Below, piece by piece: positions 1 through 64,000 of a stretch of DNA of 64,000 nucleotides. A program made the translations under genes and the position numbers. How positions within the stretch are numbered: the stretch's first letter is position 1; each line of letters begins with the position of its first letter. The DNA is taken from contig JAHLKT010000001.1 in the NCBI GenBank assembly GCA_020444545.1, positions 806,001 through 870,000 on the forward strand. Direction: 5' to 3'. Below the pieces are notes generated by a model, which searched no databases, was not told the origin of the DNA, and saw only the letters and a program-made list of their open reading frames with translations. The stretch comes from Desulfarculaceae bacterium (lineage in GTDB: Bacteria; Desulfobacterota; Desulfarculia; Desulfarculales; Desulfarculaceae).

Positions 1-1376
1 CCAAGATTTTCTGCGGCTGCTCCACCAAGTTCGGCGCGCCGCCCAACACCCACGTGTGCCCGGTGTGCCTGGGCATGCCCGGGGTTTTGCCGGTGCTCAA
101 CCAGAAGGTGGTGGAGTTCACCATCCGGGCCGGGCTGGCCACCAACTGCGCCATCCAGCCCCGGAGCGAATGGGCCCGCAAAAACTACTTCTACCCGGAC
201 CTGCCCAAGGACTACCAGGTCAGCCAATACGAGCTGCCCATCTGCCTGGGCGGTTGGCTGGACATCGAGGTGGAAGGCGAACACAAACGCATCGGCATCA
301 CTCGCATCCACATGGAAGAGGACGCGGGCAAGCTGGTGCACGACCCGGCCATGCCGGTGAGCTACGTGGACTACAACCGCACCGGGGTGCCGCTCATGGA
401 GCTCGTGAGCGAGCCGGACATGCGCACCCCCGAGGAGGCGGGCGCCTATCTCCGGGCCTTGCGCGACATCCTGGTCTATTTGGAGATCTGCGACGGCAAC
501 ATGGAGGAGGGTTCCTTCCGCTGCGACGCCAACATCAGCCTGCGGCCCGTGGGCCAGGCGGAGTTCGGCACCCGGGCGGAGCTCAAGAACATGAACTCCT
601 TCCGGGGCGTGACCAAGGCCCTGGAGTACGAGATTCGCCGCCAGCGGGCCATCCTGGACGAGGGCGGCAAGGTGGTGCAGGAAACGCGCCTCTGGGACGC
701 GGACCAGAACAAGAGCTTCGGCATGAGGGGCAAGGAAGAGGCCCACGACTACCGCTACTTCCCGGACCCGGATCTGCTGCCGTTGGTGGTGGACGAGGCC
801 TGGGTGGAGCGGGTGCGCGCCGGGCTGCCCGAGCTGCCCGGGGCCAAGCGGTCCCGCTTCATGGAAGCCTACGGCCTGGGCGACTACGACGCCGGGGTGC
901 TCACCACCTCGCGGCCCCTGGCCGACTACTACGAGGCCACAGTGGCCGCCGGAGCCCCGGCCAAGGCAGCGGCCAACTGGATCATGACCGACCTCCTGGG
1001 CGCGCTGAAGAGCGAAGGCAAGGATATTGATGCGGCGGCGCTCCGGCCCGAGGGCCTGGCCGAGCTGATCAAGCTCATCGACTCCGGGGCCATCAGCAAC
1101 AAGATGGCCAAGGAAGTCTTCGGCGAGATGATGGCCACCGGCAAGGGCGCGGCCCAGGTGGTTCAGGAAAAGGGCCTCACCCAGGTGAGCGACGAGGGCG
1201 AGCTGGAAGCGGTGCTCAACGAGATCTTCGCGGCCAACCCCGCCGAGGTGGAGGCCTTCAAGGGCGGCAAGAAAAAGCTCATGGGCTTCTTCGTGGGCCA
1301 GGTCATGCAAAAGACCAAGGGCCAGGCCAACCCCAAGCTGGTCAACCAGCTGGTGAACAAGATTTTAGGAGGCTAG
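1..1376 (+). CDS. gatB: Asp/Glu-tRNA(Asn/Gln) amidotransferase subunit B (5' partial)
   Basis: This is the GatB subunit of the GatCAB complex, which converts misacylated Glu-tRNA(Gln) and Asp-tRNA(Asn) to the amide forms using ammonia from GatA. The gene is cut by the left edge and reads in frame from base 3. The first visible residues hold the zinc-knuckle cysteines (CGC, then CPVC). Family signatures [21 protein letters not shown] and [10 protein letters not shown] follow. The C-terminal third, from about [12 protein letters not shown], is the helical tRNA-binding YqeY-like tail. Only a few N-terminal residues should be missing. The stop lies inside the ribosome-binding region of mtnA, so the two are co-transcribed. 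gatA and gatC are not visible. Confidence 0.97.
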
Positions 1377-1378
1377 GC

Positions 1379-2419
1379 GTGGTTCCCACCCTTTATTGGG
1401 AAGGCGACGTGGTGATGATCCTGGACCAGCGCAAGCTGCCGGGCAAGACCACCTTTATCGCCTGCAAGGACATGCGCCGGGTGATCTACTGCATCCAGAC
1501 CCTGGCGGTGCGCGGAGCTCCGGCCATCGGAGTGGCCGCGGCCATGGGCCTGGTGTTGGCGGGACGGGCTATCCGGGTGAAAGACCCGGCCAAGTGGCGC
1601 GAGGCCTTCGCCGAACAGGCGGAGATCATGCGCGCCGCCCGGCCCACGGCCGTGAACCTTTCCTGGGCGGTGGACCGCGTGCTGGCCATTGCCGCCGCCG
1701 CCCCGGAAGACAAGGAGACGATCTTGGCCATGCTCAGACGCGAAAGCGAGCTGATGCTGGCCGAAGATATCGCTATCAACAAGGCCATGGGGAAGCACGG
1801 GGCCAAGCTGGTCCCCAAGAAGGCCACCATTCTCACCCACTGCAACGCCGGCAGCCTGGCCACCGGCGGCTACGGCACCGCCCTGGGGGTGGTGCGGGCG
1901 GCCGTCGAGGCGGGCAAGAAGGTCAAGGTCATCGCCGACGAGACCCGGCCCTTGTTGCAGGGAGCCAGGTTGACCGCCTGGGAGATGGTGGAGGAAGGCA
2001 TTCCCGTGGCCGTGGCACCGGACGGGGCGGTGGGGGCCATCATGGACAAGGGCCTGGTGGACCTCTGCGTGGTGGGAGCCGACCGCATCGCGGCCAACGG
2101 CGATGTGGCCAACAAGATCGGCACCTTCAACGTGGCCCTGCAAGCCCGGCGGCATGGTGTGCCCTTCTACGTAGCCGCGCCGCTTAGCACCATCGACCTG
2201 AACACCCCCAGCGGGGAGCTGATTCCCATCGAGGAGCGCGACCCCGGCGAGGTACTAAGCTTCGCGGGCTCCAAGGCCGCCCAAGGGGCCGAGGCCATCA
2301 ACCTGGCCTTCGACGTGACCCCCAACGACCTGGTGACCGCCATAATTACTGAAAAGGGCGTGCTGCGGCCGCCTTACAACCGCTCCCTGGCCGCGGCCAA
2401 AGCGGAAGATAAAATCTAG
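1379..2419 (+). CDS. mtnA: S-methyl-5-thioribose-1-phosphate isomerase
   Basis: This enzyme of the methionine salvage pathway isomerises methylthioribose-1-phosphate to methylthioribulose-1-phosphate. The 346-residue length is normal. The RGAPAIG motif (about 45-51), the catalytic Cys155 in THCNAGSLATGGYG and the catalytic Asp235 in GADRIAANGD are all present. The start is GTG, placed 6 bases after a perfect AGGAGG that overlaps the end of gatB. No other methionine salvage gene is in view, so this could also be one of the MtnA-type enzymes used in other thiopentose routes. The family call itself is secure. Confidence 0.95.
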   Translation: MVPTLYWEGDVVMILDQRKLPGKTTFIACKDMRRVIYCIQTLAVRGAPAIGVAAAMGLVLAGRAIRVKDPAKWREAFAEQAEIMRAARPTAVNLSWAVDRVLAIAAAAPEDKETILAMLRRESELMLAEDIAINKAMGKHGAKLVPKKATILTHCNAGSLATGGYGTALGVVRAAVEAGKKVKVIADETRPLLQGARLTAWEMVEEGIPVAVAPDGAVGAIMDKGLVDLCVVGADRIAANGDVANKIGTFNVALQARRHGVPFYVAAPLSTIDLNTPSGELIPIEERDPGEVLSFAGSKAAQGAEAINLAFDVTPNDLVTAIITEKGVLRPPYNRSLAAAKAEDKI

Positions 2420-2438
2420 TTTTATCCAGGAGATCGTC

Positions 2439-3509
2439 ATGGAGTGCACCAAACAACTACTGCCCACCGACCAATGCAAGCCCAAGCCCGAGGACGAGTC
2501 CAAGCTGGGTTTCGGGCAGATTTTCTGCGACCACATGTTCATGATGGATTACGATCAGGGCCAGTGGCGCGACCCGCGCATCGTGCCCTACGGCCCCCTG
2601 AGCCTGGACCCCGCCGCCCTGGTCTTGCACTACGGCCAGGAAGTCTTCGAGGGGCTCAAGGCCTATCGCGGCGTGGACGGGGGCGTCTACATGTTCCGCC
2701 CCGAGGCCAACCTTGCGCGCATGAACCGCTCCAACAAGCGCATCTGCATCCCCGAGCTGCCGCTCGAGGAAACCCTGGAGCACCTGTTCGAGCTGGTCAA
2801 GACAGAGCATGAGTGGATCCCCACCCTGGAGGGCACCAGCCTCTACATCCGGCCCACGGTCATCGCCACCGAGGCCTGTTTGGGGGTCAAGGTCAGCTCC
2901 AACTACCTCTACTACGTGATCATGGGGCCGGTGGGGGCCTACTACCCCGAGGGCTTCAACCCGGTGAAGATCTACGTGGAAGAGAAGTACGTGCGCGCCG
3001 CCGCCGGCGGCGTGGGCGAGGCCAAGACCATGGGCAACTACGCCGCCAGCCTGCTGGCCGCCGAGGAGGCCCATGCCAAGGGCTTCACCCAGGTGCTGTG
3101 GCTCGACGCCTGCGACAAGAAGAGCATCGAGGAAGTGGGCACCATGAACATGTTCTTCGTCATCGACGGCGAAGTCATCACCAGCCCGCTCACCGGCTCC
3201 ATCCTGCCCGGCGTCACCCGCGACTCGGTGCTCACCCTGTGCAAGCACTGGGGCCTCCCGGTGACCGAGCGCAAGCTGACCATCGACGAGGTGCTGGAAG
3301 CCCAGGCGGCCGGCAAGCTCAACGAGGCCTTCGGCACCGGCACCGCCGCGGTGATCAGCCCGGTGGGCGCCATCCACTACCGGGGCACCGACGTTACCGT
3401 GGGCGACGGCGCCACCGGCGAGATCAGCCAGCGCCTCTACGACGGCCTCACCGGCATCCAGCTCGGCAAGCTGGAAGACCCCTTCGGCTGGGTGGTCAAG
3501 GTCAAGTAG
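2439..3509 (+). CDS. ilvE: Branched-chain amino acid aminotransferase (class IV)
   Basis: This PLP-dependent fold-type IV transaminase reversibly transfers the amino group between glutamate and the keto acids of Leu, Ile and Val. Its 356 residues match the long IlvE subgroup (BCAT type II). Lys196 in GEAKTMGNYAAS is the expected Schiff-base lysine. EEVGTMNMFFV and GTGTAAVISPVG are the usual cofactor and substrate segments. The gene starts 19 bases after mtnA with an AGGAG-like site and ends just before a strong hairpin terminator. It therefore appears to be the last gene of the gatB-mtnA-ilvE unit. Confidence 0.94.
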   Translation: MECTKQLLPTDQCKPKPEDESKLGFGQIFCDHMFMMDYDQGQWRDPRIVPYGPLSLDPAALVLHYGQEVFEGLKAYRGVDGGVYMFRPEANLARMNRSNKRICIPELPLEETLEHLFELVKTEHEWIPTLEGTSLYIRPTVIATEACLGVKVSSNYLYYVIMGPVGAYYPEGFNPVKIYVEEKYVRAAAGGVGEAKTMGNYAASLLAAEEAHAKGFTQVLWLDACDKKSIEEVGTMNMFFVIDGEVITSPLTGSILPGVTRDSVLTLCKHWGLPVTERKLTIDEVLEAQAAGKLNEAFGTGTAAVISPVGAIHYRGTDVTVGDGATGEISQRLYDGLTGIQLGKLEDPFGWVVKVK

Positions 3510-3531
3510 CTAGATCACACTAGAAACAACG

Positions 3532-3566
3532 AGCCCCCGTCCGGAATCCGGGCGGGGGCTTTTTTG
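3532..3566 (+). terminator. Rho-independent terminator after ilvE
   Basis: A GC-rich stem formed by AGCCCCCG and CGGGGGCT, with an inner CCGG/CCGG pair closing an AAT loop, runs straight into six or more T residues. It lies about 22 bases after the ilvE stop. Confidence 0.93.
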
Positions 3567-3594
3567 ATTGTCGAGATCCTGTCGCCGCCACGCT

Positions 3595-3925
3595 GAAAGG
3601 TTTTTTCAGCAACAGCCGTCATCGCGAGGAGCGGCGGCCGGGGAAGCCGGTAATGAAAAAGGAGGCTCCTCCCGCCGCGAGGTGGCGATCTTCCCTGGTG
3701 TCGTCATGCCTCTCATGAAAGGCAACGATCTCCTGGCGATGGGAGGGGAGGCAAACCAAGGAAGATGGCCACGGCCCGCCGCGAGCGACATTCAACTTTC
3801 AACAACTGCTTTGAGCGGCGGCCCTCGCCATGACGGCTATTGCTGAAATGACAACCTTGTCATTGCGAGGAGCCTGGCGACGAAGCAATCTCTGCCCGCA
3901 GTAGGCGGCGGGAGGACCAGCCCAG
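3595..3925. repeat. Degenerate REP-like intergenic repeats
   Basis: This roughly 420-base non-coding gap between ilvE and the DUF3795 gene holds imperfect copies of a GTCATTGCGAGGAGC-type element. The best copy (from about 3860) continues as GGCGACGAAGCAATCTC. Another copy begins near 3619 (GTCATCGCGAGGAGCGGC). Reverse-oriented fragments such as GAGGTGGCGATCTTCCC near 3680 and GGCAACGATCTCCTGGCGA near 3721 lie between. No reading frame here looks like a gene. The pattern resembles the dispersed palindromic repeats common between genes in Deltaproteobacteria. Confidence 0.6.
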
Positions 3926-3928
3926 CGC

Positions 3929-4375
3929 CTACTTGTACCTCGAATCGTCCTTGGTCTCTTCGAAGTAGGCTTCCACCCCCACCTCGGCCATGCGCTGGTT
4001 CATGGCGATCCAGCGCTTCTCCAAATGCGGGTCGAAGTTGGTCTTGGCGCAGGGGAACTCGTCGCACTGGAAGCAGAAGTCCACGCCACGCTCGCGCCAG
4101 CAGGCGGCCACCCCGCAGCCGGGCCACAGGCACTGGTCCTTCCGGCAGCCCGCGCAGCTCCCCCCGGCCATGTAGTCCAACAGCCGCCCAAAGGCGGGGT
4201 AGTCCTTCATCTCGGGCAGGAAAGCCGAGAAGCGCTCGGCGTAGATATCGAAGTTGCCCAGCAGGCGCTGGAGCTCCTTGGCGTGGTGGCCGATGTCGCC
4301 GTCTTTGTAAGCGAAGCACTTGGCGCAGGACAGGCCGCAGGGCGCGAGCCGTTGAAGAATCTCCGAGTAGTCCAT
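3929..4375 (-). CDS. DUF3795-type cysteine-rich protein
   Basis: This is a 148-residue soluble protein with the DUF3795 cysteine pattern: CGLSCAKCFAY near the N-terminus, CAGCRKDQC in the middle, CGVAAC, then CFQCDEFPC. Ten or more cysteines in paired spacing suggest zinc or iron-sulfur binding. The family is common in anaerobes and has no assigned function. A GGGGGTG ribosome site precedes the ATG. It is downstream of engB on the same strand with a short gap. The function remains unknown. Confidence 0.8.
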   Translation of the reverse strand: MDYSEILQRLAPCGLSCAKCFAYKDGDIGHHAKELQRLLGNFDIYAERFSAFLPEMKDYPAFGRLLDYMAGGSCAGCRKDQCLWPGCGVAACWRERGVDFCFQCDEFPCAKTNFDPHLEKRWIAMNQRMAEVGVEAYFEETKDDSRYK

Positions 4376-4431
4376 CAGTCACCCCCTAAGTTTTCAACGC
4401 GGCATGGCGCTTCCTGGCGAAGCCGGGGGCC

Positions 4432-5025
4432 CTACAAGCCGGCGGCCTCGCAGATGCGGGCCCACAGCTCCTCCCGCCCCAGGCCGGTGGTGGCGCTGAA
4501 CAGCGTCGGCGAGTGGTCAAAGGGCGCCAGGGCCGGGCGCAGCTTGGCCAGGCGGGAGTTCTGCTGGTTCTTGGAGAGCTTGTCCGCCTTGGTGATGGCC
4601 ACCAAGGGCGGCACGTTCAGGCTGCGCAGCCAGTCCAGGAGCATCAGGTCGTCGGCCGTGGGCTCGCGGCGAATGTCCAATATCACCACCACCCCGGCCA
4701 GGGTCTCCCGGCTGCCCAGGTAGGCCTCCACCATGGGCCGCCAGGCCGCCTTGACCGCCATGGGCACCTTGGCGTAGCCGTAGCCCGGCAGGTCCACCAG
4801 GCGCATGACGTCGTTGTTGATGGCGAAGAAGTTGATCTGCTGGGTGCGCCCCGGGGTGCCCGAGACGCGCACCAGCTTCTTGCGGCGGGTCAGGGTGTTG
4901 ATCAGCGAGCTTTTGCCCACGTTGGAGCGCCCGGCGAAGGCCACTTCCGGCGGCCCGGGAGGCGGGTAGCCCGAAGGCTTCACCGCTGTGATGATGAAGG
5001 TGGCGTCCTTGAGGGGCAGGCTCAT
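4432..5025 (-). CDS. engB: Ribosome biogenesis GTP-binding protein EngB/YsxC/YihA
   Basis: This is a TRAFAC-class GTPase required for late 50S subunit assembly. The G1 P-loop AGRSNVGKSS (31-40), G2 region GRTQQINFF, G3 DLPGYGYAKVP (78-88) and G4 TKAD (145-148) are all intact. The length of 197 residues is typical. Its ATG overlaps the stop of the upstream aminotransferase by four bases, which indicates translational coupling. Confidence 0.96.
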   Translation of the reverse strand: MSLPLKDATFIITAVKPSGYPPPGPPEVAFAGRSNVGKSSLINTLTRRKKLVRVSGTPGRTQQINFFAINNDVMRLVDLPGYGYAKVPMAVKAAWRPMVEAYLGSRETLAGVVVILDIRREPTADDLMLLDWLRSLNVPPLVAITKADKLSKNQQNSRLAKLRPALAPFDHSPTLFSATTGLGREELWARICEAAGL

Positions 5026-6203
5026 CCGGTTGCTCCCGGGTAGTGTTCATTAAGATAGGCGCCCAGGCGCTCCAGGCCCAGCTCGATGTTCTCCAGGCTG
5101 TTGCAATAGGAGAAGCGCAGGAAGCCGTGGCCGCCGGGGCCGAAGTCGCGGCCCGGCGCGATGGCCACCCCGGTCTCTTCCAGGATGTCGAAGGCCAGCT
5201 TGTAGTCGTCCGGGTCCAGGTGGGCGCAGGAAGTCAAAATATAGAAGGCCCCCTTGGGCTCCACCGGGATGGCGAAGCCCAACTCCTTGAGCCCGGCGAT
5301 GAGCCGCTTGCGCCGGGTGTCGTACACCGCGCGCATGCGCTCCACCTCGGGCCAGGCGTATTTCAGCGCGGCCACGCCCGCCCACTGGCTCACCGAAGGC
5401 GCGCAGATGGCGAAGTTTTGGTGCATCTTCTGCAAGGGCCGCACGTAGTTGGCCGGGGCGATGATGTAGCCCAGCCGCCAGCCGCACATGGCGTAGCGCT
5501 TGGAGAAGCCGTCCAGCACAAAGGCGTTGTCCGTGTACTCCAGGATGGAGTGCTCCTGTTGTCCCTCGTAGACCAGGCCGTGGTAGATCTCGTCGCTGAT
5601 CACATAGGGCCCGCCCGGCTTGCCCGGGGCCATCTCCGCGATGGCCGCCATGATCTCGGGCTCCATCACCTGGCCGCTGGGGTTGGAGGGGCTGTTGATG
5701 AAGATGGCCTTGGTCTTGGGGCCCATGGCCGCGCCGATTTCGGCCGGGCGGAACTGGAAGCCCTCCTCGGCGCGCACCGGCACCCGCACCGGCACCCCGC
5801 CCACGAAGCTTATGAAGTTGTCGTAGCAGGCGTAGTGCGGGTCGGAGATGATCACCTCCTGCCCCGCCTCCAACAGAGCCGAGAACATCAAGAGCATGGC
5901 CGTGGAGGTGCCCGCGGTGATCAACACCCGGGCCGGGTCCACCTCCACCCCGTAGCGCTCGGCGTAGTGCTCGCTCACCGCGTCCCGAAGCTCCCGCACC
6001 CCCAGGGAGTGGGTGTAGTGGGTGTGGCCGTCGGCCAGGGCCTTCACCGCCGCCGAGGTGATCACCTCCGGGGTGGCGAAGTCGGGCTCGCCCACCTCCA
6101 GGTGGATGATCTCGCGTCCCTGGGCGGCCAGCTCCTGGGCCCGCTCCAAAACGTCCATGACAATAAACGCCGGTATGTTGTTGGCTCTCTGGCTGACGCC
6201 CAT
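5022..6203 (-). CDS. Class I/II pyridoxal-phosphate aminotransferase
   Basis: This is an aspartate-aminotransferase-superfamily enzyme of 393 residues. The PLP lysine is Lys235 in DGFSKRYAMCGWRLGY. The NPSG segment (SPSNPSG, 171-177), DEIYHGL (204-210) and the C-terminal RFSYCNS arginine region complete the active site. The family includes AspC/Aat-like enzymes, and the true amino donor cannot be told from sequence. It is transcribed ahead of engB with a four-base overlap. Confidence 0.9.
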   Translation of the reverse strand: MGVSQRANNIPAFIVMDVLERAQELAAQGREIIHLEVGEPDFATPEVITSAAVKALADGHTHYTHSLGVRELRDAVSEHYAERYGVEVDPARVLITAGTSTAMLLMFSALLEAGQEVIISDPHYACYDNFISFVGGVPVRVPVRAEEGFQFRPAEIGAAMGPKTKAIFINSPSNPSGQVMEPEIMAAIAEMAPGKPGGPYVISDEIYHGLVYEGQQEHSILEYTDNAFVLDGFSKRYAMCGWRLGYIIAPANYVRPLQKMHQNFAICAPSVSQWAGVAALKYAWPEVERMRAVYDTRRKRLIAGLKELGFAIPVEPKGAFYILTSCAHLDPDDYKLAFDILEETGVAIAPGRDFGPGGHGFLRFSYCNSLENIELGLERLGAYLNEHYPGATG

Positions 6204-6295
6204 GTTCCGGTCTCGCTGGGTTGGTTCCGTGGTTGAAAAAATTCGGGCGGCCGAGGCAAGTGCCCCGCCGCCCGGATATCAGCCCTCCGGGAGGG

Positions 6296-7171
6296 CTAGA
6301 TGACTTTGTTGAGATTGTACTCGATGATACCCTCGGCGCCGCGCTCCATGAGCAGGGGGATCAGGTCCCTGACCACCGACTCCTCCACCACCGTCTCCAC
6401 GCTGAACCAGTCGCTGTTGTACAGGGGCGACACGGTGGGCGCGTTGAGGCTGGGCAGGGCTTCCACCACGTCCTGCACCTTGATCTTGGGCACGTTCATC
6501 TTGAGGGCCACCAGCTTCTCGGCCACCAGGGCGCCCTTCAAGAGCAGCGCGATTTGCTCGATCTTCTTGCGCTTCTCCGGGTTCTCCCAGGCGTCCTTGT
6601 TGGCGATGAGCTGGGTGGTGGACTGCATCAGCTCGGCGATGATCCTGAGCCCATGGGCCCTAATGGTGCTGCCGGTCTCGGTGACCTCCACGATGGCGTC
6701 GGCCAGGCCGTTGACCACCTTGGCCTCGGTGGCGCCCCAGGAGAAATGCACCGTCACGTCGATGCCCGCCTCCTGGAAGTAGCGCTTGGTGAAGTTGACC
6801 ATCTCGGTGGCCACCCTCATGCCGTTCAAGTCCTCCGGGCGCTTGATGCCCGAGTCCTTGGCCACGGCCAAAACCCAGCGGGCCGGGCGGGTGCTCACCT
6901 TGGAGTAGATCAGCTCCTCCACGAACACCACTTCCGAATCGTTCTCCTTGATCCAGTCCATGCCGGTGATGCCGGAGTCCAGGGTGCCCGACTCCACGTA
7001 GCGGCTCATCTCCTGGGCCCGGCAGATGGAGCACTCGATGTCGTCGTCGTCGATCTCCGGGAAATAGGAGCGGCCGTTGACGTTGATGCGCCAGCCGGCC
7101 CGGCCGAACAGGCGGATGGTGGAGTCTTGCAGGCTGCCCTTGGGCACGCCCAATTTGAGGGGCTGGTTCAT
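6296..7171 (-). CDS. hisG: ATP phosphoribosyltransferase (long form)
   Basis: This enzyme catalyses the first step of histidine synthesis, joining ATP and PRPP. At 291 residues it is the long form with a C-terminal ACT-like regulatory domain (last roughly 75 residues), so it should not need HisZ. Signatures are LGVPKGSLQ at the N-terminus, [10 protein letters not shown] and the PRPP-binding segment [19 protein letters not shown]. The start is the ATG that overlaps the hisI stop (ATGA); an in-frame upstream extension is just the hisI shadow. Confidence 0.95.
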
Positions 7172-7545
7172 TTGCCGTAAACCTCCTTGGGGTCGAACAG
7201 GGGCTCGCCCTCGGTCACCAGCTCGTCGCCGTCCACCCGCTTGTGGAAGCAGGTGCACATGCCGGTGTGGCAAGCGGCCCCGCCCACCTGCTCAACCTTG
7301 AACAGCACGGTGTCGTCGTCGCAGTCCACGTACACCGCTTTTATCTTCTGAACGTTGCCGCTGGTGCCGCCCTTGTGCCACAGCTCCTGGCGGGAGCGGG
7401 ACCAGTAGTGCACCTCCCCGGTCTCCAGGCTCTTGGCCCAGGACTCGGGGGAGATGTAGGCCATCATCAGCACCTGGCCGGTGGCCGCGTCTTGGGCGAT
7501 GGCCGGAATAAGGCCGCCGGTTTTTTCGAAATCCAGCTTGATCAT
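7168..7545 (-). CDS. hisI: Phosphoribosyl-AMP cyclohydrolase
   Basis: HisI opens the purine ring of phosphoribosyl-AMP in histidine synthesis. The 125-residue protein carries the Mg-binding DCDDD (74-78) and the zinc cysteines Cys75, Cys92 and Cys97 ([13 protein letters not shown]). The HisE pyrophosphatase domain is not fused. It overlaps hisG by four bases and is the first gene of a hisI-hisG pair, with a promoter directly upstream. Confidence 0.95.
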
Positions 7546-7588
7546 AACTTTCCGTGGCTCCCTGAGCCGGTTAAAAGATGAATTTTAC

Positions 7589-7617
7589 TTTTTATAGCCG
7601 GGTCCAAGGGTTGTCAA
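7589..7617 (-). promoter_or_regulatory. Sigma-70-type promoter for hisI-hisG
   Basis: On the minus strand a consensus TTGACA is followed 15-17 bases later by an overlapping TATAAA/TAAAAA box. The hisI start lies about 45 bases downstream. The spacing is 15 for TATAAA and 17 for TAAAAA. Confidence 0.55.
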
Positions 7618-7706
7618 GGGAAGCGCCGCCGGGAAATATAATTGTTGGCAAACTGTCCCATCTCGCGATATCAGGATGGCAACCTATGGTTTATCGTAAT
7701 TTAGAC

Positions 7707-7735
7707 TTGACCATTTACGAAATGATGTCGATATT
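7707..7735 (+). promoter_or_regulatory. Sigma-70-type promoter for the small ORF/GNAT pair
   Basis: TTGACC, a 17-base spacer and GATATT lie about 45 bases upstream of the small ORF, in a locally AT-rich stretch. No gene occupies the space between this site and the hisI promoter. Confidence 0.5.
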
Positions 7736-7778
7736 ATATAAGCGTTGAGGTCAACTGACCAGACAGATGGAGGTGATC

Positions 7779-7946
7779 ATGGCACGGCCGATCCGCCCAA
7801 CCCCCCGGTTGGACAGGGATGCTTCGCGCGTTTTTCTCGCCAAGGTCGAGAAGGAACGCTGCGAACAGGTGCGCCCGCCCGCTACCCCCAACATCGATAA
7901 AGCAATCGAGAAAATAATGTCTGATGCTTCAGACAGGAAGAAATAG
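7779..7946 (+). CDS. Small antitoxin-like protein, partner of GNAT
   Basis: This 55-residue ORF begins MARPIRPTPRLDRDASRVF and ends with charged helices. An AGATGGAGGTG ribosome site lies 5-8 bases upstream of the ATG. It overlaps the following GNAT gene by 23 bases, the arrangement typical of type II toxin-antitoxin operons. It does not look like the ribbon-helix-helix DUF1778 antitoxins usually paired with GNAT toxins. The N-terminal P-x-P-x-L-x-R/K pattern resembles short unannotated proteins seen beside acetyltransferases elsewhere. That it is an antitoxin is an inference from size and position. Confidence 0.6.
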   Translation: MARPIRPTPRLDRDASRVFLAKVEKERCEQVRPPATPNIDKAIEKIMSDASDRKK

Positions 7947-8538
7947 GATACATACCGAAAAATTCACCCTCGCCCGCCTTGAGCAACAGGAGGAGTTCCG
8001 CTGCACGGAAGCCTTCGATTGTGGCCTGGATGACCTCAATGAATTTTTCCGCGAAGACGCCTTACCCCACAAAGAACAGCTTTTAGCCGAAACCTACTAC
8101 TTCCAGCCTGCCGCGCTGACTGAAGCCGGGGAGTTGTTCCCTGTGGGCTTTGTCAGTTTCCTCAACGACAGCGTTCACATTGAGCGGGACGAACGCAAGG
8201 CGGGTAAAAAGAGATTCTGGAAGCACTTGAAGAAAAGTGTGCCCTTCCCCAAAAGAAACTACGAATCCTTTCCCGCCGTGAAAATCGGCCGTCTCGGCAT
8301 ACAGGTGGCCTATGCCCGCCATGGGCTCGGAACCTATTTGCTCAACATGACCAAAGACCTGTTTTTGCAGAACAATAGGACAGGATGCCGTTTCATCACG
8401 GTTGACGCTTATAATCAGCCAAAGGTAATCGAATTTTACCGTAAGAATGGTTTCGACTTTTTATGGAGCAAGGACGAAGGGGATCAGACCAGAATCATGT
8501 ATTTTGATCTGCTTCGGCACCGCAAGGCTTTTGCCTGA
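7924..8538 (+). CDS. GNAT acetyltransferase, toxin-like (TacT/AtaT type)
   Basis: This is a 204-residue GNAT-fold protein. The N-terminal FDCGLDDLNEFF resembles the opening of tRNA-acetylating toxins of the TacT/AtaT group. The PAVKIGRLGIQ beta strand, acetyl-CoA loop YARHGLGTYLL (130-140) and the C-terminal FYRKNGF with the conserved Tyr172 complete the domain. Base composition is clearly more AT-rich than the flanks, suggesting recent acquisition. The ATG chosen lies inside the preceding small ORF; no better start exists before the conserved region. It may instead acetylate a protein or small molecule. Confidence 0.75.
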   Translation: MLQTGRNRIHTEKFTLARLEQQEEFRCTEAFDCGLDDLNEFFREDALPHKEQLLAETYYFQPAALTEAGELFPVGFVSFLNDSVHIERDERKAGKKRFWKHLKKSVPFPKRNYESFPAVKIGRLGIQVAYARHGLGTYLLNMTKDLFLQNNRTGCRFITVDAYNQPKVIEFYRKNGFDFLWSKDEGDQTRIMYFDLLRHRKAFA

Positions 8539-8582
8539 GCACCTTCCACCCACACAACGCTTAATCCAAATACCTTAATCTT

Positions 8583-9659
8583 CTATTTTCTCCCGCCGGT
8601 GTTCTTGGCGGCCAACTGACCGCAAGCCGCCGAGATGTCCGCCCCCCGGCTCTTGCGCACGATGGCCGTGACGTGGCGGCTGATCAGCTCGTTCTGGAAG
8701 GCCTCCAGCGCCTGGGGCGTGGGCGGCGAAAAGGCCGCGCCCTCGTGGGGGTTGAAGGCGATGAGGTTCACCTTGGCGGGCAGGCCCTTGAGCCACTTGG
8801 CCAAGGCCACGGCCTGCTCGGGCCGGTCGTTCACCCCGCCCAGGAGCACGTACTCGAAGGTGATGCGCCGGGTGGGCTTCAAGGGGTAGGCGGTCAGGGC
8901 CTTTTTGAGCGCGGCCAGGTTCCAGCGCTTGTTGATGGGCATGAGCCGGTCGCGCAGGGCGTCCTCCGCCGCGGAAAGGCTCACCGCCAGGGCGGCCGGG
9001 GCGGCCGCAGCCAGGGCGGGCAGCTTGTCCACCAGGCCCACGGTGCTCACCGTCACCTTGCGCTGACTCATGGCCAGGCCATGGCTGCCCAGAATGTGGC
9101 TCAGGGCGATGCTCAGGTTGGGCAGGTTGTCCAGGGGCTCGCCCATGCCCATGAACACCAGGTTGGTCAGGGGATGGGCCTCGTCCACCAGCCGCCGCGC
9201 GGCCAGCACCTGGCCCAGGATCTCCGAGGGCCTTAAGTTGCGCCTAAAGCCCAAGGTGGCGGTGCGGCAAAAGGCGCAGCCCATCTTGCAGCCCACCTGG
9301 GAGGACACGCACAGGGTGGAGTGATCCGCCTCGGGGATGATCACGCTCTCCACCGCCGCGCCGTCCTCCAGCCAGAAGAGCATCTTGCGGGTGCCGTCGG
9401 TGGAGCGCTCCACCATGGCCGGCTCCATGAGCCCCAAGCGGGCCGCCCCGGCCAGGCGGGTGCGGAAGGCCTTGCTCAGGGTGGTCATGTCCTCGATGGA
9501 GGAGGCCCCGTGGGGATAGAGCCACTGAAGAAGCTGGCGGGCCCGGTAGGGCTTTTCGCCCAGGGACACCACCAGCTCCTGCACTTGGGCCGCGCTCAGG
9601 TCGCGCAGCTCGGGTATGGCTTGCTCGGCGGGCATGGTCCCCAATAATACCCCTCCCAT
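8583..9659 (-). CDS. rlmN: Dual-specificity 23S rRNA A2503 / tRNA A37 C2-methyltransferase
   Basis: This radical SAM enzyme methylates C2 of adenosine in 23S rRNA and some tRNAs. The CxxxCxxC cluster motif is Cys124-Cys128-Cys131 (GCKMGCAFC). GMGEPLDN and the C-terminal SAACGQL cysteine, which forms the methyl-carrying intermediate, are present. The length fits RlmN. An internal ATG eight codons in (base 9635) is an equally plausible start. Neither start has a strong ribosome site. It lies 33 bases downstream of the transporter gene on the same strand. Confidence 0.95.
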   Translation of the reverse strand: MGGVLLGTMPAEQAIPELRDLSAAQVQELVVSLGEKPYRARQLLQWLYPHGASSIEDMTTLSKAFRTRLAGAARLGLMEPAMVERSTDGTRKMLFWLEDGAAVESVIIPEADHSTLCVSSQVGCKMGCAFCRTATLGFRRNLRPSEILGQVLAARRLVDEAHPLTNLVFMGMGEPLDNLPNLSIALSHILGSHGLAMSQRKVTVSTVGLVDKLPALAAAAPAALAVSLSAAEDALRDRLMPINKRWNLAALKKALTAYPLKPTRRITFEYVLLGGVNDRPEQAVALAKWLKGLPAKVNLIAFNPHEGAAFSPPTPQALEAFQNELISRHVTAIVRKSRGADISAACGQLAAKNTGGRK

Positions 9660-9692
9660 GCCCGCCGAGCAGCCTTTTTGCCTAGGGATTCA

Positions 9693-10673
9693 TCAGGCCG
9701 GGGCCGCCGCCCGGGCCGGGCCGAAAACGTTGTCCGTGAAGCGCACGTACCAGGCGGCGGACTGCACCTGGACGACGTAAGCCACCGCGATGATCAAGGC
9801 CGCCTCCGAGCCCTCGGGGCCAAAGGCGCTCATGGCCAGGGCCAGGGCGATGGAGAGGTTGCGCATCACCGTGCCGTAGACCAGGGCGATGGCCTCGCCC
9901 CGGGGCAGCAGCCAGCGCCCCAGCAGGGTGCTCAGGCCGTAGTTGAAGGCGTAGAGCAGGGCCAGAGGCGGCAGCAAGGCCAGCAGCCTGAGCGGCGCGG
10001 CCGCGATCTCGCCGGACTTGAGCGCCATGGCCACGAACACGATGCCCAGCACGCCCACGGTGCTCAGCGCCGGAAAGCGCGGGGCCAGACGCTTCGAGAA
10101 GTCTTCCAGCCCCACCCGGCCCACCAGCCAGCGCCGGGTGAGCCAGCCGGCGGCCATGGGCAAGAAGACGATGAGCCCGATCTGGGTGAAGACCTTGCTC
10201 ACCTGCATCTCGATGCGCGAGCCCAGGAGCCACTCCACATAGAGCGGGGTGGCCAAGGAGCCCAGGATCAGGCCCACCACGGTCATCTTCACCGCCGCGG
10301 CCAGCTTGCCGCCCGCGAAGCCGGTCCAGGAGATGGTCATGCCGCTGGTGGGCACCAGCCCGGCCAGCAACAGGCCCAGCATGAGGTAGGGGTTGCCTCC
10401 GAAGAACAGCCAGCCCAGCCCCAGGGCGGCCAGGGGCACCACCGTGAAATTGATGGCCTGGGCCAGGACCTGGCTCTTGTAGTCGCCCCCGGAAAAGACC
10501 TGGTTTATCTTCAGGTTGACCATCATGGGATAGACCATGAGGAAGGTCAGGGGGATGATCAGCGAGCGCAGCCAGCCGATGGGCCCCGCCTGACCGTAGA
10601 CAAAGCCCAGCAACATCATGATCGGGATGGCCAACACCAGGTTTTGGTTGATCTTCTTAAGCAGAGCCCACAT
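9693..10673 (-). CDS. Bile acid:sodium symporter / ACR3-like membrane transporter
   Basis: This polytopic protein of about 326 residues has around ten hydrophobic segments of the BASS/ACR3 superfamily. Typical pieces are LTFLMVYPMMVNL near TM2, the unwound-helix segment LVPTSGMTISW and VYGTVMRNLSIALALA in the second half. ACR3 arsenite exporters have a cysteine in the fourth helix that I do not see here, so a Na+-coupled organic anion transporter is more likely than arsenite export. The chosen ATG follows GAGGAGG; a TTG six codons upstream is less likely. It is directly downstream of a DsrE-family gene. Confidence 0.75.
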   Translation of the reverse strand: MWALLKKINQNLVLAIPIMMLLGFVYGQAGPIGWLRSLIIPLTFLMVYPMMVNLKINQVFSGGDYKSQVLAQAINFTVVPLAALGLGWLFFGGNPYLMLGLLLAGLVPTSGMTISWTGFAGGKLAAAVKMTVVGLILGSLATPLYVEWLLGSRIEMQVSKVFTQIGLIVFLPMAAGWLTRRWLVGRVGLEDFSKRLAPRFPALSTVGVLGIVFVAMALKSGEIAAAPLRLLALLPPLALLYAFNYGLSTLLGRWLLPRGEAIALVYGTVMRNLSIALALAMSAFGPEGSEAALIIAVAYVVQVQSAAWYVRFTDNVFGPARAAAPA

Positions 10674-10692
10674 GGCGGCCTCCTCGCGCAAT

Positions 10693-11055
10693 CTAGAAGG
10701 TGAAAACCTTGTAATCCGGGTCGGTCATCATCTTGACCAGCACCGGAGCCCCGGAGAGGGTGGTGCCGTTGATCAGGTCGTCGGGCCCCACCAGGCGCTT
10801 GTCCGCACAGGCCTTGCACACGTGGATGGGCGCCTCGGCGGACACCAGCTTGTCCAAGAGCTCCTTCATGTGCTCGCCGGTGGAGGCGCGGATGCCCTCG
10901 GCCATGCCCCACTGGGCCCAGTGGATGGCGTCGTCGATGAGGAACACCTCCACGTGGTGGCCATCGTCGGCGGCCAGGGAGGCGAACTGCATGGCGCGGG
11001 TGGCCCCGCCGGACTTCTCGAAACCCTTGGACATAACGAAAAGGAACTTCTGCAT
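10693..11055 (-). CDS. DsrE-family protein
   Basis: This is a 120-residue DsrE/TusD-fold protein that opens KFLFVMSKGFEKSGGATRA and contains the paired cysteines ICVKAC-type segment HVCKACADKR in the second half. The fold is used in sulfur relay or persulfide chemistry. Its neighbour downstream by 19 bases is the BASS-type transporter, so both probably form an operon. Two other DsrE-type genes occur in this window. The substrate is unknown. Confidence 0.8.
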   Translation of the reverse strand: MQKFLFVMSKGFEKSGGATRAMQFASLAADDGHHVEVFLIDDAIHWAQWGMAEGIRASTGEHMKELLDKLVSAEAPIHVCKACADKRLVGPDDLINGTTLSGAPVLVKMMTDPDYKVFTF

Positions 11056-11131
11056 GGCCTTGAACTCCCGCTTGAGGTTGGGCGCCTTTCACGGCGCCGG
11101 GTTATTGGCCACATAAAGGAGCAAATAGCGT

Positions 11132-11160
11132 GCCCAAGGCTCCTTGGCGGGGCCTTGGGC
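11132..11160. other. Intergenic hairpin
   Basis: GCCCAAGGC and GCCTTGGGC form a perfect nine-base-pair stem with an eleven-base loop. It lies between the DUF188 gene and the DsrE gene, both on the minus strand. There is no T-tract on either side, so it may be a leader structure of the DsrE-transporter mRNA instead of a terminator. Confidence 0.4.
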
Positions 11161-11180
11161 GCTAAGTCGCTGTTACGTAT

Positions 11181-11195
11181 GTTAATTTAATTAAC
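11181..11195. promoter_or_regulatory. Palindromic operator candidate upstream of DsrE/BASS genes
   Basis: GTTAATT-T-AATTAAC is a perfect 7+1+7 palindrome in the 212-base gap upstream of the DsrE gene. Further GGTTAAC-type half-sites occur nearby (about 11226-11236 and 11266-11272). The cognate regulator is not in view. Confidence 0.4.
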
Positions 11196-11267
11196 ACCCC
11201 TGCGGCGGGCGAGGTTGCCCCTGGGGTTAACGGTTAAGGCAAGAAGCGGGATTTCGTTAAGTAAACG

Positions 11268-11726
11268 TTAACCAGAGCCCAGGCGGGCGGTGAGCAGGCG
11301 GTCCAGGGCCTCCACGAACTTCTGCTTGTCCTTGGGGCCGTAGGGGGGCGGGCCGCCGGTGGTCACTCCGGAGTCCCGGAGGCCGGTGAGGAAGTCGCGC
11401 ATGCTCAGGCGCTCGCGCACGTTTTCTTCCGTATAGAGCTCTCCCCGGGGGTTCAAGCCCGTGGCCCCCTTTTCCACCACAATGGCCGCCAGGGGCAGGT
11501 CGGTGGTTATCACCAGGTCCTCGGGCTCCAGATGCTCGGCGATGTAGCGGTCGGCCGCGTCCATGTCGCCCGGAACCCGCACCGTGGTCACCAGGGGGTT
11601 GGAGGGGCGGCCCACCTGGCGGTCGGCCACCATGCACACCGGCACCTTGCGGCGCTGGGAGGCGCGGAACACCATTTCCTTGGCCGGACGGGGGCAGCCG
11701 TCCGCGTCGATCCAAATACGCATCAT
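11268..11726 (-). CDS. YaiI/YqxD family (DUF188) protein
   Basis: This 152-residue protein matches the DUF188 family. MRIWIDADGCPRPAKEM at the N-terminus holds the conserved DADxCP-type motif, with ITTDLPLA and GATGLNPRGELYTEENV further along. The DxD arrangement resembles PIN/NYN-type nuclease folds, but the biological role is not established. The ATG overlaps the upstream HAD gene stop by four bases and is preceded by GGAG; a second ATG immediately follows. Confidence 0.88.
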   Translation of the reverse strand: MMRIWIDADGCPRPAKEMVFRASQRRKVPVCMVADRQVGRPSNPLVTTVRVPGDMDAADRYIAEHLEPEDLVITTDLPLAAIVVEKGATGLNPRGELYTEENVRERLSMRDFLTGLRDSGVTTGGPPPYGPKDKQKFVEALDRLLTARLGSG

Positions 11727-12691
11727 TTCTCCGGGGTGAACAGGCGCTTCCAGTCGCGCTTCATGCTCACCACGTTCCAGCCGCGCTCCTTGGCCTCGGC
11801 CAAGAGATCGGGCTTTTTGTAGACGAACTCGCGGGGGTCGTCGTGGTTGATCAAAAGCACCAGGCCCGGCGAGCCGCCCGAGGCCATGCGCAGCATCCAC
11901 ACATCGCCCCCGGAGTTGCCCGCCGCCAGGACGGGCCGCCGCCCGGCGCGCAGCATGAGCGCCTCGGCCTTGTGCGCGCCCAGGTTCAGGTCGTTCCGGT
12001 GCATACGCCCGGTGCGCAGCAAGACCACCTTGCCGCCCCGCTCTTGGGGTTTCATCTCATAGTCCGTTCCGATGCAGCGGTCCCGGCCCAGGCCCCAGAG
12101 GTGGCTCAGGGCCATCAGCGCCAGGGTGTCCATGCCCGAGTTAAGGTACACCGTGAAGCCCTTGGCCTTGAGCAGCTCCACCAGCTCCATCATGGGCAAA
12201 TAGGCCGTGGCCCGCACCGGCAGCTTGAGCTTGGGGTTCACCTCGTGCTCCCAGACCTTGGCGGCCAGGGCGCGGTACTCAGCGGCGCTCATGCCCGCGA
12301 AGGGCCGGGACAACACCTGGTCCAGATGGCTCAGCAAGTACTTGCGGTCGCGCTGGGCCATGGCCTGGCACTGGGCCTTTTGGGGAGCGCCCTTTTCGCC
12401 GTAGGCCGGGCACACCTCCTTGAGCCGGGCCAGGGCCACCTCCAGCACGAAGAACAGGGGACGCTCCACGATGAGGGTGCCGTCCGCGTCCAGGCTGGCG
12501 ATGCGCGCCTCTGGCGGCACGAAGCCCGGCGAGGCGGGGTCGGCCGCCGCCGTGGCAAAGGCGATGAGCTTGGAGCGCAGGGGCTCGTTCCAGGAGGCCA
12601 GGGGTCCAGCCTGGGCCCAGGCGGCCGGGGCCAAGACCAACAGCAGCAGCAACAGGGCGGCCAAACAAAAGCGCGGGCGGCGCATGGTCAT
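11723..12691 (-). CDS. Exported HAD-superfamily phosphatase
   Basis: A 322-residue protein has an N-terminal signal peptide (hydrophobic stretch CLAALLLLLLVLAPAAWAQ). The mature part shows HAD motifs: SLDADGTLI (motif I, nucleophile Asp in DxDGT), VYLNSG (motif II) and AAGNSGGDVWML (motif IV). It resembles phosphoserine-phosphatase-like secreted HAD enzymes. The substrate is unknown; a periplasmic location is inferred from the signal peptide. A second ATG two codons in fits the GGAGAAG site better. It is the first gene of a pair with the DUF188 gene. Confidence 0.82.
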   Translation of the reverse strand: MTMRRPRFCLAALLLLLLVLAPAAWAQAGPLASWNEPLRSKLIAFATAAADPASPGFVPPEARIASLDADGTLIVERPLFFVLEVALARLKEVCPAYGEKGAPQKAQCQAMAQRDRKYLLSHLDQVLSRPFAGMSAAEYRALAAKVWEHEVNPKLKLPVRATAYLPMMELVELLKAKGFTVYLNSGMDTLALMALSHLWGLGRDRCIGTDYEMKPQERGGKVVLLRTGRMHRNDLNLGAHKAEALMLRAGRRPVLAAGNSGGDVWMLRMASGGSPGLVLLINHDDPREFVYKKPDLLAEAKERGWNVVSMKRDWKRLFTPEK

Positions 12692-12720
12692 CTTCTCCGG
12701 ACGGGTTCGGGGGGCGGGGC

Positions 12721-16065
<3,345 letters not shown>

Positions 16066-16104
16066 GCGCGCTCCACGGGAGGGAAGTATCCCCGCCGGCC
16101 GGCC

Positions 16105-16989
16105 CTAGGGACGTTGGGGGAAAAACCGGGGGAAGTAATCCAGAATGGCGGGATAGTACTTGGCCACCAGGCGGCGGTATTCTCCCTGCTCCTTGAGCTG
16201 GGTCAGGAAGCGGTTGAACTCGGCCAGCAGCTCCGGCGAGGAGGGAGAAAAGGCCGCGGCCATGGTCTGGGTGCCCGAGACCGGCCCGATGATCTTGAGC
16301 TCGCCGGGCCACTTGACCAGGGAGATCACCGCGTCCGGGGCGTCCTGCAAGGTGGCCTCGGCCTCGCCCTTGATCACCGCGGGCACGATCTCGCTCACCT
16401 TGCGCGAAAAGTTGACCAGCCGGGCGCCCTTCTGGTCCAGGGCGTACTCCCGCCCGTCCAGGCAGGTGCCCTCCACGCACAACACGCTCACCGAGGCGAT
16501 CTGGGCCTTCACCGCGGCCACGTCGGCCTCGGGGTCGCCGCTGGGCGTGATGGGCTTGAGCTTGCTGGAGGCCCGGGCCACCAGCCACACCTGGTTGGGG
16601 AAGGTGGGCTGGGAGAAGTTCAGGATGCGGGTGCGCCAGGGCAGGACGGTGACCCCGCCGGCCCACACGTCGCCCTTTACCGGGGTCTCGGGCCCCAGCA
16701 CCGCCTTGCCGTCCTTGAGGCTCACCTTGCGCCCGATCAGGTCGCCGGGGGCGGAGTCCCAGCTGGTGGGCACGAAGCGGTAGCGCACTCCCAGGCGGGC
16801 CGCGAAGAGCTTGAGCAGCTCCACGGTGAGCCCGTCGCCGGTGCCGGTGATGAAGTTGGCATAGGGCAGGCCCAGATGACGCAGCTCACCCCGGGCCCGC
16901 AGGCTCTCCAGGTCTCCGGCCAGGGCAGGCAGGGACAAGGCGAAAACGAGGAAAGCAATCAGGCCGAGGATGGTACGTTTCTTTGCCAA
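16105..16989 (-). CDS. Periplasmic solute-binding protein, family 3 type
   Basis: This is a 294-residue exported protein with signal peptide MAKKRTILGLIAFLVFALS and cleavage near ALAG. The mature part has the type II periplasmic binding fold of amino-acid-binding or MltF-like proteins: NFITGTGDGLTVELLKLFAARLGV, a DVWAGGVTVLPWRTRILNFSQP hinge segment in two parts, and a C-terminal YRRLVAKYYPAI. Start is TTG after GGAGA. No permease or ATPase gene is nearby. The partner is a membrane hybrid kinase, so a sensory role is more likely than import. Confidence 0.82.
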   Translation of the reverse strand: MAKKRTILGLIAFLVFALSLPALAGDLESLRARGELRHLGLPYANFITGTGDGLTVELLKLFAARLGVRYRFVPTSWDSAPGDLIGRKVSLKDGKAVLGPETPVKGDVWAGGVTVLPWRTRILNFSQPTFPNQVWLVARASSKLKPITPSGDPEADVAAVKAQIASVSVLCVEGTCLDGREYALDQKGARLVNFSRKVSEIVPAVIKGEAEATLQDAPDAVISLVKWPGELKIIGPVSGTQTMAAAFSPSSPELLAEFNRFLTQLKEQGEYRRLVAKYYPAILDYFPRFFPQRP

Positions 16990-17257
16990 GGATATTTCTC
17001 CGCACCGAGTTGAGCGTAATCAGGCCCAGCCTTCCGGCATCCCGTGGGCGGGCGCGGAACCTGCCCTGCCGTGGCTCTAGGCCGGCAGGCTACCCGCGGC
17101 GGGGCGGCGGCCCAAAGTTGTCATCATTAGATTATGCCAAAAGAACTCCTCCTTGGCCAAGGGGGCGGCCGGGGCTTGTGGCCATGCTACGCCCATGGCA
17201 TAGTTAACCATTCGCCCGGCCCCCAACGGGGCGGGATTGTCGCGTGAGGAGGCCCAT

Positions 17258-18445
17258 TTGCGCCTGGCAATGGTGGTGCAGCGTTACGGGGAGGGGGTGG
17301 ACGGCGGGGCCGAGGTGCATTGCCGCGAAGTGGCCAAGCGCCTGGCCGCGCGGGGCCACCAGGTCACGGTGCTCACCACCACCGCCTTGGACTATCTGAG
17401 CTGGGCCAACCACTTCCCCCCCGGCGAGAGCGAGCTGGAGGGGGTCCGGGTGCTGCGTTTTCCGGTGGCCCGGCGGCGCTGGGTGCGCCCTTTCAATATC
17501 TGGGCCCGCAAGGTCTACCAAGGCGGCCAGCCCATCGACGTGCAGTGGCGCTGGCTGCTGCGCCAGGGACCCTACGTGCCCGAGCTGATCGACCATCTGC
17601 TGGAGCACGAGGCGGACTACCAGGCCATCGTGTTCTTCACCTATCTGTATTTCCCCACCGCGGCGGGCCTTCCCCTGGTGCCCCGGCGGGCCCTCTTGGT
17701 GCCCACGGCCCACGACGAGCCCACCCTGCCCCTGCCCCTGTTCCGGCCGGTGTTCCACTCCCCGCGCCGCATCCTCTACAACACCGAGGCCGAGCGCGAG
17801 CTGGTCCAGCGGGTCACCGGCAACCGCCAAGTGCCTTCGCGGGTGGTGGGCCTGGGCATCGACCCGCCCGCCCCGGGCGGCGGAGCCGCCTTCCGGGAGC
17901 GCCACGGCCTGAGCGACGACTTTTTGCTCTACCTGGGCCGCATCGACGTGATGAAGGGCTGCCGGGAGCTGTTCGAGCAGTTCGCGCGCCTGAGCGCCCT
18001 GCCCGCCCACCAAGACCTGAAGCTGGTTCTGGTGGGCCGCCAGCGCATGGAGATGCCCAAGCACCCGAATATCCTGAGCCTGGGCTTCGTGGAGCAGGCC
18101 GAGCGCGACGCCGCCCTGGAGGCGGCCACGGCCCTGGTGATGCCCTCGCCCTACGAGAGCCTGTCCATGGTCACCCTGGAGGCCTCCGCCGCGGGCAAGC
18201 CGGTGTTGGTGAACCAGGACTGCGAGGTGCTGGCCCGCTACGTGGAGCGCTCCGGAGCGGGCCTGGCCTACCAGGGCCATGAAGGGCTACGCGCGGCGGT
18301 GGAGCGCCTGCGCTCCGCCCCCGGCGAGGCGGCGGCCATGGGGGCGCGGGGGGCGGCCTACGTGGCCGAGCACTACGGCTGGGAGCCGGTGCTCACCACC
18401 TACGAGGCGCTCATGGCCGAGGTGGCCGCCGAGGCGGAAGCCTAG
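17258..18445 (+). CDS. Glycosyltransferase family 4
   Basis: This GT-B fold glycosyltransferase of about 395 residues has an N-terminal Rossmann half (LAMVVQRYGEGVDGGAEVH with the glycine loop) and a C-terminal donor-binding half (YLGRIDVMKGCRELF, then PSPYESLSMVTLEA carrying the EX7E motif). The chosen TTG is 5 bases after GAGGAGG; a TTG seven codons earlier is less supported. It overlaps the next glycosyltransferase by one base. It likely adds a sugar to an envelope polysaccharide or lipid; the sugar is not determinable. Confidence 0.88.
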   Translation: MRLAMVVQRYGEGVDGGAEVHCREVAKRLAARGHQVTVLTTTALDYLSWANHFPPGESELEGVRVLRFPVARRRWVRPFNIWARKVYQGGQPIDVQWRWLLRQGPYVPELIDHLLEHEADYQAIVFFTYLYFPTAAGLPLVPRRALLVPTAHDEPTLPLPLFRPVFHSPRRILYNTEAERELVQRVTGNRQVPSRVVGLGIDPPAPGGGAAFRERHGLSDDFLLYLGRIDVMKGCRELFEQFARLSALPAHQDLKLVLVGRQRMEMPKHPNILSLGFVEQAERDAALEAATALVMPSPYESLSMVTLEASAAGKPVLVNQDCEVLARYVERSGAGLAYQGHEGLRAAVERLRSAPGEAAAMGARGAAYVAEHYGWEPVLTTYEALMAEVAAEAEA

Positions 18446-19593
18446 TGCGCATCGGCATCGACATCTGCCGCCTCACCGACCCATGGACCGGCATCGGCAA
18501 CTACATCGTCAACCTGCTGGCCGGGCTCTCGGCGGTGGACCAGGAAAACGACTACCTGCTCTACCCCTACTTCCCCGAGTGCTTCCCCCGCCGGGTGGCC
18601 GACCTGGCCCGGTTCGTGCCGCCCCAGGACAACTTCTCCCTTTGGGGGGCCGGGCGTCCCGAGCTGTTGGTCAAGCTGCTGTGGTTCAAGCTCAAGCTGC
18701 CCCAGCGCTGGTTCTTGGCCAAGCCCGAGGTGACCCACAGCACCAACCTGGCCGGGCCCCGCCTGCCGGGGAGCAAGCTGGTGGTCACGGTGCACGACCT
18801 GTCTTTTTGCCGCGAGCCCGCCTGGCACAAGGAAGACAACGTGGCCTTTTCCCAGCGGGCCACCGAGCAGGCGGTGGAGCGCGCCGAGCTGCTCATCGCG
18901 CCCAGCCGGTTCACCGCCGACGAGCTGATCGAGCTCTACCCCCAGAGCGCGGGGCGGGTACGGGTGGTGCCCGAGGCGGTGCTGCCGGTTTACCGCCCGG
19001 CCACGGACCACGCCGAAGTGGCCAAGGTCCTGGCCCGCCACGGCCTTCAGCGGCCCTATCTGCTGTTCGTGGGGACCATCGAGCCGCGCAAGAACCTTCA
19101 GCGCCTGCTGGCGGCCTATCACCGCCTGCTGGCCTCGGGGCAGGACGAGTTCGATCTGGTCTTGGCCGGGGGGGCGGGCTGGAAATCGGCGGGCATCGAG
19201 GCGGCCATCAACCACTCCCAAGGCCAGGGCCGGGTGCGCCGCCTGGGCTACGTGCCCGGCCCGGAACTGCCCGCCCTGTACCAGGGCGCGGCCGCCCTGG
19301 TCTACCCCTCGCTCTATGAAGGCTTCGGCCTGCCGGTCTTGGAGGCCCTGGCCTGCGGCGCGCCGGTGGTCACCTCGCGGGCGGCCAGCCTGCCCGAGGT
19401 GGCGGGAGAGGCCGCCTTGTACCTGGACCCACTGGACGAGGACGACATGATCTCGGCCCTGGAGCGCATCACCGGCGAGCCCGAGCTCAGGGCCTCGCTG
19501 GCCGCCAAGGCCCCGGCCCAGGCGGCGCGCTTCTCCCAGGAGGCCATGGGCCGGGCCGCCCTCAAGGTGTACCAAGAGGCCGCCGGGCGCTGA
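18445..19593 (+). CDS. Glycosyltransferase family 4 (mannosyltransferase-like)
   Basis: This second GT-B enzyme of 382 residues starts with a GTG that shares its first base with the last base of the preceding stop. RIGIDICRLTDPWTGIGNY is the typical N-terminal loop of mannosyltransferase-type GT4 enzymes. FVGTIEPRKNLQRLL, LGYVPGPELPALYQGA and PSLYEGFGLPVLEALACG (EX7E) form the donor site. With its partner it makes a two-gene glycosylation unit. No flippase or polymerase lies beside it. Confidence 0.9.
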   Translation: MRIGIDICRLTDPWTGIGNYIVNLLAGLSAVDQENDYLLYPYFPECFPRRVADLARFVPPQDNFSLWGAGRPELLVKLLWFKLKLPQRWFLAKPEVTHSTNLAGPRLPGSKLVVTVHDLSFCREPAWHKEDNVAFSQRATEQAVERAELLIAPSRFTADELIELYPQSAGRVRVVPEAVLPVYRPATDHAEVAKVLARHGLQRPYLLFVGTIEPRKNLQRLLAAYHRLLASGQDEFDLVLAGGAGWKSAGIEAAINHSQGQGRVRRLGYVPGPELPALYQGAAALVYPSLYEGFGLPVLEALACGAPVVTSRAASLPEVAGEAALYLDPLDEDDMISALERITGEPELRASLAAKAPAQAARFSQEAMGRAALKVYQEAAGR

Positions 19594-19596
19594 GGC

Positions 19597-20484
19597 CTAC
19601 TCCGGCTCCTGCCCCTTGGGGGCGTCCTGTATATCTTCCTGCTGATACAAGAACTGGCGGCGGCGGTACTCGTTCCGGATGGCCCGCTCCCGCTGACCCT
19701 CTTCCAGCACCAGGCTCACCCGCACGCTGCGGTTGCAGTTGTAGCGGTCGTTCTCCACCAACTGGGAGCCCATGTCCATGCCGCTGACCACCTGCACCCT
19801 ATAGACCAGGCCCCGCTGGGTCCCGGCCTGGAAGCAGGGCACCCGCAGACGGTAGAGGCCCAGGTCGTTGGTGTAGCCGCCCATGGGCCGTCCGCTGACC
19901 CCGCTGCTCACGCTTACCCGCGCGTTGGCGATGGGCACCCCGCTGCCGTTTATCACCTGCACCTCGATGAGGCGGCTGGGCGCCGAGCCGGGGGCAGTGG
20001 ATGGGCGGGGGGGCGGGGGGCCGTCGCCGCCGTCGCCGCTTTGGGTGCCGGGCAGGTCGCCCGGCTCTTCGCTGGGTAGGGACGTCGCGTAGCCCGAGGC
20101 GCCCGGCAGGGCCGCGCCGGGCCGCGCGGGCGCGGTCCCGGGCTGCGCCCCACTCGCCGCCGGGGCCGGGGAGCCGGGGGTGGCGGTAGCCGGCGGGGCC
20201 GCGCCCCCGGCCTGAGGGCTCAGCAGGGGGTCGTTGCCCCAGCGGTATTGGGGCTTGGGTTGTTCCTGCTCGGCGTCCTTGCCTTCCTTGTCCGTGCTGG
20301 TGGAGCCGGAGCCGGTCTTGGGCTGGGCGTCGGGCGGGGGCGGGGGACGGCCGTAAACGGCCCGGTACTTCAGGTCGTCCAGGCCGGTGCCGCCCGGGCC
20401 GGGCGGCGACTGGGCCAGACCGCTCCCGGCCAGGCCCAGGGCCAGGAGCATCAGCAACAGCGCTAGCAGGATCGCGCGGGGCAT
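19597..20484 (-). CDS. Exported Pro/Gly-rich protein with C-terminal carboxypeptidase-regulatory-like domain
   Basis: This protein of about 295 residues has a signal peptide (MPRAILLALLLMLLALGLA) and a long Pro/Gly/Ala-rich low-complexity middle (about 30-170). A compact C-terminal beta domain starting LIEVQVINGSGVPIANARVS resembles the CarboxypepD_reg-like or Ig-like folds. Two cysteines in that domain (VPCFQAG, YNCNRS) may form a disulfide. The C-terminus is a charged helix. GGGAGG four bases before the ATG fixes the start; a TTG four codons upstream lacks a site. It converges on the glycosyltransferase gene. Function unknown. Confidence 0.72.
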   Translation of the reverse strand: MPRAILLALLLMLLALGLAGSGLAQSPPGPGGTGLDDLKYRAVYGRPPPPPDAQPKTGSGSTSTDKEGKDAEQEQPKPQYRWGNDPLLSPQAGGAAPPATATPGSPAPAASGAQPGTAPARPGAALPGASGYATSLPSEEPGDLPGTQSGDGGDGPPPPRPSTAPGSAPSRLIEVQVINGSGVPIANARVSVSSGVSGRPMGGYTNDLGLYRLRVPCFQAGTQRGLVYRVQVVSGMDMGSQLVENDRYNCNRSVRVSLVLEEGQRERAIRNEYRRRQFLYQQEDIQDAPKGQEPE

Positions 20485-20617
20485 GGGGCCTCCCAAGGGT
20501 TGGTAAAAGCACCTACACCATAAATTATTCTCGCCATTTGGTCCAGCGGCCCGGCCCCAATGGCAAGGCCCGCGCCAACCAGGGCGCGGGCCGCAAATCG
20601 CTCGGGGCGTTGAGCGC

Positions 20618-21316
20618 CTAGCGCTCCCGGCTGATGCGCCGGATGCCGCCCTCCCCGGCCACGATCACCTCGTCGGCCAGGCCCAGGAACAGGCCGTGCT
20701 CCACCATGCCCGCCCGGCCCTCCAGGGAACGGGCCACCGCCGCCGGGTCGTCCATGGGCCCGAAGTCGCAGTCCAGGATGTAGTTCTCCTGGTCGGTGAG
20801 GAAAGGCCGCCCGCCCGAGGCCAGGCGCAGCTTGGGCTTGGCCCCCAGGGAGGCCACGTAGTCGCTGAAGGGCTTGAGCGCGAAGGGCACCACCTCCACC
20901 GGGATGGCCCATTTCTCTCCCAGGCGCTGGCTCATCTTGGACTCGTCCACGATGATGATCTCGCGCTTGGAGGCCTGGGCCACCACCTTCTCGCGCAGAT
21001 GGGCCCCGCCGCCGCCCTTGATCAGGTTGAGCGAGGGGTCCACCTCGTCGGCCCCGTCCACGGTCAGGTCCATGGCCGGGTGCTCGTCCAAGCTGGACAC
21101 GGTGAGGCCCAGCTCGCGGGCCTCGGCCTCCATGGCCAGGGCGCAGGCCACCCCCACGATGCCGGTGAGCTCGCCCGAGGCCACCCGCTTGGCCAGGGAG
21201 CGCACGAAGAGCAAGGCGGTGCTGCCGTGGCCCAGCCCCACCACCATGCCCGACTTCACCTGCTCCACCGCGGCGTCGGCCGCCAACTGCTTCAACCTGG
21301 TCTGCTCGTCGCTCAT
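20618..21316 (-). CDS. rpiA: Ribose-5-phosphate isomerase A
   Basis: RpiA interconverts ribose-5-phosphate and ribulose-5-phosphate in the pentose phosphate pathway. The 232-residue protein has VGLGHGSTA near the N-terminus (phosphate loop), TVDGADEVDPSLNLIKGGGGAHLREKVV split around the catalytic Asp/Lys/Glu, and VDESKMSQRLGEKW. These are all standard for the family. Confidence 0.96.
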   Translation of the reverse strand: MSDEQTRLKQLAADAAVEQVKSGMVVGLGHGSTALLFVRSLAKRVASGELTGIVGVACALAMEAEARELGLTVSSLDEHPAMDLTVDGADEVDPSLNLIKGGGGAHLREKVVAQASKREIIIVDESKMSQRLGEKWAIPVEVVPFALKPFSDYVASLGAKPKLRLASGGRPFLTDQENYILDCDFGPMDDPAAVARSLEGRAGMVEHGLFLGLADEVIVAGEGGIRRISRER

Positions 21317-21394
21317 GCCTCGCCTCTCGTTAGGGCCTCTTTGCCCCGCATGTGTAGCACGATCCGCCCCGCCTGGCCAGCGCCGCGATGGCCC

Positions 21395-21961
21395 CTATTT
21401 GAGCCCCGCCCCGGCGGCCAGCTCGCTGAGCCACTTGGCCGGCGGGGGGATGGGCCCGCTCTGGGAGTAGACCACTTTCTGGCCCTGGCCGCCCCGCTGG
21501 ATCACCACGAAATGGGGGGTGAAGGCCTCGCCCAGCAGGTCCAGGGTCTTCAGGGTGCGGTCGGGCACCATGGGGAAAGGCACCTTGAAGTGCTCCACGA
21601 AAACCTTTACCTCGTAGGCGCTGTTCTTGGCCCCGATGCCCACCAGCTTGATCTTGTCGCCCCAGCCCTTGTCCTGGATCAGCTGGTAGAGCTCATTGAC
21701 CTTGGGAGCCTCCTTCTGGCAGTGGGGGCAGTACATGTTGAAAAACTCCACGATGACCAACCGGCCCGGGATCTTGGAGGGGTCCAGCTCCTCGCCCGGG
21801 GCCAGGCCCAGATAGGCCCGCGCCGCGGCGTCCTTGGGGGCCGTGAAGCTGGCCGGGGGGAAGGGCTCACCCAGGACCACCTTGCTTTTGGCCTTGGCCA
21901 GGGCGGGGGCGGAGCCGCAGAGCAAAACCAGGGCGGCCAATAGGGCGATCAGTCGTGGCAC
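21395..21961 (-). CDS. TlpA-like periplasmic thioredoxin-fold protein
   Basis: This 188-residue exported protein starts with GTG after AAGGAGG. The signal peptide PRLIALLAALVLLCGSAPALA is followed by a thioredoxin-fold domain with the CPHC active site (FFNMYCPHCQKEAP). The TPHFVVIQRGG segment includes the cis-Pro position. It is probably a periplasmic disulfide reductase of the TlpA/ResA group, delivering electrons to an unknown partner. No cytochrome maturation genes lie nearby. Confidence 0.82.
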   Translation of the reverse strand: MPRLIALLAALVLLCGSAPALAKAKSKVVLGEPFPPASFTAPKDAAARAYLGLAPGEELDPSKIPGRLVIVEFFNMYCPHCQKEAPKVNELYQLIQDKGWGDKIKLVGIGAKNSAYEVKVFVEHFKVPFPMVPDRTLKTLDLLGEAFTPHFVVIQRGGQGQKVVYSQSGPIPPPAKWLSELAAGAGLK

Positions 21962-22143
21962 GGGCTCCTCCTTGCGCGGCGTTGGCGGGGCTCCCGGCGG
22001 GGCCCGTTCATTCATGTTAGCAAAAAAACCCGCCCCTGCCCCAGCCCCGGACGCCCGCGCCACGCTTGCCTGGACCGGGCCCACAGCGTAACCTCATATA
22101 TAGGTTTGCAAGTGGAGACCCCAACCAATTTGGAGCGATGATC

Positions 22144-22947
22144 ATGACCATCCGTGCGTGTGTGACCACCCTGGCCATCCTGCTGGTGGCTACCGCCGCC
22201 CAGGCCGGCTGGGTGATGCAGCAAGAGACCCCGGGCGGCCCCAGCACCGTGTATTTGCAAAAAAACATGATGCGCGCCGGCGCGGGGGATCGCGGCGTCA
22301 TCTACAACCTGAACCAGGGCACCGTGACCATGCTCAATCCCGGCCGCCAGGTCTACTGGACCGGCAAGCCGCAGCAGCTCAACCAGCAAATGAACCAGGC
22401 TCTGGACGCCCGCATGGAGCAGGCCCTCAAAAGCGTGCCCCCGGAGCAGCGTGAGCAGATGCGGGCCATGATGGCCCAGCGCATGGGCCGGGGCGGCCCC
22501 GGCGGCAAGGGCGGCAAGGGCGGCATGATGGGTGGACGCCGCTCCGACCACCAGGTTGACATCAAGGCCACGGGCAGCTACCAGGACATCGCTGGCTACA
22601 AGTCGCGCAAGTACGAGGTCTGGGTGGACGGCCGCCACCGTCAGGACTTGTGGATGGCCGACCTGCCCGGTTTCCACGACGAGCTGGACATGGGCAAGAT
22701 GATGGAACTGGTGCACTCCATGCGCATGGGCGGCCCCAACCGGGGCCCGGGCACCGGCTGGCGCACCTCCCCGGAGATGATGAAGCTGTGGCAAAAGGGG
22801 ATGCCCATGATGATCACCGACTACGGCCGAGGCGGGGCCCAGACGGTGATGAAGGTGACCAAGGCCGAAAAGAAGTCCCTGGGCAAGGAGGTTTTCTCCC
22901 CGCCGGCGGGCTACAAGCAGGTCAATTTCCAAGACATGATGCGCTAG
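22144..22947 (+). CDS. Exported DUF4412-like protein
   Basis: This protein of about 267 residues has a signal peptide (MTIRACVTTLAILLVATAAQAG). The middle holds a Gly/Met/Lys-rich insert (GRGGPGGKGGKGGMMGGRR), followed by a domain with VDIKATGSYQDIAGYKSRKY and VWVDGRHRQDLWMADLPG, which resembles DUF4412. An ATG two codons upstream is possible, but the GGAG site is better spaced for the chosen start. The next gene begins 5 bases after its stop, so it heads a run of four plus-strand genes. Function unknown. Confidence 0.7.
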   Translation: MTIRACVTTLAILLVATAAQAGWVMQQETPGGPSTVYLQKNMMRAGAGDRGVIYNLNQGTVTMLNPGRQVYWTGKPQQLNQQMNQALDARMEQALKSVPPEQREQMRAMMAQRMGRGGPGGKGGKGGMMGGRRSDHQVDIKATGSYQDIAGYKSRKYEVWVDGRHRQDLWMADLPGFHDELDMGKMMELVHSMRMGGPNRGPGTGWRTSPEMMKLWQKGMPMMITDYGRGGAQTVMKVTKAEKKSLGKEVFSPPAGYKQVNFQDMMR

Positions 22948-22952
22948 ACCCC

Positions 22953-23381
22953 ATGCCCCGTTTCACCATCCTGTTCATCGCCTTGGCCCTGGCCCTGGTC
23001 GCGGCCGTGGCCGTGGCCCAAGCCCCGGCCAAGTCCGGGGAGTGGCAGGGCTCCATCCAGGGCCTGAACTGCGTGACCCGGGGCCAGCTCTGCCCCATCA
23101 ACATGGAAGACCCTCTCATCGCCCTGGAGAAGACCTTCGTCCTGTACGTGAAGGACGGCGAATTCTACTATCTGCCCAACCTGGACCGGGCCATCCTGGC
23201 CCGCCACCTCAACCGCCCGGTGAAGGTGGCCGGGGTGTTGGAGTCCGGCGGCAAGAGCATCCTGGTGGAGCACCTGTACTTCTCCCGCGACGGCAAGTGG
23301 CGCGAGACCTGGAGCCCGGTGATGGAGCGGGAGCTGTTGGAGCAGCTCAACACCTGGGGCCAGCGGAAAAAGGAACAGTAG
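22953..23381 (+). CDS. Small exported protein of unknown function
   Basis: This 142-residue protein has a clear signal peptide (MPRFTILFIALALALVAAV, cleavage near AVAQA). The mature domain contains a two-cysteine motif GLNCVTRGQLCP and a beta-rich segment ending VAGVLESGGKSILVEHLYF, which looks like a small OB-like or lipocalin-like fold. It sits between the DUF4412-like gene and a membrane protein with gaps of only 5 bases on each side, so they are co-transcribed. I do not recognise the family. Confidence 0.65.
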   Translation: MPRFTILFIALALALVAAVAVAQAPAKSGEWQGSIQGLNCVTRGQLCPINMEDPLIALEKTFVLYVKDGEFYYLPNLDRAILARHLNRPVKVAGVLESGGKSILVEHLYFSRDGKWRETWSPVMERELLEQLNTWGQRKKEQ

Positions 23382-23387
23382 GCCACC

Positions 23388-24149
23388 ATGGAGTTCATCC
23401 GCCTGGGGAGCATCGTCGAGGCCCTGGTCATCACCCTGGTCCTCATGCTCTCCCACTACTTCTCGCGGGTGGTGGCGCGCATCCCCGGCGGCAACGAGAA
23501 GCGGCTGCGCTCTTTTGCCGGCGGCGTGGCCGTGGCCTACGTTTTTCTGCACATGCTGCCCGAGCTGGTGGAGGGGCGCGACGCGGTGGGCGAGGTGCTG
23601 GGGCAGGTGGAGCACCTCACGCCGCTGTTGGATCTGGGCATCTTCATGGTGGCCCTTCTGGGCTTCACCATCTACTACGGCCTGGAGCTGCTGGCCATGC
23701 GCTCGGCCGAGCGGAGCCCCTCGGCAGAGGGCAAGGTCTACGCCCTGCACCTGGGCATGTACTGCCTGTACAACTTTTTGATCACCTACACCATGCCCCT
23801 CCGGGTGCAGACCGGCCTGGGCTACGCGGCCATCTTCACCGCGGCCATGGCCCTGCACTTCACCTTCACTGACCGGGGCCTGAACCGCCACTTCCCCCGC
23901 CGTTTCAACCAGGGCGGACGGCTGTTGTTGGTTGGCTCCCTGGGGGCGGGCTGGGTGGTCACCGCGCTCACCGACCCCATCAACGTGCTGGCGGTGAGCC
24001 TGATGATCGCCTTCCTCTCGGGGTCGATCCTCTACAACGTCTTCAAGGAGGAGCTGCCCACCGAGCGCGAGTCCTCCTATCCCTGGTTCTCCCTAGGCCT
24101 GGGGCTGACCACCGCCCTGTTGGCCCTGGAGGCCTACATCGGCCACTGA
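23388..24149 (+). CDS. Polytopic membrane protein, distantly ZIP-like
   Basis: This 253-residue protein has about seven or eight hydrophobic helices. The segment SFAGGVAVAYVFLHMLPELVEG resembles the second helix of ZIP metal transporters (GVFLATAFLHLLPE-like), and the end has FLSGSILYNVFKEELPTE, similar to the ZIP C-terminal helix. The histidine and glutamate metal ligands of classic ZIP helices 4 and 5 are only partly matched (MALHFTFTD). Transport of a metal is therefore a guess. It is in the same operon as two exported small proteins and a hydrolase. Confidence 0.65.
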   Translation: MEFIRLGSIVEALVITLVLMLSHYFSRVVARIPGGNEKRLRSFAGGVAVAYVFLHMLPELVEGRDAVGEVLGQVEHLTPLLDLGIFMVALLGFTIYYGLELLAMRSAERSPSAEGKVYALHLGMYCLYNFLITYTMPLRVQTGLGYAAIFTAAMALHFTFTDRGLNRHFPRRFNQGGRLLLVGSLGAGWVVTALTDPINVLAVSLMIAFLSGSILYNVFKEELPTERESSYPWFSLGLGLTTALLALEAYIGH

Positions 24150-24165
24150 GCCCCGGAGGAGCACC

Positions 24166-24960
24166 ATGCCCTTCAGCGACTATCAAGGCCACCGGATTTT
24201 CTATCAGCTATCCGGCGAGCAGGGCAGCCCGCCGCTGCTGTTCATTCACGGCATGTGGGGCGACCACAGCCAGTTCGCCGCTCAAGTGGAGCGCTTCGCG
24301 CCCCGCCACCAGGTGTTGGTGCCGGACCTCTTGGGCCACGGCCAGAGCGACAAGCCGGCGGTGGAGCTGAGCATGGAGGGGTTCGCCGAGCAGGCGGCCA
24401 CCCTGTGCCGCCACGCGGGCCTCAAGCGGGTGGTGGTCATGGGCCACAGCCTGGGGGGCGCGGTGGCGGTCACTTTGGCCGCGCGCCACCCGGAGCTGGT
24501 GCGGGGGGTGATGTGCCTGGACACCACCCTTTTGGCCACGGCCAAGGCCAAGCAACAGGCCCTGCCCGCCATGCTGGCCCGCCTGGAGAGCGAGCCGCCG
24601 GTGGAGGCCCTGGCCGCCTGGCTGGAGCCCATGTTCCTGCCCAGCGACCCGCCGGAGATCAAGCAGCGGGTGCTGGAGGCGGTAAGCGCCGCGCCCCTGC
24701 ACGTATCACGGGGCCTGGTCAGGGCGGTGGTGAACTGGGAGGGACAGGCCACCCTGGAAAGAGTGACCTGTCCCCTGCTCTACGTGGGCGGGGCCACACC
24801 CCGCACCCCCCGCGACAATCTCCTGCGCCTCAAGCCCCAGGCCCTCTATGGCCAAGTGATCGGCTCGGGCCACTTCATGATGCTGGTGGTGCCCGAGCAG
24901 ATCAACGCCATGCTGAGCCGCTTCCTGGAGCTATTGCCCGCCATGGAAGCCGCCACCTAA
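24166..24960 (+). CDS. Alpha/beta-fold hydrolase
   Basis: This 264-residue alpha/beta hydrolase has the oxyanion segment FIHGMWGD (27-34), nucleophile Ser95 in VMGHSLGGAV and the catalytic His in GSGHFMMLV near the C-terminus. It lacks a signal peptide. The substrate is unknown; the family contains esterases, lipases and C-C hydrolases. It is the last gene of a four-gene plus-strand run. Its stop overlaps the end of the converging ABC ATPase gene by four bases. Confidence 0.85.
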   Translation: MPFSDYQGHRIFYQLSGEQGSPPLLFIHGMWGDHSQFAAQVERFAPRHQVLVPDLLGHGQSDKPAVELSMEGFAEQAATLCRHAGLKRVVVMGHSLGGAVAVTLAARHPELVRGVMCLDTTLLATAKAKQQALPAMLARLESEPPVEALAAWLEPMFLPSDPPEIKQRVLEAVSAAPLHVSRGLVRAVVNWEGQATLERVTCPLLYVGGATPRTPRDNLLRLKPQALYGQVIGSGHFMMLVVPEQINAMLSRFLELLPAMEAAT

Positions 24961-25664
24961 GGCATACAAGCCGCCGCCAGCATCGGCCCCGTCTCCTCGC
25001 CCTCCAACAAGCCGTCGCGCATGTTGAGCACCCGGTCGGCATAGCCCGCGCAGGTGGCGCTGTGGGTGACCATCACGATGGTCATGCCCTCGGAGCCCAG
25101 GTTTTGCAGCAGCTCCATCATGCGCTGGGTGTTGGCCTGGTCCAGGTTGCCGGTGGGCTCGTCGGCCAAGAGAATCGGCGGCTGGTTGACCAGGGCCCGG
25201 GCCACGGCGGCCCGCTCCTGCTCCCCGCCGCTCACCTCGCCGGGCAGGCGGGCCTCCTTGCCCCCCAGCCCCACCCGCTCCAGGGCCAGATGGGCCAGGG
25301 CCAGCTTTTCCTTGTTGGGCAGGCGCTTGATGGCCAGGGGCAGCATCACGTTCTCGGCCAGGTTCAGATAGGGCACCAGGTTGAAGCTCTGGAACACGAA
25401 GCCCAGGTACTCCCGCCGAAAGTCGGCCCGCTGGTTCTGGTTGAGGCCGAAGACCTCGATGCCGTCCACCGTGTAGCCGCCTTGTTCCGGCGTGTTGAGC
25501 GCGCCCAGCACGGCCAGGAGGGTGGACTTGCCCGAGCCCGAGGGGCCCATCACCGCCACGAACTCGCCGGTGTCTATCTCCAGGCTCACGCCGCCCAGGG
25601 CGCTCACCTTGGCCGCGCCGGAGCCGTAGGTCTTGTGCAGATCGCTCGCTTTAATAAAGCTCAT
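24957..25664 (-). CDS. ABC transporter ATP-binding protein (LolD/MacB type)
   Basis: This 235-residue ATPase has Walker A GPSGSGKST (40-48), signature VSGGEQERAAVARAL and Walker B ILLADEPTGNLD. The layout matches ATPases that pair with FtsX-type permeases. The permease gene lies 10 bases upstream, and a DUF2318 gene precedes that. The combination recalls the ABC part of the Campylobacter iron-uptake cluster that contains FTR1, P19 and a DUF2318-like protein. FTR1 and P19 are absent here. Confidence 0.92.
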   Translation of the reverse strand: MSFIKASDLHKTYGSGAAKVSALGGVSLEIDTGEFVAVMGPSGSGKSTLLAVLGALNTPEQGGYTVDGIEVFGLNQNQRADFRREYLGFVFQSFNLVPYLNLAENVMLPLAIKRLPNKEKLALAHLALERVGLGGKEARLPGEVSGGEQERAAVARALVNQPPILLADEPTGNLDQANTQRMMELLQNLGSEGMTIVMVTHSATCAGYADRVLNMRDGLLEGEETGPMLAAACMP

Positions 25665-25674
25665 GACATTTCTC

Positions 25675-26832
25675 CTACAGGGTGCGCAGCGCCTGAGCCG
25701 GGTCCAGGCGGGAGGCCATCCAGGCCGGGTAGAGGCTGGCCAGGGCCCCGCAGATCAGGGCCAGGCCCAGGGCGGCGGCGGCCAGGAGCGGGTCCCAGGC
25801 CAGGTGCACCCCGCCCCCTTCGCTGAACCAGGGCAGGGCCAGCTCGCCGGCCCCGTGGCCGGCCACATAACCCAGCAGCCCGGCGGCGGCCGAGAGGATG
25901 AGCGCCTCGGTGAGCACCACCCGCATCACCTGGCCGGAGCGGAAGCCGATGGCCCGGAAGATGCCGATCTCGTTGGTGCGCTCCTTGACGCTGCCCATCA
26001 TGGTGACCAACACCACCAGCCCGCCCAACAGCGCCACCAAGAGCGACACCCCCAGGGCGAAGCGCCGGAAAGAGGCGATGGTCTCCATGCGGCCCTTGAC
26101 CACGCTCTGGATGGCCATGACCTTGGCGCCGGGCAGGGCCCGGCCGATCTGGGCCACCATGGCGTCGATGGGGCAGTCCTTGCACAGGGCGGCCACCTCC
26201 ACCATGGACACCAGGCCGCCCTTGCCCAGGAGCTCCTGGGCCGGGGCCAGGGGCATGAACAACAGGTGGTCGTCCTGGCTGCCGGTGGGCTCCAATACGC
26301 CGCTCACCGTGAGCTCGCGGCCCTTGAGGGTCAGCTTGTCGCCGGGCTTGAGGTTCAATAGGCGGGCGGCCTCGGCCCCGGGGGCGAGTTGGCCCGCCTT
26401 GGGCTCGGCCCCGCGCACCTTCCACCAGGGCTTGAGGATATGGGCCTCCCGCCAGTCCACCCCGGCCAGCAGGACCGGGCGCGAACCCACCTCCACCCGG
26501 CCCAGGACCATGGGGCCCACGGCGGCCACGTTGGCCGAGTTCTCGATGTGGCGGATGCGCGCCAGGTCGGCCTGGTTGATCTCGCGGGTGGCGAAGGAAA
26601 AGCCGCCCAGGCTTAGGCCGCCGTAGGAGAGGTTGAGCTGGTCGCTCTTGGGGGTGATGAGGATGTTGGCCCCGTACTTCTCCAGCTTGTGGTTCACCTC
26701 GTGGGTGAGCGCCGAGCCCAGGCCCATGAGCGCCACCATGGTGGCCACCCCGGTGAGGAGCCCGGCCAGGACGAAGGCCGCCTTGGCCTTCTTGCGCCGC
26801 AGATTGAGCAGCGCGATGTCGGTCAGGTTCAT
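25675..26832 (-). CDS. FtsX/MacB-type ABC permease
   Basis: This 385-residue permease has an N-terminal TM helix (AAFVLAGLLTGVATMVALMG), a periplasmic MacB-type domain of about 220 residues and three C-terminal helices (from SLLVALLGGLVVLVTMMGSV, with GIFRAIGFRSGQVM after it). ERTNEIGIFRAIG is the typical FtsX coupling segment. Such permeases usually act by mechanotransmission and do not form a classic channel. One CKDCP motif occurs in the periplasmic domain, which could bind metal. It is flanked by its ATPase and the DUF2318 gene. Confidence 0.88.
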   Translation of the reverse strand: MNLTDIALLNLRRKKAKAAFVLAGLLTGVATMVALMGLGSALTHEVNHKLEKYGANILITPKSDQLNLSYGGLSLGGFSFATREINQADLARIRHIENSANVAAVGPMVLGRVEVGSRPVLLAGVDWREAHILKPWWKVRGAEPKAGQLAPGAEAARLLNLKPGDKLTLKGRELTVSGVLEPTGSQDDHLLFMPLAPAQELLGKGGLVSMVEVAALCKDCPIDAMVAQIGRALPGAKVMAIQSVVKGRMETIASFRRFALGVSLLVALLGGLVVLVTMMGSVKERTNEIGIFRAIGFRSGQVMRVVLTEALILSAAAGLLGYVAGHGAGELALPWFSEGGGVHLAWDPLLAAAALGLALICGALASLYPAWMASRLDPAQALRTL

Positions 26833-26842
26833 GGGGTTAGCC

Positions 26843-27427
26843 CTAGCCCTTCTTGGCGAAGTCGAAGTACTGGCGGCCCTGGGCGATGTCGGCCAGGCGG
26901 ATGACCACCTGCTCGCCCTTGACCTCGCGCCGGAGCGGGGCCGGGTTGCAGCCGCCCTTGACCTCGTTGACGCTCACCGAGGGGAAGCGGCGGCCGCAGT
27001 TGGCGCAGACCATCACGTCGCCGTCCTGGTAGTAGCCCTTGCCGCTGGGCCAGCACACGTCGCAGGCGTCGTAGGCCGCCCGGATGATGCCGTCGGAGCT
27101 CTTGACCACGAAATAGCGCACCGTAACGCCGTCGGCCAGCTTGTGCTCGAAGTGGCGGGCCTTGCCGTCGGCGAACATCTTCACCGGCAGGATCACGATT
27201 TTATCCCCGGACTGGGCCGCGGCCTGCTGGGCCGCCGGGGCCGTGGCCGCGGGCTGGCTGTTGCCGGCGCCGCCCATGGTCCACCAGGCCATGCCGCCGG
27301 CCAGGATGATGCCGGCCAGCACCAGGCCCATGGCCAGGACCTTGGAACCGCTTTTTTTGCTCTCGCCCAAAACCTGGGCCTTCTTGTCATTGGTGGCGGG
27401 GGCGTTGCTCTGCTTCTGCTTAGGCAT
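26843..27427 (-). CDS. DUF2318 Fe-S/metal-binding membrane protein
   Basis: This 194-residue protein has a single N-terminal TM helix (about 30-50), an Ala/Gln linker and a C-terminal domain with CDVCWPSGKGYY, VMVCANCGRRF and GGCNP. This cysteine pattern matches DUF2318, a family found with iron-transport FTR1 and FtsX-type ABC genes. It probably binds an iron-sulfur centre or another metal outside the membrane. The ATG follows GGAGAG. It lies 10 bases upstream of the permease gene, so the operon is expected to act in metal handling. Confidence 0.82.
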   Translation of the reverse strand: MPKQKQSNAPATNDKKAQVLGESKKSGSKVLAMGLVLAGIILAGGMAWWTMGGAGNSQPAATAPAAQQAAAQSGDKIVILPVKMFADGKARHFEHKLADGVTVRYFVVKSSDGIIRAAYDACDVCWPSGKGYYQDGDVMVCANCGRRFPSVSVNEVKGGCNPAPLRREVKGEQVVIRLADIAQGRQYFDFAKKG

Positions 27428-27547
27428 GATTCTCTCCTGTGGATCTTTGGTTCGCTTGGTTGATGCGCACGGGGGCGCGGGCGCACGAGGGCAACCGCCC
27501 ACGGGCGCGGGGGCGCGGGAGGCTCCTACGAGCCTCGGACCAAGCGC

Positions 27548-27916
27548 TTAGATCAACAGAGAGGCGTGGCTGAGGTACAGGGGCACCGGGGCACGGGCGC
27601 GGGGCCGGGGCACGGGCGCGGGCCGCGAGGCCAGGGGGCGCGCCAGAGGCGCGGCGATCATGGCCAGGGCCGCCGGGGCTTGGGGACGCGGGGAGGAGAC
27701 CAGGGCCAGGGGACGGCTGTCGCAGGGAGCTTTCTCCAGGCAACAGCGACCGGTGCGGCGGGCGTGGGAACACCCCGCCGGGCCGGGCATCTCGGCGTGG
27801 CCCCCGGGCATGGCCGCCATGGCCGCGCAGGGGGCAGGCGACGGCGCGGCCACCGCCGGCAAGGCCGGGGCAAGCAGGGCCAGACACAGGGCCACGATGA
27901 TCAAGCCTTTGGGCAA
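27548..27916 (-). CDS. Small exported Cys/His/Met-containing protein
   Basis: This 122-residue ORF begins at TTG preceded by AGGAGGAG. The signal peptide (about LIIVALCLALLAPALPAVAA) leads into a metal-ligand-rich segment with CAAMAAMPGGHAEMPG, CSHARRTGRCC and LEKAPC. The rest is Pro/Ala/Arg-rich. It heads the DUF2318-ABC operon and lies directly below a good promoter. A role as a periplasmic metal-binding peptide is an inference from composition and position. The high GC makes spurious ORFs common, so it could be non-coding, though the ribosome site and promoter argue against that. Confidence 0.6.
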   Translation of the reverse strand: MPKGLIIVALCLALLAPALPAVAAPSPAPCAAMAAMPGGHAEMPGPAGCSHARRTGRCCLEKAPCDSRPLALVSSPRPQAPAALAMIAAPLARPLASRPAPVPRPRARAPVPLYLSHASLLI

Positions 27917-27943
27917 GGACTCCTCCTAAGGGACATTATCCCA

Positions 27944-27972
27944 AAGATAGCTTCGCCGGGGTCGATAGTCAA
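27944..27972 (-). promoter_or_regulatory. Sigma-70-type promoter for the DUF2318-ABC operon
   Basis: On the minus strand TTGACT is followed by exactly 17 bases and TATCTT. The imperfect palindrome GGGACATTATCCC (27931-27943) covers the expected start of transcription and may be an operator. Confidence 0.55.
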
Positions 27973-28034
27973 CTTAATTAGTAGGGATTATTTTGTGTCT
28001 TCAGGGGAAGGTTGGACGCGGCGCATGCCTTACA

Positions 28035-28667
28035 ATGGAAGACATGCAAACCACCCTATCCCGCGTCATATTTTTCACCCGCCTGCCGGTGGCCGGCCAG
28101 GCCAAGACCCGCCTGATCCCCGCCCTGGGGGCCGAGGGCGCCGCCGCCTTGCAGGAGCGCCTGGGCCGCCGCCTGGCCCTACGCCTGGGCACCCGGTCGG
28201 TGGAGGCGCTCTATGAGTTGGAGGTGTGCTACACCGGGGGCAACGAGGCCTCGGCCCGCGCCTGGCTGGGCGACGCCCTGCTCTACCACCCCCAAGGCCC
28301 CGGCGACCTGGGGGCACGCATGCTCTACGCCCTGCACCGGGCCCTGAGCCAGGGCGCGCCCCGGGCGGTGCTGGTGGGCAGCGACCTGCCCGGCCTCACC
28401 GGCGGGCACGCCGTGCAGGCCCTGGCCGCCCTGGAGGAGGCCCCCCTGGTGCTGGGCCCCAGCACGGACGGCGGCTATTACCTCATCGGCCTCAGCGGCC
28501 TGGCCCCGGGCCTGCTGGACCCGCCCGCCTGGGAGAGCCTGGCCGGGGTGCAAGCCCGCGCCGTGGAGTTGGGCCTCGCCGCCAAGCTGCTCTCCCCCCT
28601 GCGCGACCTGGACACGCCCGAAGATTTGGCTTACTGGCGCGAGGAAGACCCCGAGCTTTTGGCCTAG
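28035..28667 (+). CDS. TIGR04282-type glycosyltransferase (DUF2064)
   Basis: This 210-residue protein resembles the DUF2064/TIGR04282 family of nucleotide-sugar-like transferases. FFTRLPVAGQAKTRLIPALG near the N-terminus resembles the phosphate-binding loop of nucleotidyl transferases. AVLVGSDLPGLTG carries the DxP metal site, and STDGGYYLIGL closes the fold. The family has been linked to arsenosugar synthesis by annotation, but nothing here supports that role. An ATG three codons later is an alternative start. Its stop overlaps the converging ppsR by four bases. Confidence 0.82.
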   Translation: MEDMQTTLSRVIFFTRLPVAGQAKTRLIPALGAEGAAALQERLGRRLALRLGTRSVEALYELEVCYTGGNEASARAWLGDALLYHPQGPGDLGARMLYALHRALSQGAPRAVLVGSDLPGLTGGHAVQALAALEEAPLVLGPSTDGGYYLIGLSGLAPGLLDPPAWESLAGVQARAVELGLAAKLLSPLRDLDTPEDLAYWREEDPELLA

Positions 28668-29479
28668 GCGAGCCCCGTGCGCCTGAGAATCCGCCCCGCT
28701 ACTTCTTCAATTGGTAAGTTGGTCACGTCCACGATCTTGATGCCCTTGAGCAGGTCGTAGATCTCGTGGCTGTAGGCCAGCTCGCGGGCCACGTCGCGGG
28801 CGTCGTTGTAGCCGGGCACATGGCGGCCCTGGTAGCGGTTGCGCCGGATGGCGGCCAGCACCTCGGGCGCGATGATCAGCCCCACCTTGCGGGGCCGCTT
28901 TAGGCTGAACAGCTTGGCCGGGGGGTCCATGCCCTTCACGATGGGCACGTTGGCCACCTTGAGGCCGTGGTTGCACGACAGATAGAGGCTGGTGGGGGTC
29001 TTGGAGGTGCGGCTCACCCCCATGATGATCAAATCGGCCCGGCCCAGGTTTTCCAGGCCCGCCCCGTCGTCGTGGCGCAGGGTGAAGTCGATGGCCGCGG
29101 CCAGGCGCATGGACTCCTTGCCCGCCAGGTGCATCAGGCCGGGGTGCAGGCTGGGGCTGGCCCGGAAGCGCCGGGCCATGCGCTCCAGGAGCGGGCCCAG
29201 GAGGTCGTAGGTCTCCAGGCCGCCCTCGCCGCGCTCGCGGCCCACCTCGCGGCGCAGGCCGGGCTCCACCAGGGAGTAGATGACCAGGCCGGGATCGGAG
29301 CGCACCTCGTCCAGGACCCGCTGGAGCTGGGCCGGAGTTTTGAGGTGGGCCCGGAGCACCACCTCGGCGTGAACCTGTTTGGGAAACTGCACCAGCGCCG
29401 CCCGGGTCATGCGCTCGGCGGTGATGCCCGTGGCGTCCGAGAGCACGTAGAGCTTCACCCGGCGGCGGTCGGCGCTCAT
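28664..29479 (-). CDS. ppsR: Pyruvate, phosphate dikinase regulatory protein (kinase/phosphorylase)
   Basis: This is a DUF299-family bifunctional Ser/Thr kinase and Pi-dependent phosphorylase that switches PPDK or PEP synthase on and off. The 271-residue protein has the P-loop GVSRTSKT (154-161) and the family motifs VLSDATGITAERM at the N-terminus and LKVANVPIVKG. The target PPDK or PpsA is not in the window. The gene overlaps the next gene upstream (DUF3124) by four bases. Confidence 0.92.
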   Translation of the reverse strand: MSADRRRVKLYVLSDATGITAERMTRAALVQFPKQVHAEVVLRAHLKTPAQLQRVLDEVRSDPGLVIYSLVEPGLRREVGRERGEGGLETYDLLGPLLERMARRFRASPSLHPGLMHLAGKESMRLAAAIDFTLRHDDGAGLENLGRADLIIMGVSRTSKTPTSLYLSCNHGLKVANVPIVKGMDPPAKLFSLKRPRKVGLIIAPEVLAAIRRNRYQGRHVPGYNDARDVARELAYSHEIYDLLKGIKIVDVTNLPIEEVAGRILRRTGLA

Positions 29480-29943
29480 GGCCCGGCGGGGAGGGGGGTC
29501 CCGTTGGTGGTGAGCGAGATGCCCTGCTGCCCCGCGGTGCCCATCATCAGCACCTCCACCAGGGGCGGGGCGGCCTTTTCCCCGCCCCGCCAGCGCACCA
29601 GCGCGCTGGGCGCGCTCACCGAGCTGGGCAACTGGGGCACCAGCAGGTGCAGGGTGGCCAGGGGGGCCAGGATTTTAACCTTGGGGATGAGCTGCTTGAG
29701 CTGTTTGCCCTTGCCGTCGTGGATCACGATGGACTCCACTTGCAGCTCAACGGCGGGGTTGGGGTTGCGCACGTAGAGGGTGGCGGTCAGTTCCAGGGTG
29801 CGGTTCCGGTGGTCGATCACCGCCGTTTGATACAGGGGGGCGTAGATGGCCCCGCTTTGCGGCCCCTGGGCCAAGGCCGGGGAGGCCGCGCCCAGGGCGG
29901 CCAGGGCGGCGAGCAGGACCAGGGCGGCGCGTTTAAGGCTCAT
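29476..29943 (-). CDS. Exported DUF3124 protein
   Basis: This 155-residue protein has a signal peptide (LKRAALVLLAALAALGAASPALAQ) and a beta-rich mature domain with SGAIYAPLYQTAVIDHRNRT and LTATLYVRNPNP. These match DUF3124, found in periplasmic proteins of Deltaproteobacteria and cyanobacteria. AGGAG six bases before the ATG supports the start. It is translationally coupled to ppsR. Function unknown. Confidence 0.82.
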   Translation of the reverse strand: MSLKRAALVLLAALAALGAASPALAQGPQSGAIYAPLYQTAVIDHRNRTLELTATLYVRNPNPAVELQVESIVIHDGKGKQLKQLIPKVKILAPLATLHLLVPQLPSSVSAPSALVRWRGGEKAAPPLVEVLMMGTAGQQGISLTTNGTPLPAGP

Positions 29944-30015
29944 GAAAGCTCCTTGTGAGAGTCCTCGTACCTTATAGCCTAGCCCCACCGCGCCCGCCTA
30001 GCCAAGGGCAAAGGA

Positions 30016-31023
30016 TCAAGGTTGCGGCCAAGGCAGCTCGAAGGCCAGGAGCAGGGTGCGCTGCATTGGCGAGAAGTTGTCGTCCGACATGAGATACACC
30101 CGCAGACGGCCCGGCCCGGCGGGCAACACGGCCAGGCCCTCGAAGTTGTCGGTGGTCAGGGGCGGGGCCAGGGTGGCCAATACGCGGGGCCGCAGCTCGG
30201 CCCCGGGCCGTAGGGCCTCGGCGGGCAGAAAGCCCAGCCTGGCCCGCGCGCCTTGGGCCAGGCTGTAGGCCCGCTCCAGGACCAGGCAGCCGCCACCCGG
30301 CAGGGGGGCCAGGGCGGTGGGGTGGAAGCCGCCGCTAAGGGGATAGCCCACCTTTTGCCAGGCATGGCCGTCGCCCAGGGCCCCCAGGCTGCGGGCCTCG
30401 CCGTCGTCCTGTTCGGCCAGGAGCAGCAAACGGCCATCGGCCAGCACGCCCACCGCCTCTACTCCGCTGTTGGCCGGGAAGCGTTCCAGCCAGGAGGGCA
30501 TGACCAGGGGGCGGGGCCGCCCGCCCAGGCCCTGGGGCGGGGGATAGAAGGCCAGGCGGTGGCGGCGCTCGAAGGAGACCAGCCAGCCGCCCTTCCAGGC
30601 GGCCAGGCCCTCGGCGTCGGAGTTGCGCTTGCCCTTGAGCGGCAGGCCGTCCTCGCCCAGCAGCGGTCCCAGGCGGGCACCCTGCACCGCCAGGGGACGG
30701 CCGTCCTTGCCGCTCTCCAGGCGGGCGCTGAGCCACCAGCCCTTGTCGCTGATGGCCATGAGCGCCCCGTCCGGGCCCAGGGCCAGGCCCGAGAGCCCCC
30801 CGAAGGCCGGGTCCGGGCTGCTCAGCTCCAGGCCGCCCAAATAGCGCAAGGGCCCCACCGTCACCCGGGCGCGGTCGGCGGCGTCCAGCTCCACCGCCTC
30901 GGACCGCACCACGGCGGCGCGGCCCTCGGCCCCGGCGGGGTAGGGCGGCGAGGCGGCGCAGGCCAGGAGCAGGGCCAGGGAGATGACGGGCAGCAGGCGT
31001 TTGAGGCAAAGGCGGACGCGCAC
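30016..31023 (-). CDS. Lipoprotein with esterase-like phytase domain
   Basis: This protein of about 335 residues has a lipobox (SLALLLACAAS). The mature part is a beta-propeller-like domain of the 'esterase-like activity of phytase' family: GGLSGLALGPDGALMAISDKGWW, in two pieces, RNSDAEGLAAW, NSGVEAVGVLADGRLLLLAEQ and TTDNFEGLAVL. The repeated acidic loop motif (D/E-x-E-G/A) is typical. GTG follows GGAGGA and is preferred over a TTG five codons upstream. Enzyme activity is not established for most family members. Confidence 0.78.
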   Translation of the reverse strand: MRVRLCLKRLLPVISLALLLACAASPPYPAGAEGRAAVVRSEAVELDAADRARVTVGPLRYLGGLELSSPDPAFGGLSGLALGPDGALMAISDKGWWLSARLESGKDGRPLAVQGARLGPLLGEDGLPLKGKRNSDAEGLAAWKGGWLVSFERRHRLAFYPPPQGLGGRPRPLVMPSWLERFPANSGVEAVGVLADGRLLLLAEQDDGEARSLGALGDGHAWQKVGYPLSGGFHPTALAPLPGGGCLVLERAYSLAQGARARLGFLPAEALRPGAELRPRVLATLAPPLTTDNFEGLAVLPAGPGRLRVYLMSDDNFSPMQRTLLLAFELPWPQP

Positions 31024-31111
31024 GGGTTCCTCCGGCAATGCGGGCGGCTTGCCCTATAATAGAAGCATCGATTGCTTTAATCCATCCTGCATCGCACCCA
31101 GGGAGGCAGCC

Positions 31112-31462
31112 ATGCCCAGCATTTTCAGCCGGATCATCGCCAAGGAGATCCCGGCCGACATCGTGCACCAGGACGAGTTGGTGACCGCTTTCCGCGACGT
31201 GAACCCCGCCGCGCCCACCCATATTCTCATCGTGCCCAACCAGGAGATCGCCAGCCTGAACGAGCTGGGGCCCGGGGAAGCGGAGTTGGCCGGGCACATG
31301 CTCCTGGTGGCCCGCGACCTGGCGGCCAAGGAAGGCGTGGCCGAAAAAGGCTTTCGCCTGATCATCAACACCGGCCCCGAGGGCGGCCAGGAGGTAATGC
31401 ATTTGCACATGCACCTCATCGGCGGGCGGCCCCTGGGGCCCATGATCCTGCGGGAGGGCTGA
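31112..31462 (+). CDS. HIT-family (HinT-like) nucleotide hydrolase
   Basis: This 116-residue protein has the histidine triad HLHMHL (97-102) and the N-terminal CDIFxKI-like segment SIFSRIIAKEIPADIV. HinT-like proteins hydrolyse purine nucleoside phosphoramidates. The usual N-terminal cysteine is replaced here. GGGAGG before the ATG is strong. The next gene starts one base after the stop. Confidence 0.92.
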   Translation: MPSIFSRIIAKEIPADIVHQDELVTAFRDVNPAAPTHILIVPNQEIASLNELGPGEAELAGHMLLVARDLAAKEGVAEKGFRLIINTGPEGGQEVMHLHMHLIGGRPLGPMILREG

Positions 31463-31463
31463 G

Positions 31464-32231
31464 ATGCTCGCATCCGGAGACAGCCTGATGATCACCGGGG
31501 CCTCGCGGGGCATCGGCCGGGCCCTGGCCCTGGCCTTGGCCGGGCGGGGCATCAACCTGGCCCTGAACGCCCGCCAACGCGGGCTGTTGAACGACGTGGC
31601 CGCCGGCTGCCGCCGGGCCGGGGCCAAGGCGACGGCGGTGCCCGGCGACTGCTCCGATGACCAGGTGGCCCAGGCCCTGACCGCGCGGGCCCAGGAGCTG
31701 GGCCGCTTCATGGGCTTCATCCACGTGGCCGGGGTGCTGGCCCCGGGCCCCTTTCTCTGGGAGCTGGAGCCAAAACAGGCGACCGAGGTGATGGCGGCCA
31801 ATTACGGCGGGGCCCTGGCCCTGGCGCGGGCCGCCGTGCCGGAGCTCAAGCGCCTGGGGCGGGGCCTGGCGGTGTTTTTCGGCTCCGGAGCCAGCCAGCG
31901 CCACCAGCCGGGCATCGGCATCTACTCGGCGGCCAAGGCGGCCGAGGAGTTCATCGCCGGGCAGCTGGCCGCAGAGGCCCCGGAGATATGCTCTTTGGTC
32001 TACCGCCCCGCCGTGGCCGAAACCCGCATGCAGGCCCAGGCCCGCGAAGCCACCGGCGGCGCGGCCGAGCTGCTGCGCCCGGTGTTTCGCAACTACCAGG
32101 AGAGCCGCCAGCTCCTTAGTCCGGAGCAGGCGGCCGGCGCGCTGATCACCGCCCTGGAAGGCGACTGGGGCGAGCTGAACGGCAAGGTGGTGGACGCCCG
32201 CCAGGTGCTGGCCGGGCGGGGGCTCTCCTAG
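31464..32231 (+). CDS. Short-chain dehydrogenase/reductase
   Basis: This 255-residue Rossmann protein has the nucleotide motif TGASRGIG (11-18), NAR at the end of beta 2 (favouring NADPH), HVAGVL in place of NNAG, and the catalytic YSAAK. The substrate is unknown. It follows the HIT gene by one base, so the two are co-transcribed. The stop overlaps the converging kinase gene by four bases. Confidence 0.88.
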   Translation: MLASGDSLMITGASRGIGRALALALAGRGINLALNARQRGLLNDVAAGCRRAGAKATAVPGDCSDDQVAQALTARAQELGRFMGFIHVAGVLAPGPFLWELEPKQATEVMAANYGGALALARAAVPELKRLGRGLAVFFGSGASQRHQPGIGIYSAAKAAEEFIAGQLAAEAPEICSLVYRPAVAETRMQAQAREATGGAAELLRPVFRNYQESRQLLSPEQAAGALITALEGDWGELNGKVVDARQVLAGRGLS

Positions 32232-35200
32232 GCGGGCGCTTCCTCGGTTGGCTCCGGGGAGGCCAAGGGCAACAGCACGGTCACCGTGGTGCCCTTGCCA
32301 GGGGCGCTTTCCAGGCTGGCCAATCCCTGGTGGCTCTCGGCCACGCCGTGCACCACGGCCAGGCCCAGGCCGTGGCCCTGGCCCACCTCCCGGGTGGTGA
32401 AGAAGGGGGTGAAGGCCTGCTCGGCCACCTCGGGGCTCATGCCCACCCCGTCGTCACGCACCGTCAGGCGGGCGTGGGGGCCGGGCTCCATGCCGGGCAG
32501 GGCGGCGGCCTCGGCCTCGCTCAGCTCCACCCGCTTCAGGCGCACTTCCAGCCTGCCGGGGCGGCCCTGCATGGCCTGCACCGCGTTGTTGCACAACTGG
32601 CCCAAAAGCTGCTGTAGCTGGTCGGCCTGGGCCAGGGCCACCAGCCCCGGAGCCAGCTCCTTGACCAGCTCGATCTCCTCGGGCAGGTCGGGGGCTACGA
32701 TGCTCAGCTCCTCATCAAACACCGCGCCCAGGTCTCCCGGTTGGCGGCGGCCTTGGGCCGAACTGCTGAAGGCCAGGAGCTGGCGCACCAGATCCTTGGC
32801 CCGCATGCAGGCATCCAGCGACTCGGCCAGGTTTTTCTGGGCGGGGTGGCCGGGCTCCAGCTCCACCGAAGCCAGCTCGCAATAGCCCATGATGCGGGCC
32901 AGGAGGTTGTTGAAGTCGTGGGCTATGCCCCCGGCCAGGGTTCCCACCGCCTCCATCTTGCCCGCCAGGCGCAGGCGGCGCTCCAGGGACCGGCGCAAGG
33001 CCTCTTCCTCCACCTGGCGGCTGATGTCTTCCACGAAGCCCTCCAGGCCCGTGGCCCTGCCTTCGCCGTCGCGCACCAGGCGCAGATGCTGCAACCCGAT
33101 GAAGGTGCTGCCGTCCTTGCGGCGGTAGAGGGTTTGCAGGCGCACCGGCCCCTCGCTGGCCTGAGCCATGGCGAGCACCTCCTCGCGGCGGGAGGGCTGA
33201 GCGTAGCAGAGTTCGGCCCGGCGCTGGATGAGCTCCAAAAGCTCCTGGGGCGAGGCGTAGCCCAGCATCCTGGCCAAGGCGGGGTTCACCCGGATAACCT
33301 TGCCGTCCACCGTGGACTGGAAGGCGCCCAGGGCCGCGTCCTCGAACAGACGGCGGAACTGCTCCTCGCTGGCCCGAAGGGCCTCCTCGGAGCGCTTGCG
33401 CTCGGTGATGTCGCGCACGATGCCGTACAGACGCGTCACCTTGCCCTTGTCGTCGCGCTGGGCTTGGCTGCGCACCGCGAGATAGCGCACCGAGCCCTCG
33501 GGCCGCACCACCCGGACCTCCAGCTCGCTGTCCCGGCCGGTGGTGGAGACATCCTCCACCGCCAGGACGAAGCGATCCCGGTCCTCGGGGTGCAACATGC
33601 GCAGCAGCTCCTCCCACTCCGGAGGGCCCTTGCCCGGCTCGCGCCCCATGATGTCGTACATGCGGTCGGACCACACCGGCCAGCGGCTGCCCAGCTCCAC
33701 GCTCCAGGCGCCCAGGCCGGCCATCTCCTGGGCCATCTCCAGGGCGGCGTTGGCCTGCCTGAGAGCCTTTTCGGCCAGCTTGCGCCGAGTGATGTCCCGA
33801 AGCACCGAGATGAGGCAGGGCCGCCCGTCCAGGACCAGTTGCTCGGCCGACCACAGGGCGTGGCGCAGCTGGCCGTCGCGGGTGATGTAGTCCACCTCGA
33901 AGTCCTTGAGGGCGCCGAGCTTCTTGATCAAGCCCACCGCCTCCTCGCGCTTGGCGGGATCGGCCCACACCCCCACCTCCGCCGAGGTGCGGCCGATCAC
34001 CTCCTGGCGGCCGAAGCCGGTGATCTCGCTGAAGGTGTCGTTCACGTCCAGGTAGACCCCGTCCTCCAGGGTGCTGATGGTCACCCACAGGGGGCTGTGG
34101 CGGAAGACCAGGGCGAACTTCTCCTGGCTCTTGGCCAGGGCCAGCTCGGCCTGCTTGCGCTCGGTGATGTCCTCGGCGATGCCCAGGACCTTGCTGGGCC
34201 GCCCCGAGACGCCAGTCTCGCAGGTGGTGCGGGCGCGCACCCAGCGCACCTGGCCGTCACCCCGCTGGATGCGGTAGCTGATGTCGGTGTCCGCGCCGCG
34301 CATCCGCTGGTCGGCCAGGGCCCGCTCCATGGTGCTGCGGTCCTCGGGCAAGACCATCTCCAGAAGCCCCAGGGGGTTTTCGTAGAGGAACTTGCGGCTG
34401 AGGCCGAAGACCTCCTCCACCGCCGGGCTGAGGTAGGTCAGCTTGCCGCTGTCGGGCTCCTGGACCCAGAAGGCCTCCTTGATGTTCTCCACCAGCTCCC
34501 GGAAGCGGGCCTCGCTGGCGGCCAGCTCCTTTTGGGTATGCAGCCGCTCGGTGATGTCCTCGCCCGAGCTGAAGGTGCCCACGATGTTGCCCGCCTCGTC
34601 GGTGAGCAGCGCGTTGTGCCAGGCCACGGCCCTCCGTTGGCCGTTTTTGGTGAGCACCAGGTTCTCCACCTGGGACAGCGGCGGCTTTTCGCCGGCCATG
34701 ATGCGCTCGAATATCTGGCGCACCCCGGCGCGTTTTTCCGGGGGCAGGCAGGTGTCGAACCAGCTCTGGCCGGTCAGCTCGGCCGGGGACCAGCCCAGGA
34801 TCTCGGTGCCCGCCCGGTTGATGAGCATCACCCGGCCTTCGTGATCCAGGGCCAAGAGGATCACCTGGGCGGTGTCCAGGTATTGCTGGGCCCGGTCGCG
34901 CTCGCGGCGCAGCTCGCTCTCTTTTTCCTTGAGCTCGCTGATGTCGGTGATCAGGGCGGTGCCGCCCAAGAACTCGCCCTGGTCGGAGAGATGGGGCACC
35001 GCCGAGACGATGGCCCACATGTCCCGGCCATCCTTGGTGAGCAAACGTAACTCATGATGCTCCCGGGCCCCCCGGCGGTGGCGGGCGAACATGCGCGTTG
35101 CCGGCTCCTGCTCTTCGGGGGACAAAAAGTCGAAGAAGGAGCGGCCTAGCACCTCGGCGGGGGAGTAGCCCAGCATGGCGGCCAGGCGCTGGTTGACCAT

Positions 35201-35740
35201 GGTGGTGAGCCCCTGGGCGTCCACCTCCCACACCCCCTCCTGGGCGCTCTCGACCATGCGGCGGAAACGGGCCTCGCTGCTCTTGAGGGCGGCCTCGGCC
35301 CGCTTCTGCTCGGTGACCACCCGGATCACGCTGAGGGAGCGGATCACCTTTCCCGATACGTCGCGGTCGGCCACGGCCGAGATCATCACCTCCAGGACCG
35401 CGCCGCCCTTGGCGAGCATCCGGCCGGGGAGATCCTCCACCACCCCGCGCTCGAAAAAGCGCGGCAAATATTGCTCGTCCACCTTGCGGCGCAGCTCGGG
35501 GGCCCAGAAATCCGATACCTTGCGGCCCAGCACCTCGTAGCGCTGGTAGCCCATCACCTCCAGCCAGCGGTCGTTGACCTCCACCAGCCGCCCCTCGGCG
35601 TTGACCGAGTGCAGCATGGCCGGGGTGCGCTGGTAAAGGCTGCGCTGGCGCTCCTTGGAGCGCGCCATCTGGGTGAGCTGACTGCGCAGCTCGGCCACCT
35701 CGGCCTGCAAGCGCTTTATGGTTTCGCGGGAGTCGGACAT
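32228..35740 (-). CDS. Soluble multi-PAS sensor histidine kinase
   Basis: This 1170-residue protein has no transmembrane helix. An N-terminal coiled coil (about 1-20) is followed by seven PAS/PAC units, recognisable by repeated EVNDRWLEVMGYQRYEV-like and ITERK-type segments. Then come the HisKA H-box GGIAHDFNNLL and an HATPase domain (DDGVGMSPEV, GQGHGLGLAVVHG). No receiver domain or partner response regulator is adjacent, so it is an orphan. The input signal is unknown; no haem or flavin motif is obvious. Confidence 0.92.
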   Translation of the reverse strand: MSDSRETIKRLQAEVAELRSQLTQMARSKERQRSLYQRTPAMLHSVNAEGRLVEVNDRWLEVMGYQRYEVLGRKVSDFWAPELRRKVDEQYLPRFFERGVVEDLPGRMLAKGGAVLEVMISAVADRDVSGKVIRSLSVIRVVTEQKRAEAALKSSEARFRRMVESAQEGVWEVDAQGLTTMVNQRLAAMLGYSPAEVLGRSFFDFLSPEEQEPATRMFARHRRGAREHHELRLLTKDGRDMWAIVSAVPHLSDQGEFLGGTALITDISELKEKESELRRERDRAQQYLDTAQVILLALDHEGRVMLINRAGTEILGWSPAELTGQSWFDTCLPPEKRAGVRQIFERIMAGEKPPLSQVENLVLTKNGQRRAVAWHNALLTDEAGNIVGTFSSGEDITERLHTQKELAASEARFRELVENIKEAFWVQEPDSGKLTYLSPAVEEVFGLSRKFLYENPLGLLEMVLPEDRSTMERALADQRMRGADTDISYRIQRGDGQVRWVRARTTCETGVSGRPSKVLGIAEDITERKQAELALAKSQEKFALVFRHSPLWVTISTLEDGVYLDVNDTFSEITGFGRQEVIGRTSAEVGVWADPAKREEAVGLIKKLGALKDFEVDYITRDGQLRHALWSAEQLVLDGRPCLISVLRDITRRKLAEKALRQANAALEMAQEMAGLGAWSVELGSRWPVWSDRMYDIMGREPGKGPPEWEELLRMLHPEDRDRFVLAVEDVSTTGRDSELEVRVVRPEGSVRYLAVRSQAQRDDKGKVTRLYGIVRDITERKRSEEALRASEEQFRRLFEDAALGAFQSTVDGKVIRVNPALARMLGYASPQELLELIQRRAELCYAQPSRREEVLAMAQASEGPVRLQTLYRRKDGSTFIGLQHLRLVRDGEGRATGLEGFVEDISRQVEEEALRRSLERRLRLAGKMEAVGTLAGGIAHDFNNLLARIMGYCELASVELEPGHPAQKNLAESLDACMRAKDLVRQLLAFSSSAQGRRQPGDLGAVFDEELSIVAPDLPEEIELVKELAPGLVALAQADQLQQLLGQLCNNAVQAMQGRPGRLEVRLKRVELSEAEAAALPGMEPGPHARLTVRDDGVGMSPEVAEQAFTPFFTTREVGQGHGLGLAVVHGVAESHQGLASLESAPGKGTTVTVLLPLASPEPTEEAPA

Positions 35741-35965
35741 GCCGTCACCAAGGTCGGTGGGCGAAATGGGGCGATGGGATCATGGCAGGTTAATCCGAAT
35801 AAGCAATACATCTTCCCGTCAAATTTGGACTTGCCTTCCCGGACCCGTAACATTTCATAAAGCCGGGAGTTAGCCGGCTGGTGCAAACAATTCCTGTTCT
35901 TTATTCCTTAATATAAAGCCCACCCGGGCGGCGGTGCGAGAAGTTTTTTTAATCCTAGCAGGGGC

Positions 35966-37075
35966 CTAGGCGGTTTGGCCCGCCAGGGCCAGGCCCATGC
36001 GGTAGTAGAGCTCCGCAGCCGAGAGCACCTGGCCGAAGGAGACCCACTCCTCGGGGCGGTGGGCCGCCTCCAGGGAGCCGGGGCCCAGGATGATGGGCTT
36101 GACCCCCGCCGCCCAGAGCTGGTTGGCGTCGGAGTGGCTGCGGAAGGCGCCGGGCAGCCAGGGGCGGCCCATGCCGGCCAGGGAGTCCTTGAGCGCGGCC
36201 ACCACCGGACCCCGCTCGGGCAGGGAATAGCCCGCCTGCATGGTCTCGAAGTCCAGGCGGGCCTCCAGGCCGTCGTCCGCGGCCCGCTCCCGGGCCACCA
36301 GTTCCTCGATCTCCACCGCCACCTCGCTGATGGGCGCCGAGGGCGGCAGGTGCAGGTCCAGCCAGGCCTCGCAGCCCTCGGGCACCACGAAGCCGCCGCC
36401 GCTGCTGTAGAGGTCGCGGATGTTGTAGATAAGCTCGGGGCGCTTGTTCTGAAGGAACGCGGTGAGGGTCAGCAGCAAGCGCAGCATGTCCTCCACCGCC
36501 TGGCGGCCTCCGCCCAGGGAGGCGTGGCGGCGCTCGCCCCGGGTGCTCAGGTTCAGCTCCAGATAGCCGTAGTTGTCCAGGCAGGGCTGGAGACGGGTGG
36601 GCTCGCCCACCACGGCCCAGGGGAAGCGGTACTGGTTCACCAAGGCCTCGGCCCCGTCGCCGGCCTCTTCCTCGCCCACCACCAGGGCCAGGGTCAGGGG
36701 CAGCTCGCGCATCCCCTGCTCCCAGAGGCAGGCCACCGCCTCCAGCATGGCCGCGCAGCCGCCCTTCATGTCCGCCGCGCCCAGGCCGGTGACCCGGTCG
36801 CCCTCCTGGGCATAGCCGAAGTCCTCCAGCTCGTGGGCGGTCACGGTGTCGATGTGGCCGATGAGGGCCAGCTCGGCTTCTTCGCCGCCCAGGGCCACCA
36901 CCAGGTTGTCCCGCTCCTCGTCCACCTCCTGGCGCTCCACCGGCAGGCCCCGCTTGGCCAGCCACCCCTGCAAGAACTCGGTGAGGTCCTCCTCCTTGCC
37001 CGAGGGGCTGTAGATGTCGAGCATGTCCTTGAGCAGGCCGCGCAGACGCTCGGGGTTTACCGGGGAGTGGTTCAT
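35966..37075 (-). CDS. M20-family metallopeptidase (ArgE/DapE/CPG2 group)
   Basis: This 369-residue zinc hydrolase has the metal ligands His74/Asp76 (LIGHIDTV), Asp102 (GAADMKGG), the catalytic Glu135 with Glu136 (VVGEEEAGD), Glu158 (VVGEPT) and the C-terminal His in FRSHSDANQLW. The DSPSG-like entry YSPSGKEED matches the LysK/ArgE-type group. It could deacylate an amino acid of lysine or arginine synthesis. The ATG overlaps the upstream GNAT stop (ATGA), so acetyl transfer and removal may be linked. Confidence 0.9.
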   Translation of the reverse strand: MNHSPVNPERLRGLLKDMLDIYSPSGKEEDLTEFLQGWLAKRGLPVERQEVDEERDNLVVALGGEEAELALIGHIDTVTAHELEDFGYAQEGDRVTGLGAADMKGGCAAMLEAVACLWEQGMRELPLTLALVVGEEEAGDGAEALVNQYRFPWAVVGEPTRLQPCLDNYGYLELNLSTRGERRHASLGGGRQAVEDMLRLLLTLTAFLQNKRPELIYNIRDLYSSGGGFVVPEGCEAWLDLHLPPSAPISEVAVEIEELVARERAADDGLEARLDFETMQAGYSLPERGPVVAALKDSLAGMGRPWLPGAFRSHSDANQLWAAGVKPIILGPGSLEAAHRPEEWVSFGQVLSAAELYYRMGLALAGQTA

Positions 37076-37611
37076 TTTTCCTCCCGCCCGTTGCGTACGT
37101 GAGCGCGTTGGCCCGAGAGGTTCAGGCTCATGTAGAGATGCTCCGAGGGCTTGCCGAAGCCCAGCTTGCGGAAAAAGCGGATGGCCGGCAGGTTGTCGGC
37201 CTCGGTGTCCACCATCATGATGCGCACCCCGGCCTCCAGATAGCGCTCCCTGAGGGTGGTGAACAGGCGGGTGCCCACCTGGTGGGCCTGCCAGGCCGGG
37301 TCCACCCCCATCCACACCAGATGACCGTACTTCCAGGCGGTGCCGCTCTTGGTGATGGTGGTGCCCAGGGCGAAGCCCATCATGGCGCCGCTCTGCTCCT
37401 CCTCGGCCACCAGGCAGAACTCGGTGTCCGCGGTGAACAGGCCCACCACCTCGAACTCGTCCCAGGTGCGGTAGAGGTTGGGCACGTCCTCGGCGGTGAA
37501 CAGCTCCTCGCCCAAATGGAACACCGGGGCCAGGTCGTCGATCTCCATGGTGCGGACCTCGACCGCGATCCGCCGGTGGTGTTCGCCGTTTTCACCCATG
37601 CGGTAGGGCAC
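37072..37611 (-). CDS. GNAT-family N-acetyltransferase
   Basis: This 179-residue acetyltransferase has the acetyl-CoA loop QAHQVGTRLFTTL (a variant of Q/RxxGxG/A), VDTEADNLPAIRFFRKLGF and the beta-4 segment GHLVWMGVDPAWQ. The start is GTG with GGAGC about 10 bases before; an ATG four codons in is possible. It is coupled to an M20 peptidase, unlike the toxin-type GNAT elsewhere in the window. The substrate is probably an amino acid, peptide or protein alpha-amine; this cannot be fixed from sequence. Confidence 0.85.
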   Translation of the reverse strand: MPYRMGENGEHHRRIAVEVRTMEIDDLAPVFHLGEELFTAEDVPNLYRTWDEFEVVGLFTADTEFCLVAEEEQSGAMMGFALGTTITKSGTAWKYGHLVWMGVDPAWQAHQVGTRLFTTLRERYLEAGVRIMMVDTEADNLPAIRFFRKLGFGKPSEHLYMSLNLSGQRAHVRNGREEK

Positions 37612-37679
37612 GATGTAAAATGCTCCGTGTTGGTTGGCGCTTAGGCCCTATTGTAGCGCAAGGAAACACAAGGACAAGA

Positions 37680-38501
37680 TCAGGCCCGCACCACCGGGTC
37701 GCGCGAGGGGTCGAAGGGATTCAGGCGCACCGCCAGGGAAAAGAGATAAGGATGGCGCTCGCTGAGGTGGCTGACGTAGATGAGCCACTGCATTACCAAC
37801 AGCCTGTAGACCCGCTTCAGGTCCCCGCCCAAATGGGCCCGGTCGGTGGGGGGCAGCGGGTGCAGGAAAGGCCGGTGGTATAGCTCGTCCTTCAAGTGGA
37901 ACACCGCGCGCAGGCACTCGGTGAAAGAGTCCTTCTCGGTGATGAAGGGGTTTTCCAACAGGCGCAGCAAGAGGTCGCTGTGGGTGCTGAGCAGGTTGCT
38001 GATGCCCTCCAGGTCCACCTGGTCCGCGTCGATCTCATAGGCATGGGAGGCCAGCTTGGCCTCCAGGTGGGCGAAGTCGGCGGGCTTCCAGTCGGCCTTC
38101 AGCTTGAGCTCCTCGGCCAGCTCGCCGCTGTCCGGGTCGCCGGCCACGATGGCCATGAGCAGCTCCGAGCCCAGCTCGGAGAAGAAGATGCCCTCCACCA
38201 CGTAGAGCTTGGCCAGCTGGGCCTGGCGCTCCCGGCGGCTGAGCAGCATCTCGGTGGCGTTGGCCACCACTCCCATGAAGGTGCCCACCCCGCCCACGAT
38301 GAGAAACAGGGCCAGAACCTTGCCGGCCTCGGTGTGGGGCGAGATGTCGCCGTAGCCCACGGTGGTGATGGTCACTATGGAGAAGTAGATGGCGTCGTAG
38401 AGGGGCAGGCCCTCGGCCAGGGTGAAGCCCACCGTGCCCACCAGGAGCACGGCCAGCATGGCCACCAGGAATATGCGCAAACGGAAGGTGATGTCGTCCA
38501 T
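37680..38501 (-). CDS. Two-TM potassium channel with unusual C-terminal domain
   Basis: This 273-residue protein has TM1 (about 8-28), a pore helix, the K+ selectivity filter TVGYGD (47-52) and TM2 (about 61-82). Instead of the RCK/TrkA-N domain usual in prokaryotic channels, the C-terminal part is a roughly 180-residue alpha-helical region with no glycine-rich nucleotide motif. It contains acidic stretches and LSTHSDLLLRLLENPFITEKD. Ion selectivity for K+ is well supported; the gating signal is unknown. Confidence 0.85.
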   Translation of the reverse strand: MDDITFRLRIFLVAMLAVLLVGTVGFTLAEGLPLYDAIYFSIVTITTVGYGDISPHTEAGKVLALFLIVGGVGTFMGVVANATEMLLSRRERQAQLAKLYVVEGIFFSELGSELLMAIVAGDPDSGELAEELKLKADWKPADFAHLEAKLASHAYEIDADQVDLEGISNLLSTHSDLLLRLLENPFITEKDSFTECLRAVFHLKDELYHRPFLHPLPPTDRAHLGGDLKRVYRLLVMQWLIYVSHLSERHPYLFSLAVRLNPFDPSRDPVVRA

Positions 38502-38573
38502 GGCCGCTCCTCGCCGGCATTAGGCACCGGTGCTTATCATCTTAGCAAAGCCGGGGCGGCCCCGGTAGGCGGG

Positions 38574-39098
38574 CTAGTCGCGGTCCTTGTAGGACTCCCA
38601 GTCCTGGGTCTGGTAGGCGCCGTCGGCCACGAAGCGCATGGCCTGGGTCAGGCGCTTGCGGTCCAGATAGCCGGTGAGCCTGAGCACCGGCTTGCCCGCC
38701 GGGCTCAGGAAAACCATGGTGGGCACCTGCTTGATGGCGTATTGCTCGCCCACCTTCTCTTCCTCGCTGATGTCCACCATGACCAGGTCGAACTTGGAAC
38801 TCATCAGGGCCGAGACCGCCGGGTCCGGGAAGACCAGGCGCTGCATCTTGCGGCAGAGGTAGCACCATGGGGCGGAAAAGTAGATGAGCACCGGCTTGGC
38901 CACCTGGCGGCCGGGGCGCATCACCGCGGCGTGGCTCTGCCACTTGAGGAGCGAGGGCTCCTGGGCCGTGGCCGGAGCGGCCAGGCAGATCAGGACCAGG
39001 AGCAAGAGGCAAAAAGCCACCCGCCGGCCCCTCCCGGCTGCGAGGGGGGGTGAGCCGGGAAGGACCGGGGGGGCAAGGAGACTAAAGGAAGCGCGCAC
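38574..39098 (-). CDS. Exported thioredoxin-fold protein (downstream paralogue)
   Basis: This protein of up to 174 residues has a hydrophobic signal (VAFCLLLLVLICLAAPATAQ) and a thioredoxin fold with active site APWCYLCRKM (CYLC) and cis-Pro in IKQVPTMVF. It starts 4 bases after the stop of its paralogue if the first GTG is used; an internal GTG at 39020 after GGGAGG is an alternative. The C-terminus AYQTQDWESYKDRD closely matches that of its neighbour. It may act in periplasmic thiol-disulfide exchange or thiol reduction for a redox protein. Confidence 0.78.
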   Translation of the reverse strand: MRASFSLLAPPVLPGSPPLAAGRGRRVAFCLLLLVLICLAAPATAQEPSLLKWQSHAAVMRPGRQVAKPVLIYFSAPWCYLCRKMQRLVFPDPAVSALMSSKFDLVMVDISEEEKVGEQYAIKQVPTMVFLSPAGKPVLRLTGYLDRKRLTQAMRFVADGAYQTQDWESYKDRD

Positions 39099-39102
39099 CG
39101 GA

Positions 39103-39564
39103 TCAGTCGCTTTTCCGGTACGAGTCCCAGGTTTGGCTTTGGTAGGCCTTGCTGGAAACGTAAGAAAGCAGCTTCAGGAAGCGCTCCGGACCAAAGACGC
39201 CCTTGGTCCGGAACACCTCCTTGCCCCCAGCGTCAAAAAAGATGTAGCTGGGGGTGTAGTCGGTGTTGAACTTCTTACCCAAGGCGGGGGCCTTTTCCAG
39301 GTCCACCTTGACCGGGACGAAGCCGGCGTTGAGACGCTTGATCACCCCCGCCTGGCTGTAGGTCTTGCGTTTCATTTCCTTGCAGCGGTAGCAGTAGGGC
39401 AGGTGGAAGTAGACCAGCATGGGCTTGGCCGCTTTCTGCTGGGCCGCCACCCCGGCCTGGTAATCCAACCAATGCACGCCCCCGGCCAGGGCCGGGGCGG
39501 CCGTCAGGCCCAGGGCCAACACGGCCAGGGCCGCCAGGAAAGCTATGCCGTTGCGCCGTCTCAT
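39103..39564 (-). CDS. Exported thioredoxin-fold protein (upstream paralogue)
   Basis: This 153-residue protein has a signal peptide (RRRNGIAFLAALAVLALGL, cleavage near ALAGG) and a thioredoxin-like domain with LPYCYRCKEMKRKTY (CYRC active site) and YTPSYIFFDAGG (cis-Pro). It lies 21 bases downstream of the FadL-type porin gene and just upstream of its paralogue, all on the minus strand. The C-terminal AYQSQTWDSYRKSD is shared with the paralogue. Confidence 0.8.
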   Translation of the reverse strand: MRRRNGIAFLAALAVLALGLTAAPALAGGVHWLDYQAGVAAQQKAAKPMLVYFHLPYCYRCKEMKRKTYSQAGVIKRLNAGFVPVKVDLEKAPALGKKFNTDYTPSYIFFDAGGKEVFRTKGVFGPERFLKLLSYVSSKAYQSQTWDSYRKSD

Positions 39565-39585
39565 CGCCTCTCCTCGTCAATGCTC

Positions 39586-40842
39586 CTAGAAGCGCCAGGA
39601 AACCATGAAGTGCACCGTGTCCTGATAGTGGCTCACCTCGGTGCCCGCGAAGGGGTTGGTGGGGCTGGGCGCGCCGGTGTTGGTCTGGCTGTTGCTGAAA
39701 GCGTGCTCCAAGGCGAAGTCGAAGTCCCAATCGCCGTAGGAGAAGGTGAAGCCGCCGGTAAGGTGGTGCTCCACGATGGCCGGGAACAGGGGGTTCAGGG
39801 TGTTGTCGGGCACCGGGTTCTGGCCGTAGTTATAGCCGGCCCGCACGGTCCACATGTCGTTGATCTCGTACTGGGCGCCCAGGGCGAAGACCCACTGGTC
39901 TTTCCAGTCCATGATGAAGGGCACGCTGAGGTTCTGGTAGCCCGCGGGCACCGGGGTGCTGGGGTTGGAGGCGGTAACGGTCACGGTCTGGATGGCGCTG
40001 GCCCAGTTGACCCAGCTCACGTCAAAGGCGAAGAGCCATTTGGTGGTGGGCCGGAAGCTCACCCCGAACTCCACCTGACGGGGCCAGGTGAAGTTGTCCA
40101 TCTTGGCGTCCCTGTAGGTGACCTGGCCCAGGCCGGGACCGAAGTTGAAGCGCATCTCGCCGTCGTCGAAGTCCAGGGAGCTTTCGCTGGTGTAGGTGGC
40201 GCCGATGGCCCACTGCTCGTTGATCTGGTAGTTGGCCCCGAAGCGGCCGGCGATGGTGAAGGAGTTCAGGCCGGTGACGTGCTGGCCCTGCACCCCGTTG
40301 GGGAAGAAGTCGTAGTCGATGGAGGCGTAGCCGGCAAAGGCGGTGACGCCTAGAGTCAGGCTGTTGGTCACGTTATAGGCCACGGTGGGGGCCAGGCGCA
40401 TGAAGGCCACCTGGGAGTACAGGCTGTCGTTGGCTCCCTGGAAGTTCTTCACGTTCTGGAAATCCACGCCCATGCCGCCCTGGGCGAAGATGCCCACGCC
40501 CCAGGACCAGCGGCTGGTGCCGATGCGCTGGGCATAGCCCGCGAAAGGCAGGGGGAAGACCTGGAACTCGTTGTCCACCGCCGAGGCGTAGGGCATGTCC
40601 ACCTGCATCTGGGGGTTGAGCAGCGCGCCGCCCACGCTCACCACCCGGTTACAGGTGGTGGCCAGCTGGGCCGGGTTGCCCGCGATGGCGGTGCAGCCGG
40701 CGGGCACGGCCACGTCGGCCCCGCCCATGCCCGAGGACACCGCGCCGGTGCCGATCATGTTCATGCCGTTGGTGGCCAGGGCCATGCCGGGTACGGCCAG
40801 CACCATGGCCAAGGCCAGAAAGGCTCCCAAAACCTTTTTCAT
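39586..40842 (-). CDS. OmpP1/FadL/TodX-type outer membrane channel
   Basis: This 418-residue beta-barrel has a signal peptide (MKKVLGAFLALAMVLAVPG, cleavage near ALA-TN). The mature N-terminus TNGMNMIGTGAVSSGMGGADVA is shown in pieces: the GTG/GMGGA pattern is the FadL N-terminal hatch. The C-terminus ends HYQDTVHFMVSWRF, with a terminal aromatic residue as in outer membrane proteins. It likely admits hydrophobic compounds such as fatty acids or aromatics. GAAAGGA lies about 8 bases before the ATG. Two thioredoxin-fold genes follow. Confidence 0.88.
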   Translation of the reverse strand: MKKVLGAFLALAMVLAVPGMALATNGMNMIGTGAVSSGMGGADVAVPAGCTAIAGNPAQLATTCNRVVSVGGALLNPQMQVDMPYASAVDNEFQVFPLPFAGYAQRIGTSRWSWGVGIFAQGGMGVDFQNVKNFQGANDSLYSQVAFMRLAPTVAYNVTNSLTLGVTAFAGYASIDYDFFPNGVQGQHVTGLNSFTIAGRFGANYQINEQWAIGATYTSESSLDFDDGEMRFNFGPGLGQVTYRDAKMDNFTWPRQVEFGVSFRPTTKWLFAFDVSWVNWASAIQTVTVTASNPSTPVPAGYQNLSVPFIMDWKDQWVFALGAQYEINDMWTVRAGYNYGQNPVPDNTLNPLFPAIVEHHLTGGFTFSYGDWDFDFALEHAFSNSQTNTGAPSPTNPFAGTEVSHYQDTVHFMVSWRF

Positions 40843-40955
40843 GTCGATTCCTTTCGTACTACTCCCATGAGTTAAGTCGAGTTATAGGAACCGCCCATTT
40901 GCCCCTCCGGTTCCTCCGGCCCGGCCTAGCCGCCGGGCCCCTCCTTATATGTTTC

Positions 40956-40981
40956 GGGCGGCGGGAACCGGCCCGCCGCCC
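40956..40981. terminator. GC-rich hairpin between DsrE-like and FadL-type genes
   Basis: GGGCGGCGGG and CCCGCCGCCC form a ten-base-pair stem with a six-base loop just after the stop of the minus-strand DsrE-like gene. There is no clear T-tract, so the terminator call is tentative. Confidence 0.4.
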
Positions 40982-40991
40982 GATAGCGCCT

Positions 40992-41534
40992 TTATACGAA
41001 TAAGGTGATGTTGCAGCCGGTGGCATAGTTCAGGAAGGTGGCTGCCCCTCCCAGGTCGATGTCATCGATGAGATCCTCGCGCTTGACGCCCATCACGTCC
41101 ATGGTCATCTGGCAAGCGATCAGGTCCACCTCGGTCTCGACGCACATCTCCAGCAGCTCGGGAATGCTGGGCACGCCCACCTTGCCCATCCAGCCGTTCA
41201 TCATCTTGGTGGCCATGGCGGTCATGCCCGGCAACATGCCGATGATGTTGGGCACCGGCACGGGCATGGCCGGGTTGCCCACCGGGGGCACGCCCAGCTT
41301 GTGGTTCTTTTTCTTGTTCAGAATGTCCAGGCCGTAAAAGGTGAAGAAGACCTGGCAGGGAATGTCCAGGGCCGCGCAGGTGGTGGCCAGGATCAGAGGC
41401 GGATAGGCCATGTCCAGGCTGCCCTTGGAGGCAATGATCGCCGCTTTGGAATTTTTCTTGAGGGCCGACTCCAGTTGGGAGCCTACGGCTTTTTGCACCG
41501 CCTCGTCGATGTAGCTCTGAATCTCCTGATCCAT
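40992..41534 (-). CDS. DsrE/F/DrsH-like (DsrE2) protein
   Basis: This 180-residue protein matches the DsrE2/DrsH-like family often annotated as peroxiredoxin-like. KAAIIASKGSLDMAYPPLI is the fold's first strand and helix. FYGLDILNKKKN and the conserved cysteines in LEMCVETEVDLIACQMTMDVMG are typical. A cysteine at the end of the ACQM segment could carry a persulfide. The ATG follows GGGGAGG by 8 bases. It lies 28 bases downstream of an ArsR-type regulator, which probably controls it. Confidence 0.85.
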   Translation of the reverse strand: MDQEIQSYIDEAVQKAVGSQLESALKKNSKAAIIASKGSLDMAYPPLILATTCAALDIPCQVFFTFYGLDILNKKKNHKLGVPPVGNPAMPVPVPNIIGMLPGMTAMATKMMNGWMGKVGVPSIPELLEMCVETEVDLIACQMTMDVMGVKREDLIDDIDLGGAATFLNYATGCNITLFV

Positions 41535-41562
41535 GTTAACAACCTCCCCTCGCGTGGACGGC

Positions 41563-41877
41563 TCAGCGGCCGTCCACCACTTGTTTGGCATCCTGGGAAC
41601 GTGCCGCGGTTTCGCGGACGCATTGAATTATCTTGTAAATTTCGGGCCGGGCGATGCTGTAGTACATGCAAGCCCCTTCGCGCCGGGCATCGAGCAACCC
41701 GCGCATACGCATGGCCTTGAGGTGCTGGCTGGTGGCCGACTGGGTGGCCCCGATGGCCTGGCTGATCCCTCCCACGTTGAGCTCTCCCGGCTCCAGGCAC
41801 TGGGCGATTCGGATGCGCAGCGGGTGACCCATCACCTTGAACATTTCGGCCGCCTCGTTGAGGAAGTTATCGTCCAT
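41563..41877 (-). CDS. ArsR/SmtB-family transcriptional regulator
   Basis: This 104-residue winged-helix repressor has an HTH in ISQAIGATQSATSQHLKAM followed by the wing GLLDARREGACMYYSI. Cysteines occur in the alpha-2 region (IAQCLEPGEL) and at GACMYYS. These could form a thiol/disulfide or persulfide switch, as in sulfur-sensing ArsR proteins such as BigR or SqrR. The classic metal site ELCVC of ArsR is absent. It is first in an operon with the DsrE2-like gene and probably represses its own promoter. Confidence 0.88.
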   Translation of the reverse strand: MDDNFLNEAAEMFKVMGHPLRIRIAQCLEPGELNVGGISQAIGATQSATSQHLKAMRMRGLLDARREGACMYYSIARPEIYKIIQCVRETAARSQDAKQVVDGR

Positions 41878-41915
41878 CAACCCCTCTCCCTAACTTTAAC
41901 TTTTATTTTGCACTA

Positions 41916-41944
41916 TTCTTATATGGCAATATTAATATATGCAA
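41916..41944 (-). promoter_or_regulatory. Promoter with embedded palindromic operator for arsR-dsrE2
   Basis: On the minus strand TTGCAT (-35) and overlapping TATAAG/TAAGAA (-10) flank a perfect ten-base palindrome ATATTAATAT (41929-41938), with GCA/TGC triplets just outside. A palindrome between the promoter boxes is the normal position for an ArsR-type operator. Confidence 0.5.
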
Positions 41945-41977
41945 CTAAAAAGATATCTACCATAATCCCTATACCTA

Positions 41978-41995
41978 TATTCTCATTGGAGAATA
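41978..41995. promoter_or_regulatory. Inverted repeat upstream of arsR / after selenoprotein gene
   Basis: TATTCTC-ATTG-GAGAATA is a perfect 7+4+7 inverted repeat. It lies 20 bases after the stop of the selenoprotein gene and about 100 bases upstream of arsR. It may be a second regulator site or the 3' hairpin of the selenoprotein mRNA. No T-tract follows. Confidence 0.4.
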
Positions 41996-42014
41996 GGCCT
42001 GAAACAACTATTTG

Positions 42015-42638
42015 TTAGAGGAAAATGCCCCCGCTCTGGGCGCCCCGCACCAGGCGCTTGAGCTCGGGATAGGGCTGTGCCCCCACCAGACCCCGGCCGT
42101 TGCACACGAAGGTGGGCACCGCGCTGATCCCCAAGGATCGGGCGAATTCCCAGTCCGCGTCTATCGCCTTGGCGTAAGCTCCCGATTCCACAACCTCAAC
42201 CGCCTTGGCCGGGTCCAGGCCCGCCTTGGCGGCCAGCCCGGCCAACACCTCTATGTCCCACAGGTTGAGCCCGTCGGCGAAATAGGCGCGGAAAGCTGCG
42301 TCGTGGTAGGCCGGGCCCACGCCCTGGGCCTCGGCGTACTTGCCCAGCTCTTGGGCGCGGCGGCTGTTGAAGGTCGTGGTGCGGTTGCCCAGGGGAAGGC
42401 CCTCGGCGTTGGCCGCGGCCCGGAGGCGCTCCATCATGGCCGGGATGTCCTTGCCGCTGCCGGCAAAGAGCTGCTCCAGGCTCTGGCCCTGGGGCGGGGT
42501 CTCGGGGTGCAGGGGGAAGGCGATCCACTTGACGGTCACGCCCTCCTCCGCCTGAAGCCGTTCTATACGCCCGGTACAGAAATAGCACCAGGGTCAGATG
42601 TAGTCCGAGAATACCTCGATGGCAAGGGGCTCAAGCAT
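42015..42638 (-). CDS. FrnE/DsbA-family oxidoreductase, selenoprotein with in-frame TGA (UPWC active site)
   Basis: Translating from the ATG that follows a perfect AGGAGG gives MLEPLAIEVFSDYI, then TGA (42594-42596), then PWCYFCTGRIERLQAEEG, then continues in the same frame as a normal FrnE-like domain to the C-terminus (GISAVPTFVCNGRGLVGAQ). FrnE-family proteins have CPWC exactly here, so TGA replaces the first active-site cysteine and should be read as selenocysteine (U15, with Cys18 as partner). Total length is 207 residues, normal for the family. A SECIS-type hairpin follows the TGA. Conventional gene calling would give a truncated 174-residue protein from an internal GTG at 42539. The enzyme is cytoplasmic (no signal peptide). 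It is last in a DsrE, LUD, FrnE unit. Confidence 0.88.
42561..42596 (-). promoter_or_regulatory. Bacterial SECIS-type element with its UGA codon
   Basis: On the minus strand the UGA is followed by 12 bases, then UUCUGUAC, loop CGGGC and GUAUAGAA. This is an uninterrupted eight-base-pair stem including one G-U pair. The loop begins 21 bases after the UGA and contains GGG. Bacterial SECIS elements are known to place a small apical loop with guanines roughly 16-37 bases downstream of the UGA, so both spacing and loop fit. Confidence 0.8.
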
Positions 42639-42745
42639 GGGGCCTCCTATGGATGGCGGTTCATTTAATAATGTATCGCGATAAGGGAGGCGGGGCAAAC
42701 CGGAAGCGGACCGCCCGAAGAAACGAGGGCGCTTGAAGGGTGCGC

Positions 42746-42771
42746 GGCTGGGGCGGATGGCCGCCCCAGCC
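42746..42771. other. Perfect hairpin between LUD and selenoprotein genes
   Basis: GGCTGGGGCGG and CCGCCCCAGCC form an eleven-base-pair stem with an ATGG loop, 13 bases after the LUD-gene stop. No T-tract follows on the minus strand. It may partly terminate or stabilise the mRNA between the two genes. Confidence 0.5.
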
Positions 42772-42783
42772 GAAGCCATATAA

Positions 42784-43428
42784 TTAGTAGCCCAGTTCCT
42801 CGCCCACCAGGATCACGTGGGTGCGGCCCGGGACCATGGAGCCCTCGGTGATGCTCCAGAAGTTGCAGATGCGCTTTGGCGCCCTACAGTCGGCGCAGAG
42901 GCCGTTGATGGTGCAGGGGGTCTCGCAGTTGATGCGCGCGGCGTTCACCGGGGCGGCGTAGTGCTTCACCCGGGCCATGGCGCTCTCCAGGTCCGGGGCC
43001 ACCTTGTTCATGCCCACCACCAACACCACCTTGGCCGGGCCGAAGGCCATGGCCGCCACCCGGTTGCCCATGCCGTCCAGGTTCACCAAACGGCCGTCCA
43101 GGGTGATGGCGTTGGAGGAGGCCACCATCACGTCGGCGGTGAGGCCCTGGCGCCGCAGGGCCATGCCCTGGGCGGGCTCCAGGCCGGGCTGGTAGGGGTC
43201 GATCACCTCCACGTCCTCCACGGCGGCGATGGCCTCCCACAGGCCCAGCTCGCCGGTGGTCATGGAGCCGCAGCGGAAGACCTTCTGGCCGGGCTTGATG
43301 AACTCGAGCACCTTGGCCTTGGCCGCCGCGCCGTCCGGGGCGTAGCTGCCCTCCATGCGGCGTTTTTCCAGCCAACCGATGATCCCGGCGGCCACCTTTT
43401 CGTTCCAGGCCTTCTGATGCGCGTCCAT
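42784..43428 (-). CDS. LUD-domain protein (LutC/YkgG type)
   Basis: This 214-residue protein matches the LUD domain family: VFRCGSMTTGELGLWEAI, VMVASSNAITLDGRLVNLDG in pieces, and the C-terminal cysteines INCETPCTINGLCADCRAPKRIC, which may bind an iron-sulfur cluster. LutC takes part in L-lactate oxidation with LutA and LutB, but those are absent, so another redox role is likely. The cysteine-rich tail is typical of the stand-alone LUD proteins in anaerobes. AGGAGGTG precedes the ATG. It sits between a DsrE-like gene and the selenoprotein gene. Confidence 0.85.
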   Translation of the reverse strand: MDAHQKAWNEKVAAGIIGWLEKRRMEGSYAPDGAAAKAKVLEFIKPGQKVFRCGSMTTGELGLWEAIAAVEDVEVIDPYQPGLEPAQGMALRRQGLTADVMVASSNAITLDGRLVNLDGMGNRVAAMAFGPAKVVLVVGMNKVAPDLESAMARVKHYAAPVNAARINCETPCTINGLCADCRAPKRICNFWSITEGSMVPGRTHVILVGEELGY

Positions 43429-43469
43429 GTCACCTCCTGCTAGCTATGCTGATATGGTTTAAAAAGCTC

Positions 43470-43817
43470 CTAAAAAGTTAGCACCGGCAGCCCGCTTTGC
43501 AAGTAGCCGGTCAGTGGCTGGCCCATGTAGATCACCTCGATGCCCAGCGACTCCAAGCGCTCGCTGACCCCGTAGCGGTCGGCGCAGGCCCGGCAGGCCA
43601 AGAGCTCCACCCCCGCCTCCTTGAGCGCCTCCAGCTCGGCCTGCAGCTCGGCGTCCTCGGCGATGAGCGAGGCCGAGGGCCCCCACACCACCAGGCGCAC
43701 CTTGGGCCACCAGCCCTTGAGGCGCGAGTTCTTGGCGTACATGAAGACCATGTTTTTGGCTACCTCGCGGTCGCGGCTGGTCCAGATGATAACCAGGGTG
43801 TCTTTTTCCGTGCTCAT
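43470..43817 (-). CDS. DsrE-family protein
   Basis: This 115-residue DsrE-fold protein has LVIIWTSRDREVAKNMVFMY at the N-terminus, LVVWGPSASLI in the second strand and LLACRACADRYGVSERL carrying two cysteines spaced CxxC. It is the first gene of the minus-strand DsrE, LUD, FrnE unit. Family members carry or transfer sulfane sulfur; the target here is unknown. Confidence 0.82.
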   Translation of the reverse strand: MSTEKDTLVIIWTSRDREVAKNMVFMYAKNSRLKGWWPKVRLVVWGPSASLIAEDAELQAELEALKEAGVELLACRACADRYGVSERLESLGIEVIYMGQPLTGYLQSGLPVLTF

Positions 43818-43964
43818 GCGTCTCTCTCCCGAGTTGTTGGATGATATCCCCTATTATGCCAGCGGTGGGCCGGGCGAATTGTAGTTTCGGCTACCTGGCC
43901 GGGAAAAATCTTCCCGCCCGCCGCCCGGCCGGGTAATTGCTATGCGCCCGGCGAGAGCCCTTCA

Positions 43965-43980
43965 CTATTCTATTGAATAG
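43965..43980. promoter_or_regulatory. Inverted repeat between divergent genes
   Basis: CTATTC-TATT-GAATAG is a 6+4+6 inverted repeat in the 287-base gap between the DsrE-like gene (minus) and the repeat-rich lipoprotein (plus). It shares the TATTC/GAATA core with the repeat near arsR. Confidence 0.35.
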
Positions 43981-44043
43981 ATGTTTTGTGCAATGGTTTG
44001 AAATTACGCGTCTTATTATCTTTATTTCTCACCACGGCCGGGG

Positions 44044-44059
44044 TGGCACGGCGGCTGCA
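44044..44059 (+). promoter_or_regulatory. Sigma-54 promoter (upstream of repeat lipoprotein)
   Basis: TGGCACG-GCGG-CTGCA matches the sigma-54 consensus TGGCACG-N4-TTGCA at all key positions except one T. The GG and GC dinucleotides have the required spacing. The gene start lies about 45 bases downstream. Confidence 0.8.
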
Positions 44060-44104
44060 AAACCTGGAGCTCAGGACCCCCAACCCTTTGCCAGGAGGCC
44101 CACC

Positions 44105-44848
44105 ATGCCACACCCTCCCCGAACCGCCCTCACCCTGCTCTTGCTCCTCGGGCTGGCCGTTGCCCTCGCCTCCCTGAGCGGCTGCTTCCATCACCGCCCC
44201 TACCGCTCCGGCTACGGGGGAGGCCCCCCGGTGTACTACAATCCCCAGCCCCGCCACGACCACCACCGCGATGACCGCCGCGACTACCGGCCCACCCCCA
44301 AGCCCCCGCCACGCAAGGCCCGGCCCGACAACCGCCGGGGCGACAACAGCCCGCCTCCGGCCCCGGGCCAGGTGGCGCGAGAGCAGCCCAAGCCCCAGCG
44401 CCAAGTCCATAAGCCGAACCGAACCGCCCCCAAGAGCCCGGAGCGCAAGGCCCAGGCCAGGCCCAAGCCTCCGGTCCGCCATACCCAAGCCAAGCCCCAG
44501 CCCAAGCGCGAGATCCGCAAGCCCGACCGGGCCGCCACCAGGGCCCCGAACCGCAGGGCCCAGGCCAGGACTAAGCCCCAGCCCCGGCGCGAAGTACGCA
44601 AGCCCAACCGCGCCGCACCCAGGGCCCCGGAACGCAAGGCCCAGGCCAGGCCTAAGCCCCAGCCCCGGCGCGAAGTACGCAAGCCCAACCGCGCCGCGCC
44701 CAGGGCCCCGGAACGCAAGGCCCAGGCCAGGCCCAAGGCCAAGCCCCAACCCGAGCGCCGCCATAGCAAGCAGAAGGCCCCCAAGGACCAGGAGGGCAAG
44801 CGCCGGGACGGCGACCGCCGCGACCGCCGCGCCCGCCCCCGGGGCTAG
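44105..44848 (+). CDS. Lipoprotein with Lys/Arg/Pro-rich tandem repeats
   Basis: This 247-residue protein has a lipobox ALASLSGC. A His/Arg/Tyr-rich segment (HHRPYRSGYGGG, HDHHRDDRRDY) precedes four tandem repeats of about 25-30 residues with the core RKPNRAAPRAPERKAQARP. The last two copies are identical. The C-terminus is strongly basic (GDRRDRRARPRG). Net charge is extremely positive, which suggests binding to anionic envelope polymers or nucleic acid. The ATG follows AGGAGG. It is driven by a sigma-54 promoter. No known family is recognised. Confidence 0.75.
   Translation: MPHPPRTALTLLLLLGLAVALASLSGCFHHRPYRSGYGGGPPVYYNPQPRHDHHRDDRRDYRPTPKPPPRKARPDNRRGDNSPPPAPGQVAREQPKPQRQVHKPNRTAPKSPERKAQARPKPPVRHTQAKPQPKREIRKPDRAATRAPNRRAQARTKPQPRREVRKPNRAAPRAPERKAQARPKPQPRREVRKPNRAAPRAPERKAQARPKAKPQPERRHSKQKAPKDQEGKRRDGDRRDRRARPRG
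44573..44734 (+). repeat. 81-base coding tandem repeat
   Basis: Two adjacent 81-base units inside the lipoprotein gene differ at only a few bases and encode the same 27 residues. Two more diverged units lie upstream, from about 44388. Near-identity suggests recent duplication. Confidence 0.8.
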
Positions 44849-45043
44849 GCCCCAAGCCGCAACCGGGCCGCCCCGCCACGGCCCTTTCCCCTGCCCCGCG
44901 AAAATTCTCCGCGCCTCGCCCTTGGAGTGCGAAAAAGCTTCCCACTGCCAGTCAGGCGCCATAACCAGGCCGAAATAAAAATAAATTTATAACCTATTGA
45001 TTTAGTAGCCGTTGAAAGCTGGGGTGCTTATTTTGAAATTAGG

Positions 45044-45059
45044 TGGCACGCGGTCTGCA
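45044..45059 (+). promoter_or_regulatory. Sigma-54 promoter (upstream of Gly/Tyr/His-rich exported protein)
   Basis: TGGCACG-CGGT-CTGCA is almost the same as the site exactly 1000 bases upstream and fits the sigma-54 consensus. An AT-rich stretch (about 44980-45040) precedes it. The gene start lies 42 bases downstream. Confidence 0.8.
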
Positions 45060-45100
45060 ATGAATGAGGGGCAACCAACACCCCTCACTGGAGAGATGGC

Positions 45101-45439
45101 ATGAGACGCGCAATGATCTTCCTACTGGCTGGAGTGCTCACCCTCGGCTTGGCCGCCGGCGCCATGGCCTGGGGCGGGTTCGGCATGATGGGCGGCGGCT
45201 ACGGCCACGGTTGGGGCGGCGGCCACATGATGCAGCCCGGCTACCACATGGGCTATGGCCAGGGTTATGCCCAGGGCTACGGCCCGAACGGCGCGGCTCC
45301 CGGCTACGGCCCGGCCAACTGCCCCGGCTGGCAGGCCTGGAGCGGCCAGCAGCCCCAGGGCTACGGCCCGGGTTACGGCCCGGCTCCGGCCCCCCGAGGC
45401 CCGGTGACCCCGGCTCCCCCGGCCGACAGCCTGGAATAA
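45101..45439 (+). CDS. Exported Gly/Tyr/Met/His-rich small protein
   Basis: This 112-residue protein has a signal peptide (RRAMIFLLAGVLTLGLAAGAMA). The mature part is low-complexity: WGGFGMMGGGYGHGWGGGHM, then repeated QGYAQGYGPNG-type units and a Pro-rich end. His and Met residues at the mature N-terminus resemble zinc-responsive ZraP-like or copper-binding exported proteins. ZraP is also sigma-54 dependent in enterics. No true ZraP domain follows, so only a metal- or stress-related role can be suggested. Confidence 0.7.
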   Translation: MRRAMIFLLAGVLTLGLAAGAMAWGGFGMMGGGYGHGWGGGHMMQPGYHMGYGQGYAQGYGPNGAAPGYGPANCPGWQAWSGQQPQGYGPGYGPAPAPRGPVTPAPPADSLE

Positions 45440-45452
45440 CAAGCCTTACCCC

Positions 45453-45495
45453 GGGGGTCCGGGCCTGCGGGCCTGGGCCCCCCCTCCCCTCTTTT
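45453..45495 (+). terminator. Weak terminator or attenuator between two small genes
   Basis: GGGGGTCC and GGGCCCCC, with a nested GGCC/GGCC pair, form a GC-rich hairpin followed by TCCCCTCTTTT. It may reduce read-through from the sigma-54 transcript into the YHS gene. Confidence 0.35.
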
Positions 45496-45511
45496 GCCAA
45501 GGAGGCCGCCC

Positions 45512-45757
45512 ATGACTCAGACCATCCGCAGCACCGAGCCCTGTCCGGTGTGCAATATGCCGGTGGACACCCGCCACACCGAGCTGGTGGCCCAGCGCGA
45601 GGGGCGTGTGTACTTCTTCTGCGCCCCGGGCTGCCGCGACAAATTCCTGTCCGAACCCTGCTGCGCCCAGCCCAAGGGCTGGTGGGGCCGCTTCCTGGAC
45701 CGCCTCGCCCGGGCCAACGACAAGGAGTTCGGCGAGGGCGGGGCCCACTGCCATTAG
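45512..45757 (+). CDS. YHS (TRASH-like) domain protein
   Basis: This 81-residue protein has the YHS-type metal-binding pattern: PCPVCNMPVDTRHTEL, then VYFFCAPGCRDKFLSEP, followed by CCAQP and a His/Cys C-terminus (GGAHCH). YHS domains bind copper or iron and often serve as metallochaperones or transporter modules. AAGGAGG precedes the ATG. It lies downstream of the exported small protein and may share its sigma-54 transcript. Confidence 0.82.
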   Translation: MTQTIRSTEPCPVCNMPVDTRHTELVAQREGRVYFFCAPGCRDKFLSEPCCAQPKGWWGRFLDRLARANDKEFGEGGAHCH

Positions 45758-45799
45758 GCGGGGCTTAATAAAAAAAGACGCGGGCCCGCGCGGCCCCAC

Positions 45800-45832
45800 A
45801 AAAAGAGGGGAGAGGGCCTTGGCCCTCTCCCC
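45800..45832 (-). terminator. Rho-independent terminator after hesB-like gene
   Basis: GGGGAGAGGGCC and GGCCCTCTCCCC form a perfect twelve-base-pair stem with a two-base loop. On the minus strand it is followed by TCTTTTTG. It lies 24 bases after the stop of the HesB-like gene. Confidence 0.88.
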
Positions 45833-45855
45833 GAATGCGTTACGCTCTGATGCGT

Positions 45856-46197
45856 CTAGCAGGCGCCGCAGCAGCCGTCACCGCAGCCGCCGCCGGTCCC
45901 GCAGCTCTCGGGCTGGGGAAGGGGGTTGGCGCTGGTGAGCAGGAAGCCCTGCTGGTTGTCCTCGTTGATGAAGTCCAACTTCACGTCGCCCACGGTATCG
46001 GCCAGATCCTTCTGGATCACGAAGTCCACGCCGTCCACCGCATAGGTCTCGTCGCCGTCACGGGCCTGGTCCACGCCCAGGGCCAACTGCGCGCCGCCGC
46101 AACCACTCTGCATGAAGATGCGGATGGGGGGCTCGAGGTTTTTTTCGGCCATAACCGTCTTGAGGGCCTGGCTGGCCTCGGGGGTCATTTCCATCAT
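45856..46197 (-). CDS. HesB/IscA-like protein with Cys-rich tail
   Basis: This 113-residue protein has the A-type carrier fold: IRIFMQSGCGGAQLALGVD and GVDFVIQKDLAD. The tail SCGTGGGCGDGCCGAC has five cysteines, more than the usual CGCGxS. A-type carriers pass Fe-S clusters or bind iron; stand-alone HesB-like proteins in anaerobes have less certain roles. A second ATG follows directly. It is downstream of the HdrD/MvhD-type genes. Confidence 0.85.
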   Translation of the reverse strand: MMEMTPEASQALKTVMAEKNLEPPIRIFMQSGCGGAQLALGVDQARDGDETYAVDGVDFVIQKDLADTVGDVKLDFINEDNQQGFLLTSANPLPQPESCGTGGGCGDGCCGAC

Positions 46198-46286
46198 GGT
46201 TCAAGATGCCTTTCGTTAGTAGTAGCTCATGTCGCTAAAACATAAGGCCAAGAAGCGACATGTGCAACCCGGGCGCTAGAGTTAGG

Positions 46287-47621
46287 CTAAAATTCCATGT
46301 CCAGGTCCACCCCCAGGCGCTCCCACTGGGCCTCGGCCTCGGCCTCGCCCTGGGCGATCTCCTCGGGGGTCCAAGGATCGATGACCAGGCAGTCGGCCAC
46401 CAGCTGCCACAGATACATCACCTCGTAGGGGTAGTCGTCATAGTACTTGGGTATCCGCTTCATGAGCTGATCGTGGCAGTTGGAGCAGGCCACCACCACC
46501 ACGTTGGCCCCGCTTTCCTTGATGGACTCGTACTTCTTGCGGCCGTGCCAGGCGCTGTCGTCGTCATAGGGCATGGGCCACATGCCACCGCCGGCGCCGC
46601 AGCAGTTGCCGTTCATGCGGTTGGGCTCCATGTCCACGAAGTTGTCGGTGCACTGCTGGATGATCCAGCGGGGCTCCTCGAAGAAGCCGTGGCCGAAGTG
46701 GCTCTCCAGCTCGCGGCCGTGCTTACAGGAGTCGTGCCAGGTAAAGGTCTTGTCCGCGTACACGCTCTTGTCCAGCTTGATGCGTCCCGACTTGATGACC
46801 TCCATCAGGTAGTCGTAGAGATAGATGAAATCGATGGAGTTGTCGGGGTCGTCGAACTGGCACATCTTCATGCCGTTGCGGCAGCCGTAGGAGCCGCCCC
46901 CGCAGTCGGGCATGATCATGCGCTTGATGTTGAACTTCTTCATCATGTCGATCTTGCGCTGGGCCAGGATCTGGGTGGCCTCGTAGTTGCCCGTGAACAG
47001 GCCCCAGTCCACCGCCTCCCAGTTTTCGCTGGGGATGGTCCACTTTTCCTTGGCCGCGTAGAAGATCTTCCACCACCAATACATGTCCTCGAAGTCGCCG
47101 AAGACCTCCTTGGAGTTGGGGAAGAACAGGATGTCCGCGTCCTGGCGGTCCACCGGCACGTAGAAGCCGGGGCAGCAGTCCTCGGCCATCTCCACCCCCA
47201 TGTCGGCCATGGTGAAAAGATAGTCATCGCGGGGGATGGCCATGTTGTTGCCGGTCTTGAGCACGTTTTCCACGCCCTTGTGCAGGATGCCCGGCACCTC
47301 GTCGCGGGGGCGCAGATGCTTCATGTAGCCGAAGATGGCCGGCATGTCCAGGCCCATGGGGCAGGCGGCGGCGCAGCGGCCGCAGCCGGTGCACAGCCAG
47401 GGGAAGCGGCTCTCCACCACCTCGTCGATCATGCCCAGGGCCAGCATGCGGATCACCTTGCGGGTGTCCCAGCCCTGGATGTCCTCGGCCGGGTCCCCGG
47501 TGATGGGGCAGCCGCCGGAGCAGGTGCCGCAGGTCAGGCAGAGGTTCAGGTTGGCCCCGTTGAGCTTTTCAAAGGCCTCTTGGGGCAGCTTTTTGGGTCG
47601 AATGGCTTGGGCTTGGCTCAT
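46287..47621 (-). CDS. HdrD-like heterodisulfide-reductase-related iron-sulfur protein
   Basis: This 444-residue protein has an N-terminal ferredoxin-like part with two [4Fe-4S] motifs, CLTCGTCSGGCP (28-39) and CTGCGRCAAACP (77-88). Two CCG-type regions follow. The first is atypical (MPDCGGGSYGCRNG). The second fits the C-X40-CC-X37-CxxC pattern (HDSCKHG, NCCGAGGG, ACSNCHDQL) and may hold a noncubane cluster. It is a fused HdrC/HdrB-like (HdrD) electron carrier, probably cytoplasmic. The ATG is preferred over a TTG one codon upstream. It follows the mvhD-like gene, and the pair should form one complex. HdrA is absent. Confidence 0.88.
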   Translation of the reverse strand: MSQAQAIRPKKLPQEAFEKLNGANLNLCLTCGTCSGGCPITGDPAEDIQGWDTRKVIRMLALGMIDEVVESRFPWLCTGCGRCAAACPMGLDMPAIFGYMKHLRPRDEVPGILHKGVENVLKTGNNMAIPRDDYLFTMADMGVEMAEDCCPGFYVPVDRQDADILFFPNSKEVFGDFEDMYWWWKIFYAAKEKWTIPSENWEAVDWGLFTGNYEATQILAQRKIDMMKKFNIKRMIMPDCGGGSYGCRNGMKMCQFDDPDNSIDFIYLYDYLMEVIKSGRIKLDKSVYADKTFTWHDSCKHGRELESHFGHGFFEEPRWIIQQCTDNFVDMEPNRMNGNCCGAGGGMWPMPYDDDSAWHGRKKYESIKESGANVVVVACSNCHDQLMKRIPKYYDDYPYEVMYLWQLVADCLVIDPWTPEEIAQGEAEAEAQWERLGVDLDMEF

Positions 47622-47694
47622 CAATCACCTACCTTGGCTGGGGGCCGGAGCCCCGCGAAAATTCTTGCATGGCAATGGGCCGCGCCCGGGGGGG

Positions 47695-48132
47695 TTATCC
47701 CGCCGCGGCGGCCGCCTGCTCCGCCGGGGGGTACAGAGGCCCCAGCTGGCGGATGCGTTGGGTGAAGTCGTTGCAGGTCTGGGCGAACTGGGGCCCCATG
47801 GCCGAGGAATTGAAGAACATCTCCAGGCGCTCGGGCTCCACCCCGATCTGCTCCAGGATCTTCTTGCCCTCTTTCACCCGCTTCACGGCCTTGTAGTTGC
47901 CGTTCACGTAGTGGCAATCGTCCAAGAGGCAGCCGGAGAGAAACACCCCGTCCGCCCCGTCCTCGATAGCCCGGAGCATGTAGAGCAGGTCCACCCTGCC
48001 GGTGCAGGGCACCCGGATGATGCGCACGTTGGCCGGGTATTGCAGACGCATGCTCCCCGCCAGGTCGGCGGCGGCATAGGAACACCACTGGCAGCAATAG
48101 GCCAGTATCTGGGGCTCGAAATTGTCGGGCAT
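47695..48132 (-). CDS. MvhD/FlpD-type hydrogenase-linked iron-sulfur subunit
   Basis: This 145-residue protein matches the delta subunit that links Hdr complexes to hydrogenase, formate dehydrogenase or NADH oxidase modules. YCCQWCSYAAADLAG, RIIRVPCTGRVDLLYML and GCLLDDCHYVNGNYKA hold the conserved cysteines of a [2Fe-2S] centre. GGGAGGTG precedes the ATG. It is the first gene of the pair with the HdrD-like protein, separated by 73 bases. Confidence 0.92.
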   Translation of the reverse strand: MPDNFEPQILAYCCQWCSYAAADLAGSMRLQYPANVRIIRVPCTGRVDLLYMLRAIEDGADGVFLSGCLLDDCHYVNGNYKAVKRVKEGKKILEQIGVEPERLEMFFNSSAMGPQFAQTCNDFTQRIRQLGPLYPPAEQAAAAAG

Positions 48133-48390
48133 ACGCCCACCTCCCAAGGGAAGCGCATCCGGGGGAGCGGACCGCCCGCCGACGGCGAGCCGCGCTGGAA
48201 TGGCCTTTTGGCGGGTGGGCATGGAGGGGGAAGTAGAGAGCATCAGGAGCCATGGAACCCACCTGCCGGCCGGAACCGGGCGGCTGGCCAGGGCGTTGCT
48301 CAGGTGAATCCCAATAGAAATCTCATGCTACGGCGCCTGTTAGTTTACAGATAGCCAAAGCTAGCCTTGGGGGGAGCGGGTGTCAAATAG

Positions 48391-48412
48391 GTAATAACTA
48401 TTAGGTGATTAC
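48391..48412. promoter_or_regulatory. Inverted repeat upstream of mvhD-like gene
   Basis: GTAATAAC-TATTAG-GTGATTAC is a near-perfect 8+6+8 inverted repeat in the 326-base gap between the membrane protein and the mvhD-like gene. It lies about 260 bases upstream of the mvhD-like start. The rest of the gap shows no gene. An operator for the Hdr operon is plausible but not shown. Confidence 0.4.
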
Positions 48413-48458
48413 TCAACCCCCCGAAAATACCGATGCACCGGGGATTTAGTGGGGCGGG

Positions 48459-48932
48459 TTATCCGGCGGCCAGGGCGGCGATCAGGTAAGGCAGGGTGAT
48501 GGCCACCAGCAATACGGTGAGCAGGGGGCGCAGGAGGTTCTTAGGGCGCGGGTTGCCTTCGCGTAGGGCGCTCCAGGCGTGGTTTGCCGCCGAAAGGCAC
48601 AGGAAGATCAAGAGGGTGCTCATCAGGGCGGCCTGGGCCAAGGTGCCCCAGCCCAGGGCATAGGCCAACACGCAGGCCAGGGCCAGGGCCAGGTTGTTCA
48701 GGCCCGACTGGCGTTGGTAGGCCCCTCCCCCGCCCCCGTAGCCCGACTGCTCCGAGGCCGCGCGGCCCAGGAAAAGGCTCTCCAGGCCGGTGAGCCCGGC
48801 CACGGGGAGCACGGTCCAGAAGCAGACCAGGCTGAACTGGGCCTGAGGCGTGCCGCCCCAGAGGTGGGCCAGGAACACCCCCAGCCCCACTCCCGCCCAG
48901 CGGGCTATCTCCAGGACGCTATTGATGCTCAT
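48459..48932 (-). CDS. Four-TM membrane protein of unknown function
   Basis: This 157-residue protein has four predicted hydrophobic helices (starting near VGLGVFLAHLWGG, FSLVCFWTVLPVAG, ALALACVLAYALG and LLTVLLVAITLPYL) and a glycine-rich loop SGYGGGGGAYQ. It resembles small DUF6790-like membrane proteins, but this is a weak recognition. CCGGAGG precedes the ATG. It stands alone on the minus strand. Confidence 0.65.
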   Translation of the reverse strand: MSINSVLEIARWAGVGLGVFLAHLWGGTPQAQFSLVCFWTVLPVAGLTGLESLFLGRAASEQSGYGGGGGAYQRQSGLNNLALALACVLAYALGWGTLAQAALMSTLLIFLCLSAANHAWSALREGNPRPKNLLRPLLTVLLVAITLPYLIAALAAG

Positions 48933-49031
48933 GGTGCCTCCGGGTTGCTCGACTGAGCCAACAAAGCACGAGGCGCGGCCCCGGGGCAAGGCCTTTGTGG
49001 GCCACGCGGCCCGCCGCCGCCAAAATCCGGG

Positions 49032-49060
49032 TTGACCGCCCGGCCCCGGCCCATTAGAAA
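49032..49060 (+). promoter_or_regulatory. Sigma-70-type promoter for upp-uraA
   Basis: TTGACC, a 17-base spacer and TAGAAA lie about 40 bases before the upp start. ATTAGA (49053-49058) and TCTAAT (49074-49079) form an inverted repeat across the expected transcription start. Confidence 0.5.
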
Positions 49061-49100
49061 TGGTTAGCCGACCTCTAATCCCGCCCCAAAGGAGGCCCCC

Positions 49101-49727
49101 TTGCCGGTAATCGTGGTTGATCATCCCCTGGTGCGTCATAAGCTGGGCATCCTGCGCAAGCACGACCTGTCCACCTCCAGCTTCCGGGCCCTGGCCAGCG
49201 AGATAAGCATGCTGCTCACCTACGAGGCCACCAAGGACCTGACCACCGAGCCCAAGACCATCAAGGGATGGGCGGGCAAGGTGGAGGTGGAGGAGATAAA
49301 GGGCAAGAAGATCACCGTGGTGCCCATCCTCAGGGCCGGGCTGGGGCTCATGGACGGGGTGCTGGACATGATCCCCGGGGCCAAGGTGAGCGTGGTGGGC
49401 TTCTACCGCAACGAAGAGACGCTCAAGCCGGTGCAGTACTACGTGAAGCTGGCCAAGCACATGAAGCACCGCATGGCCCTGATCCTGGACCCCATGCTGG
49501 CCACCGGCGGCACCCTCATCGCCACCATCGACCTGCTCAAACAGGCGGGGGCGGACAAGATCCGGGGCATCTTCCTGGTGGCCGCGCCCGAGGGCATCGC
49601 GGCGGTGGAGGCGGCCCACCCGGAGGTGGAGATCTACACCGCGGCGGTGGACGAGCGTTTGGACGAGAACGGCTACATCCTGCCCGGCCTGGGCGACGCG
49701 GGCGACAAGATCTTCGGCACCAAATAG
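49101..49727 (+). CDS. upp: Uracil phosphoribosyltransferase
   Basis: Upp salvages uracil to UMP with PRPP. The 208-residue protein has the PRPP loop [33 protein letters not shown] and the C-terminal uracil-binding [16 protein letters not shown]. The start is TTG with AAAGGAGG at optimal spacing. The uracil permease gene follows, forming a salvage operon. Confidence 0.96.
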
Positions 49728-49759
49728 GCCCCCCACGGCCATCTATATAAGGAGAGCCC

Positions 49760-51061
49760 ATGAGCCACTTTTCCAGCCCGGACTACAAGTTTTCCGCCAA
49801 GGGGGCGATCCTGGGGGCCCAGATGCTCTTTGTGGCCTTCGGGGCCCTGGTGCTGGTTCCCCTGCTCACCGGCCTCAACCCCAACGTGGCCCTGTTCACC
49901 GCCGGGGTGGGCACCCTTCTCTTCCAGATAATCACCAAGGGCAAGGTGCCGGTGTTCCTGGCCAGCTCCTTCGCCTTCATCGCCCCTATCATCTACGGCA
50001 CCCAGACCTGGGGGGTGCCGGGAACCATGTGCGGCCTGGCCGCAGCCGGCGGGCTCTATGTGATCATCAGCCTGGTGGTGCGCGTGGGCGGAGTGCAGAT
50101 ACTCCAGCGCATCCTGCCGCCAGTGGTCACCGGCCCGGTGATCATGGTCATCGGCCTGATCCTGGCCCCGGTGGCGGTGAACATGGCCCTGGGCAAGACC
50201 GGCGACGGGGCCAAGGCGCTCTATCCCCAAAACCTGGCCCTGATCATCAGCCTGTTCTCCCTGGCGGTGACCATCGGGGTGTCGCTGTTGGCCAAGGGCT
50301 GGCTCAAGCTGGTGCCCATCCTCATCGGCATCGGGGCGGGCTACGGCCTCTCGCTCATTTTGGGCCTGGTCAACTTCGCGGGCCTCAAGGCCGCGCCCTG
50401 GCTAGCGGTGCCGGATTTCGTAATGCCAACCTGGAACCTGGAGGCGATCCTCTACATCGTGCCCATCGCCATCGCGCCGGCCATCGAGCACTTCGGCGAC
50501 ATCCTGGCCATCGGGGGCATCACCGGGCGCGACTACCTGAAGGAGCCGGGCATCAAGAACACCATGCTGGGCGACGGCCTGGCCACCAGCCTGGCGGCTT
50601 TCCTAGGCGGCCCGCCCAACACCACTTACAGCGAGGTCACCGGCGCGGTGGCCCTGACCAGGGCCTTCAACCCGGCCATCATGACCTGGGCGGCCGTGGT
50701 GGCCGTGGCCCTGGCCTTCGTGGGCAAGCTGGGCGCCTTCTTGCTCACCATCCCCGTGCCAGTCATGGGCGGGATCATGGTGCTGTTGTTCGGGGCCATC
50801 ATGGTGGTGGGCATCAACACCCTGGTGCGCGCCGGACACGACCTCATGCACCCCAGAAACCTGACCATCGTGGCCCTGATCGTCATCTTCGGCACCGGCG
50901 GCATGGCCCTGCCCCTGGGCAGCTTCAAGCTGGCCGGCATCGGCCTGGCCGGGGTGCTGGGCGTGGTCTTGAACCTGGTCTTGCCCGGGCGCAAGGAGGC
51001 CGACGCCGCCTTGTGCGACCGCATGGCCGAAAAGCAGCCCGAAAGGGTGCTCATGGATTAG
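49760..51061 (+). CDS. uraA: Uracil permease (NCS2/UraA family)
   Basis: This 433-residue nucleobase:proton symporter has about 14 hydrophobic segments. [23 protein letters not shown] (the substrate-binding Glu of the SEHxG-like motif) and [19 protein letters not shown] match UraA. AAGGAG precedes the ATG, and the gene follows upp by 32 bases. Uptake and phosphoribosylation of uracil are thus encoded together. Confidence 0.94.
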
Positions 51062-51084
51062 GCCCCAGCGCCGACAACCAAAAA

Positions 51085-51122
51085 GCCGGGCCCCCCAGAC
51101 AGGGGGGCCCGGCCTTTTTTTT
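51085..51122. terminator. Bidirectional rho-independent terminator
   Basis: GCCGGGCCCCCC and GGGGGGCCCGGC form a twelve-base-pair stem with loop AGACA. Eight or more T residues follow on the plus strand and A residues precede it. It therefore serves uraA and also the converging DUF748 gene, which stops 14 bases beyond. Confidence 0.93.
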
Positions 51123-51135
51123 CAGGCGGGGTGCT

Positions 51136-54100
51136 TTATTGCTGCTCCACGTCCAGGCTCAGCTTGCTGGGCACGGTCTTGTCCTGGTTGGGCGGCTCTT
51201 CCTGGGGCGGCTTGATGCTCAGGCGCGCGGGGGAGAGCTTGTAGCGCTTGGTGAGCAGCTTGGCCGCCGCCGAGGCCCGCTCCTGGCCCAGGGCGCTCAG
51301 TTTGGCCGGGTCCAGGGGCTGTTTGGCCAGCAGGGCGCGGAACATGGCCCGGTGTTGGGCCGCGGCCAGCTGCTGCCCGCTGCGCTGCTTGCCGCTCCGG
51401 GTGGGGCTGGCCGCCACCCGGCGCTTGAGCTGGTCCAAATCCAGGCGGGAGTAGCGCTTCAGGTAGAGCGCTTCGATGACCCGCCCCACCGCCGGGCTGC
51501 TCCAGGACACCCGAAGCTGGGTGCGCCCGGCCTCGCCTTGGCCACTCATCTTGGTCAGCTCGGCCACCAGGGCCCGCCGCTTGAGGGCCGGGGCGTCCAG
51601 CACCGGGCTGTAGCCTCCGGCGATGGCCAGCTTGACCTGGGGCCGCTTGTCCATGGCCTGGGCCAGCTTGGCCAGCTTCTCTTCCTGGGGCGGGGAGACG
51701 CGGAAGCTGCCCGGGTCGAAATCCACCCGGCCCAGATCCTCGCCCGAGGCCCCCACCAGCCCGGCCAGCCAGGAGAAGGGCGCGGTGATCACCTTGCTCA
51801 CCACGTTGGCCAGGGCGGTGGCGATGAGCCCTCCCACCGAGACCTGGGGGTCGCTCAGGTCGCCGCTGATGGGCACCGCCATCTGGATGCGCCCCTGCGA
51901 GTCCTTCAAAAGGGCCACGGCCAGGTCCAGGGGCAGGTTGGGCGCGCCGGGCTGGTCGATCTTGTCGCCCAGGACCAGGTTCTTGATCAGCACCTGGTTT
52001 TCGCCCACCAGGCGCTCCCCTGCCAAACGGTAGTCCATCTCCAGGTAGAGCTTGCCCTCCTTGATGCGCCAGCCCGCGAACTTGGCGGCATAGGGGCTCA
52101 GATGGTGCAGGTCCAGGTTCTCGAAGTTCATCTTGAGGTGCGAGCGGCTGCCCGGGGCCAGGGGCAACAGCCGCCCGGCGATCTCGGCCTGGCCGTAGCG
52201 GTCCACCCGCCCGCGCAGGCGAAGCGGCATGGGCGAGGACACCTGGTTGCCCACGTCGCGGGCGCTGCCCCGCAGCTCGCGCACCAGGGAGGAGAACTTG
52301 GGCTCCAGGCTCAAGTCGGTGTAGTCCAGCTGGCCCCGGCTGATGTGCACCACCCCCAGCTGATAGGCAAAGGCGGGCGGCTGTTTGTCCTTGGTCTTTT
52401 GCTTCTCGCCTCCGGCCTCGGCGTCTTTGCCGCGCTTGATCACCTGCAAGAGGTTGATCTCGCCCTTGGGGCCGATCACCACCTTGAGGCGCGGCTCCTG
52501 CAAGTCGGCCCGCTCCATGCTCAGGCTGGGCGGGGTCAGCTCCAGCCTGAGGGCCGGGGTGGAAAACTGCGCTAGGCCCAACAGCTCGTCCTGGCTGGTC
52601 TGGGCCCGCAGGCTCAGGCGGCTCAGCGAGGCCCGCGCCTCCAGCACCAGGCCCTTGCCCCGGGCGGGTTTGCCCACCAGCACCCTCCCCTGGCTGGAGA
52701 ACCGGCCCTCGACCAGCCGGGCCCGGGCCGCGCGGGCCAGGTAGGGCTGCAAGGCCTTCAGGTCGATCGCATCCAGCTCGTAGTCGGCCTCCAGGTCCGG
52801 GGCCAGGGAAATGAGCTTGCCCTTGGCCGAGAGCTTGCCTCCGCTGACCAGCTCGGCCCGAAGGCTAAAGGGCCAGGCCCCGTCCATGGGCCAGGCGGGG
52901 CCCTCCAGGCCCAGGGAGAGGTGCTGCACCTCCAGCTTGGCGGGTTCTTCGCCGCGCTGGTCCTCGAAGACCAGCTCGTAGCCGTCCAGGGAGGCCCGCT
53001 TCAGATTGAAGCGCCAGCCGGGCGCGGCCTTGACCGGTGCTTCCTTGGCGGGTGCCGCCTCGGCGGCGGGCCGGGGCTTGGCCAGGCCGCTCCAGTTGAG
53101 CTTGCCGTCCTTGCCCATCACCGCCAGGGCGCGGCCGCCGGAAAGCTTGAGGCTCTCCAGGCTGAACACGCGCGAGGCCAGGTCCAGGCTGCCCCCGCTT
53201 GCCTCCAGGCTCTTCAGGGTGGCCAGCGGCTCCCCGCCCTCGGCCCCCAGGGCCAGCTTGTCCAGCGAGGCCGTGAGCCCGCTCAGGCTCAGCTTGGGCT
53301 TACCGTCGGCTTGGCTCAAGCTCAGCTTGCCCCCGGCGCTCAGGCCCTCCAGGCTAAGGCCCGGGCCGCCGTCCACGGGGGTCAGGCCCAGCTGGCGAAC
53401 GCTCAGCTTGAGCGGGTCCAGGGCCAGCTTGAGCCTGCCGTCGTCCCAGGACATCTCGTATTTGGCGCTGAGATCCACCGTGCCCCGGGGCGCGGCGATC
53501 AGCTCGGCCGCCTCGGGGGCCAGCTCGTAGAGGGTGGCCAGCTTCCAACCTTCCAGGCTCACCCGCCCGCTGGAGGCCAGGGGGCTAAGGCCCAGCCTGC
53601 CCCGCCACACCAGGCGCTCGTTCTGGGCGCTGGCCGCGGTCAGGTTGAAGGGGCCGCAGTCCTTGGGCAGGCCGCAGAGCTCGGGCATGGTGGAGAGGTC
53701 GGTCAGCTCCAGGTTGATGGGGATCACCCGCAGGCGGCCGGGGTGGTCCTTGCGCTGGCGCAAAAACCACAGGCTGCCCTTGGCCAGCTTCAGCTTGCGC
53801 AGCAGGAAGGGGAAGGGCTCCTTGCTTTCCTTGGCCGGGGCCGGGGCCGGGGCCGCTTCCTTGGGGGCCAGCTCGGCCAGGTTCAGGGAGCCGTCGGGCC
53901 GGAGCACCACCTGGACGAAAGGCTCCTCCAGGGTGACCTCCGAACAGATCAGGGCCCAGCGCCACAGGCTGGCCGCGTCCAGGCGCACCACCAGGCGCGA
54001 AAAGGAGATCATGGGCTTGGGCTCGCCCGGCCCCAGCACGAAGCCGTCGGCCTCCAGGCGCAGGGTGAAGGGGTTGAAGGACACCCGCTCCAGGCTGGCC

Positions 54101-54252
54101 TTTTGCCCGGTCTGGGCCTCCAGCGCGGCGGGCAGCTTGCTTTTGATCAGATAAGGCAGGCCCCAGAAGCCCAGGGCGGTGTAGAGCCCCAGCAGGAGCA
54201 GTATCACCGCCCCGGTGATCCAGGGCCAACGGCGGGTTTTGTTTTGGCTCAT
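51136..54252 (-). CDS. Giant DUF748/AsmA-like envelope protein
   Basis: This 1038-residue protein has one N-terminal TM helix (WPWITGAVILLLLGLYTALG). A long beta-rich region of AsmA/DUF748 type follows, with repeated FTLRLEADGFVL-like and LSLEGLSAGGKLSL-like strands. LPYLIKSKLPAALEAQTGQ after the TM is the usual entry. Such proteins span the periplasm like bridge-type lipid carriers. A C-terminal domain (from about VDFDPGSFRVSPPQEEKL) resembles the OmpA-like tail of DUF748 proteins. The ATG is chosen over a TTG two codons upstream. Role in outer membrane lipid homeostasis is inferred from the family. Confidence 0.85.
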   Translation of the reverse strand: MSQNKTRRWPWITGAVILLLLGLYTALGFWGLPYLIKSKLPAALEAQTGQKASLERVSFNPFTLRLEADGFVLGPGEPKPMISFSRLVVRLDAASLWRWALICSEVTLEEPFVQVVLRPDGSLNLAELAPKEAAPAPAPAKESKEPFPFLLRKLKLAKGSLWFLRQRKDHPGRLRVIPINLELTDLSTMPELCGLPKDCGPFNLTAASAQNERLVWRGRLGLSPLASSGRVSLEGWKLATLYELAPEAAELIAAPRGTVDLSAKYEMSWDDGRLKLALDPLKLSVRQLGLTPVDGGPGLSLEGLSAGGKLSLSQADGKPKLSLSGLTASLDKLALGAEGGEPLATLKSLEASGGSLDLASRVFSLESLKLSGGRALAVMGKDGKLNWSGLAKPRPAAEAAPAKEAPVKAAPGWRFNLKRASLDGYELVFEDQRGEEPAKLEVQHLSLGLEGPAWPMDGAWPFSLRAELVSGGKLSAKGKLISLAPDLEADYELDAIDLKALQPYLARAARARLVEGRFSSQGRVLVGKPARGKGLVLEARASLSRLSLRAQTSQDELLGLAQFSTPALRLELTPPSLSMERADLQEPRLKVVIGPKGEINLLQVIKRGKDAEAGGEKQKTKDKQPPAFAYQLGVVHISRGQLDYTDLSLEPKFSSLVRELRGSARDVGNQVSSPMPLRLRGRVDRYGQAEIAGRLLPLAPGSRSHLKMNFENLDLHHLSPYAAKFAGWRIKEGKLYLEMDYRLAGERLVGENQVLIKNLVLGDKIDQPGAPNLPLDLAVALLKDSQGRIQMAVPISGDLSDPQVSVGGLIATALANVVSKVITAPFSWLAGLVGASGEDLGRVDFDPGSFRVSPPQEEKLAKLAQAMDKRPQVKLAIAGGYSPVLDAPALKRRALVAELTKMSGQGEAGRTQLRVSWSSPAVGRVIEALYLKRYSRLDLDQLKRRVAASPTRSGKQRSGQQLAAAQHRAMFRALLAKQPLDPAKLSALGQERASAAAKLLTKRYKLSPARLSIKPPQEEPPNQDKTVPSKLSLDVEQQ

Positions 54253-54457
54253 GGGCAACAGCTATCCCGGGCGGCCGGTTGAGAGGAAAAAATCGGCGAG
54301 CGGCCGCCCTGCTCTCAATTATAAGCCATGCGCCGGGCCAAAAGCCCTTTCCCCGCGGCCTTGAAGCTATTGACCGCGGTTATATACTTCTGCCGTACAA
54401 ATGCACTAGCTCGGCCCCGCCCCGACCGAGTCGACCCCGCACCCCGGAACCGAGGCC

Positions 54458-55627
54458 ATGGACCCCAAAGCGCTCATCCTGCTCATCCTGGGCCATTTGA
54501 CCACCGACACCACCCAGGGGGCCTTGCCCGCTCTGTTGCCCCTGCTCAAGCAGGTGCACCAGCTCAGCTACGCCCAGGCCGGGGCCCTGATCATGGTGAT
54601 GAACCTCACCTCCTCGGTGATTCAGCCCCTGTTCGGCCACCTCACCGACCGCTGGAACCTGCGCTGGCTGGTGCCCGTGGGGGTGGCCCTGTCCGGGATC
54701 AGCTTCGGCTTCATCGGCCTGGCCCCGGCCTACTGGGTCATCATCGTGGTGGTGATCTTCTCGGGCCTGGGGGTGGCCAGCTTCCATCCCGAGGCCTTCA
54801 AGGGGGTGCTTGGCTCGGCCGGCTCGCGCAAGGTGGTGGGGGTGAGCTGGTTCATGGTGGGGGGCAACGCGGGCCTGGCCCTGGGCCCGGTGCTCATCAT
54901 GGCCTACTACTCCTGGCTGGGTCTGGGGGGCTCGCTCCTGTTCGCCCTGCCCGGCATCGCCGTGGCCCTGTTGCTCTGGGCCTATTGGCGCCGCCTGGAC
55001 CGCAAGAACGGGACCGCCGCCCCGGCCCCCTCGCCCGAGCGCCTGCCGCTCCGGGGCCGTCTAAAGCCCCTGGGCATCCTCATGGGCGCGGTGACCCTGC
55101 GGGCCTGGGTGCACATGGGCGCGGCCACCTTTTTGCCTTTCTATTACGTGAAGGTGCTGGGCGGCGACGCGGTGGCCGCCGGTTCCATGCTCACCATCTT
55201 CCTGGCCGCCGGAGTGGTGGGCACCCTGGCCGGGGCGCCCCTGGCCGAACGGGTGGGCCCCAAGCGCTTCTTCGTGGTCACCGTGGCCCTCACCTCTCCC
55301 CTGCTGGTCCTGCTCCAGCTCATGCCCGCCGGGCTTTGGTTCCAGGTGGTGCTGGCCCTCTTGGGCGGGGTGCTCTTGTCCACCTGGTCGGTGGTCATCG
55401 TCATGGGCCAGCAGCTCTTGCCCGACCGGGCGGGCACCGTGTCCGGGGCCCTGGTGGGCTTCTCCATGGGCCTGGGCGGGGTGGGCGCGGCGCTCATGGG
55501 CGTGGTGGCCGACCACTGGGGCGTGGCCACGGTGCTGCACATCGTCACCGTGTTGCCCCTGATCAGCGCGGCGGTGGGCTTGTTCATCCCCATGCGCGAC
55601 CAGGACTACGCGGCCAGCCGCGCCTAG
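54458..55627 (+). CDS. MFS transporter, fosmidomycin-resistance (Fsr) type
   Basis: This 389-residue protein has 12 hydrophobic helices. HLTTDTTQGALPALLPLLK at the N-terminus, FGHLTDRWNLRWLVPVG and FHPEAFKGV after TM4 match the Fsr/YhhS-like drug-efflux group. It stands alone with its own terminator. The substrate is unknown. Confidence 0.88.
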   Translation: MDPKALILLILGHLTTDTTQGALPALLPLLKQVHQLSYAQAGALIMVMNLTSSVIQPLFGHLTDRWNLRWLVPVGVALSGISFGFIGLAPAYWVIIVVVIFSGLGVASFHPEAFKGVLGSAGSRKVVGVSWFMVGGNAGLALGPVLIMAYYSWLGLGGSLLFALPGIAVALLLWAYWRRLDRKNGTAAPAPSPERLPLRGRLKPLGILMGAVTLRAWVHMGAATFLPFYYVKVLGGDAVAAGSMLTIFLAAGVVGTLAGAPLAERVGPKRFFVVTVALTSPLLVLLQLMPAGLWFQVVLALLGGVLLSTWSVVIVMGQQLLPDRAGTVSGALVGFSMGLGGVGAALMGVVADHWGVATVLHIVTVLPLISAAVGLFIPMRDQDYAASRA

Positions 55628-55650
55628 GCCCCACCCCCTCCAAATAGCTC

Positions 55651-55682
55651 GGGCGGCATCGCTATGATGCCGCCCTTTTTAT
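55651..55682 (+). terminator. Rho-independent terminator after MFS gene
   Basis: GGGCGGCATC and GATGCCGCCC form a ten-base-pair stem with loop GCTAT, followed by TTTTTATTTTT. Confidence 0.93.
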
Positions 55683-55854
55683 TTTTCCGTCTTAGCGCTC
55701 TTTGGGTCTGAGAAAAAACCGACAACCCCGGCACAGCCAGCCGCCGGTTAACAAGGCGTCCGGCGAACGAGGGCCGCAGGCGTATATGGCAATACGCCGA
55801 GGCCCGAGAGAGGCCGGCAACGAAGTTTCCCGGTGGCTGGCGCAGCCGGCCGGT

Positions 55855-57135
55855 CTAACGCCTGGGTTTGGTTTCGGTAAGGACCAACGACAGCAGCAGA
55901 GCGGCCAACGCTCCGGCCGTGGTGAACAGGAACATCAGCTTGTAGGCCGCCACCGGCGCGCCGCCCGCGCCCTCGCCGGCCCAGGAGAGCACCGCGCCCA
56001 TGGCCACCTGAAACAGGGCCCCGCCCAGGAAGGGGAACAGGTTGACCATGCCCACCGAGGCCCCGGCGATCTCCACGGGAAAGAGCTCCTTGGACACCGT
56101 GGCCATCACCGGCCCGGTGGCCGCGCCCCCGCAGCCCAGGCCGAAGTACAGCACGTACAAGAGCCACAGGGGCAGACCGGCGGTGAAGAAATAGAGCATG
56201 GCGAAGGAGATAAACAGGATGCTGGAGCACCCGATGAGCACCGGCTTGCGGCCCCAGCGGTTGGCCAGCACCCCGATGAGCGGCGCGCCGATGAGCAGGG
56301 ACAGGGAGAAGGTGGAGAGTATCCCCCCGGCCATGGCCTTGCTCATCCCGTGCACCTGCATCAGGTAGGGCCCGCCCCACAGCCCGCCCATGGCAAAGGA
56401 CAGGCCGGTGGCGAAAAAGGCCCACGCGGCCAAGGGCCAGAAGCGCGCGGCGGTGAGCACCTGTTTGATGCCCGCCAACAGGGGCGGCCGTTTGGCCGGG
56501 GGCTCGGAGGCCGTGGGGTTGATGGCCGGCCAGCCCATGTCCTGGGGCTTGTCGCGCACCACCAGCCACACCGCCGCGGCCATCACCGCCGTGAAGCCGC
56601 CCACCGCGGCCAGGCTGAGCCGCCAGCCCAGGGCATCGCTGAGAAAAGCCAGGGGCGCGCCCGCGGTGAGGGCCCCCACCCCGCCCACGGCCATGAACAC
56701 CCCGCCCATGGTGAGGAAACGCTCGGGGCTGAACCACTGTGAGAGCAGCTTGAAGTTGCACACGAACACCGTGGCCACCCCGGCCCCCACCATCACCCGG
56801 CCCAGCACGGCCAACTCCATGTTGGGGGCCAGGCCCATGAGGGCCGAACCGGCGGCGGCCACCAGGAAAAAGGCGAAGATGGTTTTGCGGGGCCCCCAGG
56901 AGTCGGCCAGGATGCCGGTGGGGATCTGCATCAGGGCGTAGGGATAGAAGTAGGCCGAGCCCAGCAGGCCCAGCACCGTGCCGCTGAGCCCGAAGTCGGC
57001 CTGGATGTCCAGGGCGATCACCGCCGGGCAGAGGCGGTGGAAAAACACCAGCAGGTAGCTGAGGAAGATGACCAGGCAGATGAAATAACGGTAGCGTTTG
57101 GCCTTGGCCATCAGTTCCCCAGCTCCTGCCGCCAT
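55855..57135 (-). CDS. MFS transporter (anion:cation symporter-like)
   Basis: This 426-residue, 12-helix MFS protein has QIPTGILADSWGPRKTIF between TM2 and TM3 and GVLANRWGRKPVL in the second half, both typical MFS loops. FLSYLLVFFHRLCPAV and FSPERFLTMGGVFMAVG fit organic-anion symporters such as ExuT/NarK relatives. It is the last gene of the IclR-led operon, 3 bases after the TRAP permease stop. It may move the same organic acid or its product. An internal ATG eight codons in is possible. Confidence 0.88.
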   Translation of the reverse strand: MAAGAGELMAKAKRYRYFICLVIFLSYLLVFFHRLCPAVIALDIQADFGLSGTVLGLLGSAYFYPYALMQIPTGILADSWGPRKTIFAFFLVAAAGSALMGLAPNMELAVLGRVMVGAGVATVFVCNFKLLSQWFSPERFLTMGGVFMAVGGVGALTAGAPLAFLSDALGWRLSLAAVGGFTAVMAAAVWLVVRDKPQDMGWPAINPTASEPPAKRPPLLAGIKQVLTAARFWPLAAWAFFATGLSFAMGGLWGGPYLMQVHGMSKAMAGGILSTFSLSLLIGAPLIGVLANRWGRKPVLIGCSSILFISFAMLYFFTAGLPLWLLYVLYFGLGCGGAATGPVMATVSKELFPVEIAGASVGMVNLFPFLGGALFQVAMGAVLSWAGEGAGGAPVAAYKLMFLFTTAGALAALLLSLVLTETKPRR

Positions 57136-57138
57136 GTT

Positions 57139-59052
57139 CTAGGCCTCCGCCTCCGCGTGCTTGCGCCGCGACCAACCCAGCACCGCCGCCGCCACCAAAG
57201 GCACCGCCCCCACCGCGCTGACCAGGGGGTTGGGCACGATGAGCGCCACCGCCGAGGCCAAGAGCACCAGGCGCTGCCACCAGTTCAGGGGGATGGCGAA
57301 CCAGCCCACCAGGCCGCCAGCCAGGGCGGTCACGCCCAGGAGCGCGGTGATGGAGTTCAGGATGATGTGGCCGATATCGCCCTCCAGCACGATGGAGGGG
57401 CTGTAGAGGAACAGGAAGGGCACGATGAACCCGGCCAGGCCCAGCTTGAAGGACACGAAGCCGGTCTTCATGGCGTTGGTGCCCGCGATGCCGCTGGCCG
57501 CATAGGCGCTGATGGCCACCGGCGGGGTGATGAAGGAAATGATGGCGAAGTAGAAGATGAACATATGCGCCTGCAAGGGACTAACCCCCATGTCGGTCAG
57601 GGCAGGCACGCCGAGCACGGCAGTAATGATGTAGGCCGCCGTGGTGGGCAGGCCCATGCCCAGGATGATGCAAGCCACCATGGTCAACAGGCCGCCCAGC
57701 CAGAGCACGCCGCCGGATAAGTGTATCACCATCTGGGTGAAGCGGACGCCCAAACCGGTGAGTGAGACCACGCCGATGACCAGCCCGGCCGCGGCGCAGG
57801 CCATGGCCACGGGCACCGCGGTGATGGCCCCGGCCTTGAGCGCGTCCAGGATCTCCCGCCAGGGGAAGCGCTTCTCGCGCCAGAGGATGAAGCCCGAGGC
57901 GGTGACCACCAGGGTGCAGATGGCGTAGAAGCCGGCCAGCATGGGCGAGAGCTGGCGCACCACCAACAGATAGACCAGCACCACCAACGGGATGATCAGG
58001 TGCCAGCCGGTCTTGAGGCTCTCGCGGGCCTTGGGCACCTCGCCCGGAGCCAAGACCCGGATCTGCTTGCGGTGGGCCTCGAAGTACACCATAAGCCCCA
58101 CCGAGGCGAAGTAGAGCACCGCCGGGATGGCCGCGGCCAGGGCGATGTGGGCATAGGAGGTGCCCAGAAGCTCAGCCATGACAAAGGCGCCCGCGCCCAT
58201 CACCGGGGGCATGATCTGCCCGCCGGTGGATGCCACCGCCTCCACCGCCCCGGCAAAGACCGGGCTGTAGCCGGTGCGCTTCATCAGGGGGATGGTGAAG
58301 GTGCCGGTGGTCACCACGTTGGACACCGAGCTGCCGCTGATGGAGCCCATGAGCCCGCTGGCCACCACCGAGGTGAGCGCGGGGCCGCCCCGCCGCCGGC
58401 CGGTAAGGGCCAGGGCCAGGGAGATGAAGAAGTTGCCCGCGCCCAGCTTGTCTAAAAAGGCCCCGAAGATGATGAACACGATGACGAAGGTGGCCGAAAC
58501 CGCGATGGGTATGCCGAACACGCCCTCGGTGGTCCACACCAGGTAACTCACCAGCCGCTCGGGGCCGTAGCCCTTGTGGGCCAAAAATTCGGGCATGTAG
58601 GGGCCGAGCACGCCATAGGCCAAAAACGACAAGGCCACCAGCACGATGGGCATGCCCACCGAGCGCCGGGTGCCCTCCAGGATCAAAAACACCAGCCCGG
58701 CCCCCACCCAGATCTCGATCTCGCTGGGGCCCATGATCCCCCGGTCCAAGACCGTCTCCGGGGCCAGGGCCTGGAGCATGAACACCGCCAGGGCGATCAC
58801 CGCGGCGGACAGTCCCCAGTCCGCGATGCCCGGCCTGGGGTCCTTGGACGAGGCGCGCAGGCGGTTGATGAGGAAGCACAGGAACAACAGGCCCAGCAGG
58901 TGCACCCCCCTCTGATACAGGGGCGAGAGCACTCCGAAGGCGGCGGTGTACAGATGGAAGCAGGACAGGCTCACCGCCACGACAAAGACCAGCCAGCGGG
59001 CCAGGGCGGGCGGCTGGACGGGGGCGGAGGCTTTTTCCTCGGTGGAAGGCAC
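57139..59052 (-). CDS. TRAP transporter fused permease (TAXI type)
   Basis: This 637-residue membrane protein combines the small (4-TM, DctQ-like) and large (DctM-like) TRAP permease parts, as in TAXI systems. GMGLPTTAAYIITAVLG, SGLMGSISGSSVSNVVTTG and VVTTGTFTIPLMKRTGYSP are characteristic of the large part. The start is GTG. It is downstream of the TAXI binding protein and DUF1850 genes. Together they use an ion gradient to import an organic acid or amino acid. Confidence 0.94.
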   Translation of the reverse strand: MPSTEEKASAPVQPPALARWLVFVVAVSLSCFHLYTAAFGVLSPLYQRGVHLLGLLFLCFLINRLRASSKDPRPGIADWGLSAAVIALAVFMLQALAPETVLDRGIMGPSEIEIWVGAGLVFLILEGTRRSVGMPIVLVALSFLAYGVLGPYMPEFLAHKGYGPERLVSYLVWTTEGVFGIPIAVSATFVIVFIIFGAFLDKLGAGNFFISLALALTGRRRGGPALTSVVASGLMGSISGSSVSNVVTTGTFTIPLMKRTGYSPVFAGAVEAVASTGGQIMPPVMGAGAFVMAELLGTSYAHIALAAAIPAVLYFASVGLMVYFEAHRKQIRVLAPGEVPKARESLKTGWHLIIPLVVLVYLLVVRQLSPMLAGFYAICTLVVTASGFILWREKRFPWREILDALKAGAITAVPVAMACAAAGLVIGVVSLTGLGVRFTQMVIHLSGGVLWLGGLLTMVACIILGMGLPTTAAYIITAVLGVPALTDMGVSPLQAHMFIFYFAIISFITPPVAISAYAASGIAGTNAMKTGFVSFKLGLAGFIVPFLFLYSPSIVLEGDIGHIILNSITALLGVTALAGGLVGWFAIPLNWWQRLVLLASAVALIVPNPLVSAVGAVPLVAAAVLGWSRRKHAEAEA

Positions 59053-59059
59053 GGCCTTA

Positions 59060-59563
59060 TTACTCCAAGGTGAAGACGATTCTCTGGCCGGGCTCGCCCC
59101 ACTTGGTGAAGGGGGTGGCCCGCCGGCTCTCGCCGGGACCGGCCAGGATCAGCTGTTGGGGTTTGGTGAAGGCCACCCGGGTGATGATCTCGCGCAGGCG
59201 GTCGCTGGGGGCGGGCTGGATATGGCTCAGACGCACCCGCTCGCGTTCCACGGTGGCTTGGCTCTGGTAGCGGGTGTCGCGGTAGTCGTAGGTGTCGTCG
59301 GCGTAGTCGACCTCCACCGGAACCAGGCGGCCGCCCGCCACCGCGAAGCTTTCGCTCACCCAGTGGCGGTCATAGGAATGAAAGAAACGGATGGTGAGGC
59401 GGGTCACCCCGGCCAGGGGCAGGCGCTCGCTCAGGCCGGTGGCCGGATTACTGACCACCAAGACCCTCCCGGTCTCCCCCGCCACAACGGGCGGGGGAGC
59501 CGGCGACGCGGCAAGGAGCAACAATGCCGCGCCCAGGATTAGCCGGAGGAGGGTTCGGATCAT
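59060..59563 (-). CDS. DUF1850 protein associated with TAXI-TRAP
   Basis: This 167-residue protein has a signal peptide (LLRLILGAALLLLAASPAPPP). Its conserved core RFFHSYDRHWVSESFAVAGG and VDYADDTYDYRDTRY matches DUF1850, a family that lies beside TAXI-type TRAP genes in many genomes. It sits 4 bases upstream of the TAXI gene stop and 7 bases before the permease gene. A periplasmic accessory role in the transporter is inferred. Confidence 0.85.
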   Translation of the reverse strand: MIRTLLRLILGAALLLLAASPAPPPVVAGETGRVLVVSNPATGLSERLPLAGVTRLTIRFFHSYDRHWVSESFAVAGGRLVPVEVDYADDTYDYRDTRYQSQATVERERVRLSHIQPAPSDRLREIITRVAFTKPQQLILAGPGESRRATPFTKWGEPGQRIVFTLE

Positions 59564-59567
59564 AACC

Positions 59568-60539
59568 TCACTTGATAAGGGCCGCCGGGATCTTCAGGCC
59601 CTTTTCCTTGTAGTACTTCACCGCGCCGGGATGCAGGGGCACGTTGAGGCCCTTGAGCGCGTCGGCCAGCTTGGTGTAGCGCTTCACCGCCGGGTGGGTG
59701 CCGGTCCACTCTTTCTCGAACCCCCACACGCCCTTGAGCAGAGCGTACACCTGGTCGGCGCTCAGGCCGGCCTTGGTGCTGGTGTACATCACGATGCGGC
59801 TGGTGGGCGTGGGCACGGCCTTGTCCACGTTGCGGTAGGTGCCGGCCGGCACGTCGCGCTTGGTGAAGAAGGGATATTTCTTGTAGAAGCCCGCGTCGCC
59901 CACGGGGATCATCTTCACCTTGTAGCTGGTAGTCAGGTCCAACAGGGCGGCGGACTTCAGCGGGTGGGTGATGATGAAGGCGTCCAGGGTGCCGTCCTTG
60001 AGCGCGGCCACCATCTCGGTGTTGGACATGAACTCGGGCTTGATGTCCTTGTAGGTCAGGCCGTAGTAGCTCAGGATCTTCTGGGCCGCGCGCTCGCCGC
60101 CGCTGCCGGGCGCGCCCACGCCGATGCGCTTGCCCTTGAAGTCCTTCACGCTGGTGATCTTGCTGTCGCCGGCCGCGAAGACCTGGGCCCAGGACAACAG
60201 GGTGCCGAACAGGGACTGCAGGCTATCGACCGCACGGCCCTTGTACTTGCCCTGGCCCTTGTAGGCCAGCCAGGCCACCTCGTTCTGGCTGATGGCCCAG
60301 TCCACGTTGCCTTGGCCCAGGTTGCGGATGTTCTCCAGCGAGGCGCTGGAGGCCTCGGCCGAGGCCTTGAAGCCGGGCACATGGCGGTTGATGGTCTCGG
60401 CCATGGCCACGCCCATGGGGTACAGGGCCCCGGCGGTGCCGGCGGTGCCGATGCTGATGCGCTTGTCCGCGGCCATGGCGGGCAGGCTCAGGGCCACAAC
60501 GGCCAGAGCGGCCACGGCAATGCTTACCAATTTTTTCAT
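59568..60539 (-). CDS. TAXI-family TRAP transporter solute-binding protein
   Basis: This 323-residue exported protein has a signal peptide (KKLVSIAVAALAVVALSL, cleavage after AMA) and the TAXI fold: RISIGTAGTAGALYPMGVAM, NVDWAISQNEVAWLAYKG and KRIGVGAPGSGGERAAQKIL. It captures the substrate for the fused permease. The ligand is unknown; TAXI proteins bind glutamate, dicarboxylates or other organic acids. Confidence 0.94.
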   Translation of the reverse strand: MKKLVSIAVAALAVVALSLPAMAADKRISIGTAGTAGALYPMGVAMAETINRHVPGFKASAEASSASLENIRNLGQGNVDWAISQNEVAWLAYKGQGKYKGRAVDSLQSLFGTLLSWAQVFAAGDSKITSVKDFKGKRIGVGAPGSGGERAAQKILSYYGLTYKDIKPEFMSNTEMVAALKDGTLDAFIITHPLKSAALLDLTTSYKVKMIPVGDAGFYKKYPFFTKRDVPAGTYRNVDKAVPTPTSRIVMYTSTKAGLSADQVYALLKGVWGFEKEWTGTHPAVKRYTKLADALKGLNVPLHPGAVKYYKEKGLKIPAALIK

Positions 60540-60602
60540 CGCTTTTTCCTCCTTAAGCCTCGCGGGGCGGCCCGCCCAGAGCGGACCGCGCTCATTTTAA
60601 TT

Positions 60603-61892
60603 CTAAACGCTATCGCTCTTTTTGATGTCCGCGCCCAGGCCGGTCATCAGCTCATGGAAGTTGGGGAAGGACACCCCCACATACTCCGCGTCGCAGATCT
60701 CGGTCTCGCCCGAGGCCATGAGCCCGGCCACGGCGGTGGCCATGACGATGCGGTGGTCGTGGCGGCCGTCGATCTTGGTGCCCTTGAGCTCGGAGTGGTG
60801 GATGGTCAGGCTGTCCGGGGTCTCCTCGAACTTGCCGCCCATTTTGGTCAGCTCCTCCATGATGGAGCGGGTGCGGTCGGTCTCCTTGAGGCGGCTGGCC
60901 TCGATGTTGTACAGCCGGGTGGTGCCGGTGGCCTTGCAGGCCAAGACCGACAGGGCGGGCACCGCGTCCGGGGTGCCGGAGCAGTCGATCTCGATGCCGT
61001 GCAGCTCGGCGCCGCCCTCCACGGTGACGGTGCGGCCCTCGTCCTCGAAAGTCACGTTGCCCCCCATTTCCTTGATGATGTGGGGGTAGGCCCGTTCACC
61101 GGCGTAGTCGTCGGGGTTCATGCCGGTGAAGGTCACCTTGCTCTCGGTGATGGCCGCGGCCACCATGGGATAGCCAGAGGTGCCCCAGTCGGCCGGGATG
61201 TCGGCGTCGAAGGCCTTGTACTTCTGGCCGCCGGGCACGGTGAACACGTCGTAGTTGTCGTGGTTCACCTCGCCGCCCGCGATCTTCACCCAACCCATGG
61301 TCATGTCCACGTAGGGACGCTCCATGAGGTTGTCCTCCACCACGGTGATGCCGTTCTCGGTCAGGCCGCCGGCGATGAGCAGGGGGCTGAGCCACTGGGA
61401 GTTGACCCCGGGCAGCTTGGTCTTGCCGCCGGTCATGGGGCCATTGATCACCAGGGGAGCCAGGCCGTTGTTGCGGGTGGAGACGACCTTGGCGCCCAGG
61501 TCGTTAAGCGCCTCCACCAGGGGCTGGGCCGGGCGGCGGCAGATCTGGTAGTCGCCGCTGATCACCGAGCAGCCATCCACCAGGGCGGCAATGGCCGCCA
61601 GGAGGTAGTAGCCGGTGCCCGAGTTGCCCGCATCCAGAACCGTGGCCGGCACCTGGGGCTGGTTGGCCACGCCCTCGAAGACCCAGTTTTCCGGGTCGCT
61701 GGTGTCGATCTTGGCGCCCAGGGCCCGCATCATGTTCACGATGGAAAAGCTGTCGATGCCCGGCAGGCAGTTGCCCACCCGGCTGTTTCCCTCGGCCAGG
61801 CCGCCCAAGACGATGGCCCGGGCCGAGGCCGACTTGTTGCCCGGAATGCGGGTGGTTCCCTCCAGGGACGACGGATTGACTATGAAGTACAT
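60603..61892 (-). CDS. Divergent EPSP-synthase-family enolpyruvyl transferase
   Basis: This 429-residue protein shows the EPSP synthase fold motifs: PGNKSASARAI (Lys20, Ser21, Arg25), NSQWLSPLL, TPDAVPALSVLA (catalytic Asp309), SRLKETDRTRSI (catalytic Glu337) and DHRIVM. However, GNAGTAMR of normal AroA is GNSGTGYY (its Arg becomes Tyr96). The position of E. coli Arg124 appears as Gln116 in SGDYQICRRP. The segment normally GDASSA is PADWGTSG. It lies between an IclR regulator and a TAXI-TRAP transporter, not with shikimate genes. It may be a paralogue with another substrate; a true but unusual AroA cannot be excluded. Confidence 0.85.
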   Translation of the reverse strand: MYFIVNPSSLEGTTRIPGNKSASARAIVLGGLAEGNSRVGNCLPGIDSFSIVNMMRALGAKIDTSDPENWVFEGVANQPQVPATVLDAGNSGTGYYLLAAIAALVDGCSVISGDYQICRRPAQPLVEALNDLGAKVVSTRNNGLAPLVINGPMTGGKTKLPGVNSQWLSPLLIAGGLTENGITVVEDNLMERPYVDMTMGWVKIAGGEVNHDNYDVFTVPGGQKYKAFDADIPADWGTSGYPMVAAAITESKVTFTGMNPDDYAGERAYPHIIKEMGGNVTFEDEGRTVTVEGGAELHGIEIDCSGTPDAVPALSVLACKATGTTRLYNIEASRLKETDRTRSIMEELTKMGGKFEETPDSLTIHHSELKGTKIDGRHDHRIVMATAVAGLMASGETEICDAEYVGVSFPNFHELMTGLGADIKKSDSV

Positions 61893-61930
61893 GCTTGGCT
61901 CCTTGCAGATTCAGCGGGTTCCCCCCGCGC

Positions 61931-62725
61931 TTAGTCCCGCGTCTCTTTGAGCGCCACGGGATGGTAGCCCCGCAGCGCGGAAATGGTTTGAGCGGTGTTG
62001 ATCAATTCGGGAAGCAGTTCTTCCAGCAGCTCCTGGCGGCTGGTCATTTGGCTGAACACCGGCAGGTTGAGCGCCCCCTCCAGCTTGCCGCCCTTGCCCA
62101 TAACCGGCACGGCCACCGAGCTGAGGCCGGTCTGGAACTCGTCCTCCATCAGGGCGTAGCCCTGGCGGCGCACCGCGGCCAGCTTGTCGCGCAGGGCCGC
62201 GCCACGGGGTCCGATCTCCTCGGCCACGGCGGGGTCGGCGGACAGGGCCGCGATCACCCGGTCCAGGGCCTCGGGCTCCAGATAGGCCAGCAGGGCCCGT
62301 CCGATGGCCGAGTTGTGCGCCGGCAGCCGGCTGCCCACCGCCAGGTCTATGTTCAGGATGCGCTTGGCCTTCACCCGGATGATGTAGACCACCTTGGCGC
62401 CGTCCAAGACCCCCAGGTTCACGTTCTGGTCGATGCGGGCCGAAAGCTCCCTGAGATAGGGCTCGCTGGATTCGGCCAGGGCCATGCCCATCAGAGTGCC
62501 GTAGCCCAGGGAGAGCACCCGGGGACCGGGCCGGAAGGTGGCGGTCTCGGTGAAGTAGTGCACGTATTCCTGGTCGATGAGGGTCTGCAGGATACGGTAG
62601 ACCGTGGCCTTGGGCAGGCCGCTGAGTTGAGTAATCTCTTGCAGTTTCAGGGAGGGCCCGTGCTGGGCCAGGATGCTCAGGACCTCGAGCCCCTTTCTGA
62701 GCGCCTCGACTTTTTTTACCGCCAT
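61931..62725 (-). CDS. IclR-family transcriptional regulator
   Basis: This 264-residue regulator has an N-terminal winged HTH (about 28-52, LKLQEITQLSGLPKATVYRI) and a C-terminal IclR effector domain (NVNLGVLDGAKVVYIIRV, GSRLPAHNSAIGRALLAYL, GLSSVAVPVMG). It is the first gene of the operon with the EPSP-synthase-like enzyme and TRAP transporter. It probably senses a small organic acid related to the transported compound and regulates its own promoter. Confidence 0.93.
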   Translation of the reverse strand: MAVKKVEALRKGLEVLSILAQHGPSLKLQEITQLSGLPKATVYRILQTLIDQEYVHYFTETATFRPGPRVLSLGYGTLMGMALAESSEPYLRELSARIDQNVNLGVLDGAKVVYIIRVKAKRILNIDLAVGSRLPAHNSAIGRALLAYLEPEALDRVIAALSADPAVAEEIGPRGAALRDKLAAVRRQGYALMEDEFQTGLSSVAVPVMGKGGKLEGALNLPVFSQMTSRQELLEELLPELINTAQTISALRGYHPVALKETRD

Positions 62726-62736
62726 ATGTGTCTCAC

Positions 62737-62764
62737 CGTGTGATATATTGTATTACATTGTGAT
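62737..62764. promoter_or_regulatory. Operator candidate for the IclR regulator
   Basis: A TGTA-T-TACA palindrome (62749-62757) is flanked by two direct copies of G/TTGTGAT (62738-62744 and 62758-62764). The block lies at the expected transcription start of the IclR operon, downstream of the -10 box. Confidence 0.5.
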
Positions 62765-62765
62765 T

Positions 62766-62794
62766 TTTATAGCCCCATGGCGGGCCCTTGTCAA
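62766..62794 (-). promoter_or_regulatory. Near-consensus sigma-70 promoter for the IclR operon
   Basis: On the minus strand TTGACA, a 17-base spacer and TATAAA lie about 40 bases upstream of the IclR start. This is one of the best promoters in the window. Confidence 0.72.
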
Positions 62795-62847
62795 TCGAAA
62801 AGCACGGCCCTTCCCCGGGAAATAACCCTACTTTCTCACCGGAATTT

Positions 62848-62876
62848 TTGCCTTTTTAAGAATGATTTTTTATAAT
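62848..62876 (+). promoter_or_regulatory. Sigma-70 promoter for the divergent exported protein
   Basis: TTGCCT, exactly 17 bases and a perfect TATAAT lie about 60 bases before the ATG, in an AT-rich stretch of the intergenic region. Confidence 0.7.
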
Positions 62877-62935
62877 TGGTTTCCACCCGGCGGCTCGCCG
62901 CCGAGACCCTACCTCTGCCCGGGGGGATCTTACTT

Positions 62936-64000
62936 ATGCGGCTTCGCCTGCCTGCCTGCGCCTGGTTGCTGACTGCCCTGCTCCTTTGTCCGGCCGTTGC
63001 CAACGCCGCCGCGTACAAGGTGCTGAACCTGCCCTCCCTGGGCTGCTCCCTGGAGCTGCCCGCCGCCTGGGTGGGTCACAAAAAGGGCAAGGCCCTGGTC
63101 TATTCCGGGGCCAAGGGCACAGATGAGTACCGCACCACCATCAGCCTTCAGGTTGTGAACCAGCGGGCCTACCCCAGCCTGCAAGCGGTGGCCGCCGATT
63201 ACATAAAACAATGGAAGAGCGGAGGGCGCTTTCAGCTGCTCACCCAGCAGAGCGGGACCGTGGGCGGGAGGCAGTCCGTGCTCCTGGCCGCGCGCTACAC
63301 CTACCAGGGCCGGACCTTCCACCAAGAGCAGATCATCATCTCGCGGCCGCCCTACTACTATTTGTTGGGCTACACCTCGCCCGAGGAGATACGCTCCCTG
63401 GGCAAGCCCCACATCCTGCACGCGGTGAAGACCTTCCGCTTCTTGCCCCTGCCCGCGCCCGGTTCCGCCGTTGCCAAGGCCCCCACCCCGGCAGCCGCTC
63501 GGCTGCGCCAAGAGCAGGCCAGCGTGGCCGCCTACGGCCCGGCCCTGCTCAAGCAGCTGGAGGGGCCGCTGTATTCCCACGCCTTTAACAACGGCACCCC
63601 CCAGGGCCGGGAGGTGGCCTCGGCCCACAACCTGATCGTGGCCGAGCTGGCCAAGACCCTGGCCGCCCAGGCCACGGCCCAGAAGCCTGCCCTGGAGTGG
63701 CTGGCCAAGCTGGGCGATTTGCAGCTCAAGCAGATGGCCCTGTTGGAGCAGGCCAAGGGCAAGTCCCCGGCCACGGCCGCCTGGTGGGCCAAGGCCAAGG
63801 CCCTGCTCAAGCAACAGATGGACTACACCGTGGTGCGCACCACCCAGCGGGGGGCGGTGGAAGGGGCGCTGATCGGCCAGGCCAAGCCCGCCGAGGCCAG
63901 CCTGAGCCTGGCCGGAGTGCAGATGCTGGCCAAACTGCAACTGGCGGTGAGCGACCAGCTGGCCCTGTTGCTCCAGGAGAACGACCGGCTCTGGGCGCCC
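62936..64000 (+). CDS. Exported protein of unknown function (3' partial)
   Basis: An open frame of 355 codons runs off the right edge with no stop. It begins MRLRLPACAWLLTALLLCP, a signal peptide cleaved near ANAAA. The first mature domain (about 27-165) has SLELPAAWVGHKKGKALV, TISLQVVNQRAYPSLQAV and HAVKTFRFLP, which recall the PsbP/DUF1795-like fold. A Pro/Ala linker then leads to an alpha-helical region rich in Leu, Ala and Gln. GGGGGGAT precedes the ATG. Its good promoter supports a real gene. Function unknown. Confidence 0.8.
   Translation, partial: MRLRLPACAWLLTALLLCPAVANAAAYKVLNLPSLGCSLELPAAWVGHKKGKALVYSGAKGTDEYRTTISLQVVNQRAYPSLQAVAADYIKQWKSGGRFQLLTQQSGTVGGRQSVLLAARYTYQGRTFHQEQIIISRPPYYYLLGYTSPEEIRSLGKPHILHAVKTFRFLPLPAPGSAVAKAPTPAAARLRQEQASVAAYGPALLKQLEGPLYSHAFNNGTPQGREVASAHNLIVAELAKTLAAQATAQKPALEWLAKLGDLQLKQMALLEQAKGKSPATAAWWAKAKALLKQQMDYTVVRTTQRGAVEGALIGQAKPAEASLSLAGVQMLAKLQLAVSDQLALLLQENDRLWAP

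Follow-up and report, generated by a model that had tools for sequence, protein, structure and literature searches.

The window analysed here is a 64,000-nucleotide stretch of a Desulfarculaceae bacterium genome (assembly GCA_020444545.1, contig JAHLKT010000001.1, positions 806,001 to 870,000), and all coordinates refer to it. Its minus strand carries a gene for a FrnE/DsbA-like protein of 207 residues with a predicted selenocysteine (42015-42638), which runs from an ATG (42638-42636) to a TAA (42017-42015). A Shine-Dalgarno sequence, AGGAGG (42643-42648, minus strand), can be read directly 4 nt 5' of the ATG: ATAGGAGGCCCCATG. The codons from the ATG to an in-frame TGA are MLEPLAIEVFSDYI; those after the TGA (42596-42594) begin PWCYFCTGRIERL... 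and continue up to the TAA. With the TGA read as U, the 207-residue product begins MLEPLAIEVFSDYIUPWCYFCTGRIERL..., so that codon 15 (42594-42596, minus) supplies the predicted selenocysteine, the U of a UPWC motif. The resolving cysteine of this motif is encoded by a TGC at codon 18 (42585-42587, minus) and forms an invariant alignment column (C18), as does Pro175 of the VPT loop (P175; 42114-42116, minus), which we take to be at the cis-proline position of the thioredoxin fold, the cis conformation being that known for the family. The original prediction, which had followed a frame from AGGAGG and ATG through the TGA into PWCYFCTG, was borne out, with the minus strand, unstated there, now added. 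It had also held that standard annotation would truncate the protein and remove its active site, and the list of table-11 open reading frames agrees: for this gene it contains only a 61-aa frame that stops at the TGA and a 174-aa frame with a GTG start (42539-42015), so the active site is lost in standard gene calling.

The gene lies within the order DsrE - LUD - FrnE - ArsR - DsrE2 - FadL-like - thioredoxin-fold, which occupies 38574-43817 on the minus strand. Upstream is a LUD-domain protein (42784-43428, minus); directly downstream is an ArsR/SmtB-family regulator (41563-41880, minus), an arrangement that only part of the genus shares, followed by a DsrE2-like sulfur carrier protein (40992-41591, minus), whose true start may be nearer 41534. 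The order from DsrE to the thioredoxin-fold gene is kept at two loci of the genus (L025, L028) and in shorter stretches at two more (L026, L066). It is not shown by two others of the same genus (L068, L071) nor by the tested loci outside it, so the arrangement gives only a hint that the FrnE gene is tied to sulfur or metal handling. A scan for sigma-70 promoters around the gene found none, and the matches from a plasmid search all stayed under 60% identity. When the window was scanned for other in-frame-TGA selenoproteins with GC3 and Sec-motif filters, no convincing second case emerged, a result that carries no negative weight because the GC3 filter overlooked the FrnE gene itself. Elsewhere in the window, an IscA/HesB-family protein (45856-46197, minus) passes the NF038090 (IscA_HesB_Se) model with Cys instead of Sec, and a YHS-domain protein (45494-45757, plus) bears a C-terminal LDCC-type putative metal-binding motif.

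The read-through product matches Pfam DSBA (1.5e-36, residues 7-195) and, from residue 3 onwards, Deinococcus radiodurans FrnE in the PDB (1.4e-24). Since both matches span the TGA, the read-through frame is not a chance one. In the alignment U15 takes the place of the first Cys in the Deinococcus CPWC, in keeping with the earlier claim that the TGA sits exactly where the first CxxC cysteine belongs. An AlphaFold2 model built with 20 homologues has a thioredoxin/DsbA fold with a helix from residue 16 (mean pLDDT 94.3, pTM 0.89), and Foldseek ranked D. radiodurans FrnE structures first for it (TMq 0.88), followed by Streptomyces coelicolor SCO1869. The protein has the features of the FrnE subfamily (COG2761/cd03024), namely a DSBA-like thioredoxin domain with an N-terminal CPWC-type motif in which U replaces the first C, and also the PF01323 domain with UxxC of the DsbA-like selenoprotein form 1. 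The C-terminal CxxxxC, common in FrnE proteins without defining them, is absent from the 207-aa sequence. The domain starts at residue 6, which would leave no space for a signal peptide. None of the NCBIfam models passed its cut-off with the window protein, which may explain the truncated annotation of such genes; as they are also lost in standard ORF calling, they are probably missed in many genomes.

We considered whether the product actually used might begin at the internal GTG and so have no redox centre. The 174-aa frame makes such a start available, but its product would start too late to include the first strand and the helix at the active site, both part of what is predicted as a single fold, and the codons 5' of the TGA are kept in relatives together with a purine-rich ribosome site; we hold this reading to be very improbable.

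The TGA is a property of the gene across its relatives. A homologue occurs in 13 of the 21 genomes of the order, each time with exactly one in-frame TGA (13/13), and when 395 genomes of the phylum were sampled, every one of the 48 best-scoring places bore the TGA, with TGA-less places scoring lower. After removal of duplicates, 70 distinct homologue loci have TGA and 35 have TGC or TGT at the aligned codon. The latter, mostly more distant than the TGA homologues, answer the check proposed with the original prediction: when Cys homologues of FrnE are aligned, their Cys codon falls at the TGA position. TGA bearers include Desulfarculaceae, Syntrophobacteraceae and Geomonas; Cys bearers include Desulfosarcina cetonica, a Desulfobulbaceae MAG and two Geobacteraceae MAGs. 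On an unrooted maximum-likelihood tree of 104 proteins the Sec label changes 8 times, at least 6 of these changes being forced by well-supported branches, against a mean of 28.8 for shuffled labels; Sec and Cys have thus been exchanged repeatedly. We regard as unlikely a more far-reaching scenario, in which the FrnE branch would be a Desulfobacterota-wide selenoprotein whose Sec may be older, the Cys copies (Geobacteraceae L039/L040 and L118/L119) having arisen by Sec-to-Cys reversion, and whose role within the genus would lie in an ArsR-regulated sulfur/selenium-handling cluster (DsrE2, DsrE, LUD and thioredoxin-like genes), its substrates there being persulfide or selenide species and not protein disulfides. 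A second, more distant FrnE-like branch of the same phylum (L121-L139, 12 loci) has UPFC or UPYC, also with an in-frame TGA, and shows its own strongly constrained codon choice 3' of the TGA.

Shortly after the UGA the transcript is predicted to form a hairpin. Its conserved part is an upper stem-loop of bacterial SECIS type, UCUGUAC-CGGGC-GUAUAGA (42562-42580, minus), which starts 13 nt after the UGA. The whole hairpin (42549-42593, minus) has a minimum free energy of -17.5 kcal/mol when the 51 nt beginning at the UGA are folded; conservation among relatives does not extend to its lower stem, which was rejected as a conserved part of the SECIS. As a single sequence the hairpin is moderately more stable than 200 shuffles (z-score -1.71), so the case for a SECIS rests on comparison. 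With columns numbered from the U of UGA, the 7-bp upper stem (columns 17-23 with 29-35) is paired at 93.7% in 57 distinct UPWC TGA sequences, above all 2,000 shuffles (mean 84.0%, maximum 87.5%), and pairing in these sequences falls to 21-49% when the partner is shifted by 1-3 columns. The same columns in the 35 Cys sequences are 61.2% paired, within the range of their shuffles (mean 57.6%, maximum 64.5%). Column pair 19-33 is paired in 93% of cases (58% expected) and pair 21-31 in 98% (82% expected); on the tree, the partner in pair 21-31 changes with it in 5-6 of 6 independent contrasts, and never in the opposite way. These changes are informative because synonymous positions are involved: codon 21 TGT occurs with codon 25 ATA or ATG, AGT/ATT mostly with ATT, and GGT with ACC. 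The hairpin codons of the window gene are uncommon in nine neighbouring genes (ATA, 5/95 Ile; TGT, 3/45 Cys; CGT). Unconstrained folding forms most of the upper stem in 24 of the 57 TGA sequences and in one of the 35 Cys sequences. The criterion given for bacterial SECIS elements in PMC1088965 is a small apical loop containing G shortly after the UGA; here the G-containing loop CGGGC lies 20 nt past it. A cmscan of the window returned no match in Rfam, so no Rfam SECIS family reaches threshold there.

The genes expected of a selenocysteine user are present in the genome, which comprises 4.38 Mb in 11 contigs. All four sel genes named for checking in the original prediction were found: selA (E 7e-159, 466-aa ORF), selB (E 4.5e-119, 647-aa ORF), selD (E 2.5e-113) and selC, the tRNA-Sec, with anticodon TCA, detected by both Infernal and ARAGORN. 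The selD gene (L021, G000:C1:335187-336113) is itself a Sec gene, in which a single in-frame TGA supplies the U of a UAAK motif, consistent with the UxxK motif given for Sec-SelD in a review (PMC13188914). SelB was found in 72 of the 79 homologue-bearing genomes searched and in 61 of the 65 with a TGA copy, three of the four exceptions being at most 85% complete. One TGA copy (L113, G212:C37) lies beside Cys copies on the tree, in a genome reported as 100% complete and with no selB match; contamination, a divergent SelB or recent loss are possible explanations.

These data also bear on the possibility that the UGA is decoded as another amino acid, as Trp through a variant code or as Cys. The frame would be open under any such code and Cys would fit the alignment, but TGA is an ordinary stop in neighbouring genes (the ion channel, one thioredoxin-like gene and ArsR), the full sel set with its tRNA-Sec is present, and the hairpin covaries in TGA genes, which is not seen in Cys genes. 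The Trp of the UPWC motif is itself encoded by TGG. The Trp reading is rejected, and we give decoding as any amino acid other than Sec hardly any credence.

A pseudogene with a real stop, or a miscalled base in a Cys gene, would suit a TGA one base away from TGC/TGT and a gene truncated under table-11 calling, but was rejected as having a negligible probability, given that 12 further genomes of the order share the same TGA and that it occurs at about 70 distinct loci overall, that dN is below dS on both sides of it (0.10 vs 0.57 upstream and 0.13 vs 0.38 downstream, against the closest relative), and that the gene has no further disruption. A miscall of TGC or TGT, the doubt raised with the original prediction, is excluded because independent genomes carry TGA at the same codon, and the low dN relative to dS shows that the part downstream of the TGA is under purifying selection.

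That the TGA is read as Sec, as originally proposed, is supported by the sel genes, the conservation of the TGA and the covarying SECIS, a feature that the original prediction had not looked for, from all of which we infer the insertion itself. On sequence evidence, the gene product is predicted to be a thiol-disulfide oxidoreductase of FrnE type (DsbA fold) that works in the cytoplasm and has the selenocysteine of U15-P-W-C18 as its nucleophile, a reading to which we assign a probability of roughly 0.96; the bacterium very probably makes a FrnE/DsbA-family redox enzyme with selenocysteine in place of the active-site cysteine.

In bacteria generally, Sec-tRNA is the product of SelA and SelD, and SelB, bound to the SECIS, carries it to the UGA. 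By analogy, SelB on the hairpin loop would bring Sec-tRNA to this UGA, so that translation would run on to all 207 residues. Comparison with D. radiodurans FrnE suggests that the protein probably works in the cytoplasm as a thiol-disulfide oxidoreductase, U15 being the nucleophile and C18 the resolving residue: the U15 selenolate would attack substrate disulfides or oxidised thiols, Cys18 would resolve the mixed selenosulfide, and a partner of thioredoxin or glutathione type would regenerate the enzyme. Such a partner is expected because the window protein has no CxxxxC, the motif with a proposed regeneration role in D. radiodurans FrnE (PMC8945050). The most likely role would be that of a reductase/isomerase under oxidative or metal stress.

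Among known proteins, the best match in both sequence and structure is D. radiodurans FrnE (PDB 5cnw/5co3), a disulfide reductase/isomerase of the cytoplasm; cadmium and diamide sensitivity is reported for its mutant (PMC8945050). The window protein and the Deinococcus one share the DsbA fold, an aligned CPWC position and, probably, a location in the cytoplasm; they differ in that the Deinococcus protein has Cys where the window protein has Sec and owns a C-terminal CxxxxC (residues 239-244), which is also missing from the FrnE proteins of S. roseofulvus and D. maricopensis (PMC8945050). S. coelicolor SCO1869 (PDB 3gl5) has a DsbA/FrnE-type fold with 33% identity in the structural alignment, but is described just as a probable DsbA oxidoreductase and is no known selenoprotein. 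The DsbG-like (seleno)lipoprotein family NF041057 is likewise a thioredoxin-fold selenoprotein family, but its weak match to the C-terminal part of the window protein (35.9 bits, with the cut-off at 190) covers residues 121-196 only and leaves the Sec site outside.

A literature search, judged by titles, listed no paper that gives the name 'FrnE' to a bacterial selenoprotein. The type itself is already known, since a 2005 Sargasso Sea survey describes nine 'DsbA-like' selenoproteins with UXXC and a bacterial SECIS, assigned to COG2761 (PMC1088965), the group to which D. radiodurans frnE (DR0659) is likewise assigned (PMC1978522). A 2006 compilation contains DsbA-like selenoproteins, some of Deltaproteobacteria included, and a 2026 review also lists them (PMC13188914). 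The excerpts of the 2005 and 2026 accounts (PMC1088965, PMC13188914) mention neither Desulfarculaceae nor UPWC. What is added here is a clear member, a wide distribution, the repeated Sec/Cys exchange, a well-supported clade-wide case in a DsbA-fold enzyme, and the missing NCBIfam model; the Sec and Cys homologues form a natural series in which selenium's contribution to a FrnE-type enzyme can be tested. Compared by description with form 1 of the 'DsbA-like' selenoproteins (COG2761/PF01323), the window protein shares the PF01323 fold, FrnE's COG, the UxxC motif and a SECIS just past the UGA, and it is a well-supported addition to a selenoprotein type reported since 2005.
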